From the NCBI RefSeq assembly GCF_003024685.1, contig NZ_PYLQ01000006.1, forward strand, positions 1-64,000: 64,000 bases of DNA, in the 5' to 3' direction. The notes below the pieces were generated by a model that had not been told where the DNA came from, did no database searches, and saw only the letters and a program-made list of their open reading frames with translations. Within the stretch, counting starts at the first letter, position 1. Each line of letters starts with the position of its first letter. The position numbers and the translations under genes are program-made. Shown here one piece after another: positions 1 through 64,000 of the stretch. This DNA comes from Faecalibacillus intestinalis (GTDB lineage: Bacteria; Bacillota_I; Bacilli_A; Erysipelotrichales; Coprobacillaceae).

Positions 1-235
1 TATACCTTTTAACATAAGTAATCATCTTTACAGGTTTATCATTAACAGGTACAGATACAAGAGATCTTTTCTTATTGCCTTTACTAATGAAATGAGTGCT
101 GCCACATGTAGGACATGAAAATCTAGATGGCTTGAATCTAATATCGATTTCATAATTAGATTCTTTATGATCTACAGTAAATGTTTCAACAACATCATCC
201 TTGATATCAAATAGTTTTAATAATTCGTTGTTCAT
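1..235 (-). CDS. ISL3-family transposase, N-terminal part (runs off window)
   Basis: The reverse strand encodes about 78 residues beginning MNNELLKLFDIKDD, with a CPTCGS zinc-knuckle followed by a basic stretch. This resembles the N-terminal zinc-binding region of ISL3-type (IS204/IS1001/IS1096/IS1165) transposases. The rest lies outside the window, so completeness cannot be judged. The start is the ATG read backward from base 235. Family assignment rests on this short segment only. Confidence 0.6.
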   Translation of the reverse strand, partial: MNNELLKLFDIKDDVVETFTVDHKESNYEIDIRFKPSRFSCPTCGSTHFISKGNKKRSLVSVPVNDKPVKMITYVKRY

Positions 236-240
236 AATAA

Positions 241-368
241 TAATTTAATCAGGACCAGACAGTAAAATTGTATCAAAAAAGGGGATGATTCACATCCCCA
301 CGATAATTTAGAGGGTACTCCGCCTAATAATTTAGAGCGAACCTCTAAGCACCGGATAATTTAATATA
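241..368. repeat. Short AT-rich repeats upstream of the transposase
   Basis: The octamer ataattta recurs at about 238, 302, 328 and 356, twice extended to ataatttagag. The copies flank GC-richer words. This could be a degenerate insertion-sequence end or simply a repeat cluster. No coding potential was seen here beyond the terminator described separately. Confidence 0.35.
275..299 (-). terminator. Intrinsic terminator of the Rpn-type nuclease gene
   Basis: A perfect 7-bp stem (GGGGATG/CATCCCC, loop of 5) is followed by six T residues when read on the minus strand. It lies about 95 bases beyond the stop of the minus-strand nuclease gene. Confidence 0.75.
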
Positions 369-392
369 CCGATTTAAGTTGATACATTTTCT

Positions 393-1286
393 TTATGATT
401 GAAAATATTTTTTAATCTCATCAATTTCCTGTTGAGGTAATCCAAGTAATTCTACTGCGTTAGAAAAAGTAGTATTTAAATTATGAATAAGATTTTTTAC
501 TACCATGATATTTCTTTTTTTTCTTTCACTTTGTTTCGTTTTTTGAATTGCTTCTCTTTCAATCATTTCTCCTAAGTTACACATCTTTTCTACCTCCTTA
601 TCTATTACATTAAATCCATATTCTTTCATGATTCTTCTTTTTTCTTGATAACTTAATACATTATTTAAAAAAGCAACAAGTGGTGTTAGTATGTTATCAT
701 AGATTATATACTTTTCATTAGTATCATGTTCTTTGTTTAAGTATATCATAATAAGTACACCTTTGTCATAGGTTTCTATTCTTTCTATTGTTGTTCCATT
801 GATATTTATTTCATCTATCTTATATGCATTGATATGACCATCATTCTTTTTGGCAGATTGTGGTAATATCCAAATTGAATAGACTTTCTTTATATGATTA
901 TAATCATAGTCATAATATTCATTTTTCCACTGCGTTGTCATGATTCTTGAGATATAAGTAAGACCTCGTGTAATCAGAGAATAACCTGGATTTGGATCGT
1001 TTTGTATTTCAACATTTAGATAGATTCTTGGGGATAAATCAATCGTACAAAGGAAATCATAATTCGTTTTACCACTATAGGGAATAAAGTTTTCTTTATC
1101 TAAATGTTGAAAAGATTTCTTTTCTTTGATCAATCTTTCAATTTCATTCAGAGTTAAATGTTTTGCTTCATCAATAAAACATTTAACTATTCTACTTAAT
1201 ATTTCTTCATGACAAATAATCAACTTACAATAGTTATCTAATACTAGTTTATGATTAGATGAACTTTTTTCAATTATACCTTCCAT
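393..1286 (-). CDS. Rpn-type PD-(D/E)XK nuclease / putative transposase
   Basis: A 297-residue protein resembling the Rpn/YhgA-like recombination-promoting nuclease group. It has an acidic residue in the DFLCTIDL strand around residue 80 and a VEIQND strand about 15 residues later, giving the D...ExQ arrangement of PD-(D/E)XK enzymes. The C-terminal third is helical and basic (QKTKQSERKKR). Family members cut DNA and are linked to recombination; many are scattered as mobile-like copies, and a role in moving DNA is not shown here. The ATG is preceded by a strong AGGAGGTAT ribosome site. It stands alone between an ISL3 fragment and luxS. Confidence 0.75.
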   Translation of the reverse strand: MEGIIEKSSSNHKLVLDNYCKLIICHEEILSRIVKCFIDEAKHLTLNEIERLIKEKKSFQHLDKENFIPYSGKTNYDFLCTIDLSPRIYLNVEIQNDPNPGYSLITRGLTYISRIMTTQWKNEYYDYDYNHIKKVYSIWILPQSAKKNDGHINAYKIDEININGTTIERIETYDKGVLIMIYLNKEHDTNEKYIIYDNILTPLVAFLNNVLSYQEKRRIMKEYGFNVIDKEVEKMCNLGEMIEREAIQKTKQSERKKRNIMVVKNLIHNLNTTFSNAVELLGLPQQEIDEIKKYFQS

Positions 1287-1380
1287 AAAATATACCTCCT
1301 ACTATATATATCGACTATTTTTTTGCTTTTTTCTTTAAAAAAATAAAAAATTTTTATTCTTTTAGTCACATAGCTTTTGC

Positions 1381-1407
1381 TTGACATGGATAAGTGAATG
1401 TTATATT
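1381..1407 (+). promoter_or_regulatory. Candidate promoter for luxS
   Basis: TTGACA at 1381-1386 and an extended TG-n-TATATT at 1399-1407 are separated by only 15 bp, so the pair is short-spaced. It lies about 65 bases upstream of the luxS start in a non-coding AT-rich stretch. Confidence 0.4.
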
Positions 1408-1472
1408 CTTATATCATACTAATTATATATGAAATAAATAAATTGGTACAAAATAAAATGGGGGAATTAAAA

Positions 1473-1919
1473 ATGGAAAGAATTACAAGTTTTAGTGTTG
1501 ATCATCGAAAACTAACTAAAGGAGTTTATGTATCAAGAATTGATGGGGATTTGATTACATATGATATTCGAATGACACAGCCTAATGTTGAACCAGCTTT
1601 AAAACCAGAAGCAGCACATACGATTGAACATATTGGCGCAACATTACTTAGAAATGGTAAATATAAAGATCGAGTGATTTATTTTGGACCAATGGGCTGT
1701 ATGACAGGCTTTTATTTGATTGTGAGAGATTTAGATTTAGAAGTGATTAAAGAAGTTGTAAAAGATGTTTATAGTCAAATTGCCTCTTGGGATCAAGAGA
1801 TTCCAGGGGCTAAGGAAGAAGAATGTGGAAATTATACATTTATGGATTTAGAAGCAGCTAAAAAAGCAGCTGATTATTTTGTAAACAGTAAATGGGAACA
1901 TGAATATCATCTATTATAA
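1473..1919 (+). CDS. luxS: S-ribosylhomocysteine lyase LuxS
   Basis: A 148-residue protein matching LuxS, which cleaves S-ribosylhomocysteine to homocysteine and the AI-2 precursor DPD in the activated methyl cycle. The metal-binding HTIEH motif is near residue 55, followed by the conserved GCMTGFYL segment and a distal Cys in EEECGNY. The start is set at MERITSFSV because it follows a GGGGGAAT ribosome site; an upstream in-frame ATG would add 25 non-conserved residues. It is followed closely by a decayed amino-acid-binding lipoprotein gene; a link to sulfur amino acid uptake is inferred. Confidence 0.95.
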   Translation: MERITSFSVDHRKLTKGVYVSRIDGDLITYDIRMTQPNVEPALKPEAAHTIEHIGATLLRNGKYKDRVIYFGPMGCMTGFYLIVRDLDLEVIKEVVKDVYSQIASWDQEIPGAKEEECGNYTFMDLEAAKKAADYFVNSKWEHEYHLL

Positions 1920-1932
1920 AGTGGAAACAACA

Positions 1933-2418
1933 ATGAAAAAATAAGGAATTAAATTATTAGCACTTACCTTACTAGCAACTGTAACAACAGGATGTGCATC
2001 ATCTAAACAAGAAAATACATGGGATAAAATTAAAGAAAAGAAAGAAATCGTGATTGGAACAGAAGGAACATTTGCTCCATTTTCATATCATGATGATAAC
2101 GATAATTTAGTAGGTTATGATGTAGAAGTATCAGAAGCGCTTGCTAAAGAATTAGGGGTTAAAGTTAAATTTGTAGAAGTTAAATGGGATAGTTTAATTG
2201 CTGGATTAGATTCAGATAAATATGATTTAGTAACAAATCAAGTAGCAATTACTGCTGAAAGAAAGAAAAAATATGATTTTTCAATTCCACATACATACTC
2301 ATATCCAGCAATTATCACTAAAAAAGATAATACAGAAATCACTAAAATGAGTGATATCAAAGGACATAAATTTTCACAAACAGGTCATGGTTTATCCATG
2401 ACTTTTATGCATCTCTAA
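1933..2418 (+). pseudogene. Amino-acid ABC transporter substrate-binding lipoprotein, disrupted
   Basis: The frame opens ATG AAA AAA TAA, so codon 4 is a stop. It then continues with a lipoprotein signal (lipobox TVTTGC), an IVIGTEGTFAPFSYHD strand and a GYDVEVSEALAKELG helix typical of family-3 solute-binding proteins for cystine or polar amino acids. The reading frame ends after about 160 codons, against roughly 260-280 in the family, losing most of the second lobe. The tail runs straight into a terminator hairpin, suggesting an internal deletion joined the first lobe to the native 3' end. The product is presumably not made. Confidence 0.85.
2384..2406 (+). terminator. Intrinsic terminator at the end of the decayed binding-protein gene
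   Basis: GTCATGG and CCATGAC form a 7-bp stem with loop TTTAT, followed by TTTT. It overlaps the end of the truncated frame and abuts the stop of the convergent minus-strand operon. Confidence 0.65.
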
Positions 2419-4360
2419 CATATACTATTTTATTCTTTTTTAAATCTTTAATGATTATTTTAATTTCTTTATTTTTTTTAGTGCTATCTGTTATATAAGA
2501 TAAATATTTTCCATCTATTGATATTTTTAATGAATATACTTTTTCTTTTGTTAACAAGGTACTTTCTTTATAAGTAAAATCATACATAAATAAACCATCA
2601 TTTTGGGTGTAATATAGTTTATCTTTATATATATCACTATTTTCAATTTGTTCATTAAATAGAATTTGATTATCACAATATAACTTATCATCTTGAATAT
2701 TGTGTAAATAGAGATGATTATTTTTTATATAGAAATAATCACATAATGGAGTATCTAATTTTTCTTTTTTAAATGTATCTAGAGATATTTTAATGATTGT
2801 ATAATCATCTTGTAGAAAATAAAGATATTGATGATAAATAGAATAATGGTTTGTTAATTTTCCTTTATAAACAACTTTATTATTTTGATTAGTTATTTTG
2901 TCGCTATAAATAATATAATATCTATTCTTGTTACCAATAATACCTAATATATTTTTATCTGAAATAGGGATATGTTGTTGTTCTATATTCATAAAATTTT
3001 TCTGTAAAGAAGATAACTTTTTTAATTTAACATCTTGAAAATCATTATTAAAGAGATATAAATATTCACTTTCATCATCGTCAATAGTATAAAAAAAACC
3101 ATCTTTTTGAGGAAACACGTTAATTAAATTATTACTAGATTCATAAAGATTTCTTATTAAAGAATACTCTTTCCAATCATTTTTATCTATTATCTTATTA
3201 GAAAAATAATAATATTCTTTATTTTCCGCAAAGTTAAGTTCATGATAACTATTGTATTGAAAACTAGATGAATTATTTTGATTACTTGAACAACCAGTTA
3301 TTAATATTAATAAAGAAAGAAAAATCAAGTTCTTTCTTTTTCCTTTAAAAAAAGAAAGAAGAAAGAATATAAAGATAATAATCAATTCAATAATTACTAT
3401 ATGAAAATCTATGCCTAACATTTTTTCACCATAACCTGCAAAATAGCGACCAGGAACAAGAAAACTAATAAAAGGAAAATAAAGAATATGTATACTATTT
3501 CCTAAGAAAGCTAAAGGAATATAGACGAAAATAAAAAGTACAAGCAAAATAAAGATATTAGAATGAATAAATTTTTTTAGTAAAATACTTAGACTACATA
3601 AAAGATAACTCGCTATATAGTAAAGAAATGTACAAAAGCATATAAATGTTATTAATGAAATGTTTGGACAATTTTTTGAACACCAAGGAATATTAATTAT
3701 TGAAAAATCTAATCTAGAAAAATGTTTAAAAATAAGTATTTTACCAATAGTCATTAAAATTAAAAATAATCCCCATATACAACTAAATACAAATATTTTA
3801 CTCTTTTTAGCATTCTTAATACCATTAGATGTTGTTTTTTCATAAATCCATATATGATCATCTATTTCTTTTAAATAGATACTATAAATAAGAAAGAAAA
3901 GGAAGAGAATGAGAATAAAATCTAGATTGTTAAAATTTAAACAATCAGTATACTTTGTATTAACTATTTCCTTATGTTGAGTATTTTTAATTTTTAAATA
4001 ATATAAGTAGAAAGAATTTAATGCATCTTTTTTTAAAATATTAGAATTATTTTTTCTTTGTTTTTTTAGATATTCTTTTTGAGTAATTTGATGATTTTGA
4101 TATTCTTTTAAAATATCTTCATTATTTTCATAAGAATTTAATTCTTTTAGAATTTGTTTTTCTTTTGAATTATTTGGAATACCAGAGTATTTATTTATGT
4201 ATTGATCATAAATTTGTGTAGTAGTATCACGGTTTATTTTTGTTTGATGTAGATTTATATATAAAGTTGAGAAAGATGTAAAAAGTAAAATAAGAATAAT
4301 GAGTAAACCTTTATTATTTTTAAAAAATAAACGAAAATATAATTTAATTAATTGATACAT
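2405..4360 (-). CDS. ABC-2-type permease fused to a lipobox-led extracellular domain
   Basis: A 651-residue protein. Residues 1-340 look like an ABC-2-type membrane subunit: a cytoplasmic start, a first hydrophobic helix near 17-35, a polar loop, then about five helices. At about residue 341 a basic KGKRKN segment precedes a hydrophobic helix ending LITGCSSNQ, which has exactly the form of a lipoprotein signal with lipobox. The remaining roughly 295 residues repeat aromatic, Asp/Asn-rich strands (YYYFSN, YLYFLQDD, LYYTQNDG), suggesting a beta-propeller. No Met lies where a separate lipoprotein could start. The frame overlaps the preceding permease by 17 bases. It may be a gene fusion, possibly cut by signal peptidase II. 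Function unknown. Confidence 0.7.
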   Translation of the reverse strand: MYQLIKLYFRLFFKNNKGLLIILILLFTSFSTLYINLHQTKINRDTTTQIYDQYINKYSGIPNNSKEKQILKELNSYENNEDILKEYQNHQITQKEYLKKQRKNNSNILKKDALNSFYLYYLKIKNTQHKEIVNTKYTDCLNFNNLDFILILFLFFLIYSIYLKEIDDHIWIYEKTTSNGIKNAKKSKIFVFSCIWGLFLILMTIGKILIFKHFSRLDFSIINIPWCSKNCPNISLITFICFCTFLYYIASYLLCSLSILLKKFIHSNIFILLVLFIFVYIPLAFLGNSIHILYFPFISFLVPGRYFAGYGEKMLGIDFHIVIIELIIIFIFFLLSFFKGKRKNLIFLSLLILITGCSSNQNNSSSFQYNSYHELNFAENKEYYYFSNKIIDKNDWKEYSLIRNLYESSNNLINVFPQKDGFFYTIDDDESEYLYLFNNDFQDVKLKKLSSLQKNFMNIEQQHIPISDKNILGIIGNKNRYYIIYSDKITNQNNKVVYKGKLTNHYSIYHQYLYFLQDDYTIIKISLDTFKKEKLDTPLCDYFYIKNNHLYLHNIQDDKLYCDNQILFNEQIENSDIYKDKLYYTQNDGLFMYDFTYKESTLLTKEKVYSLKISIDGKYLSYITDSTKKNKEIKIIIKDLKKNKIVYVRDA

Positions 4361-5450
4361 AATATCTCCTCTTAAATAGAAAATAGGTAAAAAAATTTAA
4401 ATTTAAAATGATAAATGAAAATAATAAGGAACTCATAAAAATCTTTTGATTATATATAGAATCATTTAAAGATGAAAAACTAATAATACTTAATAGATTG
4501 TTGTTATATAACTGAATTGAAATATAAATAATCAATATAGCAATAAAAAATCCTTTATATTCCTTGTTTAAAAAATGACAAAGAAATAAAAATAAATAAG
4601 AGAAAGATAAACACCCAACTAAACGAAAAAAATAATTACAAACAATATAAAAGAATATAGAAATATTATAGGGTTCATACATAAAATGAGATAATGCATA
4701 AAGTGGTTGAAATAAACCATTTTTCATTCCTAAAAAATAATAAATAAGATAACTTTCTATTAACAATAATAAAGAAGAAATAAACGTAAATAACAAGATC
4801 ATTAATATCTTTGATATAAATATTTTCTTTATTTGTTTTCTAGAAATATAAAAATATAAATCTGTTTGTTTTTGTTTTTCATAGATGAATAATTTGATTA
4901 CTAAGATAATACAAAATATAAGGGATAATAGATATTGAAAATCTTGATTCATAAAATTATTGATTAAGGTATAATCATAGTAGTAGCTAAGATTTCTATT
5001 TTTTAATCTTTTTTTAAGCATTATATTTTCTTTTTTCCATTTACTATTTTGAGTTTTTTTAATATTTTCATCTAGAATAGTGATTTTATTTTTAATTGAA
5101 GAATGATAATTGATTGTATATTCATAATCTTCTAATAAATTATTACTTATCTGTTCATCACCGAAAACATAACCTGAAAAAGTATTTTTAGACTTGTTTT
5201 TGGTATTATAGTTTCCATTATTTACTTGTTCTAACATCGTATTATGATAATTAACAAGCCAATCATATTTTTGTTGAGAAATAGGGCCTTCAATTATTTT
5301 TAATATTTTTCTTTTTCCTGTATTAATATCTCCATATATATTTTGATAATTGACATATATGATTTGTAAATTGTTTAAGACAAGCAAAAGAATAAATAAG
5401 ACTTTAATTGATTTAGAACGTAATAACTTATATAATTCACCTTTTATCAT
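4344..5450 (-). CDS. ABC-2-type transporter permease
   Basis: A 368-residue membrane protein starting MIKGELYKLLRSKS, the usual cytoplasmic opening of ABC-2-type permeases. There is one early helix (about 15-35), a long polar loop of about 120 residues, and about five hydrophobic helices in the C-terminal half. The start at 5450 follows GGTGATG inside the end of the ATPase gene; in-frame ATGs at 5462 and 5456 lie further upstream. It overlaps the genes on both sides, so translation is probably coupled. Together with the ATPase and the fused permease it should form one exporter. Substrate unknown. Confidence 0.8.
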   Translation of the reverse strand: MIKGELYKLLRSKSIKVLFILLLVLNNLQIIYVNYQNIYGDINTGKRKILKIIEGPISQQKYDWLVNYHNTMLEQVNNGNYNTKNKSKNTFSGYVFGDEQISNNLLEDYEYTINYHSSIKNKITILDENIKKTQNSKWKKENIMLKKRLKNRNLSYYYDYTLINNFMNQDFQYLLSLIFCIILVIKLFIYEKQKQTDLYFYISRKQIKKIFISKILMILLFTFISSLLLLIESYLIYYFLGMKNGLFQPLYALSHFMYEPYNISIFFYIVCNYFFRLVGCLSFSYLFLFLCHFLNKEYKGFFIAILIIYISIQLYNNNLLSIISFSSLNDSIYNQKIFMSSLLFSFIILNLNFFTYFLFKRRYYVSIN

Positions 5451-6291
5451 AAACATCACCATAATAATAAAGATAAATATCTTCTAAATTTATTTCTTTA
5501 CAATGTGGAAATAATTCATCTTTATGAGAAAAAAACTTAATTTTATAATCATCGTTAATAGGTACAATAGAAGAAACATGATATGTTTCTATATATTTTT
5601 GTAGATCATTTTTTGAAACGATCGTTTCATAAAAGAATTGTTTTAATGATAATATTAATTCTTGTGGACTTTTAAAATCTAATAATTGTCCGTTTTTAAA
5701 GAATATAAGAGATTTAGCTAGATGATCCATATCTTGAATAATATGAGTAGAAATAATAATAATTTTATTTTTTGAAAGATTTCTCAAGAGATTTTTAAGT
5801 CTTAATCTTTCAATAGGGTCTAAACCTGTTGTAGGTTCATCTAATAATAAAATTTGAGGATCATTTATGATTGCCTGAGCAATAGATAAACGTTGCTTCA
5901 TGCCTCCAGATAATTTTTTAATCTTGATGTATTTTTGATCATATAAATTAACTAATTTTAAAGTATGATCTATTTGATTTTTATCAATTGATTTAAGTGC
6001 ACAAATATATTCAAGAAATTCATTACAAGTAAGATCAACATATAAAGCAGGAGATTGAGGAACATATCCAAAGACATGATAAAAATCATCACTTAAAAAT
6101 TTAACTTCATCAATTTCAATTGTTCCACTATCATTTTTAATAAGTCCACATAAAATACTTAAAAAAGTAGTTTTTCCTGCTCCATTAGGACCAATTAATC
6201 CATAGATTCCAGATGATAAATGTAAAGTAATATGATCTAATGCTTTTTTGTTTTTATAATACTTTGATAAATCATTTATATAAATATTCAT
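5437..6291 (-). CDS. ABC transporter ATP-binding protein
   Basis: A 284-residue ATPase with Walker A (GPNGAGKTTF, near 35-44), signature LSGGMKQRLS (near 130), Walker B ILLLDEPTTGLDP and the switch histidine in ISTHI. The layout fits ABC-2-type export or bacteriocin-immunity ATPases. The roughly 80-residue C-terminal tail is poorly conserved. Its start touches the stop of the upstream lipoprotein gene and its end overlaps the permease, so all are one transcript. It would power the two adjacent permeases from the cytoplasm. Confidence 0.92.
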   Translation of the reverse strand: MNIYINDLSKYYKNKKALDHITLHLSSGIYGLIGPNGAGKTTFLSILCGLIKNDSGTIEIDEVKFLSDDFYHVFGYVPQSPALYVDLTCNEFLEYICALKSIDKNQIDHTLKLVNLYDQKYIKIKKLSGGMKQRLSIAQAIINDPQILLLDEPTTGLDPIERLRLKNLLRNLSKNKIIIISTHIIQDMDHLAKSLIFFKNGQLLDFKSPQELILSLKQFFYETIVSKNDLQKYIETYHVSSIVPINDDYKIKFFSHKDELFPHCKEINLEDIYLYYYGDVYDKR

Positions 6292-7136
6292 TACTTTACC
6301 ACCAATGAAGTACTTTCTTCTGGAAGATTACTTGAAAGAGGAATAGCAATAGCTTTTACATTTTTTGTTTTATTTCCTGGTTTATAGCTTAATACTGCAC
6401 TTTTATTTTTAGGAAGTTCTATATGGTAGCTAGATACAGGTTTTAAATCTTCTAATACCCAAAGAATATAATTATCAGAAATACCACTCATTTTTATAGT
6501 AATAGGTTTATTTTTCTTAAAATTTCCTTCTAAGTTATTAGGAAATTGAATAAGTAAATTATTATCAAAATAACCTTCTTCATCATGTTTTAATAAATCA
6601 GATGTATAATCAATTAAATCATAATTGTTATTTAAATCTATAGGATTATTAGCAGTATCTTGATGAATATCAATAAAAGTAGTACCACAAGCCATCATAT
6701 GTTGTTTATTAGTAAGTTGTTTAAGAGAATCAACAATTTCATAATCAGCTATTAAAAAAGCATGCATATAAAGATGATCACCTTTACTACCAGTATTAGG
6801 CATAATAGAAACATGCTCAGTTTTATTAGTGTCTTTCTTTCCTTTAAATGTGTAGACTAAACTTTCTTTATCTTCATGCTTAATCATTTGAGGAATACCA
6901 TTAATAAATATCATTAAACCAAAATTTGCATCTCTACCTACAACTTCATAATCATAATTAATATCTACATCTTTACCATCAAAATTATAACCATCTTCAA
7001 TATGATGCAATCCAAAACCTACTTTTAAATCAACTGTTTCTTGATTGTTGTTCTTTTTAATCGTTATATTTTCCTGTTTGGTACTACATCCAACAAGTAA
7101 AAATATACAAAACATACTGAGCATTATTTTTTTCAT
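6291..7136 (-). CDS. Predicted lipoprotein in the exporter operon
   Basis: A 281-residue protein with an N-terminal signal ending LLVGCS (Cys17), a lipoprotein lipobox. The rest is exported and strand-rich (GFGLHHIEDGYNFDG, VDINYDYEVVGRD) without large hydrophobic segments. No family is recognised. It overlaps the upstream lipoprotein gene by four bases and abuts the ATPase start, indicating one operon. A role as an extracytoplasmic partner of the exporter, for chaperoning, maturation or self-protection, is inference from position only. Confidence 0.7.
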   Translation of the reverse strand: MKKIMLSMFCIFLLVGCSTKQENITIKKNNNQETVDLKVGFGLHHIEDGYNFDGKDVDINYDYEVVGRDANFGLMIFINGIPQMIKHEDKESLVYTFKGKKDTNKTEHVSIMPNTGSKGDHLYMHAFLIADYEIVDSLKQLTNKQHMMACGTTFIDIHQDTANNPIDLNNNYDLIDYTSDLLKHDEEGYFDNNLLIQFPNNLEGNFKKNKPITIKMSGISDNYILWVLEDLKPVSSYHIELPKNKSAVLSYKPGNKTKNVKAIAIPLSSNLPEESTSLVVK

Positions 7137-8143
7137 TCTGTTACCTCTCTTTTTATAAAAGTAGTTTTCTCATTCTGTTTACCTATAATAAATAATTGGT
7201 GATCAACATATTCAGCAAATAAAATATTATCTAGCTCATTAAAATCATATTTTACATTATTGAAAATAATATAAGGTTTCCAATCATCAACACTTCCTTT
7301 TTCTGTAATAATAATCTTTCTATTACTTAAATAACAATTTACAGAATTTTCATAATTAAATCCTAAATCATTAAATCCATTATCATAATAAACAGCAATC
7401 TTATCTTTATTAGCACCATAGCCTTCATCTTGATTATGAATAATACTTTTATCTTTAAAAGAACTTAAAGTAACTTGGGGACTATTATATAAACTATAAT
7501 TTTGATGATCTATATCTATTACTCCATAACATCCAGAAGTTTGTTGACCTTGTTTTAAATATGTTCCACCAGTATAAATAAGGGATTTATCATTTGTGAA
7601 AGCTAATTCCCATATAGCATTTAATTTTCTAGGTGTATCATCTAAAGTAAGAACAGTGCTAACTAAGCGAGAATTTCTATCTAATAATAAAACACTTTCT
7701 GTATCATAATTCATTTTTACACATGAAATAAATTGACCGGATGATGAAACAGCTAAACTATCATATTCAAATTCATCAAAAAAATTATTTAAATCAATAT
7801 GATTTTTAAGTTCATGATTTTGAAATAAGAATAAAGTGTCTGTTAGTTGAATAGCATATATATCTTGAAGAACATGTATTTTAGCTTTATTAACAGGCCC
7901 ATCAAAAATCATTGTGTTTAATAATTCTTTATTTTTTTCTATAGAATAATCATAAACATATGTTTGATTATTTTTTTTATAAACGAATATTAAATTATGA
8001 TCTATGATTTTAAAATCAATGATTTCATATTTTGATAATTGTTGGTAATCTTGAGTTTTCTTAACTGTTTTTACTTTATGATTATTTGTGGTTTGACAAC
8101 CACATAGTAATATGACTAAAAAAATGGTTATTATTTTTTTCAT
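7133..8143 (-). CDS. Predicted lipoprotein with propeller-like repeats
   Basis: A 336-residue protein beginning MKKIITIFLVILLCGC, with lipobox LLCGC and acylation at Cys16. The body alternates short strands with turns (VYDYSIEKN, LLLDRNSRL, LIYTGGTYL) in a way that suggests a beta-propeller, similar in texture to the C-terminal half of the fused permease. The start is set at 8143 because a GAGGTTAACT ribosome site precedes it; longer in-frame starts give an implausible leader. It is the first clearly intact gene of the exporter operon. No enzyme motif seen. Confidence 0.65.
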   Translation of the reverse strand: MKKIITIFLVILLCGCQTTNNHKVKTVKKTQDYQQLSKYEIIDFKIIDHNLIFVYKKNNQTYVYDYSIEKNKELLNTMIFDGPVNKAKIHVLQDIYAIQLTDTLFLFQNHELKNHIDLNNFFDEFEYDSLAVSSSGQFISCVKMNYDTESVLLLDRNSRLVSTVLTLDDTPRKLNAIWELAFTNDKSLIYTGGTYLKQGQQTSGCYGVIDIDHQNYSLYNSPQVTLSSFKDKSIIHNQDEGYGANKDKIAVYYDNGFNDLGFNYENSVNCYLSNRKIIITEKGSVDDWKPYIIFNNVKYDFNELDNILFAEYVDHQLFIIGKQNEKTTFIKREVTE

Positions 8144-8216
8144 AGTTAACCTCATTATAGAAAATATCATTTTTGATAATTTAATAGTTATTATCAAAAA
8201 TGATATTTATATTAAT

Positions 8217-8615
8217 TTAATATTGTGTAGATGTATAAACATGATATCCAGTTGTATGAATAGCATCATGTGTTCCATAAAATGTAACTTTAGTTCCAGT
8301 ATATCCCCAACATTCTAATGTATCTCCAACACCAGAACTATTTGCATGTTGGTTTTGAGTAGAACCAATATTAGCACCAGTGCTAGTTTTTTTAGCTTCT
8401 ATTTTTATTTTGATAGATTTAACATTTTGACCAATAGTGGTACCACCTTCACACAATTTAGATGATCCACTATTATAAGGAGATATAAATCCTTTTAATG
8501 TACCATATGGTGTTGATTTTGTTGTTGATTTAGCAGCGGATACAGAGTTTACATTTCCAAATGCCATAAGTAGTGCGAAACTTAACGTTACAAATAATTT
8601 AATTTTATTTTTTTA
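8217..8615 (-). pseudogene. Small exported protein, start codon apparently lost
   Basis: From the first internal ATG (8567) the frame gives 116 residues ending YHVYTSTQY. Upstream in the same frame the codons KNKIKLFVTLSFALLMAF give a good secretion signal followed by an SVSAA cleavage site, but no start codon exists: the frame opens just after TAA at 8615-8613. Adding one G before the A-run would create ATG AAA AAA AAT with AAAGGA 11 bases upstream, so a one-base deletion is likely. The mature part is Gly/Ser/Thr-rich with two cysteines (KLCEGG, LECWGY). It heads the exporter operon and could be its substrate. If the deletion is a sequence error, the gene is intact. Confidence 0.55.
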
Positions 8616-8641
8616 TAATTTAATATTCCTTTCATTAGTTT

Positions 8642-8692
8642 AGGTTGACGTCTACCTTAGTTTTATTATATCTTATATTACTATATTGTCAA
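8642..8692 (-). promoter_or_regulatory. Promoter and palindromic operator of the exporter operon
   Basis: On the minus strand TTGACA (8692-8687) and TATAAT (8670-8665) are 16 bp apart. The inferred start near 8658 is immediately followed by a 16-bp near-palindrome AGGTTGACGTCTACCT (8642-8657, one mismatched pair). A plus-strand pair TTGTCA (8686-8691) and TAGTAT (8710-8715), 18 bp apart, could serve padR, so the two -35 boxes would overlap. The palindrome is a candidate operator, perhaps for the adjacent PadR protein. Confidence 0.5.
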
Positions 8693-8761
8693 TAATACCT
8701 TTATAATAATAGTATGGTAATTATAATATTATACTGCTATAATTATTTTGGTGATAAAATT

Positions 8762-9100
8762 ATGGCAAAATCAAATAGCTTTTTTAATATTGATATGCTT
8801 GTTTTAAGTTTGTTAAAAGTAAGTGATTGCTATGGATATGAATTAGTAAAAAAAATCAAAGAAGTTTCAAATAATACATTAGATATAAAAGAAGGTACAC
8901 TTTATCCCGTAGTGCATAACCTATTGAAAAAAGAATACATTTCTAGTCGAGATGAAATAGTAAATAAAAAAGTAAGAGTTTATTATCATATTGAACCTAT
9001 AGGAAGAGACTATCTAGAAAAAACAATTACTGATTTTAGAAAAAATATTAAAGGTGTATTCGACATTATTGAATATGGTGAGGTGGAAAAAAATGAATAA
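8762..9100 (+). CDS. PadR-family transcriptional regulator
   Basis: A 112-residue protein with the PadR winged-helix signature: an N-terminal helix, CYGYELVKKIKEVSNNTLDIKEGTLYPVVHNL, then a wing and a C-terminal dimer helix. PadR proteins usually repress genes for membrane or efflux functions. The start is the ATG after GGTGATAAAATT; an upstream in-frame ATG gives a poor leader. It is divergent from the exporter operon and overlaps the next gene by eight bases. It is the likely local regulator, but binding is not shown. Confidence 0.88.
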   Translation: MAKSNSFFNIDMLVLSLLKVSDCYGYELVKKIKEVSNNTLDIKEGTLYPVVHNLLKKEYISSRDEIVNKKVRVYYHIEPIGRDYLEKTITDFRKNIKGVFDIIEYGEVEKNE

Positions 9101-9470
9101 AGATTCAAAAAAATTTATTAAATATGTAAAAAGAATAATTCCTATCCATTCAAAAGATAAAAGAGAATTTATCTTATTATTAACTCAAAGAATAAAAGAA
9201 TTTTCAGGCGATTTAGAGAGATGTACTTATCAGGATATTGTAAATGAATTTGGTACACCTAATGAGGTTGCAGGATCTTATATTGAAAATATGGAAAGTA
9301 ATGAACTCATAAAAAAACTAAATAGGAAAAAGTTATTTCAATATTTTCTTTTAACACTTCTAATTTTAATAACTCTATTATGGGGATTTAAAATGTATAG
9401 ATTAAATCAATTATATGAAGAAGCAAAATCAGAAACACATGGTTATATTACTGAAGAAATTATTAAATAA
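9093..9470 (+). CDS. Membrane protein with HAAS-like N-terminal domain
   Basis: A 125-residue protein. The N-terminal 75 residues are helical and contain CTYQDIVNEFGTPNEVAGS, the FG-x-P turn typical of HAAS/DUF1700-type domains that often follow PadR genes. A single hydrophobic segment (about residues 85-103, YFLLTLLILITLLWGF) and a short polar tail follow. The start overlaps the padR stop, so translation is probably coupled. Such PadR-HAAS pairs are thought to sense membrane state; the ligand here is unknown. Confidence 0.65.
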   Translation: MNKDSKKFIKYVKRIIPIHSKDKREFILLLTQRIKEFSGDLERCTYQDIVNEFGTPNEVAGSYIENMESNELIKKLNRKKLFQYFLLTLLILITLLWGFKMYRLNQLYEEAKSETHGYITEEIIK

Positions 9471-9483
9471 AAGGAGAAAATTT

Positions 9484-9936
9484 ATGAAAAAAATTATATT
9501 ATTTTTAAGCTTATTTTGTATTTTATGCATACCTTCACAAGTAAATGCTTATAATTATGAAAATATTTCACAGATAGAATATTTGGAAGATGGTTCGTAT
9601 ATTGAAACAACTATATTTGTATCTAATGATTATGCTAGATCTCAAAAAACTGCTAGTAAAATTGCTAGATATAATAGTAGTACGGGCGTTCAACAATGGT
9701 ATGTAACTGTAACTGGAACGTTCTCATATGGGAATGGATCAGCAAAATGTATTTCATCATCAGTTAAGTCAGGTGTATATAATAATAAATGGGCTATTTC
9801 GAGTAAATCTGCTTCTAAATCAGGAGCAACAGCAATAGCATCTGCAACAGCAAAACATAGCTATGATAATACAGCTTATGAAACAAAAAAATTAACTGTT
9901 AGGCTTACTTGTAGCTCTACAGGAGTATTATCATAA
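9484..9936 (+). CDS. Small exported protein of unknown function
   Basis: A 150-residue protein with a clean signal peptide (MKKIILFLSLFCILCIPSQ, cleavage after VNA). The mature part is Ser/Thr/Ala-rich, with VQQWYVTVTGTFSYGNGSA and the repeated word SKSASKSGATAIASATA, suggesting a small beta-rich secreted fold. Two Cys residues (AKCIS, LTCSS) may pair. The ribosome site AAGGAG is close to the ATG. It is third in the padR operon and, like the small protein at 8217, is exported and strand-rich. I do not recognise the family with confidence. Confidence 0.6.
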   Translation: MKKIILFLSLFCILCIPSQVNAYNYENISQIEYLEDGSYIETTIFVSNDYARSQKTASKIARYNSSTGVQQWYVTVTGTFSYGNGSAKCISSSVKSGVYNNKWAISSKSASKSGATAIASATAKHSYDNTAYETKKLTVRLTCSSTGVLS

Positions 9937-10058
9937 TAATTGAATAGCATTACAAGGTAAATATCAGATTTCATTAAGTTATATAGCATTTGTCATTTTA
10001 TATAATTGTATGTTTATAATTATATTTAAGTATTTGTTATTTATTGTTTTTGATATGA

Positions 10059-10244
10059 ATTAACTATCCAGTATTAAAATATAATCCTCAGCTCATAAGT
10101 AAAAAAGGAACGTCAGAACATGGAATTGGTTTATCAAGTGTAAAATCAACTTTAAAAAAATATAAATCTGAAATATCTTTTTCAGAAGATAAATATTGGT
10201 TTACTGTTCTTATAGTTATTGATAAATACGAATATATTCATTAG
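10059..10244 (+). pseudogene. C-terminal fragment of a GHKL sensor kinase
   Basis: In one frame, after a stop at 10056, the bases encode about 61 residues including KKGTSEHGIGLSSV. This is the G-x-G-L loop of the GHKL ATPase domain found in AgrC/LytS-type quorum-sensing kinases. The fragment ends at TAG 10242-10244. The sensor and dimerisation parts are missing and no start is visible. The rest of the 9937-10313 gap is AT-rich without other coding signal. Confidence 0.7.
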
Positions 10245-10253
10245 TATTCATTT

Positions 10254-10285
10254 AAAAGAAATTGTTCATCTACAATTTCTTTTTT
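10254..10285 (+). terminator. Intrinsic terminator
   Basis: The stem AAAAGAAATTG / CAATTTCTTTT has an 8-base loop and a following T-run. It closes the island and lies just upstream of the TetR gene. Confidence 0.7.
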
Positions 10286-10313
10286 GTTATAATGTGGTAA
10301 ATGAGGTAATGAT

Positions 10314-10847
10314 ATGAAAAAAACAAAAGAAACAATTATTGATGCTTTTTGGCAATTATTAGAGGAAAAACCATTTAATAAGATAACTGTTCAAAATATT
10401 GTCGAACGCTGTCATTTAAATAGAAATACATTCTACTATCATTTTCAAGATATTCCTAATTTAGCAGAATATACTGTTAAATCATGGGCAGATCAAATTA
10501 TTCAAAATAACTATGAATTTGGTTCACCAATGACATGTCTTGTACCACTTATAGAAGAATGTAATCAACATAAAAAAGCTTTTCAACATCTTTATAATTC
10601 ATCACAAAAAGATGAGTTTATTACCTATATGAATCATGTAGCCTTACATATTGTAAAAATGTTTATGAAACAATCTTCTCATTATGTTTTACGAAGTGAA
10701 CAAGAAAAAGAAACACTTATTCATTTTTATAAATGTTTAATGATAGGTATTCTTATTGATTGGTTAGAAGCACAAGGTGATTATGATTTAAAACCATTTG
10801 TTGAACAAATATTTCATTTAATAGAAACAACAATACAGGCTCATTAG
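10314..10847 (+). CDS. TetR/AcrR-family transcriptional regulator
   Basis: A 177-residue regulator. The N-terminal helix-turn-helix reads ITVQNIVERCHLNRNTFYYHFQD (residues about 24-46), diagnostic for TetR. The C-terminal domain, with a long HIVKMFMKQ helix and a Trp/Leu-rich end, resembles the DhaS-like C-terminal family. Its target may be the downstream HdeD-like gene, which is separated only by the terminator. Ligand unknown. Confidence 0.88.
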   Translation: MKKTKETIIDAFWQLLEEKPFNKITVQNIVERCHLNRNTFYYHFQDIPNLAEYTVKSWADQIIQNNYEFGSPMTCLVPLIEECNQHKKAFQHLYNSSQKDEFITYMNHVALHIVKMFMKQSSHYVLRSEQEKETLIHFYKCLMIGILIDWLEAQGDYDLKPFVEQIFHLIETTIQAH

Positions 10848-10858
10848 GAGCCTTTTTT
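10838..10858 (+). terminator. Intrinsic terminator of the TetR gene
   Basis: GGCTC / GAGCC form a 5-bp stem with loop ATTAG, followed by six T. The stop codon of the TetR gene is inside the loop. Confidence 0.75.
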
Positions 10859-10933
10859 GGTTAATTCTTTTATTTTGTCCATTTTATGTTGATATAAATA
10901 AGATTATAGTAAAAGTAGAAAGAAGGAATGAAT

Positions 10934-11491
10934 ATGAAAACTTTAAATAAAGTAAAAATGAGTATATGGATTAATGCCTTAAGTGCAATAGTGATAGGTA
11001 TATTATTTTTAATAAATCCTCAAGAATCTTTTCAAATTATTACAATACTTGCTGGTATTATTATTACTTTTACAGGAATTATTGATTTTATTTATTATTT
11101 TAGTGGTTGGTTAGATATTTATTTTATGAAGAATACATTATTGAGTGGTATTTTAAAATGCGTATTAGGTATCTTTGTATTAACACATATATCAATGATG
11201 ACAACATTCTTTTCTTATATTTTTAGTTTATATATCATTATTAGTGCCATCTATTGTTTTGAAGCTTATACCTTTATTAAATCAATGGTTAGTTATTCTT
11301 TAACTTTTGATTATATTATTGTTACAATTTTAATTTTCACAGGACTTGCAATGTTCTTTTTGAGCCCAAGTACAGTCATTTCCTCTGCTTTTGTGATAGG
11401 AATTTTATTCCTTATTAATGGTATTGGAAACTTATTTATTGCTTTAAGACTTTCAAAGATTACAAAAGAATATCGTAGATATCTTCAATAA
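10934..11491 (+). CDS. HdeD/DUF308-like integral membrane protein
   Basis: A 185-residue protein with about six hydrophobic helices and the repeated INxxxAIVIGILFLINP / FVIGILFLINGIG pattern of HdeD-type DUF308 proteins, which are built from paired two-helix units. In enterobacteria HdeD is acid-stress linked; the role in Firmicutes is not established. The start is set at 10934, where GAAGGA is six bases away; the ATG two codons upstream is too close to the ribosome site. Confidence 0.75.
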   Translation: MKTLNKVKMSIWINALSAIVIGILFLINPQESFQIITILAGIIITFTGIIDFIYYFSGWLDIYFMKNTLLSGILKCVLGIFVLTHISMMTTFFSYIFSLYIIISAIYCFEAYTFIKSMVSYSLTFDYIIVTILIFTGLAMFFLSPSTVISSAFVIGILFLINGIGNLFIALRLSKITKEYRRYLQ

Positions 11492-11679
11492 TTTATACTT
11501 TAGTATCATAAATCATAAAAGTGGGCATATATTATAATGAGCCCTTTATAAAATACCATATTTATAAGCATATATTTGTTTAAATCCTAAAATATTACAA
11601 AATATATTTTTATTCATTCAAAAAAACACCGATAAAATGGACTAAAATATTTTTTAAATGAATGAAGTCTTTTAGAAAT

Positions 11680-11708
11680 TTGACAAAGTTATGATATTTT
11701 GTTAGTAT
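11680..11708 (+). promoter_or_regulatory. Promoter of tatD-yabE
   Basis: TTGACA (11680-11685) and TAGTAT (11703-11708) have the ideal 17-bp spacing. The box ends about 17 bases before the tatD start codon, so the leader would be very short. Confidence 0.6.
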
Positions 11709-11725
11709 TCACCAGGGTGAGATTT

Positions 11726-12484
11726 ATGTACTTTGATACACATTGTCATTTAAATAGTGAACAATTATATGAAAACAAAGATGAATTTATTAAACATGCT
11801 TTAGACAATCAAGTAGAAATGATGGTTGTTGTAGGCTATGATCTTGAGTCTTCCAAAAAGGCAGTTGAAATTGCAAAAGAATATCCTTTTATCTATGCTG
11901 CTGTAGGGATAGGACCTAACGACTGTTTAAACACAACTACTCAAGATTTACAAACCATCGATGAGTACTTAAATGAACCAAAGGTTGTAGCACTTGGTGA
12001 AATCGGATTAGATTATTATTGGGATGATGTTCCTAGTGATAAACAAAAAGATATTTTTCAACAACAAGTTGATCTTGCTAAAAAACATCAAAAACCAATT
12101 ATTATTCATTGTAGAGATGCTTATGAAGATACTTATGAAGTGCTTAAAAGAAATGGACATCCAGGAATTATGCATTGTTATAGTGGATCAGTAGAAATGG
12201 CAAAGAGATTTATTGATTTAGGTTTCTATATTTCATTAGCTGGACCAGTTACTTTTAAAAATGCCAGAGTTCCTAAAGATGTGGCAGAAAAAATAGGTTT
12301 AGAGCATTTATTAATTGAAACCGACTGTCCTTATTTAACACCACACCCTTATCGTGGTACTTTAAATGAGCCTGCAAATGTTGTGTATATTGCCCAGGAA
12401 ATAGCAAAGCTAAAGAACATGGAGATAGAAAGCGTTGCAAGTCAGACAACGTTTAATGCTAAAAAAGTATTTGGCATTAAATAG
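11726..12484 (+). CDS. tatD: TatD-family metal-dependent deoxyribonuclease
   Basis: A 252-residue TIM-barrel hydrolase. It starts MYFDTHCHLN (metal ligands H-x-H) and carries GEIGLDYYWD, IIHCRDA, GIMHCYSG and LLIETDCPYL, the successive metal-binding strands of TatD. Family members are 3'-5' DNases linked to DNA repair. The start follows AGGGTGAGATTT; an upstream TTG in frame lies before the promoter -10 and is rejected. The pairing tatD-yabE matches Bacillus order, but rnmV and ksgA do not follow here. Confidence 0.93.
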   Translation: MYFDTHCHLNSEQLYENKDEFIKHALDNQVEMMVVVGYDLESSKKAVEIAKEYPFIYAAVGIGPNDCLNTTTQDLQTIDEYLNEPKVVALGEIGLDYYWDDVPSDKQKDIFQQQVDLAKKHQKPIIIHCRDAYEDTYEVLKRNGHPGIMHCYSGSVEMAKRFIDLGFYISLAGPVTFKNARVPKDVAEKIGLEHLLIETDCPYLTPHPYRGTLNEPANVVYIAQEIAKLKNMEIESVASQTTFNAKKVFGIK

Positions 12485-12495
12485 GAGGAAAATTA

Positions 12496-13425
12496 ATGAA
12501 AACAATTAAACAAATTATTTCAGATGCAGACCCCCGACTGAAAGGGGTATTAGTGATTATGATTGTATATGTAATGGTTATGGCGACAACTGTTACATCA
12601 GGAGCAACACAAGAAATAAAAGGTTATAAAGAAACAATTGAAATACAGTATCAAGATGGTGGCCAAGAAACTAAAGATTATTTAGTAAGACAAGATACTG
12701 TTAAAAATGTATTAAAAGAATTAGATGTAAACTTAAACGCAAAAGATACAGTTAACAAAGATATGTCTTATATTGTACAAAGTAAAGATTTATTACAAGT
12801 TAATCGTATTAACGAAGAAGAAGTAGAAGAAATGCAATATGTATCTTCACAAACAATAGAAACAACAGGTTTACATTTATTTACAACAGAAGTTGTTCAA
12901 ACTGGACAACAAGGACAAATTAAGAATAAAGTGAAAGTCACTTATGAAAACGGTAAAATAGTTAAAAAAGAATTGTTATCGAGTGAAGTTGTAACAGAAA
13001 AAACAGATACAATTATCGCTCATGGGACAATTCAACCTGGAGCTTATTTTACTGGAAAACTGACAACATATGGTGGCGATTGTGCAGGAGGAAATGGAAC
13101 TTCATCATCAGGTATTTCTTTATCACCAACAACTGGTGTTAAAGGAAGTCATAGCGCGAAGTTAAGTTATAATGGTGGAAGTTATTATTGTTTAGCAGCA
13201 GATCCATCTATTCCTTTTGGAACAATTATTAAAATTACAAATCACAACTTAGGTATTGAATCAACAGCGTATGGTATTGTTGTTGATAGAGGCGGAGCTA
13301 TTAAGAAAAATCATATTGATATTTTTAATGGAACAGAAGCTGGCAAATACTTTAAAGGTGGTACGTCAAATAATACACAATTTGAAATCGTATCTGTTGG
13401 TAGTGGCAAGAATTTTTGGAAATAG
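12496..13425 (+). CDS. yabE: YabE-like cell-wall protein (DUF348, G5 and 3D domains)
   Basis: A 309-residue protein with an N-terminal membrane anchor or signal (VLVIMIVYVMVMATTV). A DUF348 repeat follows (TVKNVLKELDVNLNAKD), then a G5 domain (about 130-175) and a C-terminal 3D domain with three conserved Asp (AADPSIPFGT, VVDRGGAIK, HIDIFNGT). Such proteins resemble resuscitation-promoting factors and cleave peptidoglycan in growing or germinating cells. Only one DUF348 repeat is clear, fewer than in Bacillus YabE. It is transcribed with tatD. Confidence 0.85.
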   Translation: MKTIKQIISDADPRLKGVLVIMIVYVMVMATTVTSGATQEIKGYKETIEIQYQDGGQETKDYLVRQDTVKNVLKELDVNLNAKDTVNKDMSYIVQSKDLLQVNRINEEEVEEMQYVSSQTIETTGLHLFTTEVVQTGQQGQIKNKVKVTYENGKIVKKELLSSEVVTEKTDTIIAHGTIQPGAYFTGKLTTYGGDCAGGNGTSSSGISLSPTTGVKGSHSAKLSYNGGSYYCLAADPSIPFGTIIKITNHNLGIESTAYGIVVDRGGAIKKNHIDIFNGTEAGKYFKGGTSNNTQFEIVSVGSGKNFWK

Positions 13426-13443
13426 ATAACAAGTATATATAGC

Positions 13444-13498
13444 AAGTTCTCCGAAGTTGGAGAACTTTTTATTTTACCACTTTATAGTGGTAATTTTT
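13444..13498 (+). terminator. Two tandem intrinsic terminators
   Basis: The first hairpin is AAGTTCTCC / GGAGAACTT (13444-13467) with a T-run. The second is TTACCACT / AGTGGTAA (13474-13493, loop TTAT) followed by five T. Together they insulate yabE from the PTS operon. Confidence 0.85.
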
Positions 13499-13554
13499 GA
13501 TTTTTCTTCTAACTTGTATTCACTTACAATGAATTTGTCGTTGGAGGTGATAGT

Positions 13555-13869
13555 ATGAAAAGAGAAGAAGATTCTTGCCAATTAATATTATATAGTAGTA
13601 ATGCGCGTACAAAAGCAATGGAAGCAATTTCCAATGCGAAAACAGGTAATGTTGTATTAGCAAATGATAATTTAAAAAACGCAAAAGATGAATTACTTAT
13701 TGCACAGAAAAAGCATGCAGAATTATTACGTGATATGGCAAATGAAGAAGATGTTGAAACAAATCTATTGATGATTCATGCCGAAGATCATGTTTTCGGA
13801 GCACAAAATACTTTAGAAATGGCTAATGAAATTGTTGAATTATATGGGAGGTTAAAAGAATATGAATAA
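13555..13869 (+). CDS. PTS lactose/cellobiose-type IIA component
   Basis: A 104-residue helical protein of the lactose/cellobiose EIIA family, which passes phosphate from HPr to IIB. The phospho-accepting His is in LLMIHAEDHVFGAQ near residue 75, preceded by the ARTKAMEAISNAKTGN helix. The ribosome site GGAGGTGAT is strong. It overlaps the following 6-phospho-beta-glucosidase gene by eight bases and opens the PTS operon. Confidence 0.92.
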   Translation: MKREEDSCQLILYSSNARTKAMEAISNAKTGNVVLANDNLKNAKDELLIAQKKHAELLRDMANEEDVETNLLMIHAEDHVFGAQNTLEMANEIVELYGRLKEYE

Positions 13870-15262
13870 AGATTTCTTATGGGGTAGTGCAACAGCTTCT
13901 TATCAATGTGAAGGAGCGTGGAATTTAGATGATAAAGTAGAGAGTATGTGGGATGTTTATTTACATGAAAACAATCTTGAAAATGGAGATAATGCATCTG
14001 ATTTTTATCATCATTTTGAAGAGGATTTATTACAGTTAAAAAATGGAGGACAAAACGCCTTTCGTATGTCTCTTGCTTGGCCTCGAATTATTAAAAATAA
14101 GGAAGGTGAAGTTAATTCAAAAGGAGTCGATTTTTATAGAAAAATTCTACAATGTTGTCTAGATAAAGATATTACACCATTTGTAACAATTTATCATTGG
14201 GATCTACCACAATATTGGGAAGAAACTGGCGGATGGCTTAACAATGAAGTATCCTATGCATACCAAAAATATGCAAAAATATGCTTTGAAAAGTTTGGCG
14301 ATTTAGTTGATTTATGGGTAACATTTAATGAGCCAAAATGGTTTGTAAGCAGTGGATACCTAATTGGAAATTATCCACCAGCTCATAAAAATCCACAAGA
14401 AATGATTATTGCAGCTTATCACGTTATGCTTGCAAGTGCTTTGGGAGTTAAAATTTTTAAAGAAGGTGGATATAAAGGTCAAATTGGAATTGTTCATAGT
14501 TTTACACCTGTCAATGGTGTGGATGATTCTTTAGAAACAAGAATTGCAATGAGATATGCAGATAATTATTGTAACAATTGGATTTTAGATACAGCATGTC
14601 AAGGAGAATTTCCAATTGATTTATTAAGCGAATTAAATAAAAAGTTTGATTTATCATTTATTAATATTAAAGAGCTTGATGTAATTAAAGAAAATACGGT
14701 TGATTTCATAGGATTAAATTATTATGCTAGAGCTTTAATTAGACCATATAGTAATGGAGAAACTGTTTTAGTTGCAAATAATAGTGGAAATGGTGGAAGC
14801 AATAAGGTTATTATTAAAGATTGGTTTGAACAGGTTTTTGATGATCCTGATGCAATTTATACAGAATGGGGAACTGAAATTTGTCCATTAGGATTAGAAC
14901 AAGGACTAAAAGAAGTTTGGAATAAATACCATTTACCACTTTATATTAGTGAAAATGGAATAGGTGTTAGAGAAGATGTAACAGTTGATGAAGTACAAGA
15001 TGATTATCGTATTTCTTATATGAACGATCATATTGCAGCGATGATGAATGCTATGGATGATGGTGTAGATATGCGAGGTTATTTTGCATGGAGTACATTT
15101 GATTTATATTCATGGAAAAATGGATGTGAGAAAAGATATGGTTTAGTTGCAATTGATTTTGATACACCAAATCTTTTAAGAAAACCTAAAAAGAGTTATT
15201 ATTGGTATAAAGAAATAATTGAAAGTAAAGGAAAAAAAATAGAGAGAAAGAGATGGGATTAG
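13862..15262 (+). CDS. GH1 6-phospho-beta-glucosidase
   Basis: A 466-residue glycoside hydrolase family 1 enzyme. FLWGSATASYQCEGAW opens the barrel, TFNEPKW (near 162) holds the acid/base Glu and YISENGIG (near 365) the nucleophile Glu. FDLYSWKNGCEKRYG is the usual GH1 end. It should hydrolyse beta-glucosides phosphorylated by the flanking PTS genes in the cytoplasm. A Lys/Ser-binding phosphate pocket is likely but was not checked residue by residue. It lies between IIA and IIB. Confidence 0.92.
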   Translation: MNKDFLWGSATASYQCEGAWNLDDKVESMWDVYLHENNLENGDNASDFYHHFEEDLLQLKNGGQNAFRMSLAWPRIIKNKEGEVNSKGVDFYRKILQCCLDKDITPFVTIYHWDLPQYWEETGGWLNNEVSYAYQKYAKICFEKFGDLVDLWVTFNEPKWFVSSGYLIGNYPPAHKNPQEMIIAAYHVMLASALGVKIFKEGGYKGQIGIVHSFTPVNGVDDSLETRIAMRYADNYCNNWILDTACQGEFPIDLLSELNKKFDLSFINIKELDVIKENTVDFIGLNYYARALIRPYSNGETVLVANNSGNGGSNKVIIKDWFEQVFDDPDAIYTEWGTEICPLGLEQGLKEVWNKYHLPLYISENGIGVREDVTVDEVQDDYRISYMNDHIAAMMNAMDDGVDMRGYFAWSTFDLYSWKNGCEKRYGLVAIDFDTPNLLRKPKKSYYWYKEIIESKGKKIERKRWD

Positions 15263-15264
15263 TT

Positions 15265-15567
15265 ATGAAAAATGTAATGCTTGTATGTAATGCTGGAATG
15301 TCTACAGGTATTCTAGCAAAAAAAATTGAAAAAGCTAGCCAAGGACTATTGAGTGTTAAAGCCTATGGAGAAGCAGAATATGAAGAATATGCAAATAATT
15401 ATGATTTGATTTTGCTAGGTCCACAAATTAGACATTTAAAACCAGAAATTGAATCTAAAGTTTCTATTCCTGTGGATTATATTGCGCCACAACATTATGG
15501 AATTATGAATGGTGAAGCTGTATTTCAAGATATAAAAAAAATATTAAACATAAAAGAGGAGGAATAA
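15265..15567 (+). CDS. PTS lactose/cellobiose-type IIB component
   Basis: A 100-residue protein starting MKNVMLVCNAGMSTG, with the phospho-Cys in the N-terminal P-loop typical of cellobiose IIB. The downstream LLGPQIRHLK strand also fits the family. An alternative ATG at 15253 would overlap the glucosidase gene; the shorter start is chosen by family pattern. It carries phosphate from the IIA product to sugar bound by IIC. Confidence 0.9.
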   Translation: MKNVMLVCNAGMSTGILAKKIEKASQGLLSVKAYGEAEYEEYANNYDLILLGPQIRHLKPEIESKVSIPVDYIAPQHYGIMNGEAVFQDIKKILNIKEEE

Positions 15568-15570
15568 AAA

Positions 15571-16851
15571 ATGGATTCTTTGAGTCAAATCGTCGAAAGC
15601 AAATTATTACCTATTGCTAATAAAATGAGTTCACAACGCCATTTGAAAGCTATAAGAGATGCGTTTATGTCAATTATGCCAATTACTCTCATTGGAGGAA
15701 TATTTGCAGTCATCTCTTCAGCACCAATTACTGAAAATACAACCAATGGTTTTTTATTAGCGTGGGCATCTTTTGCTGATAAAAATAGTCTACTATTAAA
15801 TTGGGTAAATGCTCTAACATTAGGGGCAATGTCCTTATATATTTGTATTGGAATTGCGAATTTTTTAAGTAAACATTTTAAAATGGATCCATTCTTTCCA
15901 ATAATGTTATCTGTATGTGGGTTCTTTATGCTTGTCATAGCGCCTATTGAATTGGGCTGGGCAGGTAAAACAGTTGAAATTTCTTATATTGGTGGTGAAG
16001 GACTTATACCAGCCATACTAATTTCATGTTTAACAGTGGAAGCTTATCATTATATGCGAGAACATAATTGGGGAAGAATCAAACTACCTGATTCTGTACC
16101 GGCTTCTTTAAATGAAACGTTTGCTTCTTTATGTCCAGGAGTATGTATTATTGCTACAGATATTATTTTATTTGCTATTTTTAATGCATTTAATACAACA
16201 ATGCCAGGATTTATTTATAATGTTATGGCACCTACACTAAATGCTGCCGATAGTTTACCATTTGCGATTATTGCAACATTATTAGTTCATTTTTTCTGGT
16301 TCTTTGGAATTCATGATGCTGCTTTTTCAGGAATATTGGGGCCAGTTCGTGATGGTGGCCTTTCATTAAATGCAGCTGCACACGCAGCAGGACAAACATT
16401 ACCAAAAATATTTACAACACCATTTTGGGTTTATTTTGTTGCCATTGGTGGATGCGGTTCATGTTTAGCACTTGCTATTTTATTAGTTCGTTCTAAATCG
16501 AAACAATTAAATACTGTTGGAAAAGTTGGAATCATTCCTTCATTCTTTGGAATTTCTGAACCACTTATTTTTGGAATCCCATTAATGTTAAATCCTATTT
16601 TCTTTGTACCATTTTTATTAACTTCTACTGTCAATTGTATTATTGCTTATATAAGTATGAGTGTTGGTATTGTTGGAAAAACATTTGCCATGCTTTCATG
16701 GCAAATGCCATCAGTGTTTGGGTCATTTTTATCAACAATGGATATTAAAGCTTTTATCTTGGTAATTATATTAATTATTATAGATTTAGTCATGTATTAT
16801 CCTTTCTTTAAAGTATACGAAAAACAATTAGTTGCTCAAGAAAGCGAATAG
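15571..16851 (+). CDS. PTS cellobiose-type IIC permease
   Basis: A 426-residue integral membrane protein of the lactose/cellobiose EIIC family, with about ten hydrophobic helices. Family features include the N-terminal QRHLKAIRDAFMSIMPITLIG amphipathic segment, HFFWFFGIHDAAF, and the sugar-site region PSFFGISEPLIFGIP (near 325), which contains the conserved Glu. It imports and phosphorylates beta-glucosides with the adjacent IIA and IIB. Only four bases separate it from IIB. Confidence 0.93.
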   Translation: MDSLSQIVESKLLPIANKMSSQRHLKAIRDAFMSIMPITLIGGIFAVISSAPITENTTNGFLLAWASFADKNSLLLNWVNALTLGAMSLYICIGIANFLSKHFKMDPFFPIMLSVCGFFMLVIAPIELGWAGKTVEISYIGGEGLIPAILISCLTVEAYHYMREHNWGRIKLPDSVPASLNETFASLCPGVCIIATDIILFAIFNAFNTTMPGFIYNVMAPTLNAADSLPFAIIATLLVHFFWFFGIHDAAFSGILGPVRDGGLSLNAAAHAAGQTLPKIFTTPFWVYFVAIGGCGSCLALAILLVRSKSKQLNTVGKVGIIPSFFGISEPLIFGIPLMLNPIFFVPFLLTSTVNCIIAYISMSVGIVGKTFAMLSWQMPSVFGSFLSTMDIKAFILVIILIIIDLVMYYPFFKVYEKQLVAQESE

Positions 16852-16879
16852 ATTATAATATAAGAAAGAGGTGAGGTTG

Positions 16880-18721
16880 GTGGTAACATTAACGGAAAGA
16901 CAAAATGAAATCATTAAATTATTGAATCAATATCATATTTTATCTGCTGATAAAATAGCTAAAATGCTAAATGTTTCAACAAAGACAATTCGTAATGAAA
17001 TACATAAAATCAACTCTAGCCTCAATCTAAATTATATTATTTCACAAAAAGGGACTGGATATTTAATTAATGAGCAAATTCAATTAGAAAAAGAATACGC
17101 TAGTGAACAAAATATTCAGTACCTTATCTTAAAAAAAATTTTAAATCATGATTTTTATAATTTTTATGAACTTGCTGATGAATTATTTATTAGTGAATCT
17201 AATTTACAAAGATATATAAAAAGAGTGAATGAAATTATTCAAAAAAGAAATTCATCTATTAAAATATGTCGCCAGCAGAATCAACTTTATTTAAATGGTA
17301 CAGAAACAGAAAAAAGACAAATTACAACATATTTCTTAATGAATGAGTTAAATCAATATAACTTTAATTTATCAATGTATCAAAGCTTATTTTTAAGGAT
17401 TGATATTTTAGAATTACAAAAAATAATTACAGAATTTAACAATTCACATCATTTAAATTTAAGAGATGTTGAAATTATTTCTTTAGTAATTCATGTTGCT
17501 TTAATGTTAGAAAGAGTCATTAGAGGAAATGAAATTATTAATGAAGTGGATTTTGTTAATGATGAATACAACCATCTTTCAATACAATTTGCTAATATAC
17601 TTCAAATACGTTATGAAATTAAATTGAATAAAAGTGAAATTAAGTATTTATCATTATTGTTGGCAGGGAAAGTACCATCTATTGAAGAAAATGACATTAA
17701 TGAAGTGAAACAATTTATTCAACAGTTGATTATAGAAATTAATGAAAGTTTTGATGTGGATTTACAACAAGATAGTAAGTTTGCTGATAATTTTCTTATT
17801 CATTTAATAGGATTAAAGAGAAGAATTACAAATCACACTTTTTTGAATAATCCTCTTATTAAAGAACTACAAAAGAATTTCCCAGTTATTTATGATATGA
17901 GTGTTTTTATAGCATTGAAGATTCAAGAGTTCTTTTCTACGCAATTATATGAAGATGAAATAGGTTATATTACCCTTCATTTAATGGGTGCAATTGAAAG
18001 ATTACATACATCATTACATAAAAAAATAGTTTTAATTTATCCTTTTGGACAAGCAGGTTATGATTATATTGTAAAAAAAATAAATCATATTCATGATTTA
18101 GAAATAGAAATATGTTGTCAATTATCAATGTTTGATGCCTTCCAAATTAAAGAATATCAACCAGATTTAGTTATTTCATTTGTCCATATTGAAGAAAAAG
18201 TTGGTTATCCAATATATGTATGTCATAACCTCTTACTTGAAGAAGATATAGAGAATATTTATAATATCTTGAAGGGAAATCATACTTTCAAAAAAAATGT
18301 ATTCTTTGAAAAAGAATTATTTCATATTTATAATGATATAGAAAATAAAGAAGATGTTATTCATAGACTTTGTGAAAGTTTATATTACAAAGGATACGTG
18401 GATCAACAGTATGAAGGATTAGTTTTAGCACGTGAACAAATTGCACCTACTGCCTATGGAAGTATGTTTGCAATTCCTCATGCTGTAAAAAAAGCTGGTT
18501 TTGCAACACGTATAGCAGTTGCGTTATTAGATAAACCTATTGATTGGAATCAACAAAAAGTAAGATTAGTTTTTTTGTTTTGTTTAACGAAAGAAAGAAA
18601 CGAAGAATTTGATTTGCTATTTGAAAAACTTGTTGGATTGTTAGATGAATCAAAAAAAGTGAGAGAATTATTAAAATGTAAAAAGTATGAAGAGTTTCTT
18701 GAATTATTTTTAAGTGAATAA
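16880..18721 (+). CDS. PRD-containing, PTS-regulated transcriptional activator (LicR/ManR type)
   Basis: About 613 residues. Two N-terminal helix-turn-helix units (LSADKIAKMLNVSTKTIRNE near 18-37; ELADELFISESNLQRY) precede PRD1 and PRD2, with regulatory His in ISLVIHVALM and YITLHLMGAIE. An EIIB-like part (KKIVLIYPFG...) and an EIIA-like end with FAIPHAVKK follow. Such proteins activate their PTS operon when dephosphorylated by transport. The start is uncertain: GTG at 16880 has the best spacing from GAGGTGAGG, but TTG 16877 and GTG 16871 are also in frame. It ends the PTS operon. Confidence 0.88.
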   Translation: MVTLTERQNEIIKLLNQYHILSADKIAKMLNVSTKTIRNEIHKINSSLNLNYIISQKGTGYLINEQIQLEKEYASEQNIQYLILKKILNHDFYNFYELADELFISESNLQRYIKRVNEIIQKRNSSIKICRQQNQLYLNGTETEKRQITTYFLMNELNQYNFNLSMYQSLFLRIDILELQKIITEFNNSHHLNLRDVEIISLVIHVALMLERVIRGNEIINEVDFVNDEYNHLSIQFANILQIRYEIKLNKSEIKYLSLLLAGKVPSIEENDINEVKQFIQQLIIEINESFDVDLQQDSKFADNFLIHLIGLKRRITNHTFLNNPLIKELQKNFPVIYDMSVFIALKIQEFFSTQLYEDEIGYITLHLMGAIERLHTSLHKKIVLIYPFGQAGYDYIVKKINHIHDLEIEICCQLSMFDAFQIKEYQPDLVISFVHIEEKVGYPIYVCHNLLLEEDIENIYNILKGNHTFKKNVFFEKELFHIYNDIENKEDVIHRLCESLYYKGYVDQQYEGLVLAREQIAPTAYGSMFAIPHAVKKAGFATRIAVALLDKPIDWNQQKVRLVFLFCLTKERNEEFDLLFEKLVGLLDESKKVRELLKCKKYEEFLELFLSE

Positions 18722-18734
18722 ATTAATCGTTTTG

Positions 18735-18760
18735 AGAACTGTTTTAAACAGTTCTTTTTA
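18735..18760 (+). terminator. Intrinsic terminator of the PTS operon
   Basis: AGAACTG / CAGTTCT form a 7-bp stem (loop TTTTAAA) followed by TTTTT, 14 bases after the regulator stop. Confidence 0.8.
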
Positions 18761-18802
18761 ATTTTTATATAAATTGGTATACTTTTTTTGTGGGGTGATG
18801 AT

Positions 18803-19417
18803 ATGAAAATAGGAATAATTCAAGGGACATCACAAATAGAGAAGAATAGTATTTTATATGAATGTACAAAAGAATATGGTGAAGTCATTAATTTTGGTTG
18901 CTTTGAAAATGAAGACAACTATTCTTATGTAGAAATAGCATTAGAAATTTGTTTATTAATATCAAGTAAAGCAGTAGATTTTATAGTGACAGGGTGTTCA
19001 TCTGGGCAAGGGATGATGATTGCTTGTAATAGTTTACCTCATTTAATTTGTGGTTATTTACCTACTCCTCAAGATGCTTATTTATTTGGAAGAATCAATG
19101 ATGGAAATGTAGCTTCTTTGCCTTTAGGTCTTAATTATGGATGGGCTGGAGAAATTAATTTAAAAGCAACACTCCAACAACTTTTTGAGGAACCTTTTGG
19201 TATAGGATATCCTTTAAAGGATGCTAAAAGAAAAAAAGAAGATACCAAGAAAATAAAAGAATTAAATCAATTAGCAAAAAAAGATGTAATTACTTTTTTA
19301 GATGAATTAGATCAACAAATGATAAATAAGATTTTATCTAAAAAGAATGTAATTGATTATATTTTAAAATATGGAAAAGACAAAAGAATAAAACAATGGA
19401 TTTTAAACAGGAGATAA
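18803..19417 (+). CDS. RpiB/LacA/LacB-family sugar-phosphate isomerase
   Basis: A 204-residue protein matching the RpiB/LacAB fold. It begins MKIGIIQGTSQIEKN; the catalytic Cys and glycine-rich loop are in FIVTGCSSGQGMM (near 70), followed by a conserved ASLPLGLNYGWAGE segment. The C-terminal 60 residues are charged and helical, beyond the usual roughly 150-residue RpiB core. Its position after a beta-glucoside PTS operon suggests pentose- or hexose-phosphate isomerisation, but the substrate cannot be told. The start at 18803 follows GGGGTGATG. Confidence 0.8.
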   Translation: MKIGIIQGTSQIEKNSILYECTKEYGEVINFGCFENEDNYSYVEIALEICLLISSKAVDFIVTGCSSGQGMMIACNSLPHLICGYLPTPQDAYLFGRINDGNVASLPLGLNYGWAGEINLKATLQQLFEEPFGIGYPLKDAKRKKEDTKKIKELNQLAKKDVITFLDELDQQMINKILSKKNVIDYILKYGKDKRIKQWILNRR

Positions 19418-19430
19418 TCCTGTTTTTTTT
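19405..19430 (+). terminator. Intrinsic terminator of the isomerase gene
   Basis: AAACAGGA / TCCTGTTT form an 8-bp stem with a five-base loop that contains the gene's stop codon, followed by a T-run. Confidence 0.8.
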
Positions 19431-19462
19431 ATAAAAAAGAATGATAAACTGTAGTTTTTTTC

Positions 19463-19491
19463 TCGTCAAAAAAGCAATGTTGGTGTACAAT
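19463..19491 (+). promoter_or_regulatory. Candidate promoter of mnmG-rsmG-noc
   Basis: TCGTCA (19463-19468) and TACAAT (19486-19491) are 17 bp apart, ending about 30 bases before the mnmG start. The -35 match is modest. Confidence 0.45.
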
Positions 19492-19521
19492 GGAAAAGAA
19501 TTGAAAGGGAGTGTAAGTGAT

Positions 19522-21384
19522 ATGTATGACGTAATAGTTGTCGGAGGGGGACATGCTGGAATTGAAGCCAGTTTAGCACCTTCAAGAATGGGATTAAAAA
19601 CATTACTTGTCACATCAAATATAAATAATATTGGGTCTATGCCATGTAATACTTCTATTGGTGGACCTGCCAAAGGAATCATTGTAAGAGAAATTGATGC
19701 TCTTGGTGGACAAATGTCTAAAACAGCAGATAAGACTTACTTACAAATGAAAATGTTAAATACCGCTAAAGGACCAGGAGTTCAATCTTTAAGAGCACAA
19801 GCTGATAAAAAAGCATATCCTCGTTATATGCAAAAAGTGGTTAAGGAACAAGAAAACTTAGATTTAATTGAAGGGATGGTTGAAGATTTAGTTGTTGAAG
19901 ATCAAACAGTTAAAGGAGTTATTCTTGATGATGGAACAACTTATTTATCGAAAACTGTTATTCTAACAACAGGTACTTATTTAAAAGCAGAAATTCTTGT
20001 TGGACATAGTAAACATGCTAGTGGACCAGATCAACAAAAAGAATCAAAATTCTTATCTGAAAAATTAAAAGATTACGGATTTAGAATTCAAAGATTAAAA
20101 ACAGGAACACCACCACGTGTTGAAATCAATAGTATAGATTATTCAAAAACATCATTACAACCAGGAACAGATGCAAAACTAGCCTTTAGTTTTACCACAG
20201 ATGAATATGTTCCTATTGAAAAACAAACACCATGTTATCTAACTTATACAAATGAAACAACACATAAAATCATTCATGATAATCTAGAAAAATGTGCAAT
20301 GTATAGTGGACTTGTTAAAGGAATTGGACCACGTTATTGTCCATCCATTGAAGATAAAGTTGTTAAATTCTCAGATAAACCACAACATCAAATCTTCCTA
20401 GAACCTGAATCAAAAGAAATGAATTCAATCTATGTACAAGGTTTTTCAACATCAATGCCACATGATATCCAAGAACAAATGATTCGTACTTTACCAGGAT
20501 TAGAAAACTGTACAATCTTAAAATATGCTTATGCCATTGAATATGATGCAATTGATCCATTACAATTATGGCCATCACTTGAAACAAAAGTGATTAAAAA
20601 CTTATTTACAGCTGGACAAATCAATGGAACAAGTGGTTATGAAGAAGCTGCTGGACAAGGATTAATGGCTGGTATCAATGCAACTCTTAAAGTAAGAAAT
20701 GAAGCTCCTCTTGTTTTAAAGAGAGATGAAGCTTATATTGGGGTCATGATTGATGATTTAGTTACTAAAGGAACAAAAGAACCTTATCGTATGCTTACTT
20801 CAAGAGCGGAATATCGCTTATTAATTAGACATGATAATGCTGATGAAAGACTTTATGATTATAGTCATCAAATTGGACTTGTTAAAGATAAAGAATATCA
20901 AAGATATCAAACTAAAATGAAAGGGATCTATGATGAAATTGAACGTTTAAGTACTATTCGTTTTACCCCAAAAGATGATATCAATGAAATGTTGGAACAA
21001 AACAATTCTTCACATTTAAAAGAAGGGGTTTCTGCAAAAGAACTTATTACAAGACCTGAAATCACTTATGATATGATGTTACCTTATATTGATGCACCTG
21101 AATTAAGTGAGGAACAAAGAAGAAGAATTACTATTTTAATTAAATATGCAGGATATATTGAAAAAGCTAAAAGACAAGCGCAAAAACAAATCAAAATGGA
21201 AGAAAAACATATTCCAGAAGATATTGATTATGAAGATGTTAAAAACTTAGCTTTAGAAGCAAAACAAAAATTATCAGAAATTAGACCACTTACCATTGGT
21301 CAAGCTTCTCGTATATCAGGAATCAATCCTGCAGATATTTCAGTTTTATTAATTTATTTAAAACAAAAATATAATGGAGAATAA
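19522..21384 (+). CDS. mnmG: tRNA uridine-5-carboxymethylaminomethyl modification enzyme MnmG
   Basis: A 620-residue FAD protein that, with MnmE, adds the cmnm group to U34 of certain tRNAs. The FAD-binding GGGHAGIEAS is at the N-terminus, followed by GSMPCNTSIGGPAKG, TGTYLKAEI, KTGTPPR and the C-terminal helical domain with RPLTIGQASRISGINPAD. The start is set at MYDVIVVGGG (19522); an upstream in-frame ATG adds 27 unlikely residues. Gene order mnmG-rsmG-noc is as in Bacillus. Confidence 0.96.
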   Translation: MYDVIVVGGGHAGIEASLAPSRMGLKTLLVTSNINNIGSMPCNTSIGGPAKGIIVREIDALGGQMSKTADKTYLQMKMLNTAKGPGVQSLRAQADKKAYPRYMQKVVKEQENLDLIEGMVEDLVVEDQTVKGVILDDGTTYLSKTVILTTGTYLKAEILVGHSKHASGPDQQKESKFLSEKLKDYGFRIQRLKTGTPPRVEINSIDYSKTSLQPGTDAKLAFSFTTDEYVPIEKQTPCYLTYTNETTHKIIHDNLEKCAMYSGLVKGIGPRYCPSIEDKVVKFSDKPQHQIFLEPESKEMNSIYVQGFSTSMPHDIQEQMIRTLPGLENCTILKYAYAIEYDAIDPLQLWPSLETKVIKNLFTAGQINGTSGYEEAAGQGLMAGINATLKVRNEAPLVLKRDEAYIGVMIDDLVTKGTKEPYRMLTSRAEYRLLIRHDNADERLYDYSHQIGLVKDKEYQRYQTKMKGIYDEIERLSTIRFTPKDDINEMLEQNNSSHLKEGVSAKELITRPEITYDMMLPYIDAPELSEEQRRRITILIKYAGYIEKAKRQAQKQIKMEEKHIPEDIDYEDVKNLALEAKQKLSEIRPLTIGQASRISGINPADISVLLIYLKQKYNGE

Positions 21385-21386
21385 GA

Positions 21387-22091
21387 ATGAATGAATTAGA
21401 ATTTCAAAATATACTTAAAGAAAAAGGAATCGAAGTAAGTGAACATCAACTTCAACAATTTCAAAAATATTATGAAATCTTAGTTGAATGGAATGAAAAA
21501 ATGAATCTTACTGCAATTACGGATAAAGAAGATGTTTATTTAAAACATTTCTATGATTCAATTACGATTGCTTTTGATTTTGATTTCAATAATCAAACCT
21601 TGATTGATGTAGGAGCTGGTGCTGGTTTTCCATCAGTTCCTTTAAAAATCCTTTATCCAAATTTAAAGATTACAATTGTTGATTCCTTAAATAAAAGAAT
21701 TACTTTCTTAAATCATTTATTTAAAGAACTGGAATTAGATAACTGTCAAGCAGTGGCTGCACGTGCAGAAGAATACGCTAAAGATCATCGTGAAAGTGTT
21801 GATATCGTGATGGCAAGAGCAGTAGCACGTTTAAATATTCTTGATGAACTTTGTTTACCACTTGTTAAAAAGAATGGTTATTTCTTATCTTTAAAAGGAA
21901 GACAAGCACCAGAAGAAGTAAAAGAAGCTAAAAAAGGTATTCAATTATTAGGTGGACAAATAGAAAGTACACATGATTTTACACTTGCAAATCATGATGA
22001 TTTTAGAAGTAATATTATTATTAAAAAAGTAAAAGAAACACCAAAGAAGTATCCAAGAATGTTTTCTAAAATAAAAAAGAGTCCATTGTAG
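21387..22091 (+). CDS. rsmG: 16S rRNA (guanine527-N7)-methyltransferase RsmG
   Basis: A 234-residue SAM-dependent methyltransferase. The SAM motif LIDVGAGAGFPSVPLKI is near 73-89, KRITFLNHLFKELELDN follows, and the catalytic-region ARAVARLNILDELC is conserved. It methylates G527 of 16S rRNA. The start is two bases after the mnmG stop, so the two genes are co-transcribed. Confidence 0.95.
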   Translation: MNELEFQNILKEKGIEVSEHQLQQFQKYYEILVEWNEKMNLTAITDKEDVYLKHFYDSITIAFDFDFNNQTLIDVGAGAGFPSVPLKILYPNLKITIVDSLNKRITFLNHLFKELELDNCQAVAARAEEYAKDHRESVDIVMARAVARLNILDELCLPLVKKNGYFLSLKGRQAPEEVKEAKKGIQLLGGQIESTHDFTLANHDDFRSNIIIKKVKETPKKYPRMFSKIKKSPL

Positions 22092-22100
22092 GAGGGTATC

Positions 22101-22874
22101 ATGTTTAATAATAAATTAAAAAATATAGATATTAATAAAATACAAGCAAATGAGAATCAGCCAAGAACTGTTTTTAATGAAGAAAAAATTGAAGAATTAG
22201 CTGCTTCTATTAAAGAAAATGGTTTAATACAACCTATAGTTGTAAGAAAAGTAAATGGAATTTACCAAATTATTGCCGGTGAAAGAAGATATCGTGCTTG
22301 TTGTTCTTTAAATATGAAACAAGTACCATGTATTATTGAAGATTATGATGATAAGCAAACACAAACACTTGCTATTATTGAAAATATTCAAAGAGAAGAC
22401 TTATCACCATTAGAAGAAGCAAAAGCTTATCAAGCTTTAATTAAAGAATATGGTTATAGTCAAACAGAGCTTGCAGATATTGTTGGTAAAAAACAATCAA
22501 CGATTGCGAATAAATTAAGATTATTAAAATTAAGTGATGATGTTAAATTTTCTTTAAATCAAAAACAAATAACAGAAAGACATGCTAGAGCAATGCTTTC
22601 ATTAAATGAAGAAAAACAACAAGAAGTCTTAAGAGAAGTTTTAAAGAAAAAACTAACGGTAGCTGATACAGAAAGACTTATTAAAAAAGAACCAAAACCT
22701 AAAAAGAAAAAAGCATCAGCTGATGTTAAAAAAACAATTTCAAGAAATGTGAAAATTGCTTTAAATACATTACAACAAGCAATTGGAATGATTGAAAAAA
22801 CAGGAACATCACTTCAACAAGAAACAGAAGATTTAGAAGATGAATATGTTATTACAATTAGAATACATAAGTAG
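22101..22874 (+). CDS. noc: ParB-family nucleoid occlusion protein Noc
   Basis: A 257-residue ParB-like CTPase. It has the N-terminal ParB nuclease-like domain with IAGERRYRAC and ENIQREDLSPLEEAKAY, then a helix-turn-helix SQTELADIVGKKQSTIANKL and a lysine-rich linker. Noc and Spo0J are close relatives; the call is Noc because it directly follows rsmG, as in Bacillus, and a second ParB lies next to parA at 38092. Noc binds DNA and the membrane to block division over the nucleoid. The N-terminus lacks a long amphipathic leader, so membrane binding is uncertain. Confidence 0.75.
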   Translation: MFNNKLKNIDINKIQANENQPRTVFNEEKIEELAASIKENGLIQPIVVRKVNGIYQIIAGERRYRACCSLNMKQVPCIIEDYDDKQTQTLAIIENIQREDLSPLEEAKAYQALIKEYGYSQTELADIVGKKQSTIANKLRLLKLSDDVKFSLNQKQITERHARAMLSLNEEKQQEVLREVLKKKLTVADTERLIKKEPKPKKKKASADVKKTISRNVKIALNTLQQAIGMIEKTGTSLQQETEDLEDEYVITIRIHK

Positions 22875-22883
22875 AGGGTTAAG

Positions 22884-23678
22884 ATGAAGTTACTAGCAAC
22901 AGATATGGATGGAACATTTCTAAGAGATGATAAATCCTATAGTGAAGAATTTAATGATTTATATAAGCAAATGTTAAAACAAGGAATTCAATTTGTAATT
23001 GCTTCTGGCAATCAATATGAAGCATTAGTTTGTAAATTTGATGATGATATTAAAGATGATCTTTATTATCTTTGTGAAAATGGAACAAAGATTGTCTATC
23101 GAGGAGATGTTATTTATAAACATTGTTTAGAAACTGATGATTATCAACATGCATTAAATATTTTAAAAGAAGATGAAGAATGTATGTTAGTTGTATCAGG
23201 AGTAAAGCATGCTTATATTTTAAAGAAGTTTGAAGATAGAAAAGATTTTATTACATTATTTATTAAAAATATTGTTTTTGTAGATTCATTTGATGAAATA
23301 GATGATGAAATATTAAAGTTTTCAGTTGCTAACTTTGATGGTAAAATTGAAGATAGACTTGAAGTGATCAAGAAAAGGATAAATCCTAAATTTAGAGTTG
23401 TAACCACAGGAAATGTTTGGTTTGATATTTTTTATAAGACAATTAATAAAGGAACTTCCTTACAACATCTTCTAGATTTGTTAGGAATATCTAATGAAGA
23501 AGCAGGTGCTTTTGGTGATCAAATGAATGATTACGAAATGTTACAAACAGTAAAATATGGTTATGCGATGGCTAATGCCATGCCACCTGTTAAAGAGGTT
23601 GCTTATCAAGTGATTGATAGTAATGAAAATGATGGCGTTATTTTAAAAATAAAAGAAATCTTAAAAGGTAACTATTAA
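22884..23678 (+). CDS. HAD-superfamily Cof-type phosphatase
   Basis: A 264-residue HAD hydrolase. Motif I is LATDMDGTFLRDD (nucleophile Asp8), motif II lies in FVIASGNQYEAL and motif IV is GAFGDQMNDYEM near 210. The central cap is of the Cof/type IIB kind. Such enzymes dephosphorylate sugar phosphates or cofactors; the substrate cannot be assigned. It follows noc by nine bases. Confidence 0.88.
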   Translation: MKLLATDMDGTFLRDDKSYSEEFNDLYKQMLKQGIQFVIASGNQYEALVCKFDDDIKDDLYYLCENGTKIVYRGDVIYKHCLETDDYQHALNILKEDEECMLVVSGVKHAYILKKFEDRKDFITLFIKNIVFVDSFDEIDDEILKFSVANFDGKIEDRLEVIKKRINPKFRVVTTGNVWFDIFYKTINKGTSLQHLLDLLGISNEEAGAFGDQMNDYEMLQTVKYGYAMANAMPPVKEVAYQVIDSNENDGVILKIKEILKGNY

Positions 23679-23702
23679 ACAATGCGTAAGCATTGTTTTT
23701 TT
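23678..23702 (+). terminator. Intrinsic terminator
   Basis: AACAATGC / GCATTGTT form an 8-bp stem with a GTAA loop, followed by a T-run. It closes the mnmG-to-HAD gene group. Confidence 0.85.
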
Positions 23703-23737
23703 TGTATAATAAAGACGTTAAAACAAGGAGGAAGACT

Positions 23738-25060
23738 ATGAAACCAAAATTACATTTTACAGCACCTTATCATTGGATCAATGATCCAAATGGACTTATT
23801 TATTATAAAGGAAACTATCATATCTTTTATCAACATTTCCCATATGATAATAAATGGGGAACAATGCATTGGGGACATTCTATTACAAAAGATTTTGTCA
23901 ATTTTGAACATCTTCCAATTGCTTTATATCCATCTAAAGATTTTGATAGAAATGGATGTTTTTCAGGATCAGCTATTGAAATAGATGATCATCTTTATTT
24001 ATATTATACGGCAATTAAATACGCTAAAGAAAATCCAAATAATGTACATAATCAATATAGTGATGATGATTTAAGAGCCTCACAAGCACTCGTTGTAAGT
24101 AGTGATGGAATTCATTTTGATAATGTTAAAAATAAAAAACAAATCATTCCCATGATTCAAGAAGGATTTATTGGAGATTATCGTCATACCAGAGATCCTA
24201 AAGTATGGAAAAAACAAGATGGAAAATATGCCATGGTTATTGGGAGTAAAGTAGCTTATGAAAATGACTACTGTGGAAAAGCACTTTTCTATGAAAGTGA
24301 AGATGGAATTCATTTTGAATATAAAAACAGCTATCAAGAACCAACTATTGGAAATATGTGGGAATGTCTAGATGTCTTTAAAATCAATGATCAATTCTTT
24401 ATGATTTTCTCACCAGAAAATACGGATCAACCACCAAAACCAAATAGTAATGCTCGTTATATGCCGATTGATTTTGATGAAGATACACTTACTATTAAAG
24501 AGCATGGTGATTGGCCTTATTTAGATCATGGTTTAGATTTCTATGCCCCACAAACATTTTTATCTAAAGATAATGAAAGATTATTACTAGGATGGCTTAG
24601 AATGAGAAAACCCGTTCAAGGAGAAGAATGGATTGGAATGTTTATTATGCCAAGAGTTTTAAAAGAAAAAGAGGGTAAGATTATTCAAAAACTTTATCCT
24701 AAAATAAAAAACACATTTAATCATGAAGTTCAAGAAATTTCATTTGATCAACCATTCCAATTAAAGACAACACTTAATAAGGATAGTTCTTTAAATCTTG
24801 GTGGTTTTAAAATTGATATTCAAGATGATTGTCTCCATTTAAATAGAGAAGAAGTATCTATTCAAGAAAATAAAGTATGTAATGATGTTGTTTCACCTAA
24901 GTTACAAGGGCATTATGATATTGAACTTTATTATGATCATCATGTTTTTGAAATTTATATTAATGGTGGTGAATATGTGATGTCACAAGTTGTTTATGAT
25001 TTAAATGATCAAGTTATTATTCAAAATACAGAGTATAAAGTCTATGTCAGATCATTATAA
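23738..25060 (+). CDS. GH32 beta-fructosidase / sucrose-6-phosphate hydrolase
   Basis: A 440-residue glycoside hydrolase family 32 enzyme. The nucleophile Asp is in WINDPNGLIYYKG near 13, the transition-state RDP in HTRDPKVW, and the acid/base Glu in MWECLDVF near 207. A smaller beta-sandwich forms the C-terminus. It cleaves fructose from sucrose, sucrose-6-phosphate or fructans; no signal peptide is seen, so it acts in the cytoplasm. No sucrose PTS is adjacent. The start follows AAGGAGGAAGACT. Confidence 0.9.
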   Translation: MKPKLHFTAPYHWINDPNGLIYYKGNYHIFYQHFPYDNKWGTMHWGHSITKDFVNFEHLPIALYPSKDFDRNGCFSGSAIEIDDHLYLYYTAIKYAKENPNNVHNQYSDDDLRASQALVVSSDGIHFDNVKNKKQIIPMIQEGFIGDYRHTRDPKVWKKQDGKYAMVIGSKVAYENDYCGKALFYESEDGIHFEYKNSYQEPTIGNMWECLDVFKINDQFFMIFSPENTDQPPKPNSNARYMPIDFDEDTLTIKEHGDWPYLDHGLDFYAPQTFLSKDNERLLLGWLRMRKPVQGEEWIGMFIMPRVLKEKEGKIIQKLYPKIKNTFNHEVQEISFDQPFQLKTTLNKDSSLNLGGFKIDIQDDCLHLNREEVSIQENKVCNDVVSPKLQGHYDIELYYDHHVFEIYINGGEYVMSQVVYDLNDQVIIQNTEYKVYVRSL

Positions 25061-25349
25061 ATTCTTTAGTCATAAACAATGTGAGTATTATCCTTGTCAT
25101 CAATTAGATGAAATTAATTGTTTGTTTTGTTATTGTCCATTGTATATTTTAAAAGATTGTAAAGGCAATTATAAAATGATAGGGGATATAAAAGATTGTA
25201 GTGGATGTACTTTACCTCATCAAAAAGAAAACTATGATTATATTATTTCTCGTTATCAAGATGTTGTAAAAGCTTTTCAATTACTTGACAATAAAGATAC
25301 AAATGATAAGATAGAAGCACCAGAGGGTATTGAAAACAATGCTGGATAA
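25044..25349 (+). CDS. Small cysteine-rich zinc-binding-type protein
   Basis: A 101-residue protein with Cys clusters CEYYPCH, CLFCYCPLY, DCKG and DCSGCTLPH, matching the cysteine-rich small domain family (PF04071 type). It probably binds metal; function is not established. It overlaps the GH32 gene end by 17 bases in another frame. The start MSDHYKFFSHKQ is chosen because upstream residues read through the GH32 gene. Confidence 0.75.
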   Translation: MSDHYKFFSHKQCEYYPCHQLDEINCLFCYCPLYILKDCKGNYKMIGDIKDCSGCTLPHQKENYDYIISRYQDVVKAFQLLDNKDTNDKIEAPEGIENNAG

Positions 25350-25375
25350 GGTTTAGACCTTATCCAGTTTTTTTT
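25342..25375 (+). terminator. Intrinsic terminator
   Basis: CTGGATAAGG / CCTTATCCAG form a 10-bp stem, followed by eight T. It overlaps the last codons of the cysteine-rich gene. Confidence 0.9.
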
Positions 25376-25386
25376 AGGAGGAAATT

Positions 25387-26692
25387 ATGGAACAAAGACT
25401 TTTAAAGCATTAATGATATTTGCTTTACCTTATATGTTTTCAAACTTATTACAAGTATTCTATGGGTCGGCAGATTTATTTGTTGTAGGACAATTTGGAC
25501 ATACCTTTGATGTTTCTGGGGTTTCGATAGGAAGTCAAGCCATGTCTTTAATAACAAACCTTGTTTTAGGATTGACTACAGGAGTTACGGTTTTATTAGG
25601 ACAATACCTAGGAAGTAAATCTTATCGTGATCTATCAAAGACCATTGGAGGGGCTATTGTTTTATTTTTAATCATTGCTTTAGTTTTAACTTTTGTGATG
25701 TTGTATTTTAATAATGAAATTACACTTTTAATGAATATACCAAAAGAAGCTATTGAAGCAACGAAAAGCTAATTAAGTATATTATCTTTATTGTCGGATA
25801 TAATGTTGTCAGTAGTATTTTAAGAAGATTAGGGGATAGTAAAACACCTTTATTGTTTGTTTTTATTGCATGTATGATTAATATTGTTGTTGATTTTGTT
25901 TTAGTAGGATATTTTCATTTGGGAACAAAAGGGGCTGCCATTGCCACTGTATCAGCACAAGGGTTTTCTTTTCTCTTTGCCTTGGTTTATTTATGTAAAA
26001 AGGGAATAGGGTATTCGTTTTATAAAGAAGATATTTGTTTTTCAAAATATATTCAAAAGATTATGCAAATAGGTTTTCCTTTAGGATTACAAAGTGTACT
26101 TGTTAATATTTCATTTTTAATTATTACGATTATTGTTAATCAAATGGGTTTGATTGCTTCAGCTTCTTTAGGTGTTGTTGAAAAATTAATGGGATTTTTA
26201 ATGTTACCAGCGATTGTCTTAGGAAGTGTTTTAGCTTCTCTTATTGCTTTAAATGTAGGAGCTAAACAATATAAACGTGCAAAACAAACATTAAAATATG
26301 CAATCATGATTTCTCTTGCTTTTGCTATCATTGTAACAACGATTTGTGAAATCGATGGAACAATACTTACGTGTATTTTTACCAATAATCAAGATGTTAT
26401 TAAAAATGGTGCCTTGTATTTAAAAACGTATTCTATTGATTGTTTACTTACAAGTTTTCTCTTTTGTATCAATGGCTATTTAAATGGTTATGAAAAAACT
26501 GTCTTTACGATGGTACATAGTTTAGTAGCGACTTTTGTTGGAAGAATTCCTTTAACTTTATTATTTTCTAAAATACCAAACGTAACACTATTTCATATGG
26601 GGATTGCAGCTCCATTATCTACAATGATTTCTTTAGTAATGATCTTTATTTATTTTAAGAAAACAAAATTTAATAATATTAAAGAGAGATAA
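25387..26692 (+). pseudogene. MATE-family efflux transporter, two frame breaks
   Basis: An AGGAGG site precedes ATG 25387, but that frame stops after eight codons. The conserved MATE N-terminus (TFKALMIFALPYMFSNLLQ) continues in another frame, consistent with loss of one base near the start. A second break at about 25771 ends the frame at EAIEATKS; the protein resumes in a third frame as IKYIIFIVGYNVVSSILRRLGD and runs to 26692 with the remaining helices. A few residues are also missing at this second break. An intact gene would encode about 440 residues exporting drugs or metabolites with Na+ or H+. Confidence 0.85.
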
Positions 26693-26810
26693 GTTACATT
26701 AGTACATAGAAAAGAGAAATTCTTTATTTTTTTTGCAACAATATATCTTTTTTATAAATTCTATTGCTTAGTTTATTTTAAATCTTTATGATTGAAGATA
26801 GGTGATGAAA

Positions 26811-27587
26811 ATGATTAAAGCGATATTTTTAGATATTGATGGAACATTGATTTCAGGGAAAAGACCTTCTATAAAAAAAGAAGTGATTGAAGGATTAAAA
26901 CAAGTAAGGAAAAAAGGAATTCAATTGTTTATAGCCAGTGGAAGACATATGTTAGAGCTAGAAGAATTAAAACTTGTTGAACAGTTTGAATTTGATGGCT
27001 ATCTTTTATTAAATGGTGGCTATTGTATAATAGATTCACAAATTATTTATGATAATAAAATACCTCAAGAGGATTTAAAAGAAATTATAAAGATTGTAAA
27101 AGAAAATAATTATCCTTGTTTATTTATTGAAAGTAATCAAATGTATATTACTCATGTAAATCAAAGAGTCATAGATGCTCAAGCGTCTATTTCAACAATG
27201 ATTCCACCAATAAGTAATCAAATCAATATAGACAACATTTACCAAGTAGATCCTTATGTAGATGAAAAAGGAATAAAAGAAATTATAAAAAACACCAAAC
27301 ATGTCAAAGTCACAAAATGGCATGACTATGCCTATGATATTGTTCCCAAAACAGGTGGGAAAGCAGCGGCTATTCAAGCTGTTTCAAAACATTTTGGTTA
27401 TCAAAAAGAAGAATTAATGGCTTTTGGTGATGGACATAATGATATTGAAATGTTAGATGTCGTAGGTTATCCTATTGTGATGGAAAATGGCAGTGATGAA
27501 GTAAAACAACATGCATGTTATATTTGTGATGATGTTGAAAAAGAAGGAATTTTAAAAGGATTAAAACATTTTAATCTTATTGACTAA
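26811..27587 (+). CDS. HAD-superfamily Cof-type phosphatase
   Basis: A 258-residue HAD hydrolase with motif I IFLDIDGTLISGK, motif II LFIASGRHMLEL, the conserved Lys in VPKTGGKAAAI and motif IV MAFGDGHNDIEML. It is of the same subfamily as the protein at 22884 but divergent. The start is chosen at MIKAIFLDIDG, eight bases after AGG; GTG and ATG codons a few bases upstream also fit. Substrate unknown. Confidence 0.88.
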   Translation: MIKAIFLDIDGTLISGKRPSIKKEVIEGLKQVRKKGIQLFIASGRHMLELEELKLVEQFEFDGYLLLNGGYCIIDSQIIYDNKIPQEDLKEIIKIVKENNYPCLFIESNQMYITHVNQRVIDAQASISTMIPPISNQINIDNIYQVDPYVDEKGIKEIIKNTKHVKVTKWHDYAYDIVPKTGGKAAAIQAVSKHFGYQKEELMAFGDGHNDIEMLDVVGYPIVMENGSDEVKQHACYICDDVEKEGILKGLKHFNLID

Positions 27588-27598
27588 GAGAAAAGAGT

Positions 27599-28108
27599 AT
27601 GAGAAGAAAAGATAGAGAAATTACTGATTTTGATGAAATGATGAAAATTATTGCAAAGTGTGATACTTGTCGTTTAGCACTATTTGATGATGAATTTCCT
27701 TATATCGTTCCTTTAAACTTTGGAACAGATGTAGAAGAAGGACAACTTTATCTATATTTTCATAGTGCCAAAGTAGGAACAAAACTTGATTTAATAAGAA
27801 AAAATAATAAAGTGACTTTTGAAATGGATTGTGGACATAACATCATTATGTATGATGAAAGAATGTCATGCACAATGGGTTATGAAAGTGTCATTGGACA
27901 TGGTATTGTAGAATTTGTTGAAGATGAAAATAAGATTAATGCGTTAAAAATCTTAATGAGGCATTATCATGAAGAAGATTTCAAATTCAATGAAAAAGTC
28001 GCAATGATGACAGAAGTTTTCCGTGTAAAAGTATTAGACATGACAGGGAAAAGAAGAGATAATATTCATCCTGAAGAAAAAGTAAAAAGACATATTACAT
28101 TAGAGTAA
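27599..28108 (+). CDS. Pyridoxamine 5'-phosphate oxidase-like (Nim-type) flavoprotein
   Basis: A 169-residue protein of the PPOX/NimA group. The opening MRRKDREITDFDEMMKII and CDTCRLALFDDEFPYIVPLNFG strand, the LYFHSAKVGTKLDLI flavin-phosphate region and VTFEMD are family features. Members bind FMN and are linked to nitroimidazole reduction; a resistance role here is not shown. It starts 11 bases after the HAD gene stop. Confidence 0.85.
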   Translation: MRRKDREITDFDEMMKIIAKCDTCRLALFDDEFPYIVPLNFGTDVEEGQLYLYFHSAKVGTKLDLIRKNNKVTFEMDCGHNIIMYDERMSCTMGYESVIGHGIVEFVEDENKINALKILMRHYHEEDFKFNEKVAMMTEVFRVKVLDMTGKRRDNIHPEEKVKRHITLE

Positions 28109-28132
28109 AACCTTGGCATTGCCAAGGTTTTT
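28107..28132. terminator. Bidirectional intrinsic terminator
   Basis: AAAACCTTGGC / GCCAAGGTTTT form a long stem with loop ATT. T-runs appear on both strands, serving the Nim-type gene and the convergent Crp/Fnr gene. Confidence 0.85.
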
Positions 28133-28778
28133 AAAACTGATAAACATCTTCACCTAATAGATTTAAGGCATTTAAATCAATAATTTGATAAGTACCACGT
28201 TTAATTTTCTTTATGTATTTCTTATCTAAAAATAATTGAAGAACACGTTGGAGTTGACGATAACTACAACCAATCAATTCAGCAACGACTACAAAATTAT
28301 CTTGAACAATATAATCTTTATGAGAAACAACAAAGTAAGCCGCTAATCTATTTTCAACTGGATAATTTAATGAAATAGATTGATTTTGAGTTGATTTAGA
28401 AAGCTTGCTGGCAAGATTTTTTGCGATGGCTTTCATAAAGAAAACATCATTCATTAATATTTCATGATATTTAGAAAGGAAAATAGTTGCACAAATACAA
28501 TCTTCATAAGCAATCACATTATTAATAATAGGAGATTGAGTGATAAATTCTAAATCCCCAATAATAGAGTAGGGACTATTAAAACTGCATAACATACTAT
28601 TTCCATTCGCATTAATATGGTTTACTTTCACTTTTCCTCTTAAAAGAATATAAATATAATTAAGCTTTTCACCTTGATGTAATAAATATTCGTCTTTATT
28701 TAATTTTTTGATTTCAATATATTGATAATTATCAACGTGAAGAATTTCTAATTTTTTTAATTCATTTAAATAATTCAT
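28131..28778 (-). CDS. Crp/Fnr-family transcriptional regulator
   Basis: A 215-residue regulator. An N-terminal cyclic-nucleotide-type beta-roll (YLLHQGEKLNYIYILLRGKVKV) is followed by a long dimer helix and a winged helix-turn-helix VVVAELIGCSYRQLQRVLQLFL. No Cys cluster for an Fe-S centre is seen at the N-terminus, so it is not a classic Fnr oxygen sensor. It is divergent from a pair of YdcZ-type transporters, a common pairing suggesting it controls them. Confidence 0.88.
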   Translation of the reverse strand: MNYLNELKKLEILHVDNYQYIEIKKLNKDEYLLHQGEKLNYIYILLRGKVKVNHINANGNSMLCSFNSPYSIIGDLEFITQSPIINNVIAYEDCICATIFLSKYHEILMNDVFFMKAIAKNLASKLSKSTQNQSISLNYPVENRLAAYFVVSHKDYIVQDNFVVVAELIGCSYRQLQRVLQLFLDKKYIKKIKRGTYQIIDLNALNLLGEDVYQF

Positions 28779-28796
28779 CTAAATCACCATCACCAA

Positions 28797-28839
28797 TATG
28801 ACATATGTCGTATTTATAATCAAGTTCAATCACTATAAT
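28797..28839 (+). promoter_or_regulatory. Crp-type palindrome and promoter of the YdcZ pair
   Basis: A 16-bp near-palindrome with core GACATATGTC (28797-28812) lies between the divergent genes. A TATAAT at 28834-28839 puts an inferred start near 28846, so the palindrome centre would be at -41.5. The -35 region of that promoter is poor. A second TATAAT (28815-28820) is also present. Confidence 0.5.
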
Positions 28840-28859
28840 TCTTTCTGGAGGTGATCTTG

Positions 28860-29279
28860 ATGGATTTTGTATTAGCCACATTATGTGGGATTATTGTAAC
28901 GACAATGAATGTATTTAATGGGCAATTATCAGATTATACAGGGGTCTATTTATCAACAGTTATCATTCATTTAGTTGGTTTAGTTACTTTTTTTATTATT
29001 ATGAAAATCAAAGATAAGAAAGTTTGTTTTAAAAAACAAATTCCTTTATATATGTATTGTGGAGGATGTATTGGGGTATTAACTGTTATTTTTAATGTTT
29101 TTGCGATTGGTAAGATAGGAGCTTCTTTAATGACAGCACTAGGATTATTAGGACAAATGATGACATCTTTGTTGTTAGAAAATAAGGGATGGCTAGCGAC
29201 ATCTATTCGAAAATTAAATATAGGAAAGATCATAGGATTAGCAGTTGTTTGTTTAGGAATAGGAGTGATGTTATTATGA
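28860..29279 (+). CDS. YdcZ/DUF606-type small transporter subunit 1
   Basis: A 139-residue membrane protein with four or five hydrophobic helices and the pattern ATLCGIIVTTMNVFNGQLSDYTG typical of YdcZ (DUF606) members of the drug/metabolite transporter superfamily. Such half-size proteins often occur in pairs. The ribosome site GGAGGTGATC is strong. The gene overlaps the second subunit by four bases. Substrate unknown. Confidence 0.8.
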   Translation: MDFVLATLCGIIVTTMNVFNGQLSDYTGVYLSTVIIHLVGLVTFFIIMKIKDKKVCFKKQIPLYMYCGGCIGVLTVIFNVFAIGKIGASLMTALGLLGQMMTSLLLENKGWLATSIRKLNIGKIIGLAVVCLGIGVMLL

Positions 29280-29713
29280 TTTCTATTATATTTTCTATTC
29301 TATCAGGAGTTACAATTGTTTTAAGCCGTAGTGTCAATGGGATGCTTTCTAAGAAAATGGGTGCTTATCAAGGAACGTTTTATAATTACTTTACAGGCTT
29401 TATGACAAGTTTGATTTTAATGCTTGTGCTTATGATTGTTGGTGTTCAACATATAAATATTTCTTTAGATAAAACGAATTTGATGATGTATTTAGGTGGA
29501 ATCATAGGGGTTTTTAATATCTTGATTTTAAATATTATTGTTCCTAGAATATCACCTGTTATCCTTACTTTATTAAGCTTTATTGGACAACTTGTCAGTG
29601 GGATGGTGATTGATGCTTTTGTATATAACATGTTTTCTATTTCAAAGATTTTAGGATGTTTGATTGTTATTGCTGGTTTAGTGATTTATCAATTAAGTGA
29701 AGAAAAAGCATAA
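29276..29713 (+). CDS. YdcZ/DUF606-type small transporter subunit 2
   Basis: A 145-residue membrane protein, paralogue of the upstream gene (SGVTIVLSRSVNGMLSKKMGAYQGT is the matching region). The start codon overlaps the previous stop as ATGA, so translation is coupled. The two probably form a heterodimeric permease. Upstream codons in the same frame belong to the other gene and are excluded. Confidence 0.8.
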   Translation: MISIIFSILSGVTIVLSRSVNGMLSKKMGAYQGTFYNYFTGFMTSLILMLVLMIVGVQHINISLDKTNLMMYLGGIIGVFNILILNIIVPRISPVILTLLSFIGQLVSGMVIDAFVYNMFSISKILGCLIVIAGLVIYQLSEEKA

Positions 29714-29740
29714 AAGAAGATCAGTTTAGATCTTCTTTTT
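29714..29740. terminator. Intrinsic terminator between convergent genes
   Basis: AAGAAGATC / GATCTTCTT form a 9-bp stem, with a T-run on the plus strand. The 3' end of the convergent GIY-YIG gene lies in the stem. Confidence 0.8.
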
Positions 29741-30001
29741 GCTTAATATGAGTTTTTCTTTTTCTGATCTTTTTAATTGTTTAATTTGATACTCTCTTTT
29801 TAAAGCCTCGCTTTTATGTTCAAAAGTTTCAAAATAAATAAGTTCGACTGGTCTTCTTGCCTTTGTATATTTAGCACCTTTACCAGCGTTATGGGCTTCA
29901 ATACGCTTTTCTAACTGATTTGTCCAACCAGTATAAAGTGTTTGATCACGACATCTTACGATATAAACGTAATTATTTTGTTGTTGAGCCAAAGCCACCA
30001 T
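29726..30001 (-). CDS. GIY-YIG nuclease-domain protein
   Basis: A 91-residue protein with NNYVYIVRC and LYTGWT as the GIY and YIG elements, then RIEAHNAGKGAKYTKARRP and the conserved Glu in IYFETFEHKSEALKREYQIK. This is the small UPF0213/YhbQ-like form. Its role, possibly DNA repair, is not firmly known. It overlaps the dut gene by 29 bases; the exact start is uncertain and the internal ATG at 30001 is used. Confidence 0.82.
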   Translation of the reverse strand: MVALAQQQNNYVYIVRCRDQTLYTGWTNQLEKRIEAHNAGKGAKYTKARRPVELIYFETFEHKSEALKREYQIKQLKRSEKEKLILSKKKI

Positions 30002-30485
30002 TTCTTTCTTCAGTGACATCATCATCTTCAACAATTCCAAATTCAAAGAAAATACCTTGAACCATTCCTTGTCCTGCTTTTAAAGAAAGAGATTTATCTT
30101 CATTACTATCATTTGTAAGTTTTACAAACATATGACCTTCATTATCACTATTATAATAATCACTATCAATAATACCTACTGTATTATTAAGTTGTAAACG
30201 ATATTTAAATCCTAAACCACTACGAGGATATAAACCTAATACCCAACCATTTTCAATACGTACACGAATACCTGTAGGAATTTTAATAGTTTGTCTTGGC
30301 TTTAATTCAAAATCAATAGGACTATAGAAATCATATCCAGCTGATCCTTTTGTGGCGCGTTTTGGAAGTTGGATGGAATGATAGATTTCTTCTACTTCTT
30401 TTTCATTATATTGAGGAAATGAATCCATGAAATCATTTTTAAATTGGTTATATGATACTTTTTCAAATTTTGCGATTTTTTTCAT
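29973..30485 (-). CDS. dut: dUTP diphosphatase
   Basis: A 170-residue trimeric-type dUTPase, which cleaves dUTP to dUMP and PPi and so limits uracil in DNA. Family motifs are present in order: KGSAGYDFYSP, YPRSGLGFKY, GIIDSDYYNSDNEGH, GQGMVQGIFF and the C-terminal RNGGFGSTTK. The start is the ATG after AAAAGGAGAAAAA. The N-terminal 50 residues are longer than in minimal dUTPases. Confidence 0.93.
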   Translation of the reverse strand: MKKIAKFEKVSYNQFKNDFMDSFPQYNEKEVEEIYHSIQLPKRATKGSAGYDFYSPIDFELKPRQTIKIPTGIRVRIENGWVLGLYPRSGLGFKYRLQLNNTVGIIDSDYYNSDNEGHMFVKLTNDSNEDKSLSLKAGQGMVQGIFFEFGIVEDDDVTEERNGGFGSTTK

Positions 30486-30554
30486 ATTTTTTCTCCTTTT
30501 TACTTTTCTATTATAGAATAAAAATGAAAACAAGAAAATAAATAATTTCCTCAC

Positions 30555-30583
30555 TTGACAGAGGGGGAGGAGATTGTTATTAT
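30555..30583 (+). promoter_or_regulatory. Strong promoter of the hemolysin III-like gene
   Basis: TTGACA (30555-30560), a 17-bp spacer and TATTAT (30578-30583) with an extended TG-n. The spacer contains an unusually G-rich GAGGGGGAGGAG run. Confidence 0.7.
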
Positions 30584-30645
30584 ATGTGTAAATTACAAGA
30601 TATAGTATTAAATACTACATAAGATAGTTAAAAGAGGTAATGAAT

Positions 30646-31311
30646 ATGAAAAGAACAAAATTAGATGATCGTGTTTTACCTGTTTATACAAAGGGTGAAG
30701 AAATATTTAATATGGTAACTCATATTGTAGGTGGTGCGATGGGAATAGCCGCATTAGTTTTATGTATTATCTTTTGTCATGATGGTTATGGCTTATTTTC
30801 AGGGATTGTTTATGGAATTTCGATGATTCTTCTTTATACAATGTCAGCTATTTATCATGGTTTATCACCTAAGCTTAAAGCAAAGAAAGTTTTCCAAATT
30901 ATGGATCATTGCAGTATCTTTGTATTGATTGCGGGAACTTACACACCGGTTTTACTTTGTTCAATAAGAGAAGTTGATGCTAAATGGGCTTGGATTTTAT
31001 TTGCAGTCATATGGATCATGACAGTGATTGGAATTACATTAAATGCAATCGATATTAAAAAATATCAAACTTTTTCAATGATTTGTTATTTAGTGATGGG
31101 TTGGTGTATTATTTTTAAAATCAATCTCTTACCACAAGCAGTAGGAATGAATGGTATTTGGTTACTTGTTTCAGGAGGACTTGCTTATACAATTGGTGTT
31201 ATTTTCTATGTGTTACAAAATAAGATTAAATATATGCATAGTATTTGGCATTTATGGATTTTAGTTGGTTCTATCTTACATTTTTTATGTATTATTTTGT
31301 ATGTTTTATAA
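30646..31311 (+). CDS. Hemolysin III / PAQR-family membrane protein
   Basis: A 221-residue protein with seven predicted helices. Conserved PAQR residues are visible: EEIFNMVTHIVGG in helix 1, SAIYHGL, MDHCSIFVLIAGTYTP and the C-terminal HSIWHLWILVGSILHF with two His. This is the YqfA/hemolysin III group; hydrolase activity with bound zinc is likely but the physiological role is unclear. The start is set at MKRTKLDD for ribosome-site spacing. Confidence 0.88.
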   Translation: MKRTKLDDRVLPVYTKGEEIFNMVTHIVGGAMGIAALVLCIIFCHDGYGLFSGIVYGISMILLYTMSAIYHGLSPKLKAKKVFQIMDHCSIFVLIAGTYTPVLLCSIREVDAKWAWILFAVIWIMTVIGITLNAIDIKKYQTFSMICYLVMGWCIIFKINLLPQAVGMNGIWLLVSGGLAYTIGVIFYVLQNKIKYMHSIWHLWILVGSILHFLCIILYVL

Positions 31312-31413
31312 AAATCATAAATATTAATTTAATGAAATCCTTTGTTTATATGAACATTGGATTTTTTATTTTGTAAAAACGTAAAAGAACTATAAAATCA
31401 ATATTATTTGTGA

Positions 31414-31476
31414 TAGAATGGATTGGACGTCGAATTATTTTAAGTAAAATAATTCGAAAAAAAAGTATGGGCCAAT
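31414..31476 (+). promoter_or_regulatory. nrdD promoter and 5' leader hairpin
   Basis: An extended -10 box TGA-TAGAAT (31411-31419) puts the start near 31426. Immediately inside the transcript is a perfect 11-bp stem, CGAATTATTTT / AAAATAATTCG with loop AAGT (31431-31456), enclosed by ATTGG (31422-31426) and CCAAT (31472-31476). No T-run follows, so it is not a terminator. The leader continues AT-rich to the AAGGAGG site. No known riboswitch matched by eye. The gap 31312-31413 shows nothing else. Confidence 0.45.
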
Positions 31477-31551
31477 AGAGCATAAAAGTATATATTTTTT
31501 TTTTGATTAGTTATAATACATATACGAAATAAAAATAAGGAGGCATTTGGC

Positions 31552-33729
31552 GTGAAAATAATAAAAAGAAATGGGCAAGAAGCAATTTTTGATGAAGTAA
31601 AAATTACCAATGCAATTATTGGTGCTAATAAAGAAGTTGTTGAAACAGAAAGACTTTCTGAAGAAGAAATAGATAATATTACAAATGACATTAAATATAA
31701 ATGTCAAAAAATGAAAAGAGCATTAAGTGTTGAAGAAATTCAAAACTTAGTAGAAGATGAATTAATGAAATTAAATGCTTTTTCTGTTGCCAGAAAGTAT
31801 ATTACATATCGTTTTCAAAGAGCACTAGCAAGACAATCTAATACAACTGATGATCAAATTTTAAGTTTGATTGAATGTGCAAATGAAGAAGTTAAACAAG
31901 AAAACTCTAATAAAAACCCTACAGTAAATAGTGTACAAAGAGATTATATGGCTGGAGAAGTTAGTAAAGATTTAACAAGAAGAATTTTACTTCCAGAAGA
32001 TATTGTAAAAGCACATGATGAAGGATTGATTCATTTCCATGATGCTGATTATTTCTCTCAACATATGCATAACTGTGATTTAGTAAATCTAGAAGATATG
32101 TTACAAAATGGAACAGTTATTTCAGAAACAATGATTGAAAAACCAAAGAGTTTTTCTACTGCATGTAATGTAGCTACTCAAATTATTGCTCAAGTAGCAA
32201 GTTCTCAATATGGGGGACAAAGTATTACATTATCTCATTTAGCACCATTTGTTGATGTAAGTAGACAAAAGTTTAGAAAAGAAGTTAAAGAAGAATTTGA
32301 AACTATTGGTTTAGAATTAGATGATGAAAAAATCAATGCTTTAGCTGAAGAACGTTTGAAAAAAGAAATTACTAAAGGGGTACAAACAATTCAATATCAA
32401 GTTGTTACTTTAATGACAACAAATGGACAAGCACCATTTATTACTGTCTTCATGTATTTAAATGAAGTACCTGAAGGACGTTTAAGAGATGACCTTGCTA
32501 TGATTATTGAAGAAACACTTAAACAAAGAATGAAAGGTGTTAAAAATGAAAAAGGTGTTTATATTACACCAGCATTCCCTAAATTAATCTATGCTTTACA
32601 AGAAAACAATATTGAACCTAATAGTCAATATTATTATTTAACAGAACTTGCTGCAAGATGTTCAGCAAAACGTTTAGTTCCTGATTATATTTCTGAAAAA
32701 GTAATGAAAGAATTAAAAGTTGATCAAAATGGAAATGGTCAATGTTACCCATCAATGGGATGTAGATCTTTTTTAACACCATATATTGATGAAAATGGTA
32801 AACCAAAATATTATGGACGATTTAATCAGGGTGTTGTGACAATCAACTTAGTTGATGTGGCTTGTTCATCAAAAAGAGATATGAACAAATTCTGGCAAAT
32901 ATTTGATGAAAGATTAGAATTATGTTATAGAGCTTTAATGTGTAGACATGAACGTTTAAAAGGAACACCTAGTGATGTAGCTCCTATTTTATGGCAACAT
33001 GGAGCATTGGCTCGTCTTAAAAAAGGTGAAACAATTGATAAATTATTATACGGTGGTTATTCAACAATTTCTCTTGGATATGCTGGATTATATGAATGTG
33101 TTAAATATATGACAGGTAAATCACATACAGATCCAAGTGCAACACCATTTGCGATTGAAGTGATGCAACATTTAAATGATGCATGTACAAAATGGAAAGA
33201 AAAAGAAAATATTGATTTCTCACTTTATGGAACACCAATTGAATCAACAACTTATAAATTTGCGAAATGTTTACAAAAACGTTTTGGTAAAATTGAAGGT
33301 GTTACAGATAAAAATTATATTACAAACAGTTATCATATCCATGTAACAGAACATATTAACGCCTTTGATAAATTAACATTTGAATCTCAATTCCAAAAAT
33401 TATCACCAGGTGGAGCTATTTCTTATGTAGAAGTTCCAGATATGCAAGATAATATTGATGCGGTATTAGCAGTTATGAAACATATTTATAATAATATTAT
33501 GTATGCTGAATTAAATACAAAGAGTGATTATTGTATGGCTTGTGGATATGATGGAGAAATCCAAATTGAAAAAGATGAAAATGGTAAACTTATTTGGGTA
33601 TGTCCAAACTGTGGAAATAAAAACCAAGATATGATGTCTGTTGCTAGACGTACATGTGGTTATATTGGAACTCAATTCTGGAATCAAGGAAGAACACAAG
33701 AAATCAAAGAACGTGTATTACACTTATAG
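31552..33729 (+). CDS. nrdD: Anaerobic ribonucleoside-triphosphate reductase NrdD
   Basis: A 725-residue class III ribonucleotide reductase, making dNTPs from NTPs under anoxia with a glycyl radical. An N-terminal ATP-cone (about 1-90) precedes the catalytic barrel. A C-terminal zinc site uses CMACGYD and CPNCGN, and the glycyl-radical loop RRTCGYIGT places the radical at about Gly703. The GTG start follows AAGGAGG. Its activase gene nrdG is 1.5 kb downstream, separated by a reductase remnant and a papain-like gene. Confidence 0.96.
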   Translation: MKIIKRNGQEAIFDEVKITNAIIGANKEVVETERLSEEEIDNITNDIKYKCQKMKRALSVEEIQNLVEDELMKLNAFSVARKYITYRFQRALARQSNTTDDQILSLIECANEEVKQENSNKNPTVNSVQRDYMAGEVSKDLTRRILLPEDIVKAHDEGLIHFHDADYFSQHMHNCDLVNLEDMLQNGTVISETMIEKPKSFSTACNVATQIIAQVASSQYGGQSITLSHLAPFVDVSRQKFRKEVKEEFETIGLELDDEKINALAEERLKKEITKGVQTIQYQVVTLMTTNGQAPFITVFMYLNEVPEGRLRDDLAMIIEETLKQRMKGVKNEKGVYITPAFPKLIYALQENNIEPNSQYYYLTELAARCSAKRLVPDYISEKVMKELKVDQNGNGQCYPSMGCRSFLTPYIDENGKPKYYGRFNQGVVTINLVDVACSSKRDMNKFWQIFDERLELCYRALMCRHERLKGTPSDVAPILWQHGALARLKKGETIDKLLYGGYSTISLGYAGLYECVKYMTGKSHTDPSATPFAIEVMQHLNDACTKWKEKENIDFSLYGTPIESTTYKFAKCLQKRFGKIEGVTDKNYITNSYHIHVTEHINAFDKLTFESQFQKLSPGGAISYVEVPDMQDNIDAVLAVMKHIYNNIMYAELNTKSDYCMACGYDGEIQIEKDENGKLIWVCPNCGNKNQDMMSVARRTCGYIGTQFWNQGRTQEIKERVLHL

Positions 33730-33752
33730 AGATGAAATTTTCATCTCTTTTT
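33729..33752 (+). terminator. Intrinsic terminator of nrdD
   Basis: GAGATGAAA / TTTCATCTC form a 9-bp stem with a one-base centre and a following T-run. It begins in the nrdD stop codon. Confidence 0.75.
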
Positions 33753-33774
33753 TCTATTATGTAAAAACCAAAGA

Positions 33775-34484
33775 ATGGAAAATGGTAAACAAGTTGTTGA
33801 TGGAAATATTGAAGGTATTAAAAAATCTTTAGAGGGCTCTCTTAAAAGATTAAAAACAGATTATATTGATTTGTATTATTTACATCGCGTTGATCCCAAT
33901 GTACCAATTGAAGATATTGCGTATTTAATGAAGGATTTTATTAAACAAGGGAAAATCAAACATTGGGGATTATCAGAAGCAGGAATTGAAATCAAGCCTA
34001 TGCAATATGTCCTTTAACAGCCGTAGAGAGTGAATATTCAATGATGTGGAGAGAACTAGAAAACAAACATATTCCTTTACTTGAAGAATTAGGAATTGGT
34101 TTTGTACCTTTTGCTCCATTATGTAAAGGATTTTTAAGTGATGCTTATGATAAAAATAGTTTTCATGTAAAATTAAATGCACCAAGATTTAGTGAAGAAG
34201 CGCTTAAAAAGAATCAAGTAGTTGTTGATTTAGTTAATAAAATTGCAAAAAAAAAGGTAACAGTTGCACAAATTTCTTTGGCTTGGGTATTAGTACAAAA
34301 AGATTTTATTGTACCTATTCCAGGAACAACAAAGTTGGAAAGATTAAAAGAAAATATTAAAGCAACCGAAATCAAATTTACAAAAGTAGAAGCTGAATCA
34401 ATGAATGAAGCATTATCTCAAATGGATATCGAAGGTAGAAGATTTGAACCAGATTCAGATTTTGAAAAAAGAGCTGGTTTATAA
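33775..34484 (+). pseudogene. Aldo/keto reductase, truncated and frameshifted
   Basis: The first piece encodes VVDGNIEGIKKSLEGSLK and DYIDLYYLHRVDPN, typical of the middle of AKR11/13-like reductases. The roughly 90 N-terminal residues with the catalytic Asp and Tyr are absent. At about 33995 the frame shifts: GLSEAGIEIK should continue into AYAICPLTAVESEYSMM, which lies in another frame and runs to 34484 through LGIGFVPFAPL and IPIPGTTKLERLKEN-like NADP-site residues. The gene starts directly after the nrdD terminator, so the 5' part was probably deleted. Confidence 0.85.
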
Positions 34485-34486
34485 AG

Positions 34487-34508
34487 GCGAGACATTCTCG
34501 CTTTTTTA
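34487..34508 (+). terminator. Intrinsic terminator
   Basis: GCGAGA / TCTCGC form a 6-bp stem with loop CAT and a T-run. It presumably served the reductase now decayed. Confidence 0.8.
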
Positions 34509-34606
34509 TTATGAAAAAAATTTAATGAATTGATAAATTTGTAAAAATATGTCGATTATATCCAAAAAATATGTAATACTGAAAGAAGTGAGGAAAGGAG
34601 AATAAG

Positions 34607-35149
34607 GTGAAAGACATTTATTTATTACTAACAAAATCAGATACTTTTGTTTCTAAAGCAATTTATTTAATGACGCAAGACAGTTATACACATATTTCTA
34701 TCTCTTTTGAAGAAAATTTACAACCGATGTATAGTTGTGCTAGAAAATATACTTACTCTCCAATTCCTGCAGGAATTAGAAATGAGTCATTTGAAAAGGG
34801 ATTCTATAATAAAAATCAACATATTCCTTGTGCATTATATAAACTTACTGTTAAGAAAGAGATATATTATAAGGCAAAATTTATTTTAGAATCTATTTTA
34901 AATCATTCTCAAGATTATAAATATAATTTAATGGGATTGATCTTATGTAAATTGGAAGTTCCATATCGTAGAAATCATTATTATTTCTGTTCAGAATTTG
35001 TAAGTGAAATCTTGGCTTATAGTCAAGCTATAGAATTACCTAAGCTTCCTTGTTTAATGAAACCATCGGATTATTTATTATTTGAAGAATTAGAGTGTTT
35101 ATATCAAGGAAATATTGGAGAACTTATAAAATATAGAGATTTATGTTAA
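34607..35149 (+). CDS. Permuted papain-like (NlpC/P60-superfamily) protein
   Basis: A 180-residue protein without signal peptide. YTHISISFEENL (His near 28) and YYFCSEFVSEIL (Cys near 127) are in the order His-then-Cys, as in circularly permuted NlpC/P60 (YiiX/YaeF-like) proteins, which act as amidases or thioesterases. Active-site assignment is by pattern only. The GTG start follows GAAAGGAGAATAAG. It sits between nrdD and nrdG with its own terminator, so it is probably an independent unit. Confidence 0.65.
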   Translation: MKDIYLLLTKSDTFVSKAIYLMTQDSYTHISISFEENLQPMYSCARKYTYSPIPAGIRNESFEKGFYNKNQHIPCALYKLTVKKEIYYKAKFILESILNHSQDYKYNLMGLILCKLEVPYRRNHYYFCSEFVSEILAYSQAIELPKLPCLMKPSDYLLFEELECLYQGNIGELIKYRDLC

Positions 35150-35171
35150 AGGATGATACATCCTTTTTATT
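35148..35171 (+). terminator. Intrinsic terminator
   Basis: AAAGGATG / CATCCTTT form an 8-bp stem with loop ATA, followed by T-rich sequence. Confidence 0.75.
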
Positions 35172-35232
35172 ATATCAATAGAATCTATAAAGAATTGTTG
35201 TATAATAGGAAAATATGAAAAGAGGAATTGAA

Positions 35233-35787
35233 ATGAATTATGCAGAAATTAAGAATTTTGATATCGCTAATGGCTTAGGAGTTAGAGTTTCTTTATTTGT
35301 ATCAGGATGCACGCATCACTGTAAGAATTGTTTTAATCAAATGACATGGGATTTTAAATATGGAAAAGAGTTTAATCAAGAAGTAGAAGATTTAATTATA
35401 GATTATTTAAAACCAGAACATATAACAGGATTGTCTTTACTTGGAGGAGAACCAATGGAACCAAGTAATCAAAGAGCGTTATTACCATTTATTAAAAGAG
35501 TGAAAGAACTTTATCCACAAAAGGATATTTGGTGTTATACAGGTTATCTCTTTGATCAAGAACTTTTAAGTGAAAGTCGAGCAAGATGTGAAGTAACTGA
35601 TGAATTGTTATCTTATATCGATGTTCTAGTAGATGGTAAGTTTATTGAAGAACTTAAAGATTTAAGTTTAAAGTTTAGAGGATCGTCTAATCAAAGAATT
35701 ATAGATGTTAAACAAAGTTTAGAAAAAGATGAAATTATTTTATATAAAGATTTGAATGAAAATAGAAATTTTCAAAAATATGAATAA
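35233..35787 (+). CDS. nrdG: Anaerobic ribonucleotide reductase activating protein NrdG
   Basis: A 184-residue radical SAM activase that generates the glycyl radical on NrdD. The Fe-S motif CTHHCKNCF is near residue 27-35, followed by LSLLGGEPMEP and DIWCYTGYLF. It starts at MNYAEIKNF, seven bases after AGAGGA. NrdG usually follows nrdD directly; here two unrelated genes intervene. Confidence 0.94.
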   Translation: MNYAEIKNFDIANGLGVRVSLFVSGCTHHCKNCFNQMTWDFKYGKEFNQEVEDLIIDYLKPEHITGLSLLGGEPMEPSNQRALLPFIKRVKELYPQKDIWCYTGYLFDQELLSESRARCEVTDELLSYIDVLVDGKFIEELKDLSLKFRGSSNQRIIDVKQSLEKDEIILYKDLNENRNFQKYE

Positions 35788-35819
35788 GACGATATACACT
35801 ACATAATTAGATAAAATTA

Positions 35820-35828
35820 TGCTATAAT
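35820..35828 (+). promoter_or_regulatory. Extended -10 element upstream of pssA
   Basis: TGCTATAAT is a consensus extended -10; the -35 position (TACATA) is weak. It lies about 30 bases upstream of the pssA start. The same TGCTATAAT word occurs upstream of tilS. Confidence 0.5.
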
Positions 35829-35857
35829 GTTTTCGTTAATTATAGAGGGAGTAGAAT

Positions 35858-36472
35858 ATGATAGGATTTTATAGTTACACTGTCATTCTTACATATTTAT
35901 CATTAGTTTTTGCGATGGTAGGAATTCACTTATCTGTCATAGGTGTTTATCAATGGTCATTTATTTGTTTAATGATGTGTGGTATTTGTGATACTTTTGA
36001 TGGAATGGTAGCAAGAAGTAAGAAGAATCGTACAGAGGAAGAAAAGAAATTTGGTATTCAAATAGATTCTTTATGTGATCTTATTTCTTTTGGTGTTTTT
36101 CCAGCAATACTAGGATATAATTTAGGATTATCTTCAGTAGGATGGCTTGCTATTGAAATACTTTATGTATTAGCAGCAGTTATTCGTTTAGCTTATTTTA
36201 ATGTTACTGAAGAAACAAGACAGCAACAAACAACAGAAAAAAGAAAGTATTATCAAGGTTTACCAGTTACAACTTCAGCCTTTATTTTACCTTTTGCATT
36301 TGCTTTAAGATATGTTATTTTTGGTTTAGATTACTTATATGGAACTTTAATGTTAATTACAGGTATTTTATTTGTTGTTGATTTTAAAGTGCCAAAATTA
36401 AAAGGGAAAGGACTTATTGCACTTGGTGTTCTAGTTGTTGTAGAACTTGTGCAAATTCTTTGTTTTTCATGA
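35858..36472 (+). CDS. pssA: CDP-diacylglycerol--serine O-phosphatidyltransferase
   Basis: A 204-residue membrane enzyme of the CDP-alcohol phosphatidyltransferase family. The motif D-G-x2-A-R-x8-G-x3-D-x3-D spans CDTFDGMVARSKK to FGIQIDSLCDLISFG (about 46-85). About six helices follow. It makes phosphatidylserine, the substrate of the overlapping psd gene. The four-base ATGA overlap shows coupling. Confidence 0.92.
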   Translation: MIGFYSYTVILTYLSLVFAMVGIHLSVIGVYQWSFICLMMCGICDTFDGMVARSKKNRTEEEKKFGIQIDSLCDLISFGVFPAILGYNLGLSSVGWLAIEILYVLAAVIRLAYFNVTEETRQQQTTEKRKYYQGLPVTTSAFILPFAFALRYVIFGLDYLYGTLMLITGILFVVDFKVPKLKGKGLIALGVLVVVELVQILCFS

Positions 36473-37329
36473 TTAAAGATCGTCAAGGACATATCGTTAA
36501 AGAATTAGAGGGTCAAAATAAATTATTAAAAAAATTATATAGCACATCTGCTGGTAGATGTGCTTTAAAAATCTTAGTATCACCATTTGTTACGCACTTA
36601 GGTGGTTTATATATGTCTTCACCATTTTCAAAGACAAGTATTTCTTCGTTTATTAAAAATAATGATATTGATATGAGTCAATATGAAGAAAAGAAATATA
36701 AAAGTTATAACGATTTCTTTACAAGAAGAATAAAGGATGGTCAAAGACCATTTGACGACTCTAAAGATGTATTGATGGCACCTGCTGATAGTAAACTTAC
36801 TTATTATCCAATAAATGATGATACGATTTTAGAAATCAAGGATACAAAATACCAATTAAAAGATTTATTACAAGATGAAACATTAGCTAAAGAATATGAT
36901 GGTGGAATATGTCTTGTATTTCGTTTAGCTGTTGATGATTATCATCGTTATAGTTATGTAGATGATGGTCAAATTGTTTCCCATAAGAAAATCAAAGGTA
37001 TTTTTCATACTGTTAATCCTATCGCAAATGATTATTATCCTATATACAAAATGAATAGTAGAGAGTACACTGTGATTGATTCAAATAACTTTGGTAGAAT
37101 GATTCAAATGGAAGTAGGAGCAATGATGGTTGGTAAAATTGTCAATTATAAACATAGTATTGCTACTAAAGGAGAAGAAAAAGGTTATTTTGAATTTGGT
37201 GGATCAACAGTTGTATTGATTTTGAAAAAAGATACTGTCAAAATAGATGATGATATTATAAATAATTCTAGTGAGAACATTGAAACAAGAGTATTACTAG
37301 GACAAACGATAGGACATAAAGGGGTGTAA
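36469..37329 (+). CDS. psd: Phosphatidylserine decarboxylase
   Basis: A 286-residue pro-enzyme that decarboxylates phosphatidylserine to phosphatidylethanolamine. VDDYHRYSYVDDG and the region near IYKMNSREYTVID are conserved. The self-cleavage site is FEFGGSTVVLIL near 245, with Ser of GGST becoming the pyruvoyl group; many bacterial enzymes have LGST instead. The start overlaps the pssA stop. Confidence 0.92.
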   Translation: MIKDRQGHIVKELEGQNKLLKKLYSTSAGRCALKILVSPFVTHLGGLYMSSPFSKTSISSFIKNNDIDMSQYEEKKYKSYNDFFTRRIKDGQRPFDDSKDVLMAPADSKLTYYPINDDTILEIKDTKYQLKDLLQDETLAKEYDGGICLVFRLAVDDYHRYSYVDDGQIVSHKKIKGIFHTVNPIANDYYPIYKMNSREYTVIDSNNFGRMIQMEVGAMMVGKIVNYKHSIATKGEEKGYFEFGGSTVVLILKKDTVKIDDDIINNSSENIETRVLLGQTIGHKGV

Positions 37330-37331
37330 AG

Positions 37332-38099
37332 ATGTCGAAGGTTATAGCAATTACAAATCAAAAGGGTGGCGTTGGTAAAACAACGACAAGCGTTAATTTA
37401 TCAGCTGCACTTGCGAAGATGAATTATAAAGTGTTACTTATAGATATGGATCCTCAAGCAAATGCAACACAAGGTATTGGTATCGATAGAGATTATATTG
37501 AATTATCAACATATCATGTTTTAACAGGAGAAGTTGGTTTAGAAAAAGTAATTCAACATTCTTATATTGAAAATCTAGATGTTGCACCAGGAGAAATAGA
37601 TTTAGCGGGGATAGATTTAGAATTAGCACATGTAAAACAAGGAAGAGAAGTGCGTTTAAAACAATCATTAGATAAAATTAAAGATTATTATGACTTTGTT
37701 TTTATTGATTGTCCACCAGCCCTTGGTTTATTAAATACAAATGCATTAACTTCATGTGATACAGTACTTATCCCAGTACAATGTGAATACTATGCACTTG
37801 AAGGTTTAACACAATTGTTAAATACAATTAAATTAACACAAAATCATTTTAATAAAAAACTTTCTATTGAAGGTTTATTATTAACAATGTTAGATCAACG
37901 TACAAATTTAGGATTGGAAGTTTCTCAAGAAGTAAGAAAGTATTTTAAAGAAAAAGTTTATAAAACTGTTATTCCAAGAAATATTAAATTATCTGAAGCA
38001 CCAAGTGCAGGAATCTGTATTTTTGATTATGATGGATCTTCTGTTGGGGCTCAAGCTTATAAAGAACTTGCAAAGGAAGTGTTGAGTAGAAATGGCTGA
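37332..38099 (+). CDS. parA: Chromosome partitioning ATPase ParA/Soj
   Basis: A 255-residue deviant Walker ATPase. NQKGGVGKTTTSVNLSAAL is the P-loop with the signature Lys, LLIDMDPQANATQGIG follows, and FIDCPPALGLL is the B motif. It works with ParB in origin segregation and, in Bacillus, in DnaA control. It begins two bases after psd and overlaps parB by eight bases. Confidence 0.93.
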   Translation: MSKVIAITNQKGGVGKTTTSVNLSAALAKMNYKVLLIDMDPQANATQGIGIDRDYIELSTYHVLTGEVGLEKVIQHSYIENLDVAPGEIDLAGIDLELAHVKQGREVRLKQSLDKIKDYYDFVFIDCPPALGLLNTNALTSCDTVLIPVQCEYYALEGLTQLLNTIKLTQNHFNKKLSIEGLLLTMLDQRTNLGLEVSQEVRKYFKEKVYKTVIPRNIKLSEAPSAGICIFDYDGSSVGAQAYKELAKEVLSRNG

Positions 38100-38964
38100 G
38101 AAAAAGAAAAAATTAAATAAAGGATTAGATGCTATTTTTGGTGGAGATATTACATCATTAATTGATGATATTGAACATAATACACCTGAAAGTAGTCAAG
38201 AAAAAATCAAATTAGATGAAATTAGACCTAATCCTTATCAACCAAGAAAAGTATTTGATGAACAAGCTTTAAATGAACTTGCTTTATCAATTCAAGAACA
38301 TGGTATTTTTCAACCAGTTATTTTAAAGAAATCTGTTCAAGGATATGAAATTGTTGCTGGTGAAAGAAGATGTCGTGCAGCTAGAATGGCACATTTAGAA
38401 GAAGTTCCAGCAATTATTGTTGATTTTAGTGATCAACAAATGATGGAAATTGCTTTATTAGAAAATATTCAAAGAGAAGATTTAAATGCCATCGAAGAAG
38501 CACAAGCTTATCAAACGATGATGGAAAAACTTAAACTTACACAAAATGAATTAGCTAAACGTATTGGAAAATCAAGAACACATATTACAAATACACTTAG
38601 ATTATTGAATTTACCTGAAAAGATTCAAGAATATGTATTAGATGGTTCTTTATCAATGGGACATGCAAGAGCTTTAATTACATTGGATAAAGAAAGAGCA
38701 TTAAAGATTGCTAAAAGAGTTATTGATGAAAAGTTATCTGTTAGAGATGTTGAAAATATTGTAAAAGGTTTTGAACTTCAAGAAGCCAGAAAAAATAAAC
38801 CTAAGGTTGAAAAACCTAAAGAATATCAATATGTTGAAGGATTACTTAGAAAAAAATATCGTACAAGAATCAAAGTTGATGATAAGTCTATTACAATTAA
38901 ATACTCTGACACAGATGATTTAAATAGATTATTAGAATTAATGGGTGTTATTGAAGAAAGCTAA
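38092..38964 (+). CDS. parB: Chromosome partitioning protein ParB/Spo0J
   Basis: A 290-residue ParB CTPase. LDEIRPNPYQPRKVFDE opens the domain, the CTP-site VAGERRCRAARM and ENIQREDLNAIEEAQAY follow, then the helix-turn-helix TQNELAKRIGKSRTHITNTL and a C-terminal dimer domain. It is the Spo0J partner of the overlapping parA. A related protein (noc) lies 15 kb upstream. No parS palindrome was found by eye in the window. Confidence 0.93.
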   Translation: MAEKKKKLNKGLDAIFGGDITSLIDDIEHNTPESSQEKIKLDEIRPNPYQPRKVFDEQALNELALSIQEHGIFQPVILKKSVQGYEIVAGERRCRAARMAHLEEVPAIIVDFSDQQMMEIALLENIQREDLNAIEEAQAYQTMMEKLKLTQNELAKRIGKSRTHITNTLRLLNLPEKIQEYVLDGSLSMGHARALITLDKERALKIAKRVIDEKLSVRDVENIVKGFELQEARKNKPKVEKPKEYQYVEGLLRKKYRTRIKVDDKSITIKYSDTDDLNRLLELMGVIEES

Positions 38965-38988
38965 ACTTGGTTAAAAACCAAGTTTTTT
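38963..38988 (+). terminator. Intrinsic terminator of pssA-psd-parAB
   Basis: AAACTTGGTT / AACCAAGTTT form a 10-bp stem with loop AAA, followed by T's; the first stem arm overlaps the parB stop. Confidence 0.9.
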
Positions 38989-39079
38989 CTATGCAACAAA
39001 GTTATAGTAGATTGCAAAATTGATATTGTACATTTAGACTTCTTTATTTCAAAATATAAGTAAGAAAAGAGGTCATATT

Positions 39080-39945
39080 ATGGAATATCAAACATTAAAT
39101 AACGGATTAAAAATTCCTACAATTGGATTTGGTGTCTTTAGAGTACCAGATAAAAAAGAATGTGAAGAATCAGTATATCAAGCAATTAAAGCAGGATATC
39201 GTTTAATTGATACAGCTGCAGCTTATTATAATGAAGATGCGGTTGGTGCAGGCGTTAAAAGAGCAATTGCTGAAGGAATTTGCACAAGAGAAGATTTATT
39301 ACTTCTAAAATGTGGGTTCAAGATATGCAAAATTATGAAATGGCTAAACAAGCAATTGATGCTTCTATTGAAAAAAGTGGTTTAGGTTATTTAGATTTAT
39401 ATTTGTTACATCAAGCGATGGGAGATTATTTTAGTGCCTGGAGGGCCATGGAAGATGCGTATAAAGAAGGTAAGTTAAAAGCAATTGGTGTTTCAAACTT
39501 TTATGCACATATTCTTGTTAACTTTGTCCATACAGTAGAAATTAAACCAATGGTCAATCAAGTAGAATTACATCCTTATTACACACAAGAAAAAGCTTTG
39601 GAAACAATGAAATATTATAATGTTGTTCCTGAAGCATGGGCACCATTAGGTGGAGGGAGATATAATCCCTTTGAAGATGAAATGTTAAAAGAAATTGCAG
39701 AAAAACATAATAAAACAGTAGGACAAGTAATACTTAGATGGAATATCCAAAGAGGAGTCATTGTTATACCAAAATCAACACATGTAGAAAGAATTAAAGA
39801 AAATATAGATATCTTTGATTTTGAATTAAATGAAGAAGAAATGAAACAAATCTCATCATTAGATATGGGTTATTCAGGATCAAGAGCTAAACATTTTGAT
39901 GTTGAATTTGTGGAAATGTGTTTAGCTAAAAAAATACATGATTAA
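39080..39945 (+). pseudogene. Aldo/keto reductase with a 4-base frameshift
   Basis: The frame from ATG 39080 encodes the AKR5-like start [18 protein letters not shown] and [12 protein letters not shown], with catalytic Asp and Tyr, then goes out of frame near 39292. The rest ([13 protein letters not shown] ... YLHQAMGD ... AIGVSNF ... IPKSTHVERIKEN) continues in another frame to 39945. Family alignment predicts REDLFITSK here; the DNA has GATTTATTACTTC where GATTTATTTATTACTTC is expected. One copy of a TATT repeat seems lost. Intact length would be about 290 residues. Confidence 0.85.
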
Positions 39946-39951
39946 CGAGTA

Positions 39952-39994
39952 AGTATGATTATTTTCATTAAATGAAATAATCATGCTTTTTTTA
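39952..39994 (+). terminator. Intrinsic terminator
   Basis: A long stem (about 39953-39986) pairs GTATGATTATTT with AAATAATCATGC, followed by seven T. It closes the frameshifted reductase gene. Confidence 0.8.
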
Positions 39995-40018
39995 TATAAG
40001 GTGTTAAGATGGTTTTAG

Positions 40019-41510
<1,492 letters not shown>

Positions 41511-41512
<2 letters not shown>

Positions 41513-41562
41513 GAGCGCAATCCCCTTCCTCTAAGCGAAGCGTAGGGAAGGGTCTAGCTCCT
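41511..41562 (+). repeat. Left-end hairpin of the IS200/IS605 element
   Basis: CCCTTCC (41523-41529) pairs with GGAAGGG (41546-41552) around the loop word CTAAGCGAAGCGTA. An outer AGGAGC/GCTCCT pair (41511-41516, 41557-41562) plus TTTT could also stop transcription from the GH1 gene. The loop matches that of the right end with compensating base changes. Confidence 0.75.
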
Positions 41563-41663
41563 TTTATAGTTTTTATAAGAGATGTTGTTTTAGACGTGCA
41601 GCTGTGATATATTATAAGTATAAAAGACGCTCAGTCGTACTTGATTTTAGGAAGGATATTGCT

Positions 41664-42059
41664 ATGGAACTTGATACTAATAATCATTCAGTGTTCATGC
41701 TTAATTATCATTTAATTATGTGTGTCAAATACAGGAATAATGTTATTGATGATGCTATCTCATTACGGCTTAAAGAGATATTTAAAAACATATGCCTTAA
41801 TTATAATATTTCGTTGGAAGAATGGAATCACGATAAAGACCATGTTCATGTACTGTTCAGAGGACAGCCTAATAGTGAGATTTCTAAATTTATCAATGCT
41901 TATAAATCAGCAAGCAGTAGACTTATAAAAAAAGAATATCCAGAAATCAAGAAACATTTATGGAAGGATATGTTCTGGTCACAAAGCTATTGTTTGATAT
42001 CTACAGGTGGGGTGACCGTAGATATTATTAAGGAATATATTCAAACGCAAGGAAGGTAA
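41664..42059 (+). CDS. tnpA: IS200/IS605 Y1 transposase TnpA
   Basis: A 131-residue HUH single-strand transposase. The HUH motif is in DHVHVLFRGQ near 66-75 and the catalytic Tyr is about Tyr125 in IIKEYIQTQ. It excises and inserts single-stranded DNA at hairpin-bounded ends. The start MELDTNNHS follows GGAAGGATATTGCT; upstream in-frame codons are not conserved. All key residues are present, so it may be active. Confidence 0.92.
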   Translation: MELDTNNHSVFMLNYHLIMCVKYRNNVIDDAISLRLKEIFKNICLNYNISLEEWNHDKDHVHVLFRGQPNSEISKFINAYKSASSRLIKKEYPEIKKHLWKDMFWSQSYCLISTGGVTVDIIKEYIQTQGR

Positions 42060-42064
42060 AATAT

Positions 42065-43216
42065 ATGTCAAAAGCAAACAAAAGTAACAAGGCAATTAAA
42101 TATAGACTCTATCCAAATGATGAACAAAAAGTCATGTTTGCAAAAACTTTTGGTTGCTGTCGATTTGTCTATAACCAATTACTTGCCTTACAAAAACAAA
42201 GATACAAAGATGGAGAATCCCATCTTTCTAAGCTTAAATCAAATGAGTTCGCTACTCGTACATTAAAAAAAGATTATGATTTTCTCAAAGAAATAGATAA
42301 ATTTGCTGTTTCAAATGCCGTTTTTCATTTAGCAGACGCCTATGACAGATTTTTTAAAAAACAAAATCATTTCCCTAAATTCAAAAGCAAAAGAAAATCT
42401 AAAAAGTCGTATACAACAAACTTTACAAACAACAATATTCTTATTGGTAAAAATGTCATAAAGCTTCCTAAAGTTGGAATGGTCAAAGCTGTTATTCATA
42501 AGTTGCCTAAAGATGATTGGAAGCTTAAATCTGTTACTGTCTCTCAAGATAGTGTCGGTAACTATTTTGCTTCCGTTCTTTTTGAATATGAACAGGAAGA
42601 CATTCCATCTGTTTCCAAATCAAGTACAAATGCTATTGGACTTGACTATAAATCCGATGGACTTTATATGGACAGTAATGGGAATAAAGCAGGAGTTCAT
42701 AAATACTATCGAGAAAGTCATAAGAAGCTTGCTAAAGAACAAAGAAGACTTTCACGAAAAGCAGGTTCTAAAAAGAATGAAACAAAATCAAGCAACTATT
42801 TTAAACAAATGAGAAAAGTAAACAGAATCTATAGAAAAATAGCGAATCAACGTCTCGACAGTCTTCATAAGAAATCTACTGAGATAGCCAATCAGTATGA
42901 TATCGTATGTGTCGAAGACTTAGATATGAAAGCTATTGGAAATAAAGGTTTTGGCAATGGAAAAGCGACCTTCGATAATGGCTATGGAATGTTTCTTAAT
43001 ATGCTTGAGTACAAGCTTAAAGAAAGAGGTAAATATTTTGTAAAAGTTGACAAGTGGTACCCTTCTAGTCAAATCTGTCATTGCTGTGGAAGTGTAAAAA
43101 AACTCGACCTAAAAGACCGATTTTATACATGTGATTGTGGTTATACTGGAGACAGAGACCATAATGCAGCAATCAATATACTTACAGAAGGATTGAGGAT
43201 TCTTCAGTCCTTATAG
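42065..43216 (+). CDS. tnpB: TnpB RNA-guided nuclease of IS200/IS605
   Basis: A 383-residue TnpB, ancestor-type of Cas12. The N-terminal KAIKYRLYPNDEQKVMFAKTFG is followed by a RuvC-like domain with Asp in AIGLDYKSDG, Glu in VCVEDLDMK and Asp in GDRDHNAAINI (about D365). A zinc finger CHCCG ... CDCG lies between the last two. Known TnpBs use an RNA from the element's right end to cut target DNA and maintain the element. All catalytic residues are present. It follows tnpA by five bases. Confidence 0.93.
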   Translation: MSKANKSNKAIKYRLYPNDEQKVMFAKTFGCCRFVYNQLLALQKQRYKDGESHLSKLKSNEFATRTLKKDYDFLKEIDKFAVSNAVFHLADAYDRFFKKQNHFPKFKSKRKSKKSYTTNFTNNNILIGKNVIKLPKVGMVKAVIHKLPKDDWKLKSVTVSQDSVGNYFASVLFEYEQEDIPSVSKSSTNAIGLDYKSDGLYMDSNGNKAGVHKYYRESHKKLAKEQRRLSRKAGSKKNETKSSNYFKQMRKVNRIYRKIANQRLDSLHKKSTEIANQYDIVCVEDLDMKAIGNKGFGNGKATFDNGYGMFLNMLEYKLKERGKYFVKVDKWYPSSQICHCCGSVKKLDLKDRFYTCDCGYTGDRDHNAAINILTEGLRILQSL

Positions 43217-43363
43217 ATAAATTATAAAAGTAGGCTTGGGACGAGCCAAACTTATACGCTTGTGGACACTGTGTAAGACCTATAATGTATTGTCATTAGA
43301 GGCTGTAGTGGTTGAAGCAAGAAGCTCCGACTTCTAAACGAAGTGTAAGTCGGAGTAGTTCAC
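43217..43363 (+). ncRNA. Predicted omega RNA and right end of the element
   Basis: The bases after tnpB form hairpins: AAGT-GGCT ... AGCC-ACTT (43227-43251), and the right-end stem CTCCGACTT / AAGTCGGAG (43325-43333, 43347-43355) with loop CTAAACGAAGTGTA. The word GAAGCAAGAAGC (about 43314-43325) resembles the 3' end of known omega RNAs. By analogy a guide would begin just past the right end, here in the GH1 terminator region. RNA boundaries are inferred. Confidence 0.6.
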
Positions 43364-43367
43364 GACT

Positions 43368-43392
43368 AGAGATTCTAAGGAATCTCTTTTTT
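43368..43392 (+). terminator. Intrinsic terminator beyond the element
   Basis: AGAGATTC / GAATCTCT form an 8-bp stem with loop TAAG and a T-run. It probably was the GH1 gene's terminator before the insertion. Confidence 0.85.
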
Positions 43393-43446
43393 CTTTATAT
43401 AAGTGACAGATAAGCGATAAAGTTGTATGATAATCACGGTGATGAA

Positions 43447-44013
43447 ATGAATAGAGAAAAGACAAAACAAATTGTAACAGGAGCATTTATGGCAGCTCTT
43501 TTTGGAGTGTTATCAGTTGTAAATGTTTATACAGGGACGATGTTTGATATTATTTTTATTTATCTAATGACAGTTGCCTTAGCTTATTATACGTTTAAGT
43601 TTAATGAAAAGATGGCTGTTCTTGTCTTGTTTACAAGTACGTTTATTTTATTTTTAACAGGTGAACTATTTTTTACTTTGTATTCTTTTTTTACTTTACC
43701 ATTAGGTATTTTATATATTTATTGTATAAAAAAGAAGATTGATGGTAAATGGATTTTAAGAGTTTATAGTATGTTGAAGAATTATATTGTTTTATTTTTA
43801 TTAAATTCTTTATTAGGTTTAAATACTTTTACAGATGCAAAAGATATTTATTATAGTATTGTTGGTCTTTTTCCTTTTTTAGAAAGTGATTTTTTAAAGA
43901 ATGGAATGTTTATTATTTTATGGATCGTTTTATCATTTTCAGAAGTTTATATTATTAAAGTTTACACGAATCTATTTATCCTTCGAATGAATAAAAATAA
44001 GATGATGAAATAA
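43447..44013 (+). CDS. YybS/DUF2232-like membrane protein
   Basis: A 188-residue protein with about six hydrophobic helices, starting MNREKTKQIVTGAFMAALFGVLSV, the usual opening of this group. It is shorter than the roughly 300-residue Bacillus YybS. The assignment leans on the order yybS-gdpP-rplI-dnaB. Function unknown; it may be a substrate-binding component of an ECF-like transporter. The ribosome site is GGTGATGAA. Confidence 0.6.
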   Translation: MNREKTKQIVTGAFMAALFGVLSVVNVYTGTMFDIIFIYLMTVALAYYTFKFNEKMAVLVLFTSTFILFLTGELFFTLYSFFTLPLGILYIYCIKKKIDGKWILRVYSMLKNYIVLFLLNSLLGLNTFTDAKDIYYSIVGLFPFLESDFLKNGMFIILWIVLSFSEVYIIKVYTNLFILRMNKNKMMK

Positions 44014-44057
44014 ATGAATTCATGTATAATATAAGGTAATAAAGAGGAGGGTATTTC

Positions 44058-46013
44058 ATGATTAAGAAGCTTATGCAACTTAGAAATACAATAGTTGCTT
44101 TATTAGGTATAGAATTTGTATTAGTTTTATTAACTTATATGTTTTTACAAAATCGTGTTACTTTAGCTTTAATGATTTATATTTTAATAAAAAATGTTGT
44201 TTGTATCATTGTTCTCTATTATCTCCATAATATGTTTAGTGAAACAACTTATAGTGTTAAAGAAGCATTAAATAATGAATCAAAGAATGCTTTGATTTTT
44301 GGTGGAATAGGGCTTATTAAATATGATGAAAATAGAAATGTTGTTTGGGTCAGTGATTTATTACATGAACTTGGTATTCGTATCGTAGGGAAGAAATTAC
44401 TTGAATGGCAACCTTTACTCGCAATACTTTTTGAAGATGAAGATGTTAGAACAATAGATATTAATTCTAGAAAATATGAAGTTTATAATTCTAGAAATAA
44501 TCGTTTATTATTTTTAAAAGATGTAACAGATTTAACAACGATTGAAAAGGAATATAATGATCAACAATTATGTGTTGCCTATTTAACAATTGATAATTAT
44601 GATGATTCTATTGAATATGCAGATGAACAAAAATCAGTCATGATTGAAACAACTTCAAGACAAATGATTTTTGATTGGGCCAAAGATAATGGAATTATCT
44701 TAAAAAGATATAAAGAAGATGGTTATTTAGCTGTTTTTAATGAAAGGATTTATCGTAAACAAGTAGAAGTTCGTTTTTGTATTTTAGATGAATTTAAACA
44801 AAAGATGGAATCAATTGGTGCCGTGATGTCTTTATCAATGGGAATAGGAAGAGGATCTAAAGTTTTACGTGAATTAGATGAACTTGCTTTTAGTGCTATT
44901 TCTTTATCGTATTCACGTGGTGGAGATCAAGTGGCAGTAAAAACATTAGATGAAGAAATTCGATATTTTGGTGGAAATAGTGAAAATAGTGAAAAAGCGA
45001 ACCGTGTTAGAGCACGTGTTATTTCACAAACACTAGCAAGTATAGTAAAACAAAGCCAAAATATCCTTATTATGGGACATAAACAATCTGATTTAGATTC
45101 TTTTGGAGCAAGTTTAGCGGTTGCTAAATTTGCTAAAGCATTTGAAAAGGATGCTTATGTGATTGTTGATGAAAATTCTTTAGAAGAAAAAACAGGAAAT
45201 ATTGCACGTCGTTTAATGGCAGAGGATTTATATAAAGGAAAAATTATTTCTCCTGCAAAAGCCATTGATTTAATTGATGAAGATACATTACTTATTTGTG
45301 TTGATAATCATAAGCCAGCATTGGCTATTAGTGAAGAACTTTTGGATAAGGCTGAAAAGATAGTCGTGATTGATCATCATCGTCGAGGGGAAGACTTTGT
45401 TGATTCACCAATTTTAACTTATTTGGAACCAGCTGCTTCTTCAACTGTAGAATTAGTGGTTGAATTATTTGAGTATCAAAGAGTTGAAATTGAAGTTTTA
45501 CCAACAGAAGCAACTGTTATGTATGCGGGAATGTTGGTGGATACAAACTATTTTAGAAATCATGTTGGATCACGTACTTTTCAAATTGCTTCAAAGCTTA
45601 AAGAAAAACAAGCGAATGTTTCTAGAGCTTATGAGTTCTTGCAAGATGATTACAAAACGACACAAGAAAAAATGTCTATTTCAGCTAATGCATATCGTTT
45701 TGGAAATGATATACTAATAGCATATGGAAATGAAGAAGAAATTTATACAAGACCTCTACTAGCGAAAGTTGGTAATGAGTTATTAAATATTGCTGAAATT
45801 AAAGCGGTATTTGTTGCAGGACGCGTAGATAAGGATAAGATTGCTATTTCTGCTCGTTCTAAGGCAGAGGTTAATGTGCAATTGATTATGGAAAAACTTG
45901 GAGGTGGTGGTCATTTTTCAATGGCTGCTTGTCAGGTTGAAGAAAAAACTGTTAAGGAAACGATCGATAAGTTAGAAGAAGCTATTGATCAATATTTGGA
46001 TGAAAGAGGGTAA
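44058..46013 (+). CDS. gdpP: Cyclic-di-AMP phosphodiesterase GdpP
   Basis: A 651-residue membrane-anchored enzyme. Two N-terminal helices are followed by a degenerate PAS region and a degenerate GGDEF domain (no GGDEF motif; SYSRGGDQVAVK in its place). A DHH domain has MGHKQSDLDSFGAS and VIDHHRRGEDF, and the DHHA1 end has GGGGHFSMAA. It hydrolyses c-di-AMP, controlling osmotic and wall homeostasis. It precedes rplI by five bases. Confidence 0.94.
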   Translation: MIKKLMQLRNTIVALLGIEFVLVLLTYMFLQNRVTLALMIYILIKNVVCIIVLYYLHNMFSETTYSVKEALNNESKNALIFGGIGLIKYDENRNVVWVSDLLHELGIRIVGKKLLEWQPLLAILFEDEDVRTIDINSRKYEVYNSRNNRLLFLKDVTDLTTIEKEYNDQQLCVAYLTIDNYDDSIEYADEQKSVMIETTSRQMIFDWAKDNGIILKRYKEDGYLAVFNERIYRKQVEVRFCILDEFKQKMESIGAVMSLSMGIGRGSKVLRELDELAFSAISLSYSRGGDQVAVKTLDEEIRYFGGNSENSEKANRVRARVISQTLASIVKQSQNILIMGHKQSDLDSFGASLAVAKFAKAFEKDAYVIVDENSLEEKTGNIARRLMAEDLYKGKIISPAKAIDLIDEDTLLICVDNHKPALAISEELLDKAEKIVVIDHHRRGEDFVDSPILTYLEPAASSTVELVVELFEYQRVEIEVLPTEATVMYAGMLVDTNYFRNHVGSRTFQIASKLKEKQANVSRAYEFLQDDYKTTQEKMSISANAYRFGNDILIAYGNEEEIYTRPLLAKVGNELLNIAEIKAVFVAGRVDKDKIAISARSKAEVNVQLIMEKLGGGGHFSMAACQVEEKTVKETIDKLEEAIDQYLDERG

Positions 46014-46018
46014 AAAAG

Positions 46019-46465
46019 ATGAAAGTAGTTTTATTAGAAGATGTTAGAAAAGTAGGTAAAAAAGGGGATGTTGTCAATGTATCTGATGGATATGGACAAA
46101 ACTTCTTAATTAAAAATAAATTAGCTGTTAAGGAAACAGCAGGTGCTAAAAAGATTTTAGAACAACAAAAAGAAGAAGCAAGATTACAAGATATTGAAAA
46201 CAAGAAAAATGCGGAAGCACTAAAAGAAAAAATTGAAGGTATTACATTAGAATTTGTTTTAAAATCTGGTAAAGATGGTAAAACATTTGGAAGTGTTTCA
46301 ACAAAACATATCGTTGAACAATTAAGAGAAAAATATGATATTAGAGTCGATAAAAGAAAATTTATCAATGCACATCCAATTGGAGCATTAGGATATTCAA
46401 ACTTAAAAGTTGAACTATACAAAGGAGTTATCGCTACTATTAGAGTTCACTTATCTGAAAAATAG
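46019..46465 (+). CDS. rplI: 50S ribosomal protein bL9
   Basis: A 148-residue ribosomal protein. The N-terminal RNA-binding domain MKVVLLEDVRKVGKKGDVV...VSDGYGQNFLIKN is followed by a long helix and a C-terminal domain with LKSGKDGKTFGSVSTKHI. It is in the usual group with gdpP and the replicative helicase. Confidence 0.97.
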   Translation: MKVVLLEDVRKVGKKGDVVNVSDGYGQNFLIKNKLAVKETAGAKKILEQQKEEARLQDIENKKNAEALKEKIEGITLEFVLKSGKDGKTFGSVSTKHIVEQLREKYDIRVDKRKFINAHPIGALGYSNLKVELYKGVIATIRVHLSEK

Positions 46466-46476
46466 GAGGGAGATTT

Positions 46477-47850
46477 ATGCCAAGAGTTTTCCCACATGAT
46501 TTAGAGGCAGAACGTTCTTTACTGGGATCTATGCTTATATCAAAAGAAGCTTGCCAAGATATTTTGAATAAGTGTGAAGATAGAGATTTTTATGAAGAAT
46601 CACATAAAGTATTATTCAATGCAATGAGTGAACTTTCGAGACAAAATATACCTGTTGATGTTACAACGATTACTTCTTATCTATTAGATCATAGCCAATT
46701 AGATAAAGTAGGTGGAGTAGAATACTTAAGACAATTAAGTGATTCAGTTCCAACTTTAGCTCATAGTGAATATTATTTAAAGATTATTCATAATAAATCG
46801 ATTTTAAGAAAAATTATCAATGAAACAACAAAAATAGCTGAAAATGCTTTTGGAGATATTGAAGATATTGATGGTTTTATTGATGAAAGTGAAAAAACAA
46901 TGTTGGCCATTACGAGAGATCGTAATGCCGGAGAATTCGTCGATGTAAAAAAAGTTATTAGAGAAGTAACGGATCGTTTAAATAAATTACAAAGTATTGA
47001 TGGTAATATTTCAGGTATTCGTACAAATTTTAGAGATTTGGATAAAATAACATCAGGACTTCAAAAAGGAGACTTGATTATTTTAGCGGCACGTCCAGCA
47101 ATGGGGAAAACAGCTTTTGCCTTAAATATTGCTCATAATGTTGCTTTTAAATCAGAAGATCCAGTAGCTATTTTTTCATTAGAAATGCCTGCGAGTCAAT
47201 TAGTACAAAGAATTATTTGTTCCATGGGTGGAATTGAAGGTTCTACCATGAGAACAGGTGAAATCTTGAAAACAAATGCAAATAAATACTATGCGGCAGC
47301 TGAAAGAGTCAGTAAATGTAATTTATACATAGATGATACGCCAGGAGTTAAAATCAATGAAATTGTCGCTAAATGTCGAAAATTAAAACAAGAACATGGT
47401 TTAAAATTAATTGTTATCGATTATCTTCAATTAATTACTGGAAGTTCCAATAATCGAGAATCAAGACAACAAGAAGTCTCAGATATTTCAAGACAATTAA
47501 AAATGTTGGCCAGAGAATTAGATGTTCCTGTTATTGCTTTATCACAGTTATCACGTTCAGTTGAACAAAGACCAAATAAACGTCCAATGATGTCTGACTT
47601 GCGTGAATCAGGAGCCATCGAACAAGATGCTGATATCGTTACCTTTATTTATCGAGAAGGATATTATAAAGCTAGTGAAGGTAAAGAAGAGGAAGATAAT
47701 GGTTTAACAGAAATTATTATCGCTAAGCACAGAAATGGAGCAACAGGTGAAGTTAACCTTGCTTTTGAAAAGAATTTTAGTAGATTTACAGATTTAGCAC
47801 CTATTGGTCCTGATGGAAGTAGTGCGGGTGTAAGAGATGTAAGAGGTTAG
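46477..47850 (+). CDS. dnaB: Replicative DNA helicase DnaB
   Basis: A 457-residue hexameric helicase. The N-terminal domain starts PHDLEAERSLLGSML, the linker has ISGIRTNFRDLDKITSGLQ, Walker A is AARPAMGKTAFALN (near 206) and Walker B LIVIDYLQLI. RQEVSDISRQLKMLARELDVPVIALSQLSR is also conserved. It is the replicative helicase called DnaC in Bacillus. It ends with TAG, so TAG is a real stop in this host. Confidence 0.96.
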   Translation: MPRVFPHDLEAERSLLGSMLISKEACQDILNKCEDRDFYEESHKVLFNAMSELSRQNIPVDVTTITSYLLDHSQLDKVGGVEYLRQLSDSVPTLAHSEYYLKIIHNKSILRKIINETTKIAENAFGDIEDIDGFIDESEKTMLAITRDRNAGEFVDVKKVIREVTDRLNKLQSIDGNISGIRTNFRDLDKITSGLQKGDLIILAARPAMGKTAFALNIAHNVAFKSEDPVAIFSLEMPASQLVQRIICSMGGIEGSTMRTGEILKTNANKYYAAAERVSKCNLYIDDTPGVKINEIVAKCRKLKQEHGLKLIVIDYLQLITGSSNNRESRQQEVSDISRQLKMLARELDVPVIALSQLSRSVEQRPNKRPMMSDLRESGAIEQDADIVTFIYREGYYKASEGKEEEDNGLTEIIIAKHRNGATGEVNLAFEKNFSRFTDLAPIGPDGSSAGVRDVRG

Positions 47851-47861
47851 GAGAAGAAAGA

Positions 47862-48476
47862 ATGTATCACCAATATCGAGAAGGATATATAGAAGTTATA
47901 TGTGGATGTATGTTTGCAGGAAAAACAGAAGAATTGATTAGACGAATTAATGTTTTATCTTATGCGAAACAAAAAATATTAGTATTCAAACCTAAAATAG
48001 ATGATCGTTATTCAGAAATAGAAATTGCTTCACATTCAGGTAGAAAAGTACCATGTTATGCAATTGATGATCCTGAAGAAATCTTAGATAAAGTAACAGA
48101 TGATGTTCAAGTTGTTGCTATTGATGAAGTGCAATTCTTTGATGAAAAAATTGTTGATGTATGTGAATATCTTGCAGATAAAGGAGTTCGTGTCATGGTT
48201 GCAGGATTAGACAAAGACTTTAGAGGAGAAGCATTTGGTGTTATGCCTGAACTTCTAACAAAAGGAGAATTTGTAACAAAGTTAACAGCTGTTTGTGCTA
48301 AATGTGGCTCACCGGCTACACGTACACAAAGACTTGTAGATGGTAAGCCAGCATCTTTTGATGATCCTGTTGTTTTAGTAGGAGCAGTTGATCATTATGA
48401 ACCAAGATGCAGACATTGTCATGAAGTTGTCAACAAACCTATAAAAATAAAAAGAAAAGCTAAAAGTTCACAATAA
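47862..48476 (+). CDS. tdk: Thymidine kinase
   Basis: A 204-residue type II thymidine kinase, phosphorylating thymidine for salvage. The P-loop is GCMFAGKTEELIRR near 14-27, IDEVQFFDE holds the base and LTAVCAKCGSPATRTQR plus CRHCHEVV provide zinc ligands. It starts 11 bases after dnaB. Confidence 0.95.
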   Translation: MYHQYREGYIEVICGCMFAGKTEELIRRINVLSYAKQKILVFKPKIDDRYSEIEIASHSGRKVPCYAIDDPEEILDKVTDDVQVVAIDEVQFFDEKIVDVCEYLADKGVRVMVAGLDKDFRGEAFGVMPELLTKGEFVTKLTAVCAKCGSPATRTQRLVDGKPASFDDPVVLVGAVDHYEPRCRHCHEVVNKPIKIKRKAKSSQ

Positions 48477-48543
48477 ATTAACATAGATTCATTATTATAA
48501 GGGTGTAAAAGAAAACCTCCCCTTAATATAAACAAAGAAAAGG

Positions 48544-48574
48544 CACATGTTGAGATAACATGTGTTCTTTTTTT
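48544..48574 (+). terminator. Intrinsic terminator of the gdpP-tdk group
   Basis: CACATGTT / AACATGTG form an 8-bp stem with a five-base loop and a T-run. Confidence 0.85.
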
Positions 48575-48575
48575 G

Positions 48576-48633
48576 TTGCTATATATCGTTTAACGATATA
48601 TAATGAAAGTGAAGAAAGTATCGTTAAACGATA
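48576..48633 (+). promoter_or_regulatory. padR promoter with two palindromic operators
   Basis: TTGCTA (48576-48581) and TATAAT (48599-48604) are 17 bp apart. A perfect 19-bp palindrome with core ATCGTT-T-AACGAT (48582-48600) fills the spacer. A second, ATCGTT-A-AACGAT extended to 15 bp (48619-48633), lies just upstream of the ribosome site. Their centres are 35 bp apart. The arrangement predicts autorepression by the PadR protein. Confidence 0.75.
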
Positions 48634-48648
48634 TAGGAGATGAAATAA

Positions 48649-48957
48649 ATGCCAAAAAGAGAAATGGAAGTATTGACCCCACAAATGTATTATGTATTAC
48701 TTGTTTTACATCAACCAATGCATGGCTATGAAATTATGAGTGAAATTAATCGGATTACTAATGGTGAAATCACTGTAGGAGCAGGTTCTTTATATACTTT
48801 ATTACCAAAGTTTGAAAAAGAATGTTATATCAAATTAGTGAAAGTAGAAAATAATAAAAAAATCTATCAAATTACAAATCTAGGAAAAAAGAAATTACAA
48901 AAAGAAAAGGAAAGGATGCTTAAACAAATTTCATTATTAGATCAAATAGGAGGATAA
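48649..48957 (+). CDS. PadR-family transcriptional regulator
   Basis: A 102-residue PadR winged-helix protein. MYYVLLVLHQPMHGYEIMSEINRITNGEITVGAGSLYTLLPKF contains the recognition helix, and a wing and C-terminal helix follow. It is more compact than typical phenolic-acid PadR (type 2). It heads an operon with two DUF2812 proteins and a lipoprotein. The twin operators in its promoter suggest self-control. Confidence 0.9.
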   Translation: MPKREMEVLTPQMYYVLLVLHQPMHGYEIMSEINRITNGEITVGAGSLYTLLPKFEKECYIKLVKVENNKKIYQITNLGKKKLQKEKERMLKQISLLDQIGG

Positions 48958-48961
48958 AGAT

Positions 48962-50116
48962 ATGAAATACAAAGATGTCTTAAGAAATAGTTTGTATTTA
49001 GATGAAGAGTTACAAGATTATTTTAATGAAATGTCTAAAAAAGGATGGCGTTTAGATTTTGTTGGTTATTATTATCGATTTATAAAAGATGAACATGTTT
49101 ATAAGTATCAAATAGATTACACCCCTATATCTAGTGAATATCAAGATATTTTAAAGGAAATGGGGTATCACGAAGTAAGAAATTCATTTGATGATTTTAG
49201 AGTTTTAGAAAATGAAAATGTTGATGCACCTGATTTAAATACAGAATTTGTTTTTGATAAAAATAATAAAATGAAACAATTTAAAAAGATTCGCTATTTT
49301 ATTTATCCAATTTTAGCTTATTTCTTATTTTGGTTAGGTAAGATTTTTATAAAAGATATTGTAGAGATAGGTAAACCTGTTCTTTATTATGAAGGATTTG
49401 GTTCATTGTTGATGGGTATTGTTTTTATTATTTTATCATTTGTACTCTTATTTGTGACAATTTTAAATTTTTCTATTTTATATGCATTAAAAAATGATAA
49501 AGATTTAAAAAGCTTAAAGAAACTAAACAGTATTAAAGACCATTTAAGTATTCTATTTTATATTTTGTTATTAATAAGTGGTGTTTTTTACTTATTGAAA
49601 TCATTTATAACATTAGATTTAAAAGTCATTGTTTATCTTTTACTTACATGTATTATAGGAGTAGTTTTATCACGTATTATTAAAAATAATAAATATAACA
49701 GTGCCATTGCTGCTTTTGTAGCTATTGCTATTTGTGGACTTATTTTTCCTCAGGTACAAATGGATGATTCATTATTTGAAAGCAGCACTGTTAAAACAAA
49801 AATCACAAATTATGAAAAAGATATAAAAGATACAACATGTATCTATCCACAATTAGATGTCTTAATTAAAAAAGATAAGTATAAAGATGAAATCTTTAAA
49901 TACATCATTATCAAAACAGAACATGATACAAGAGATAATCAAAATTTTGAAAAAGCAGTAAATACAAAATCTAATGTTTCATGGGACAGTAATAAAACAC
50001 AATATGTTCATTATGAAAAAGCTATTCAATCCTTTAATAAAAAAGGAAATACATATGACAATGGAACATATGTAATCAAAGTATTAAAAAATAGAATTAT
50101 TACAAGATACAAATAA
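48962..50116 (+). CDS. DUF2812-domain membrane protein A
   Basis: A 384-residue protein. The N-terminal 90 residues are a DUF2812 domain (YLDEELQDYFNEMSKKGWRL, YKYQIDYTPISSEYQ). An acidic linker, then about six hydrophobic helices and an extracellular C-terminal domain of about 120 residues follow. DUF2812 proteins usually follow PadR genes; their function is not established. It is paralogous to the next gene, with very high similarity in the first 125 residues. Confidence 0.8.
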   Translation: MKYKDVLRNSLYLDEELQDYFNEMSKKGWRLDFVGYYYRFIKDEHVYKYQIDYTPISSEYQDILKEMGYHEVRNSFDDFRVLENENVDAPDLNTEFVFDKNNKMKQFKKIRYFIYPILAYFLFWLGKIFIKDIVEIGKPVLYYEGFGSLLMGIVFIILSFVLLFVTILNFSILYALKNDKDLKSLKKLNSIKDHLSILFYILLLISGVFYLLKSFITLDLKVIVYLLLTCIIGVVLSRIIKNNKYNSAIAAFVAIAICGLIFPQVQMDDSLFESSTVKTKITNYEKDIKDTTCIYPQLDVLIKKDKYKDEIFKYIIIKTEHDTRDNQNFEKAVNTKSNVSWDSNKTQYVHYEKAIQSFNKKGNTYDNGTYVIKVLKNRIITRYK

Positions 50117-50133
50117 TAAGGGAGGATAAGACG

Positions 50134-51309
50134 ATGAAACACAAATATGTTTTAAGAAATAGTTTGTATTTAGATGAAGAATTACAAGATTATTTTAATA
50201 GTATGTCTAAAAAAGGATGGCGTTTAGATTTTATAGGCTATTATTATCGTTTTAGTCATGATGAACATGTTTATAAGTATCAAATAGATTACACACCAGT
50301 ATCTCAAGAATATCAAGAGCTTTTAAAAGAAATGGGATATCATGAAGTAAAAAATGCTTTGTATGATTTTAGAGTTTTAGAAAATGAAGATGAAGATGCT
50401 CCTGATTTAAATACAGAATTTATTTTTGATAAAAATAATAAAATGAAACAATTTAAAAAGATTCGCTATTTTATTTATCCAATTTTAGCTTATTTCTTAT
50501 TTGGTATTGGTAAGTTATTGATGATTGATTTCTTTGAAATTGGTTTTCCAATTGTTTATTATGAAGGATTTACTAAATATTTTATTGTATTAATGATTTT
50601 TACTGTAGCTATAGGTATTTTGTTGTCATCTATTTTGAATTTGTCAATTTTATATGCTTTAAAATATGATAAAAGTTTAAGGATATTAAAGAAATTAAAT
50701 GGAATAAAAGATTATTTGATCTTTGCTATTTCTATTATTTATTTAATAGGTATTATCGTTACTTCTTTATTAAGTGCTAATGCTTTTTATATGATGTTTA
50801 TACCAGTTATTATCATTGGTATATTACAAAAGTTAAGTCCAAAATTCAATACAAAACAAATGAGATACTTTTTTATAGCAATGCTTACTTTATGTTTGTT
50901 TATAAATACGAATCAAAATAACCAACAATATGAAACATATGAAAAAATAGATGATCTTTATGAAAGTGAAGCGGTTAAAACTAAAACTACAAACTGTATA
51001 AAAAAAGTAAAAAATCAAGAAATTATTTATTATGAAAGAAATATCACTATTAAAAATGATATTTATAAAAATGGAGTATTTAAATTTATTATTATACTTA
51101 CTGATTATGAAACAAGAGAAAATAATGCTTATATTCAATTTTTAAATGATGATTATACTTATCAATTTGATACAAATAAAATTCATTACAAAAACTATGA
51201 CCAAGCAATAAAATCATTTAAGAAAAAAGGAAATACTTATACAAATAAAGACTATCAAATTGTAGTAACAAAAAATAAAATTATTACAACATATAGAGGA
51301 TCTAGGTGA
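50134..51309 (+). CDS. DUF2812-domain membrane protein B
   Basis: A 391-residue paralogue of the preceding gene. The DUF2812 domain, acidic linker and first helix (KQFKKIRYFIYPILAYFLFG) are nearly identical, also at DNA level. The later helices and most of the exported C-terminal domain diverge, apart from the shared end SFKKKGNTY. A tandem duplication is likely. The ribosome site AGGGAGGATAAG is good. Confidence 0.8.
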   Translation: MKHKYVLRNSLYLDEELQDYFNSMSKKGWRLDFIGYYYRFSHDEHVYKYQIDYTPVSQEYQELLKEMGYHEVKNALYDFRVLENEDEDAPDLNTEFIFDKNNKMKQFKKIRYFIYPILAYFLFGIGKLLMIDFFEIGFPIVYYEGFTKYFIVLMIFTVAIGILLSSILNLSILYALKYDKSLRILKKLNGIKDYLIFAISIIYLIGIIVTSLLSANAFYMMFIPVIIIGILQKLSPKFNTKQMRYFFIAMLTLCLFINTNQNNQQYETYEKIDDLYESEAVKTKTTNCIKKVKNQEIIYYERNITIKNDIYKNGVFKFIIILTDYETRENNAYIQFLNDDYTYQFDTNKIHYKNYDQAIKSFKKKGNTYTNKDYQIVVTKNKIITTYRGSR

Positions 51310-51314
51310 TTAAA

Positions 51315-51818
51315 GTGAAAAAGATTATTATATTACTATTAGTTGTATTACTTACTGGATGTGGTTTAAAGAAAATAGAAATGAATCATTATGAAATAGA
51401 TCATATATCATATATGTTTCCATTAAAATATAAACAAAGTAGTGACTCGAATGAATATTATCATTGTTATCAATTAGATAAAAATAATAGAATTACATTA
51501 AAAGCCATAGATGTTGAAACTATATCTACAAGAAAAGAAGCTTATACATTTTTAAAAGATGAAATATACCAAAATTATAATACAGAAGAAAACATCAAAA
51601 AGAGAAGTTATCAATCAGATAATACGGATAAACCAGGATATAGATATGAATTTAAAAACAAAAATAATAAAAAAGCTGGTGGACTTGTTTATGGAACGTT
51701 TGTAGATAAAAATAAAGTCATTATTTTTAGCTATGAATATAAAGCAGGTAGAGATGAAGAACATGAATCGGAATATGAATATTTGATGAGTGACACAGAA
51801 TATGGATACTATGATTAA
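51315..51818 (+). CDS. Predicted lipoprotein
   Basis: A 167-residue protein beginning MKKIIILLLVVLLTGC, with lipobox LLTGC (Cys16). The rest is exported, with YHCYQLDKNNRITLKAIDVE and YRYEFKNKNNKKAGGLVYG strands. No family recognised. The GTG start at 51315 is chosen by ribosome-site spacing; GTG 51306 is also possible. Its stop codon falls in the 8-bp duplication made by the IS66 insertion, so the protein is intact. Confidence 0.75.
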   Translation: MKKIIILLLVVLLTGCGLKKIEMNHYEIDHISYMFPLKYKQSSDSNEYYHCYQLDKNNRITLKAIDVETISTRKEAYTFLKDEIYQNYNTEENIKKRSYQSDNTDKPGYRYEFKNKNNKKAGGLVYGTFVDKNKVIIFSYEYKAGRDEEHESEYEYLMSDTEYGYYD

Positions 51819-51849
51819 GGCGGTAAGCGTCAATTTATAATCATAGAAT

Positions 51850-51902
51850 AAAAAAACAAACAGTAAGCCTTCATAATGAAGAAAATGTCCTGTTTGTTTT
51901 AT
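51850..51902. terminator. Bidirectional terminator inside IS66
   Basis: AAACAAACAG / CTGTTTGTTT (51854-51863, 51890-51899) enclose an inner CTTCAT/ATGAAG stem, with T-runs on both strands. It ends the transposase operon and may also stop transcription arriving from the lipoprotein gene. Confidence 0.75.
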
Positions 51903-51925
51903 TGTTGCACAAAAAGAACATATTT

Positions 51926-53497
51926 CTATGCCTTTTTGTTTTTGTATAGATTTTTTGGTAATTCTTCTGACCATGGCATGATTTTTTTAAGTAAATCTGC
52001 TGTCAGCTTATTTCCTGTCATTCTTGTTAGTATGTATTCTATATACTCATATGGTTTTAGACCATTTATTTTTGCACTTTCAATTATGCTGTACGCCGCT
52101 CCACTTGCTTTGGCTCCATTGATGCTGTTTGAAAACAGAAAATTTTTTCTGCCAATGACAAAGCTCTTACAACATCTTTCTGCTGAATTATTGCTTATTT
52201 CAACTCGCCCATCTTCTATATAATATCTTAAATATTTTTCATTATTGATGGCATATGTCATTGCCGTATCCAAATGTGATTTCTTTGGTGTATGTGGCGC
52301 AACTGTTTTCACTATTTCATAGAATTCTTCAAGTACTGGAAGTGATTTTGTTTTTCTTTCTCTGGTTATACGATCATAATCCTTTTTGTATTTTTTATCG
52401 TATACCTTCTCAAGATAAAACAGTTTATTGATCAACTGATACATTTTATATGTTTGGGTTTCTTTTATTACTGTCCCTTTTGGCGCAACATCCATTACTT
52501 CTACCAGTTTTCTTCTAATATGAGCAAAACATCCCATGTTTTTTATATCTTTTATATTTGCATAGGCCTGGTAGCCATCACTTTGAATTACTCCATTAAA
52601 GCCTTCAAGATAATCGCTGGCTCTATCATATTTTCTGTCGTTTTCAAACTGATAGAGCACCATCTTCTTTTCTTCGCTTCTTCCTGTTTTATACACCCAC
52701 ATCTAACAGTCCTGTTTTCCTTCACTCTTTTTGAGTTCTAATACTTCCAGCTTTGTTTCATCTGCATTGATATATTCACATTTTAAAAGCTGATCATGCA
52801 TGTACTCAACAAATTCTTGAAAGTAAAGATCATAGAGTTTCATGATCCAGTTGGACATTGTCTGCCTCGATAATGTAATCCCTATGCGTTCAAGTGCCTT
52901 TTCCTATCTGTATAATGGCAAAGAAAGATTGTATTTTTTATCAAGTATCGATGCGAGCAATGATGGTGAAGCAAAACTTTTAGGTATGACTGCTTTAGGC
53001 ATATCACCTTTGTACATTGGTGTTGTTTCAATTTCTTCATCATACTCCCCGCTGTAAACATATTGAATATGTTTTATGACTTCATAATATTCTTTATGAT
53101 GGACAAGTTCTTTTCTTTCATTCGTTCCAATCAGTCTTAATGGCTTCCCTGTTTGAGGATCTGTTTTATCTTCCAAATCATGTTCAACAACTGTTTCAGG
53201 AAGATCTTCAATCCCTCTTTTCTTTGATTTCTTTCTTGAATGTGATGTAACTCTTACCTGTAGTTCTGGTTCTGTTTTTAATACTGTTGATTCAGTTTCA
53301 GCTTCATTGAAAAGGTTGAGTGTCAATTGATCAGGTATTTCGATCTTTTCGCTTCTTGATCCATAAAATGTTTTTTTATAAAGAACCAGCTGTTCACGAA
53401 CATAATTCAGTTCCTGTTTCAGACTTTCTATGACTGTATTTTTTGCTTCAAGTTCAGCTTCCAACTGTCTGATTCTTTTATCCTTTTTCATTGTCAT
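51926..53497 (-). pseudogene. tnpC: IS66 transposase TnpC with two in-frame amber codons
   Basis: A continuous frame of about 524 codons matches IS66 transposase: N-terminal coiled helix (RQLEAELEAKN), the YGSRSEKIE region, a zinc-finger-like middle, then the catalytic domain with INADETKL (Asp), VIQSDGYQAYAN (Asp) and VEISNNSAERC (Glu). TAG interrupts it twice: after LPLYR (in place of the usual Gln) and before MWVYKTG. Both could be CAG-to-TAG changes. The rest is well preserved. The start is the ATG at 53497, after AAGGATGTG. Confidence 0.88.
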
Positions 53498-53534
53498 CAC
53501 ATCCTTCAAACAGGAAAGATTATACCATAAATTA

Positions 53535-53894
53535 TTAGATGAGAATACAGTTTGATACAGTATCCTCACTAATTTTATTTTCAAATTCCAATCCTTCAAT
53601 CAGCCAGTTGAGCTGTTGGGGTGTAATCATCAAAACGCCTGATTCCTCATGCTTTTTAAACTTGAATTTTCCATTTTCAAGTCTTCTTGTAAAAAGCCAG
53701 AAGCCATTGGCTTCATAATAAAGCATCTTGATTCTATTACGTGAAGCATTGGTAAAAATAAACAAGCTATGATCCAAGACATTCATGCTGAACTGAGATG
53801 TAACAATCAAAGCAAGATCATCAATTTGTTTTCTCATGTCACAAAACTGCTTGGTAACATAAATATTTTTGATTTCATCATTATTGATAAGCAT
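53535..53894 (-). CDS. tnpB: IS66 accessory protein TnpB
   Basis: A 119-residue IS66 orf2 protein. It has the conserved MRKQIDDLALIV near 20, NVLDHSLFIFTNASRNRIKMLYYEANGFWLFTRRLE, and the ITPQQLNWLIEGL end. It is required for IS66 transposition, mechanism unclear. It is unrelated to the RNA-guided TnpB of IS605 despite the shared name. It overlaps tnpA. Confidence 0.92.
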   Translation of the reverse strand: MLINNDEIKNIYVTKQFCDMRKQIDDLALIVTSQFSMNVLDHSLFIFTNASRNRIKMLYYEANGFWLFTRRLENGKFKFKKHEESGVLMITPQQLNWLIEGLEFENKISEDTVSNCILI

Positions 53895-54154
53895 AGCAGG
53901 TTCTCCAATAAAATCTTGAAATTTTGTTTGGAACAGAAAATACGATGACGGTCAATATCAAAATCAATAACATCATTACTTTTATCAATGATGACAGGAA
54001 TAAAAATATTTTCTTCATCAAGAATCAAAGCCTTTTGTTTATAGAAGCTGGAAATACAAATAGGATTGTCATTACAATACTTTTTAATTGTCAAACCACT
54101 TTGTTTCTGTGCTTCGATAACTTCCTTCCATTTTTCTTTTCCTCTAATTATCAA
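53834..54154 (-). CDS. tnpA: IS66 accessory protein TnpA
   Basis: A 106-residue IS66 orf1 protein. The opening KWKEVIEAQKQSGLTIKKYC is a helix-turn-helix-like region, and ISSFYKQKALI is typical. After DIDRHRIF the residues no longer match the family and the frame extends into tnpB, so the C-terminus may be altered. First gene of the element. Confidence 0.8.
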   Translation of the reverse strand: MIIRGKEKWKEVIEAQKQSGLTIKKYCNDNPICISSFYKQKALILDEENIFIPVIIDKSNDVIDFDIDRHRIFCSKQNFKILLENLLCLSIMMKSKIFMLPSSFVT

Positions 54155-54240
54155 AAAAGATGCGCCTCCTTATTAAGTACATCCTTATTGTATTGAATTC
54201 ATCCATTATTTATAATCGCTTATTTATTTGACGCTTACTT

Positions 54241-54268
54241 AAGGCGCATGAAAACATGTGTCTTTTTT
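54241..54268 (+). terminator. Displaced terminator of the padR-DUF2812 operon
   Basis: AAGGCGCATG / CATGTGTCTT form a 10-bp stem (two G-T pairs, loop AAAA) followed by a T-run. Its left arm is the right-hand copy of the IS66 target duplication. Without the element it would start at the lipoprotein stop codon. Confidence 0.8.
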
Positions 54269-54327
54269 AATAGAATTATATCTTGATAACAAATTATTAC
54301 AGGAATATAATATTTGCGGTGATAAAA

Positions 54328-55116
54328 ATGGAAAATTATGACGAAGTAGAACAGAATGTAGAACAATTAGAAGATGAGTTAGAAGAAGTTGAAGAAGAAC
54401 TCGAACAAAAAGAAGAAGGCTTTCTAGAGTGTGAACGTTGGCGTTGTTTTTTATTGTTGATTACTGTAGGGGGATTCTTTGGGGCTTATACTTTTTCAGT
54501 AAAAGGTGGTGTTTTCTGTAATGCCCAAACAGCCAATATTGTTTTATTTGGCATGGCTTTAGGTAATATGGATTTCTCAAGAGCTGCTTATTTATTAATT
54601 CCTATTAGTTCTTATTTTATAGGAACAATGGTTTCTGAATATTTGGCTTTAAAAATAAAGAAATATAGAAAATTAAGATGGGATACCATCTTAATAGGGG
54701 TAGAAATAATTACTGTTATTATTTTAGGACTACTTCCTAGTAGTGTACCTGATCAAGTATTTCAAGTAACAATTAACTTTATTTGTGCAATGCAATTTAA
54801 TACTTTTAGACAAGCAGAAAAAGTAGGTATGGCTACTACTTTTGTAACAAATCATATTAGACAAACAGGGAGTTTCTTTGTTCGTTGGTTAAGAAAAAGA
54901 CATGAAAAGAAATATTTAAATCGTTCTTTAAGACATTTATGTATGATTTTATGTTTTATAGGTGGTGCTGTTCTTTCTACTGTGATGTGTCATTATTTTA
55001 AAGATAGAGCTATATGGGGTTCACTTATTTTCTTAATTATTTTACAAGGGGACTTATTATATGCTGATTTAGTCAAAGAAAAAGAATTATTAGATCAAGT
55101 TCCAAATGGGCATTAA
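54328..55116 (+). CDS. DUF1275 (YoaK-like) membrane protein
   Basis: A 262-residue protein. A strongly acidic coiled N-terminus (about 30 residues rich in Glu) precedes about six helices. GAYTFSVKGGVFCNAQTANIVLFGM and MQFNTFRQAEKVGMATTFVTNHIR are the DUF1275 conserved regions. Function is not established. The acidic leader is unusual for the family. The start follows GGTGAT. Confidence 0.82.
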   Translation: MENYDEVEQNVEQLEDELEEVEEELEQKEEGFLECERWRCFLLLITVGGFFGAYTFSVKGGVFCNAQTANIVLFGMALGNMDFSRAAYLLIPISSYFIGTMVSEYLALKIKKYRKLRWDTILIGVEIITVIILGLLPSSVPDQVFQVTINFICAMQFNTFRQAEKVGMATTFVTNHIRQTGSFFVRWLRKRHEKKYLNRSLRHLCMILCFIGGAVLSTVMCHYFKDRAIWGSLIFLIILQGDLLYADLVKEKELLDQVPNGH

Positions 55117-55130
55117 TGCCCATTTTTTCT
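55104..55130 (+). terminator. Intrinsic terminator
   Basis: AAATGGGCA / TGCCCATTT form a 9-bp stem with loop TTAA containing the stop codon, followed by T's. Confidence 0.85.
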
Positions 55131-55201
55131 TGTTTAAATCGTCTATTTCATGTATTATTATTGTGCTATGAGTATAAAAAATTTAATGGAGGTAAAAAGC
55201 T

Positions 55202-56278
55202 ATGAATGAAAGTATGTTAGATAGATTAGTATCTATGGAAAATAGATATGAAGAATTAGGTCATATGTTAATGGATCCAGATATTGGTACTGATATTAAA
55301 AAAATGACAGATGTTACAAAAGAACAAGCTTCTTTACAAGCTGCTTATGATTTGTTTCAAGAATATAAAGAAGTAAAAGATGGTATTGATGGTGCTAAAG
55401 AATTAATGAAGGAAAATGATCCTGAAATTAAAGAAATGGCAAAAATGGAATTAGATGAATTAGAAGAAAGAATGCCAGATATTATTAAAAAATTAGAATT
55501 AGAATTAATTCCTAAAGATCCAAATGATAATAAAAACGTTATCATGGAAATCCGTGGAGCTGCTGGTGGAGATGAAGGAAATATCTTTGCAGGTGATTTA
55601 TATAGAATGTATGTAAAATATGCTGAAAGCCAAGGATGGAAAGTAGAAGTTATGGAAGCTGAAGAATCTGAAGCTGGTGGTTTCTCACTTATTTCATTCA
55701 ATGTGATTGGTGATGGTGTTTATGGTAAATTAAAATATGAATCTGGATCACACCGTGTTCAACGTGTTCCTAAGACTGAAACACAAGGACGTGTGCATAC
55801 TTCAACTGCAACAGTATTAGTTATGCCAGAAATGGAAGAAGTTGATGTACAAATTAATAAAAGTGATTTAAGAATTGATACTTATCGTGCAAGTGGTGCC
55901 GGAGGACAACATATCAATAAAACAGATTCAGCTGTTCGTATTACTCACTTACCAACAGGAATTGTGGCAACAAGCCAAGATGGACGTTCTCAACATGATA
56001 ACCGTGATAAAGCAATGAAAGCTTTAGTAGCACGTGTTTATGATTACTTCCAATCTCAACAAACAGAAGCAATTGATAGTGAAAGAAAATCGAAAGTTGG
56101 TACTGGAGATCGTGCTGAAAAGATCAGAACTTATAACTATCCTCAAAACCGTGTAACAGATCATCGTATTGGACTTACAATTCAACAATTAGATCGTATT
56201 ATTGAAGGTAAATTAGATGATATTATTACAGCATTAATCAATGAAGATCAACGTCTTAAATTAGAAGGACAAAAATAA
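55202..56278 (+). CDS. prfA: Peptide chain release factor 1
   Basis: A 358-residue RF1, which reads UAA and UAG. The GGQ motif is in SGAGGQHINKTDSAVR near 232-247, and GSHRVQRVPKTETQGRVHTSTATV is the codon-recognition neighbourhood. The C-terminal RIRTYNYPQNRVTDHRIG is conserved. It overlaps prmC by one base, and PrmC methylates its GGQ Gln. Its presence supports TAG as a true stop here. Confidence 0.96.
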   Translation: MNESMLDRLVSMENRYEELGHMLMDPDIGTDIKKMTDVTKEQASLQAAYDLFQEYKEVKDGIDGAKELMKENDPEIKEMAKMELDELEERMPDIIKKLELELIPKDPNDNKNVIMEIRGAAGGDEGNIFAGDLYRMYVKYAESQGWKVEVMEAEESEAGGFSLISFNVIGDGVYGKLKYESGSHRVQRVPKTETQGRVHTSTATVLVMPEMEEVDVQINKSDLRIDTYRASGAGGQHINKTDSAVRITHLPTGIVATSQDGRSQHDNRDKAMKALVARVYDYFQSQQTEAIDSERKSKVGTGDRAEKIRTYNYPQNRVTDHRIGLTIQQLDRIIEGKLDDIITALINEDQRLKLEGQK

Positions 56279-57135
56279 TGAAAACAGTTAGAGAATTAAT
56301 TAAAGAAGCCGAAAGTAAATTGGATGATGAACATAAAGATGTCAATGTCGCAAAAGTCTTATTTTATCATCTTGCTAAAAAAGAACCACATGAGCTTTAT
56401 TTAATGATGAATGAAGAAGTGGAACCTGAATTAGAAAAAGCTTTTCTTGCTGGAATGGAAGAATATTATCAAGGGAAACCTATTCAATATATTAAAGGTT
56501 GTGAAAGTTTCTTTGGTAGAGACTTTAAAGTGAATGAAGATGTATTGATTCCTCGTTATGAAACAGAAGAATTGGTAGAAAACATCTTATATCGTATTGA
56601 TGATTACTTTAATGATTATAAAGAAATTCATTTATGTGATGTAGGGACAGGAAGTGGTGCTATTGCGATTACTCTTGCTTTAGAAGAACCACGTTTAAAA
56701 GTCATTGCGACAGATATTTCTAAAGAAGCTTTAGTTGTTGCTCAAGATAATGCGAAAACATTAGGGGCGAATGTTGAATTTAGAAATGGAGATATGTTAC
56801 AACCTTTATTAGATACACATGAAAAAGTAGATATCTTTGTTTCTAATCCACCTTATATTCCTAATGATCAAGATATTGAAGCAATGGTTAAAGACAATGA
56901 ACCTCATGTAGCATTATTTGGAGGAAATGATGGTCTTTATTTCTATCGTAAGATTTTTAAAGAAGTAAAACCTTTATTAAATGATCGAGCTTTATTAGCT
57001 TTTGAAATGGGATTTGATCAAAGAGAATTGATGGAAACAGCAATCAAAGAATTCTTTGGAGATTACCCTTTTGAAATTATTAAAGACATTAATGGAAAAG
57101 ATAGAATGTTATTTATCTATTATAATTTAAAATAA
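56278..57135 (+). CDS. prmC: Release factor glutamine methyltransferase PrmC
   Basis: A 285-residue SAM enzyme that methylates the GGQ glutamine of release factors. The SAM motif CDVGTGSGAIAITLAL is near 120 and the catalytic NPPY in FVSNPPYIPN near 187. The N-terminal helical domain has QYIKGCESFFGRDF. It is coupled to prfA. Confidence 0.95.
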   Translation: MKTVRELIKEAESKLDDEHKDVNVAKVLFYHLAKKEPHELYLMMNEEVEPELEKAFLAGMEEYYQGKPIQYIKGCESFFGRDFKVNEDVLIPRYETEELVENILYRIDDYFNDYKEIHLCDVGTGSGAIAITLALEEPRLKVIATDISKEALVVAQDNAKTLGANVEFRNGDMLQPLLDTHEKVDIFVSNPPYIPNDQDIEAMVKDNEPHVALFGGNDGLYFYRKIFKEVKPLLNDRALLAFEMGFDQRELMETAIKEFFGDYPFEIIKDINGKDRMLFIYYNLK

Positions 57136-57136
57136 T

Positions 57137-57634
57137 ATGAATATAGAAACAGAAAGACTCATAATCAAGCCACTTACATTAGATGATGCCAAACGTTTTA
57201 GTGAATATCGTGATAAAGAAGAAGTTGCAATGTATCAATCATGGGATGAATATCCTTTAAATAAGGCTATTAACCGTATTGAATATTGTCAAAAGCATCC
57301 ATTTCATGGACAAATTGGTAACTACCAATTTGGTCTTTATTTAAAAGAAAACAATCAGCTTATTGGAGATATTTTTATTGAAATAGATGGGCATACAACT
57401 TTTACTTTAGGATATACTTTAGATAGTGTTTACTGGTCTAAAGGATATGCAAGTGAAGCATTAAAGAGTGTATTTAAGGCAATGCATGAAACATATTCTT
57501 TTAAAATATGTTTATGTCATGTATATGAAGATAATATAAAATCAATTAAACTATTAGAAAGAAATGGATTCGATAAAATCCATAAATCTTGGTTTTACCA
57601 AGATGTACTTTATCGTAAAATGTTAAATAAATAG
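57137..57634 (+). CDS. GNAT-family N-acetyltransferase
   Basis: A 165-residue acetyltransferase of the RimJ/RimL-like group: ETERLIIKPLTLDDAKRFSEYR opening, GYTLDSVYWSKGYASEALKSV as acetyl-CoA loop, and NIKSIKLLERNGFDKIH near the end. The substrate is unknown. It begins one base after prmC, so it is part of that operon. Confidence 0.88.
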   Translation: MNIETERLIIKPLTLDDAKRFSEYRDKEEVAMYQSWDEYPLNKAINRIEYCQKHPFHGQIGNYQFGLYLKENNQLIGDIFIEIDGHTTFTLGYTLDSVYWSKGYASEALKSVFKAMHETYSFKICLCHVYEDNIKSIKLLERNGFDKIHKSWFYQDVLYRKMLNK

Positions 57635-57670
57635 ATTTTATCAAAATGAGTTAAATGGATAATTCAAAAT

Positions 57671-57700
57671 AAAAGGCACCAATTTAAAGATGTCTTTTTT
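57671..57700 (+). terminator. Intrinsic terminator
   Basis: AAAAGGCA / TGTCTTTT form an 8-bp stem with one G-T pair and a T-run, closing prfA-prmC-GNAT. Confidence 0.65.
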
Positions 57701-57755
57701 TAGTGACAAAATATTTAAAATAAACTCTATATAATGATTACGAGGTGGAAATAAA

Positions 57756-59936
57756 ATGGATTTAGTTATCGTCAATAAACAAAAACACGTGCATTATATT
57801 TTACCAATCATTATATTTTTTAGTACCATTATTTTAAGCTATGCTAAAATACAAGAAACAGCCTTACCTTTTTTATTACCTTTATTTATTGTATCGTTTT
57901 ATAGTGGATATCTGTATCTTACATGCTTTTTAACAGCGATTATAGGAATATCGATTATTAATCAAGATACATTTACAATTGTTGTCATCATTACATTATT
58001 ACTGACCATTTATCTTCTTAACTTTACACATCTATTAAAAACAAAGTATATTTCTTTTATTATAACAGCAATTTTGATTCCATTTTTTTATGCGAATCAT
58101 TACAACATCTTACAAACAACAGTTCTTGTCATGTTAACGTTGTTTAATTGTTATCTTGATCAAGAAATTATTCCTTTAATTATTCATCAAAATAAAAATG
58201 TTTTAAATATAAAAAGATTACAAGCATTAATTGTTGTGGTATGTACATTATTTATTAGCTTTATTTCTTTTAATACAACATATACAATGATTTTTTTAAG
58301 ATATTTCTTATTGATTTCTATTTATTATCTATCAATTGAAAAAGTCATGCCTATTATTTTATATCTTTCTATTCTTTTAATGCTGATAGCTCCATCATTA
58401 AAAGATGATGTCTTATCCTTAATATTACCAATGAGTTTCTTTTTTTTGATGCAACCTAAAAACAAATATCTATTCATATCTATTTTCTTATTATCACATA
58501 TTACACTACCATTTTTTATTAATTACAATTACTTCTATTATGCTTTTGTGATTCTTGTTCCAGTTTTTTTATTTATGATTTCTCCACAATTTAAAAATAA
58601 AAAAATAAAGATCAATCCAGAATTTATAGAAATAAGTTATCAAGAACAACTTAAAAGTAAAGCAGATGCTTTTGCATCTTTATTTCATCAACTCACAGAA
58701 GTTTTTAAAGAAGAAAATCAAGAAACCCATTTATCTGAATATGTGGGATATGTTTATGAGGATGTGTGTCATCATTGTTCTTCTAAAAAATATTGTTTTT
58801 ATAGTCAAGAAGGAATGAGTCGTTTAGGTAAGTTGATTTCTAAGGGAATTCAAAAAGATTTAGAGGTAGATGATTATAATTATATTTATCAACATTGTTT
58901 AAAGCCGGATGATTATTTAAAGAGTTTAAAGAATCATCAAAAAGGTTATTTTAAGATGTTAAAAGTTAATCATGCACATGATCATTTAAAAAAAGATTTA
59001 TTTCAAGAGTTTTCAATCATGGGTCATGTTTTTCAAAACTTTTCTAAAAAGATAGACGAACAAGATAATGAAAAGAAAATCTTAGAACATTTAAAAGCGT
59101 ATCATTTTGAAGTGTATTATTTAAAGAAAATAAAAAAAGATTATGAAAATTATATGTTAGAAATAGGAATAGAAGATATAGATGAAAAAACTGTAACAGA
59201 AGAACTTATTCCTATTTTAGAAAATTATTTAAATGAATCATTAGATCTTGTCTCTATTAAAAAGCAACATCTTCAAATAGGTTACACTTCAATTTTATTA
59301 AAACATGAACTTAAATATACATTACAACTTGCGAAAAAACAGTATGCTTTAGATCAACAATGTGGAGATAGTATTCTTACTTTTGGTTTAGATGAACATC
59401 ATTATGTGGCTTTATCTGATGGTATGGGACAAGGTTATATTGCTTATAAGGAAAGTAAGTTAACATTGGATGTTTTAAGTCAATTGCTTAAAAATGGCAT
59501 TCAATTAAGAGATACATTGAATACTTTAAATACGTTATTAAAGATAAAGAATCAAGGAGATATGTATACGACATTAGATTTATTTGATTTTAATTTAATG
59601 AATTCAAGATTAAAAGTAATTAAATATGGAGCTTATGAAAGTTATTTAATAAGAAATCATCAAATAGATGTTTTACATTCACATTCTTTACCAGTAGGAA
59701 TGGCTTCTACAATGAAGATGGTTTCTTATGATATGAAAATCAAAGAAAATGATATATTGATTCTTACAAGTGATGGAGTAGGAGAACATTTCTTTGATTT
59801 ATTAAAAAAATATCAAGAAGAAATTGAAAAGATGTCAGTTTATGAAATTGTTTCCTTTCTTTTTCAAAAATCTTTTCAAAAGAAAGATCTAGATGATATG
59901 AGTATTATTGTTATTAAAGTGGTCAATAGAAATTAG
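57756..59936 (+). CDS. spoIIE: Stage II sporulation protein E-like phosphatase
   Basis: A 726-residue protein. About ten N-terminal helices (1-280) precede a cytoplasmic middle domain with VCHHCSSKKYC, and a C-terminal PP2C phosphatase (about 500-726) with FGLDEHHYVALSDGMGQG and ILTSDGVGEHF plus DDMSIIV. In Bacillus SpoIIE dephosphorylates SpoIIAA to start sigma-F activity in the forespore and interacts with FtsZ. The order spoIIE-tilS-hpt-ftsH also fits Bacillus. This is the strongest sign of sporulation in the window. Confidence 0.88.
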   Translation: MDLVIVNKQKHVHYILPIIIFFSTIILSYAKIQETALPFLLPLFIVSFYSGYLYLTCFLTAIIGISIINQDTFTIVVIITLLLTIYLLNFTHLLKTKYISFIITAILIPFFYANHYNILQTTVLVMLTLFNCYLDQEIIPLIIHQNKNVLNIKRLQALIVVVCTLFISFISFNTTYTMIFLRYFLLISIYYLSIEKVMPIILYLSILLMLIAPSLKDDVLSLILPMSFFFLMQPKNKYLFISIFLLSHITLPFFINYNYFYYAFVILVPVFLFMISPQFKNKKIKINPEFIEISYQEQLKSKADAFASLFHQLTEVFKEENQETHLSEYVGYVYEDVCHHCSSKKYCFYSQEGMSRLGKLISKGIQKDLEVDDYNYIYQHCLKPDDYLKSLKNHQKGYFKMLKVNHAHDHLKKDLFQEFSIMGHVFQNFSKKIDEQDNEKKILEHLKAYHFEVYYLKKIKKDYENYMLEIGIEDIDEKTVTEELIPILENYLNESLDLVSIKKQHLQIGYTSILLKHELKYTLQLAKKQYALDQQCGDSILTFGLDEHHYVALSDGMGQGYIAYKESKLTLDVLSQLLKNGIQLRDTLNTLNTLLKIKNQGDMYTTLDLFDFNLMNSRLKVIKYGAYESYLIRNHQIDVLHSHSLPVGMASTMKMVSYDMKIKENDILILTSDGVGEHFFDLLKKYQEEIEKMSVYEIVSFLFQKSFQKKDLDDMSIIVIKVVNRN

Positions 59937-59941
59937 AGATA

Positions 59942-59950
59942 TGCTATAAT
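59942..59950 (+). promoter_or_regulatory. Extended -10 element upstream of tilS
   Basis: TGCTATAAT ends 15 bases before the tilS start, overlapping the spacer after spoIIE. The -35 region is poor. The word is identical to that upstream of pssA. Confidence 0.4.
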
Positions 59951-59965
59951 ACAAGCGGTGAGATT

Positions 59966-61210
59966 ATGTTAGATGAAAGTTTATTAGATAAAAATAGAAA
60001 ATATCTTGTAGGAGTATCAGGTGGCGTCGATTCGATGGCTTTATTAGATATGTTAGTTAAAAAAGCATACAATGTCATTGTTGTACATTATAATTATCAT
60101 TTTAGAGAAGATAGTGATCTTGATGAAAATCTCGTACGTAGTTATTGTCAAAATCATCATCTTCCTTTTTATGTAAGACAAGGAGATAAAAAAGAATATC
60201 AAAAAGGTAATTTTGAAATGTTAGCAAGAGAAAAAAGATATGCTTTTTATAAAGAAATAGGTGATTTAAATGGAATTGATACGATTATTTTAGGGCATCA
60301 TTTAAATGATCATTTAGAAACGATCGTGATGCAATTACAAAGACATAATACAAAGGGATATTTGGGTATAAAAGAACAATCTTATGTTAAAAATATGCAT
60401 GTTGTAAGACCCTTATTAAAGTTAAAAAAACAACAACTTATAGATTATTGTACTAAAAATCATCTTGAATATCATGAAGACTATACAAACTATGATACAC
60501 GTTATACACGTAATCATGTAAGACATATCGATCTTAAAAAATATAATGAACAAGAATTATTAGAAAAGGCAAGTAAACATAATCAACAATACAAAAAACA
60601 ACAAGCAAAACTCCAACAAATTTATCAAGAATATGATCAAAATCATTTCTTGTATTTAGATAAGTTACCAACAGAATCATTAGATCAAATCATTTATTAT
60701 ATGTTAAAAAAAGAGATCTATCCACCACTTATAACAGAAAACTTAGTACAAGAAATTATTAAACAAATCCATTCACAAAAACCAAATATTGAAATATCAT
60801 TACCTGTTAATTTTGTGTTCATAAAAAAGTATAATAATATAGCCGTTAGAAAAAAAGAAATTGACGATACTTATTATGTAAAGTATGAATCTTTTTATAA
60901 AGATCAACAATTACATTATTTTTTAACAGATCAAGGACATCTTCACGATGGTGTTTTTCTTTCAAAAGAAGACTTTCCAATAGTTATAAGATGTTTTAAA
61001 AATGGTGATACAATCAAAACATCTGGAGGAACAAAAAAGGTCTCTAGGCTATTTATAGATCGTAAAATTCCTAGAGATGAGCGTAAAATATGGCCAATCG
61101 TTGAAAATTGCCATGGTGAGATCATTTTGATCCCACATATCGCCAAAAATATCAAGTATTTATATACAAAACCAAATGTTTTTGTGATAAAATATGACAC
61201 ATGTAAGTGA
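59966..61210 (+). CDS. tilS: tRNA(Ile)-lysidine synthase
   Basis: A 414-residue N-type ATP pyrophosphatase that converts C34 of the AUA-reading tRNA-Ile to lysidine. The PP-loop VGVSGGVDSMALLDM is near 15-29, LGHHLNDHLETIVMQ follows, and the C-terminal tRNA-binding domain has KKVSRLFIDRKIPRDER. It lies between spoIIE and hpt as in Bacillus. Confidence 0.94.
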   Translation: MLDESLLDKNRKYLVGVSGGVDSMALLDMLVKKAYNVIVVHYNYHFREDSDLDENLVRSYCQNHHLPFYVRQGDKKEYQKGNFEMLAREKRYAFYKEIGDLNGIDTIILGHHLNDHLETIVMQLQRHNTKGYLGIKEQSYVKNMHVVRPLLKLKKQQLIDYCTKNHLEYHEDYTNYDTRYTRNHVRHIDLKKYNEQELLEKASKHNQQYKKQQAKLQQIYQEYDQNHFLYLDKLPTESLDQIIYYMLKKEIYPPLITENLVQEIIKQIHSQKPNIEISLPVNFVFIKKYNNIAVRKKEIDDTYYVKYESFYKDQQLHYFLTDQGHLHDGVFLSKEDFPIVIRCFKNGDTIKTSGGTKKVSRLFIDRKIPRDERKIWPIVENCHGEIILIPHIAKNIKYLYTKPNVFVIKYDTCK

Positions 61211-61220
61211 GGTGTAAGGT

Positions 61221-61754
61221 ATGCACAAGGATATAAAAGAAATATTATATACAGAAGAAGAAATTAAGGCTAAATGTGATGAATTAGCAAAACAAATTGA
61301 TCAAGATTATGCTGGTCAAGAAATTTTATTAGTTGGTTTATTAAAAGGTTCAGTTCCATTTATGGCAGAACTTGCTAAACATTTAAAAAGTGATGTTAAG
61401 TTCGACTTTATGTCAGTAAGTAGTTATAGTGGTGTTGAATCTAAAACATTAGTTGTTAGACAAGATATTAAAGAAGATATTCGTGGTAAGAATGTTTTAA
61501 TTGTAGAAGATATTTTAGATACTGGAAAGACTTTATATAACGTTAAAGAAATGTTAGAAAAAAGACATGCTAAGAGTGTTAAAATCGTGACTTTATTAGA
61601 TAAAGAAGAAGGTCGTGTTTTTGATATGAAAGCTGATTATTCAGGATTTAAAATTCCTAATGCCTTTGTTGTAGGATATGGTCTTGATTTTAATGAACGT
61701 TATCGTCAATTACCTTATATAGGTATTTTAAAAGAAGATTGTTATAAAAAATAG
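61221..61754 (+). CDS. hpt: Hypoxanthine phosphoribosyltransferase
   Basis: A 177-residue purine salvage enzyme making IMP/GMP from bases and PRPP. LLVGLLKGSVPFMAELA and the PRPP loop VLIVEDILDTGKTL (near 92-105) are family motifs, and NAFVVGYGLDFNERYRQLP is the C-terminal base-binding part. It follows tilS by ten bases and precedes ftsH. Confidence 0.95.
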   Translation: MHKDIKEILYTEEEIKAKCDELAKQIDQDYAGQEILLVGLLKGSVPFMAELAKHLKSDVKFDFMSVSSYSGVESKTLVVRQDIKEDIRGKNVLIVEDILDTGKTLYNVKEMLEKRHAKSVKIVTLLDKEEGRVFDMKADYSGFKIPNAFVVGYGLDFNERYRQLPYIGILKEDCYKK

Positions 61755-61766
61755 TTAGGAGATTTT

Positions 61767-63716
61767 ATGGGAAATAAAAAAGGATTGTTGAAGTCTATCC
61801 TACCATGGCTTATTGTACTGATGGTTATTTCTGTGGCAATTCCTTTCTTTAATCAAAGTGAATCGTCAGAAATTAGATATGATAAGTTTATAGAGATAGT
61901 TCAAAAAGAAAAAGTAAAAGATGTAGAAATCGTTCCTAAATCATTAGTCATTGATGTGAGTGGAACATATTCTAAAAAAGCAAGCAATGGTAAAAAAGAA
62001 GATACTAAATTCTCTGTTGTTATTCCAAGAACAGAAACAGAATTAGATTCTTTAATTAGCTTGTTAGATGAAAATGGTACAAAAATCAATGTTGTCAATG
62101 ATGCTGAAAGAAATCAATTATTGAACTTCATTGTAAGCTTATTACCATACTTGATCTTATTTGGAGGAATGTTCTTCTTCTTGAAGATGATGTCAAATAC
62201 TGCTGGTGGTAATAATAAAGCCTTTGAATTTGGTAATTCAAGAGCTAAACTAGAAAAAAATTCTAAAACACATTTTAGTGATGTTGCTGGAATGGATGAA
62301 GAAAAAGAAGAAGTTAAAGAGTTAGTTGACTTCTTAAAAACACCAAAGAAATTTGCTGATATGGGTGCTAAGATCCCACGTGGTGTTTTACTTGTAGGTC
62401 CACCAGGTACAGGGAAAACATTACTTGCTAGAGCAGTAGCAGGTGAAGCAAACGTTCCATTCTACTCAATTTCAGGTTCTGAATTCGTAGAAATGTTCGT
62501 TGGTGTTGGGGCTGGACGTGTAAGGGACATGTTCAAAAAAGCAAAACAAACAGCACCATGTATTATCTTCATTGACGAAATTGATGCAGTTGGTCGTCAA
62601 AGAGGTACTGGTATGGGTGGAGGACACGATGAACGTGAACAAACACTTAACCAATTATTAGTTGAAATGGATGGTTTCTCTGGAAATGAAGGAATTATCG
62701 TTTTAGCAGCTACAAACCGTGCAGATGTCTTAGATCCAGCTTTACTTAGACCAGGTCGTTTCGATAGACAAATCCAAGTAGCTAATCCAGATAAACGTGC
62801 ACGTAGTCAAATCTTAAAAGTTCATGCAAGAAATAAACGTTTTGCACCAGATGTTAATTTTGATAACATCGCTCAACGTACACCAGGGTTCTCTGGGGCT
62901 GAACTTTCAAACGTTTTAAATGAAGCTGCCTTACTTGCTGTAAGACAAAATCATGATTTAATTACAATGGCTGATATTGATGAAGCGGTGGACCGTGTTA
63001 TGGGTGGACCTGCTAAGAAATCACGTAAATATACAGAAAGAGAAAGACGCTTAGTGGCTTACCATGAAGCAGGACATGCTTTAATAGGTTTAACTTTAGA
63101 AGATGCCAATAAAGTACAAAAAGTTACAATTGTTCCTCGTGGACAAGCAGGTGGTTATAACTTAATGACACCTAAAGAAGAAACATATTTCCAAACTAAG
63201 AGTCAATTAAAAGCAACTATTTCAGGATATATGGGTGGACGTGTGGCTGAAGAAGTCTTCTTTGGAGATGTAAGTTCAGGAGCACACAACGATATTGAAC
63301 AAGCAACTCGAATTGCGAGAATGATGGTTACTGAATTAGGTATGTCTGAACTTGGACCTATTCAATATGATTCTGAAAATGGACAAGTTTTCTTAGGTAG
63401 AGATTATACACAAAGAAGTAATACACATTCAGGACAAATTGCTTATGAAATTGATGTTCAAGTACGAAAAATTATTGATGCTTGTTATCAAGAAGCAACA
63501 AATATTATTGAACAAAATAAAGAAAAACTTATTTGTATTGCAGAAGCATTACTTGAACATGAAACATTATCTGGTGAAGATATTGAATCTTTATACAATA
63601 CAGGTAAAATGTTAGAACATCATGATGGAACTTTAACTGAAGAACCTGTTCAAGAAGTTAAAGAAGAAAAACCATCAATTGATGATCAAGATGATTTATT
63701 AGATGAAATGAAATAA
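61767..63716 (+). CDS. ftsH: ATP-dependent zinc metalloprotease FtsH
   Basis: A 649-residue membrane AAA+ protease. Two helices (about 8-27 and 112-131) flank an extracellular domain. The AAA module has [28 protein letters not shown] and RPGRFDRQ. The protease domain has HEAGHALIG as zinc site. It degrades damaged or regulatory membrane proteins; in Bacillus it affects sporulation. Confidence 0.96.
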
Positions 63717-63736
63717 AGCGAATTTCGCTTTTTTTC
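63716..63736 (+). terminator. Intrinsic terminator of ftsH
   Basis: AAGCGAA / TTCGCTT form a 7-bp stem around a single base, followed by T's. It immediately follows the ftsH stop. Confidence 0.7.
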
Positions 63737-63755
63737 ATTTAGAAAGGGGATAAAT

Positions 63756-63842
63756 ATGAGTACACGAACAAAGAGAATTGTAATCATCTTAATCGCTTTA
63801 AGCATGATTATTCCGATATTTTCTTCCGTGTTCTTTTTATAG
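63756..63842 (+). CDS. Prli42/DUF4044-like membrane micropeptide
   Basis: A 28-residue reading frame: MSTRTKRIVIILIALSMIIP then six more residues ending FFL. It has a basic N-terminus and one hydrophobic helix, as in the DUF4044/Prli42 family that anchors the stressosome in Listeria. The ribosome site AAAGGGGATAAAT is strong and well spaced. It lies between ftsH and hslO and starts 20 bases after the terminator. Stressosome genes are not in the window, so the role is inferred. Confidence 0.6.
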   Translation: MSTRTKRIVIILIALSMIIPIFSSVFFL

Positions 63843-63851
63843 AAAAGAAAA

Positions 63852-64000
63852 ATGAAAGATTATTTAGTAAGAGGATTAGTCAATAGTAAAAATTGTCGTG
63901 TGTTTGCCTGCCAAACAACGAATTTATTAGAAAAAGCAAGACAAGAACATGATTTATGGCCAACAGCATCTGCTGCTCTTGGAAGAATGATGTCAGCTAC
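63852..64000 (+). CDS. hslO: Hsp33 redox-regulated chaperone, N-terminal part
   Basis: The first 49 codons read MKDYLVRGLVNSKNCRVFAC then QTTNLLEKARQEHDLWPTASAALGRMM, matching the start of Hsp33. The zinc-binding Cys region is beyond the window. Its place after ftsH agrees with Firmicute gene order. It may be co-transcribed with the small peptide gene ten bases upstream. Confidence 0.92.
   Translation, partial: MKDYLVRGLVNSKNCRVFACQTTNLLEKARQEHDLWPTASAALGRMMSA

Follow-up and report, generated by a model that had tools for sequence, protein, structure and literature searches.

A conserved two-lipoprotein ABC cassette with a small secreted beta protein in Faecalibacillus intestinalis as a putative bacteriocin-type producer and immunity locus

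BceRS-BceAB systems combine an OmpR-type two-component pair with one 10-TM permease that has a large extracellular loop. Immunity based on a LanI lipoprotein and an ABC transporter is likewise known (PMC8538875). In lactococcin 972-type loci, the gene of a small unmodified secreted bacteriocin is followed by genes for a membrane protein and an ABC transporter (PMC11161930). Furthermore, non-producing immune "cheater" strains have been described for the pneumococcal Blp loci, in which the broken part is the dedicated ABC exporter BlpA (PMC4739721).

A locus that resembles each of these in part was identified in a window of 64,000 nucleotides, the whole stretch of DNA that was analysed, from the 2.79 Mb genome of Faecalibacillus intestinalis (G000). 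The following features were assigned:

1934-2404, plus strand: SBP_bac_3 remnant of an amino-acid solute-binding protein gene (PF00497, E 2.5e-32)
~2385-10247, no strand: acquired block, replacing the 3′ end of the solute-binding protein gene and the permease and ATPase genes
2405-4360, minus strand: FUS, ABC-2-type permease half with a C-terminal lipoprotein-like domain, 651 aa (hhalign, lipobox, synteny)
4344-5462, minus strand: PERM, ABC-2-type permease, 372 aa (syntenic homologues, weak ABC2_membrane_4 match)
5437-6291, minus strand: ATP, ABC ATPase, 284 aa (ABC_tran, E 3e-30)
6291-7136, minus strand: LIP1, lipoprotein, 281 aa (lipobox FLLVGCST; homologues in L020, L021, L038, L039 and L040)
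7133-8140, minus strand: LIP2, lipoprotein, 335 aa (lipobox ILLCGCQT; homologues exist)
8160-8210, minus strand: hairpin between SEP1 and LIP2, stem of about 19 bp (dG -18.3, z -5.4)
8217-~8612, minus strand: SEP1, small secreted beta protein; mature domain of 104 aa from 8531 intact, start codon lost
8642-8657, minus strand: candidate palindromic operator AGGTTGACGTCTACCT at the expected start point of the operon
8692-8665, minus strand: promoter of the minus-strand operon, TTGACA-16-TATAAT, consensus sigma-A-type (from the sequence)
8762-9100, plus strand: PadR family regulator (PF03551, E 1e-17)
9093-9470, plus strand: DUF6120 membrane protein, HAAS-like (PF19615, E 6e-13)
9484-9936, plus strand: SEP2, 150 aa, the second of the small secreted beta proteins (AlphaFold, genome matches)
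10060-10244, plus strand: scrap from the C-terminus of a GHKL (AgrC-like) histidine kinase (PF14501, E 6e-8)

The block of ~7.86 kb is seated between luxS and a TetR gene. The genus-mate G003 aligns to window positions 1375-2384, comprising luxS and the first part of the solute-binding protein gene, and to 10248-11491, which begins with the TetR gene, and carries 1.74 kb with an intact solute-binding protein, permease and ATPase set in between. In a second genus-mate, G004, nothing lies between luxS and the TetR gene, so that both represent forms without the block. Its GC content is 20-25% vs about 25-31% in the flanking stretches. Given these two forms and the lower GC content, the segment 2405-10244, delimited in a preliminary description of this DNA, fits an insertion or replacement almost to the base. 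The block was acquired horizontally and took the place of the distal (3′) portion of an operon for an amino-acid ABC transporter. The remaining solute-binding protein gene carries an early stop (codon 4) and is truncated by the block; an intact homologue of 272 aa is present in L284. The block comprises two separable modules, namely SEP1 with a five-gene cassette on the minus strand and padR-DUF6120-SEP2 on the plus strand.

Every gene listed in the preliminary description is present. The minus-strand genes overlap by 1-26 bases across 2405-8140 and therefore form one operon behind SEP1, in agreement with the tight overlap reported there, its "HAAS-like" membrane protein is Pfam DUF6120, and its "kinase scrap" corresponds to the C-terminus of a GHKL-type histidine kinase. 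LIP2 most likely starts at the ATG at 8140 rather than at the TTG at 8197. LIP1, LIP2, SEP1, SEP2 and FUS gave no significant Pfam or NCBIfam match, and the sole Pfam/NCBIfam match of PERM is sub-threshold. The FUS profile matches the neighbouring PERM (hhalign E 8e-17); FUS contains the internal lipobox ILITGCSS and has syntenic homologues. For ATP, the best curated match is GldA (6.3e-55, below cutoff), followed by the lantibiotic-protection (LanF-type) ATPase TIGR03740 (1.8e-52; 178 bits, cutoff 309.75), while the L_ocin_972 ABC ATPase TIGR03608 scored 106 bits (cutoff 254.85). A domain shared by LIP2 and the C-terminus of FUS, possibly propeller-like, is not demonstrable, since the alignment covers the lipobox only. 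PADLOC gave generic ATPase matches and no defence system.

SEP1 is preceded in the window by no in-frame ATG, GTG or TTG ahead of its signal peptide, and the sole in-frame ATG (8567) falls within the signal peptide, so that SEP1 as annotated cannot be exported normally. Hence, the gene of the first small exported protein proposed earlier exists but has lost its start codon, which could be due to an assembly error. In L038 the signal peptide and the mature domain of SEP1 lie in different frames, and in L040 SEP1 is a relic. It is intact in L020, L039, L278, L279 and in copies from Clostridia. Since the lesions differ between the window and L038 and intact copies exist, programmed frameshifting is disfavoured as their cause. 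The cassette genes remain open where SEP1 is broken (window, L038) or a relic (L040). Signal peptides and transmembrane counts were assigned by simple rules and sequence inspection; by sequence, the intact SEP1 proteins of L020, L039, L278, L203, L208, L223, L225, L232 and L234 have ordinary Sec signal peptides, so that a dedicated exporter is not needed.

Between the window and L038, identity amounts to 56% for the SEP1 mature domain, 53% for the ATPase, 44% for LIP1, 36% for the permease and 32% for LIP2 and the fusion protein. As the most conserved piece in this comparison, the SEP1 mature domain was under constraint until recently. Distant members are ~20% identical and share a YGTLKG-like start and an [FY]xTHE-like end. 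The predicted fold of SEP1 is all beta with six strands (AlphaFold pLDDT 94.5). It has no PDB fold match at E<1e-3, and no known bacteriocin was matched by sequence with Pfam and NCBIfam profiles, relatives included, both of which speak against a bacteriocin. The Lactococcin_972 profile gave no match at E<=1 for SEP1 of the window or at E<=0.1 for 11 relatives. Homology of SEP1 to LIP1 and to SEP2 was compared in each case and is unsupported.

The five-gene cassette is syntenic across dozens of genomes of Erysipelotrichales and Clostridia, and its gene order in this many genomes is more than chance. LIP1 as query brought up L020 (G025) and L021 (G002), both ordered LIP-LIP-ATP-PERM-FUS; in the window and L038, the two lipoproteins are swapped relative to L020 and L021. 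As a scan with the ATPase alignment gave mostly unrelated ABC ATPases, loci were searched with a permease profile instead. It matched 14 of 316 genomes of the window's order at E<=1e-8, seven of them strongly, and at E<=1e-14 21 of 392 genomes from the order to which an Acetatifactor MAG belongs and 38 of 394 from that of an Oscillospiraceae MAG, with orders taken as named in the record titles. Apart from that of the window itself, all matches in a class-wide sample of 296 genomes were weaker. Some weaker matches represent a variant that has a single permease and, upstream, another secreted protein. The genes of these relatives were called as ORFs and annotated by ORF size and selected profiles. 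In some genomes, the equivalents of LIP1 and LIP2 are fused to one protein of 680-730 aa. Two lipoproteins per exporter had been regarded as unusual; this arrangement recurs, sometimes as a single fused protein, and is thus a conserved trait of the locus type. No relative of LIP2 was found on plasmids, and none of SEP1 or the cassette ATPase on viral contigs. The locus type is apparently conserved in common gut bacteria and unnamed so far; no literature was found on it or on DUF6120.

The padR-DUF6120-SEP2 unit behaves differently. SEP2 matches were found in 14 of 118 genomes, the window's own included, and in most of the 15 SEP2 loci of these 14 genomes the unit is kept, with the PadR-then-DUF6120 arrangement of a PadR-HAAS pair that is present in the window. 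In wider views these loci have other secreted proteins, lipoproteins, small 3-TM proteins or integrases as neighbours, with the cassette not nearby. The unit is thus a second, separate module, which in the window has the divergent promoter region in common with SEP1; L038 has a divergent padR beside SEP1 without SEP2. Intact SEP2 homologues have ordinary Sec signal peptides. The predicted fold of SEP2 is all beta with eight strands (AlphaFold pLDDT 90.5), and its best PDB match, the uncharacterised Listeria protein lmo2686 (4k15), is weak (E 4e-3). A PDB profile match to antibody heavy chains was discarded as a general beta-sandwich and composition match. Both exported proteins stand outside the known Pfam, NCBIfam and PDB families, as had been presumed. 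Conserved co-occurrence, proposed earlier as support for one system, was found for SEP1, the lipoproteins and the transporter but not for SEP2 beside the cassette.

SEP1 itself is closely linked to the cassette. All six confident matches from an alignment search of 148 related genomes adjoin LIP1 or LIP2, and in L279 LIP1 alone remains beside SEP1. A six-frame profile search of the tested regions returned members at cassette loci only, 11 of the 51 annotated cassette-type loci carrying SEP1, and the same scan of about 45 other ABC loci (L051-L098) gave no SEP match at E<1e-3. SEP-bearing cassettes often have quorum-sensing genes as neighbours: AgrB in L020 and L038, LytTR regulators in L020, L039, L040, L222/L223 and L225, and GHKL kinases in L222 and L225, as well as the GHKL scrap in the window. 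Two-component and Agr systems control other traits too, a point against reading such neighbours as signs of a bacteriocin. In about 11 cassettes without SEP1, the genes immediately upstream encode an OmpR regulator and a 2-TM HAMP kinase. SEP-bearing and OmpR-kinase cassettes do not overlap (11 vs 11 loci, which include near-identical groups and correspond to about 9 vs 6 independent clusters), a pattern that would be expected if the OmpR-kinase cassettes were resistance copies standing alone. In the genus-mate G002 and several others, the cassette has neither SEP1 nor the OmpR-kinase pair nearby, which likewise speaks against a bacteriocin.

The hairpin at 8160-8210, also seen as a self-complementary match, is a candidate partial terminator or stabiliser, and a role as attenuator may be assumed. 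At five loci the z values between SEP and the next gene are -5.4, -4.2, -4.3, -3.6 and -4.9, and of the control gaps taken from the window, a small set of 16, only one fell below z -3.5. These hairpins are unrelated in sequence and occur at most of the loci where a gap separates SEP from the next gene. A universal PadR operator at the divergent promoters was not established, as palindromes are present but differ.

On balance, the minus-strand operon is likely to be a bacteriocin-type producer and immunity locus, in which SEP1 would be exported by Sec and the ABC cassette would act as an immunity or detoxification module, not as an exporter. The linkage, the promoter-proximal position of SEP1, the hairpin, the quorum-sensing neighbours, the loss of SEP1 while the cassette is kept, and the SEP-less copies under OmpR control are consistent with an antibacterial protein that is secreted and has dedicated immunity. 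Intact copies encode a secreted product with a signal peptide and are linked to a putative immunity module, which are features of bacteriocins in the wide sense. The strong promoter would transcribe SEP1 first and the hairpin would lower read-through. SEP1, a small all-beta protein, would then leave the cell via Sec. The two surface lipoproteins may intercept SEP1-like proteins, or else the lesion that these produce, and the two-permease ABC transporter with its extracytoplasmic lipoprotein domain could clear such proteins from the membrane, like LanI + LanFEG. The cassette would probably protect the cell from SEP1 in this way. Because of the lost start codon and the scrap of a quorum-sensing kinase, the strain probably retains immunity without production, i.e., it would be an immune non-producer.

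The main rival, which is unlikely but to be taken seriously, is a general module for sensing of and resistance to envelope stress or antimicrobial peptides like BceAB, with SEP1 as an accessory decoy, ligand or sensor instead of a toxin. The cassettes behind OmpR-kinase pairs agree with it, and surface lipoprotein domains could sense ligands. However, it leaves the first place of SEP1, the hairpin, the Agr/LytTR linkage and the preferential breakage of SEP1 unexplained, and the single large permease of BceB with its long extracellular loop is absent, the extracytoplasmic parts being lipoproteins. Quite improbable is a module that builds or maintains a surface structure by GldA-like export, with SEP1 as structural subunit: GldA is the best curated ATPase match and SEP1 an all-beta secreted protein, but the patchy distribution (14 of 316 genomes), the low identity between genomes and the loss of SEP1 with the rest intact are atypical for structural machinery. 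Export of SEP1, SEP2 or a processed signalling peptide by the ABC transporter, close to the earlier view of an exporter built around two small exported proteins, has an equally small chance, since operonic linkage and the Agr genes near relatives are set against ordinary Sec signal peptides on intact SEP1 and SEP2 homologues, an ATPase in which Pfam and NCBIfam profiles detected no fused peptidase domain, and the placement of SEP2 in a different conserved unit, which in the further genomes inspected does not adjoin the cassette.

The bacteriocin or self-protection reading, also offered in the preliminary description, gains from the co-occurrence of SEP1-type proteins with lipoproteins and transporter across families, often beside quorum-sensing genes. 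Somewhat more tentatively, and with a little more doubt than confidence, SEP1 may stand for an undescribed class of Sec-exported folded all-beta antibacterials of gut Firmicutes, with immunity by two lipoproteins and a permease-lipoprotein ABC transporter, and SEP2 with PadR/DUF6120 for a second such family. The locus adds two new secreted protein families with confidently predicted structure and a testable claim on competition and self-protection. For curators, the succession of secreted protein, hairpin, two lipoproteins, ABC and permease-lipoprotein fusion is a marker architecture. If the immunity reading is true, the many SEP-less cassettes would form a resistance reservoir against SEP1-like proteins.

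Compared with the known systems, the ABC transporter of the SEP-less cassettes is, as in BceRS-BceAB, immediately preceded by an OmpR-type two-component pair, but instead of a single permease there is a pair (in the window 372 aa and 651 aa, the larger one terminating in a lipoprotein domain) together with separate lipoproteins. As in lactococcin 972-type loci, the gene of a small secreted protein stands ahead of genes for a membrane protein and an ABC transporter; the permeases are different, two lipoproteins are present, and neither Lactococcin_972 nor its ABC family matched at curated cutoffs. Peptide quorum sensing, diverse secreted proteins and immunity genes retained in non-producers are reminiscent of the pneumococcal Blp loci, whereas it is the secreted-protein gene that is broken here and export is by Sec. 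The surface lipoprotein and the transporter of two permeases and one ATPase beside the gene of a putative secreted antimicrobial correspond to LanI + LanFEG (NisI/NisFEG), and a lantibiotic-protection ATPase is among the nearest curated families of ATP. Differences are the two large lipoproteins, the permease fusion that adds a third lipoprotein domain, and the secreted partner, a folded Sec protein of ~11 kDa. The ATPase lies below the cutoff and no lanthionine modification or biosynthesis genes were found among the ORFs of the block, so that the cassette is not a member of this group, yet LanI/LanFEG can, by analogy, be regarded as its best functional counterpart.

A further open reading frame of the window is the following:

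393-1286, minus strand, ORF of 297 amino acids with no Pfam family at gathering score.

Because a near-identical copy of this DNA (97%) at G000:C3, a contig of the same genome, and diverged copies at other places in the genome were found, the ORF is probably a mobile-element gene. A transposase-like gene pair was found in the cassette locus of genome G203 (L039:9384-10588), where it separates the permease gene PERM from the permease-lipoprotein fusion gene FUS, both of which are still open.

Close relatives of the cassette ATPase at five loci (L051, L052, L053, L057, and L058) are found together with ECF sigma/anti-sigma-like genes. They are accompanied by either one permease or two, while lipoproteins and the small secreted protein SEP are mostly absent. 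These loci may be a regulatory cousin of the cassette.

The padR-DUF6120-SEP2 units, in which SEP2 is the second small secreted beta protein, have unrelated further secreted proteins of 140-275 amino acids in their vicinity at L254, L255, L260, L262, and L264. Their partner genes encode 3-TM proteins or lipoproteins, and these look like other producer/immunity pairs. Phage-type integrases are located close to several of them. At L261, another such unit has a divergent stretch (4591-5706) that is given as N in the data and was left out.

In the own genome, paralogous padR-DUF6120 pairs lacking SEP2 were identified on contigs C51 (L009:6742-7901) and C30 (L010:3959-7459). The latter is adjoined by a secreted protein of the DUF2599 family (PF10783 with E 1.7e-12) and by a thioredoxin-like protein, which matches the PedC/BrcD bacteriocin-maturation family weakly. 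Small thioredoxin-like proteins, matching this family below the cutoff, are also encoded at L038:1738-2013 and L049:3693-4145, near the loci there.

Finally, CG-centred palindromes similar to GAAAACGTTTTC or GGAAGCGCTTTCC were found upstream of padR in L009, L010, L254, and L260, close to the divergent promoter, and they resemble cre/LacI-type operators.
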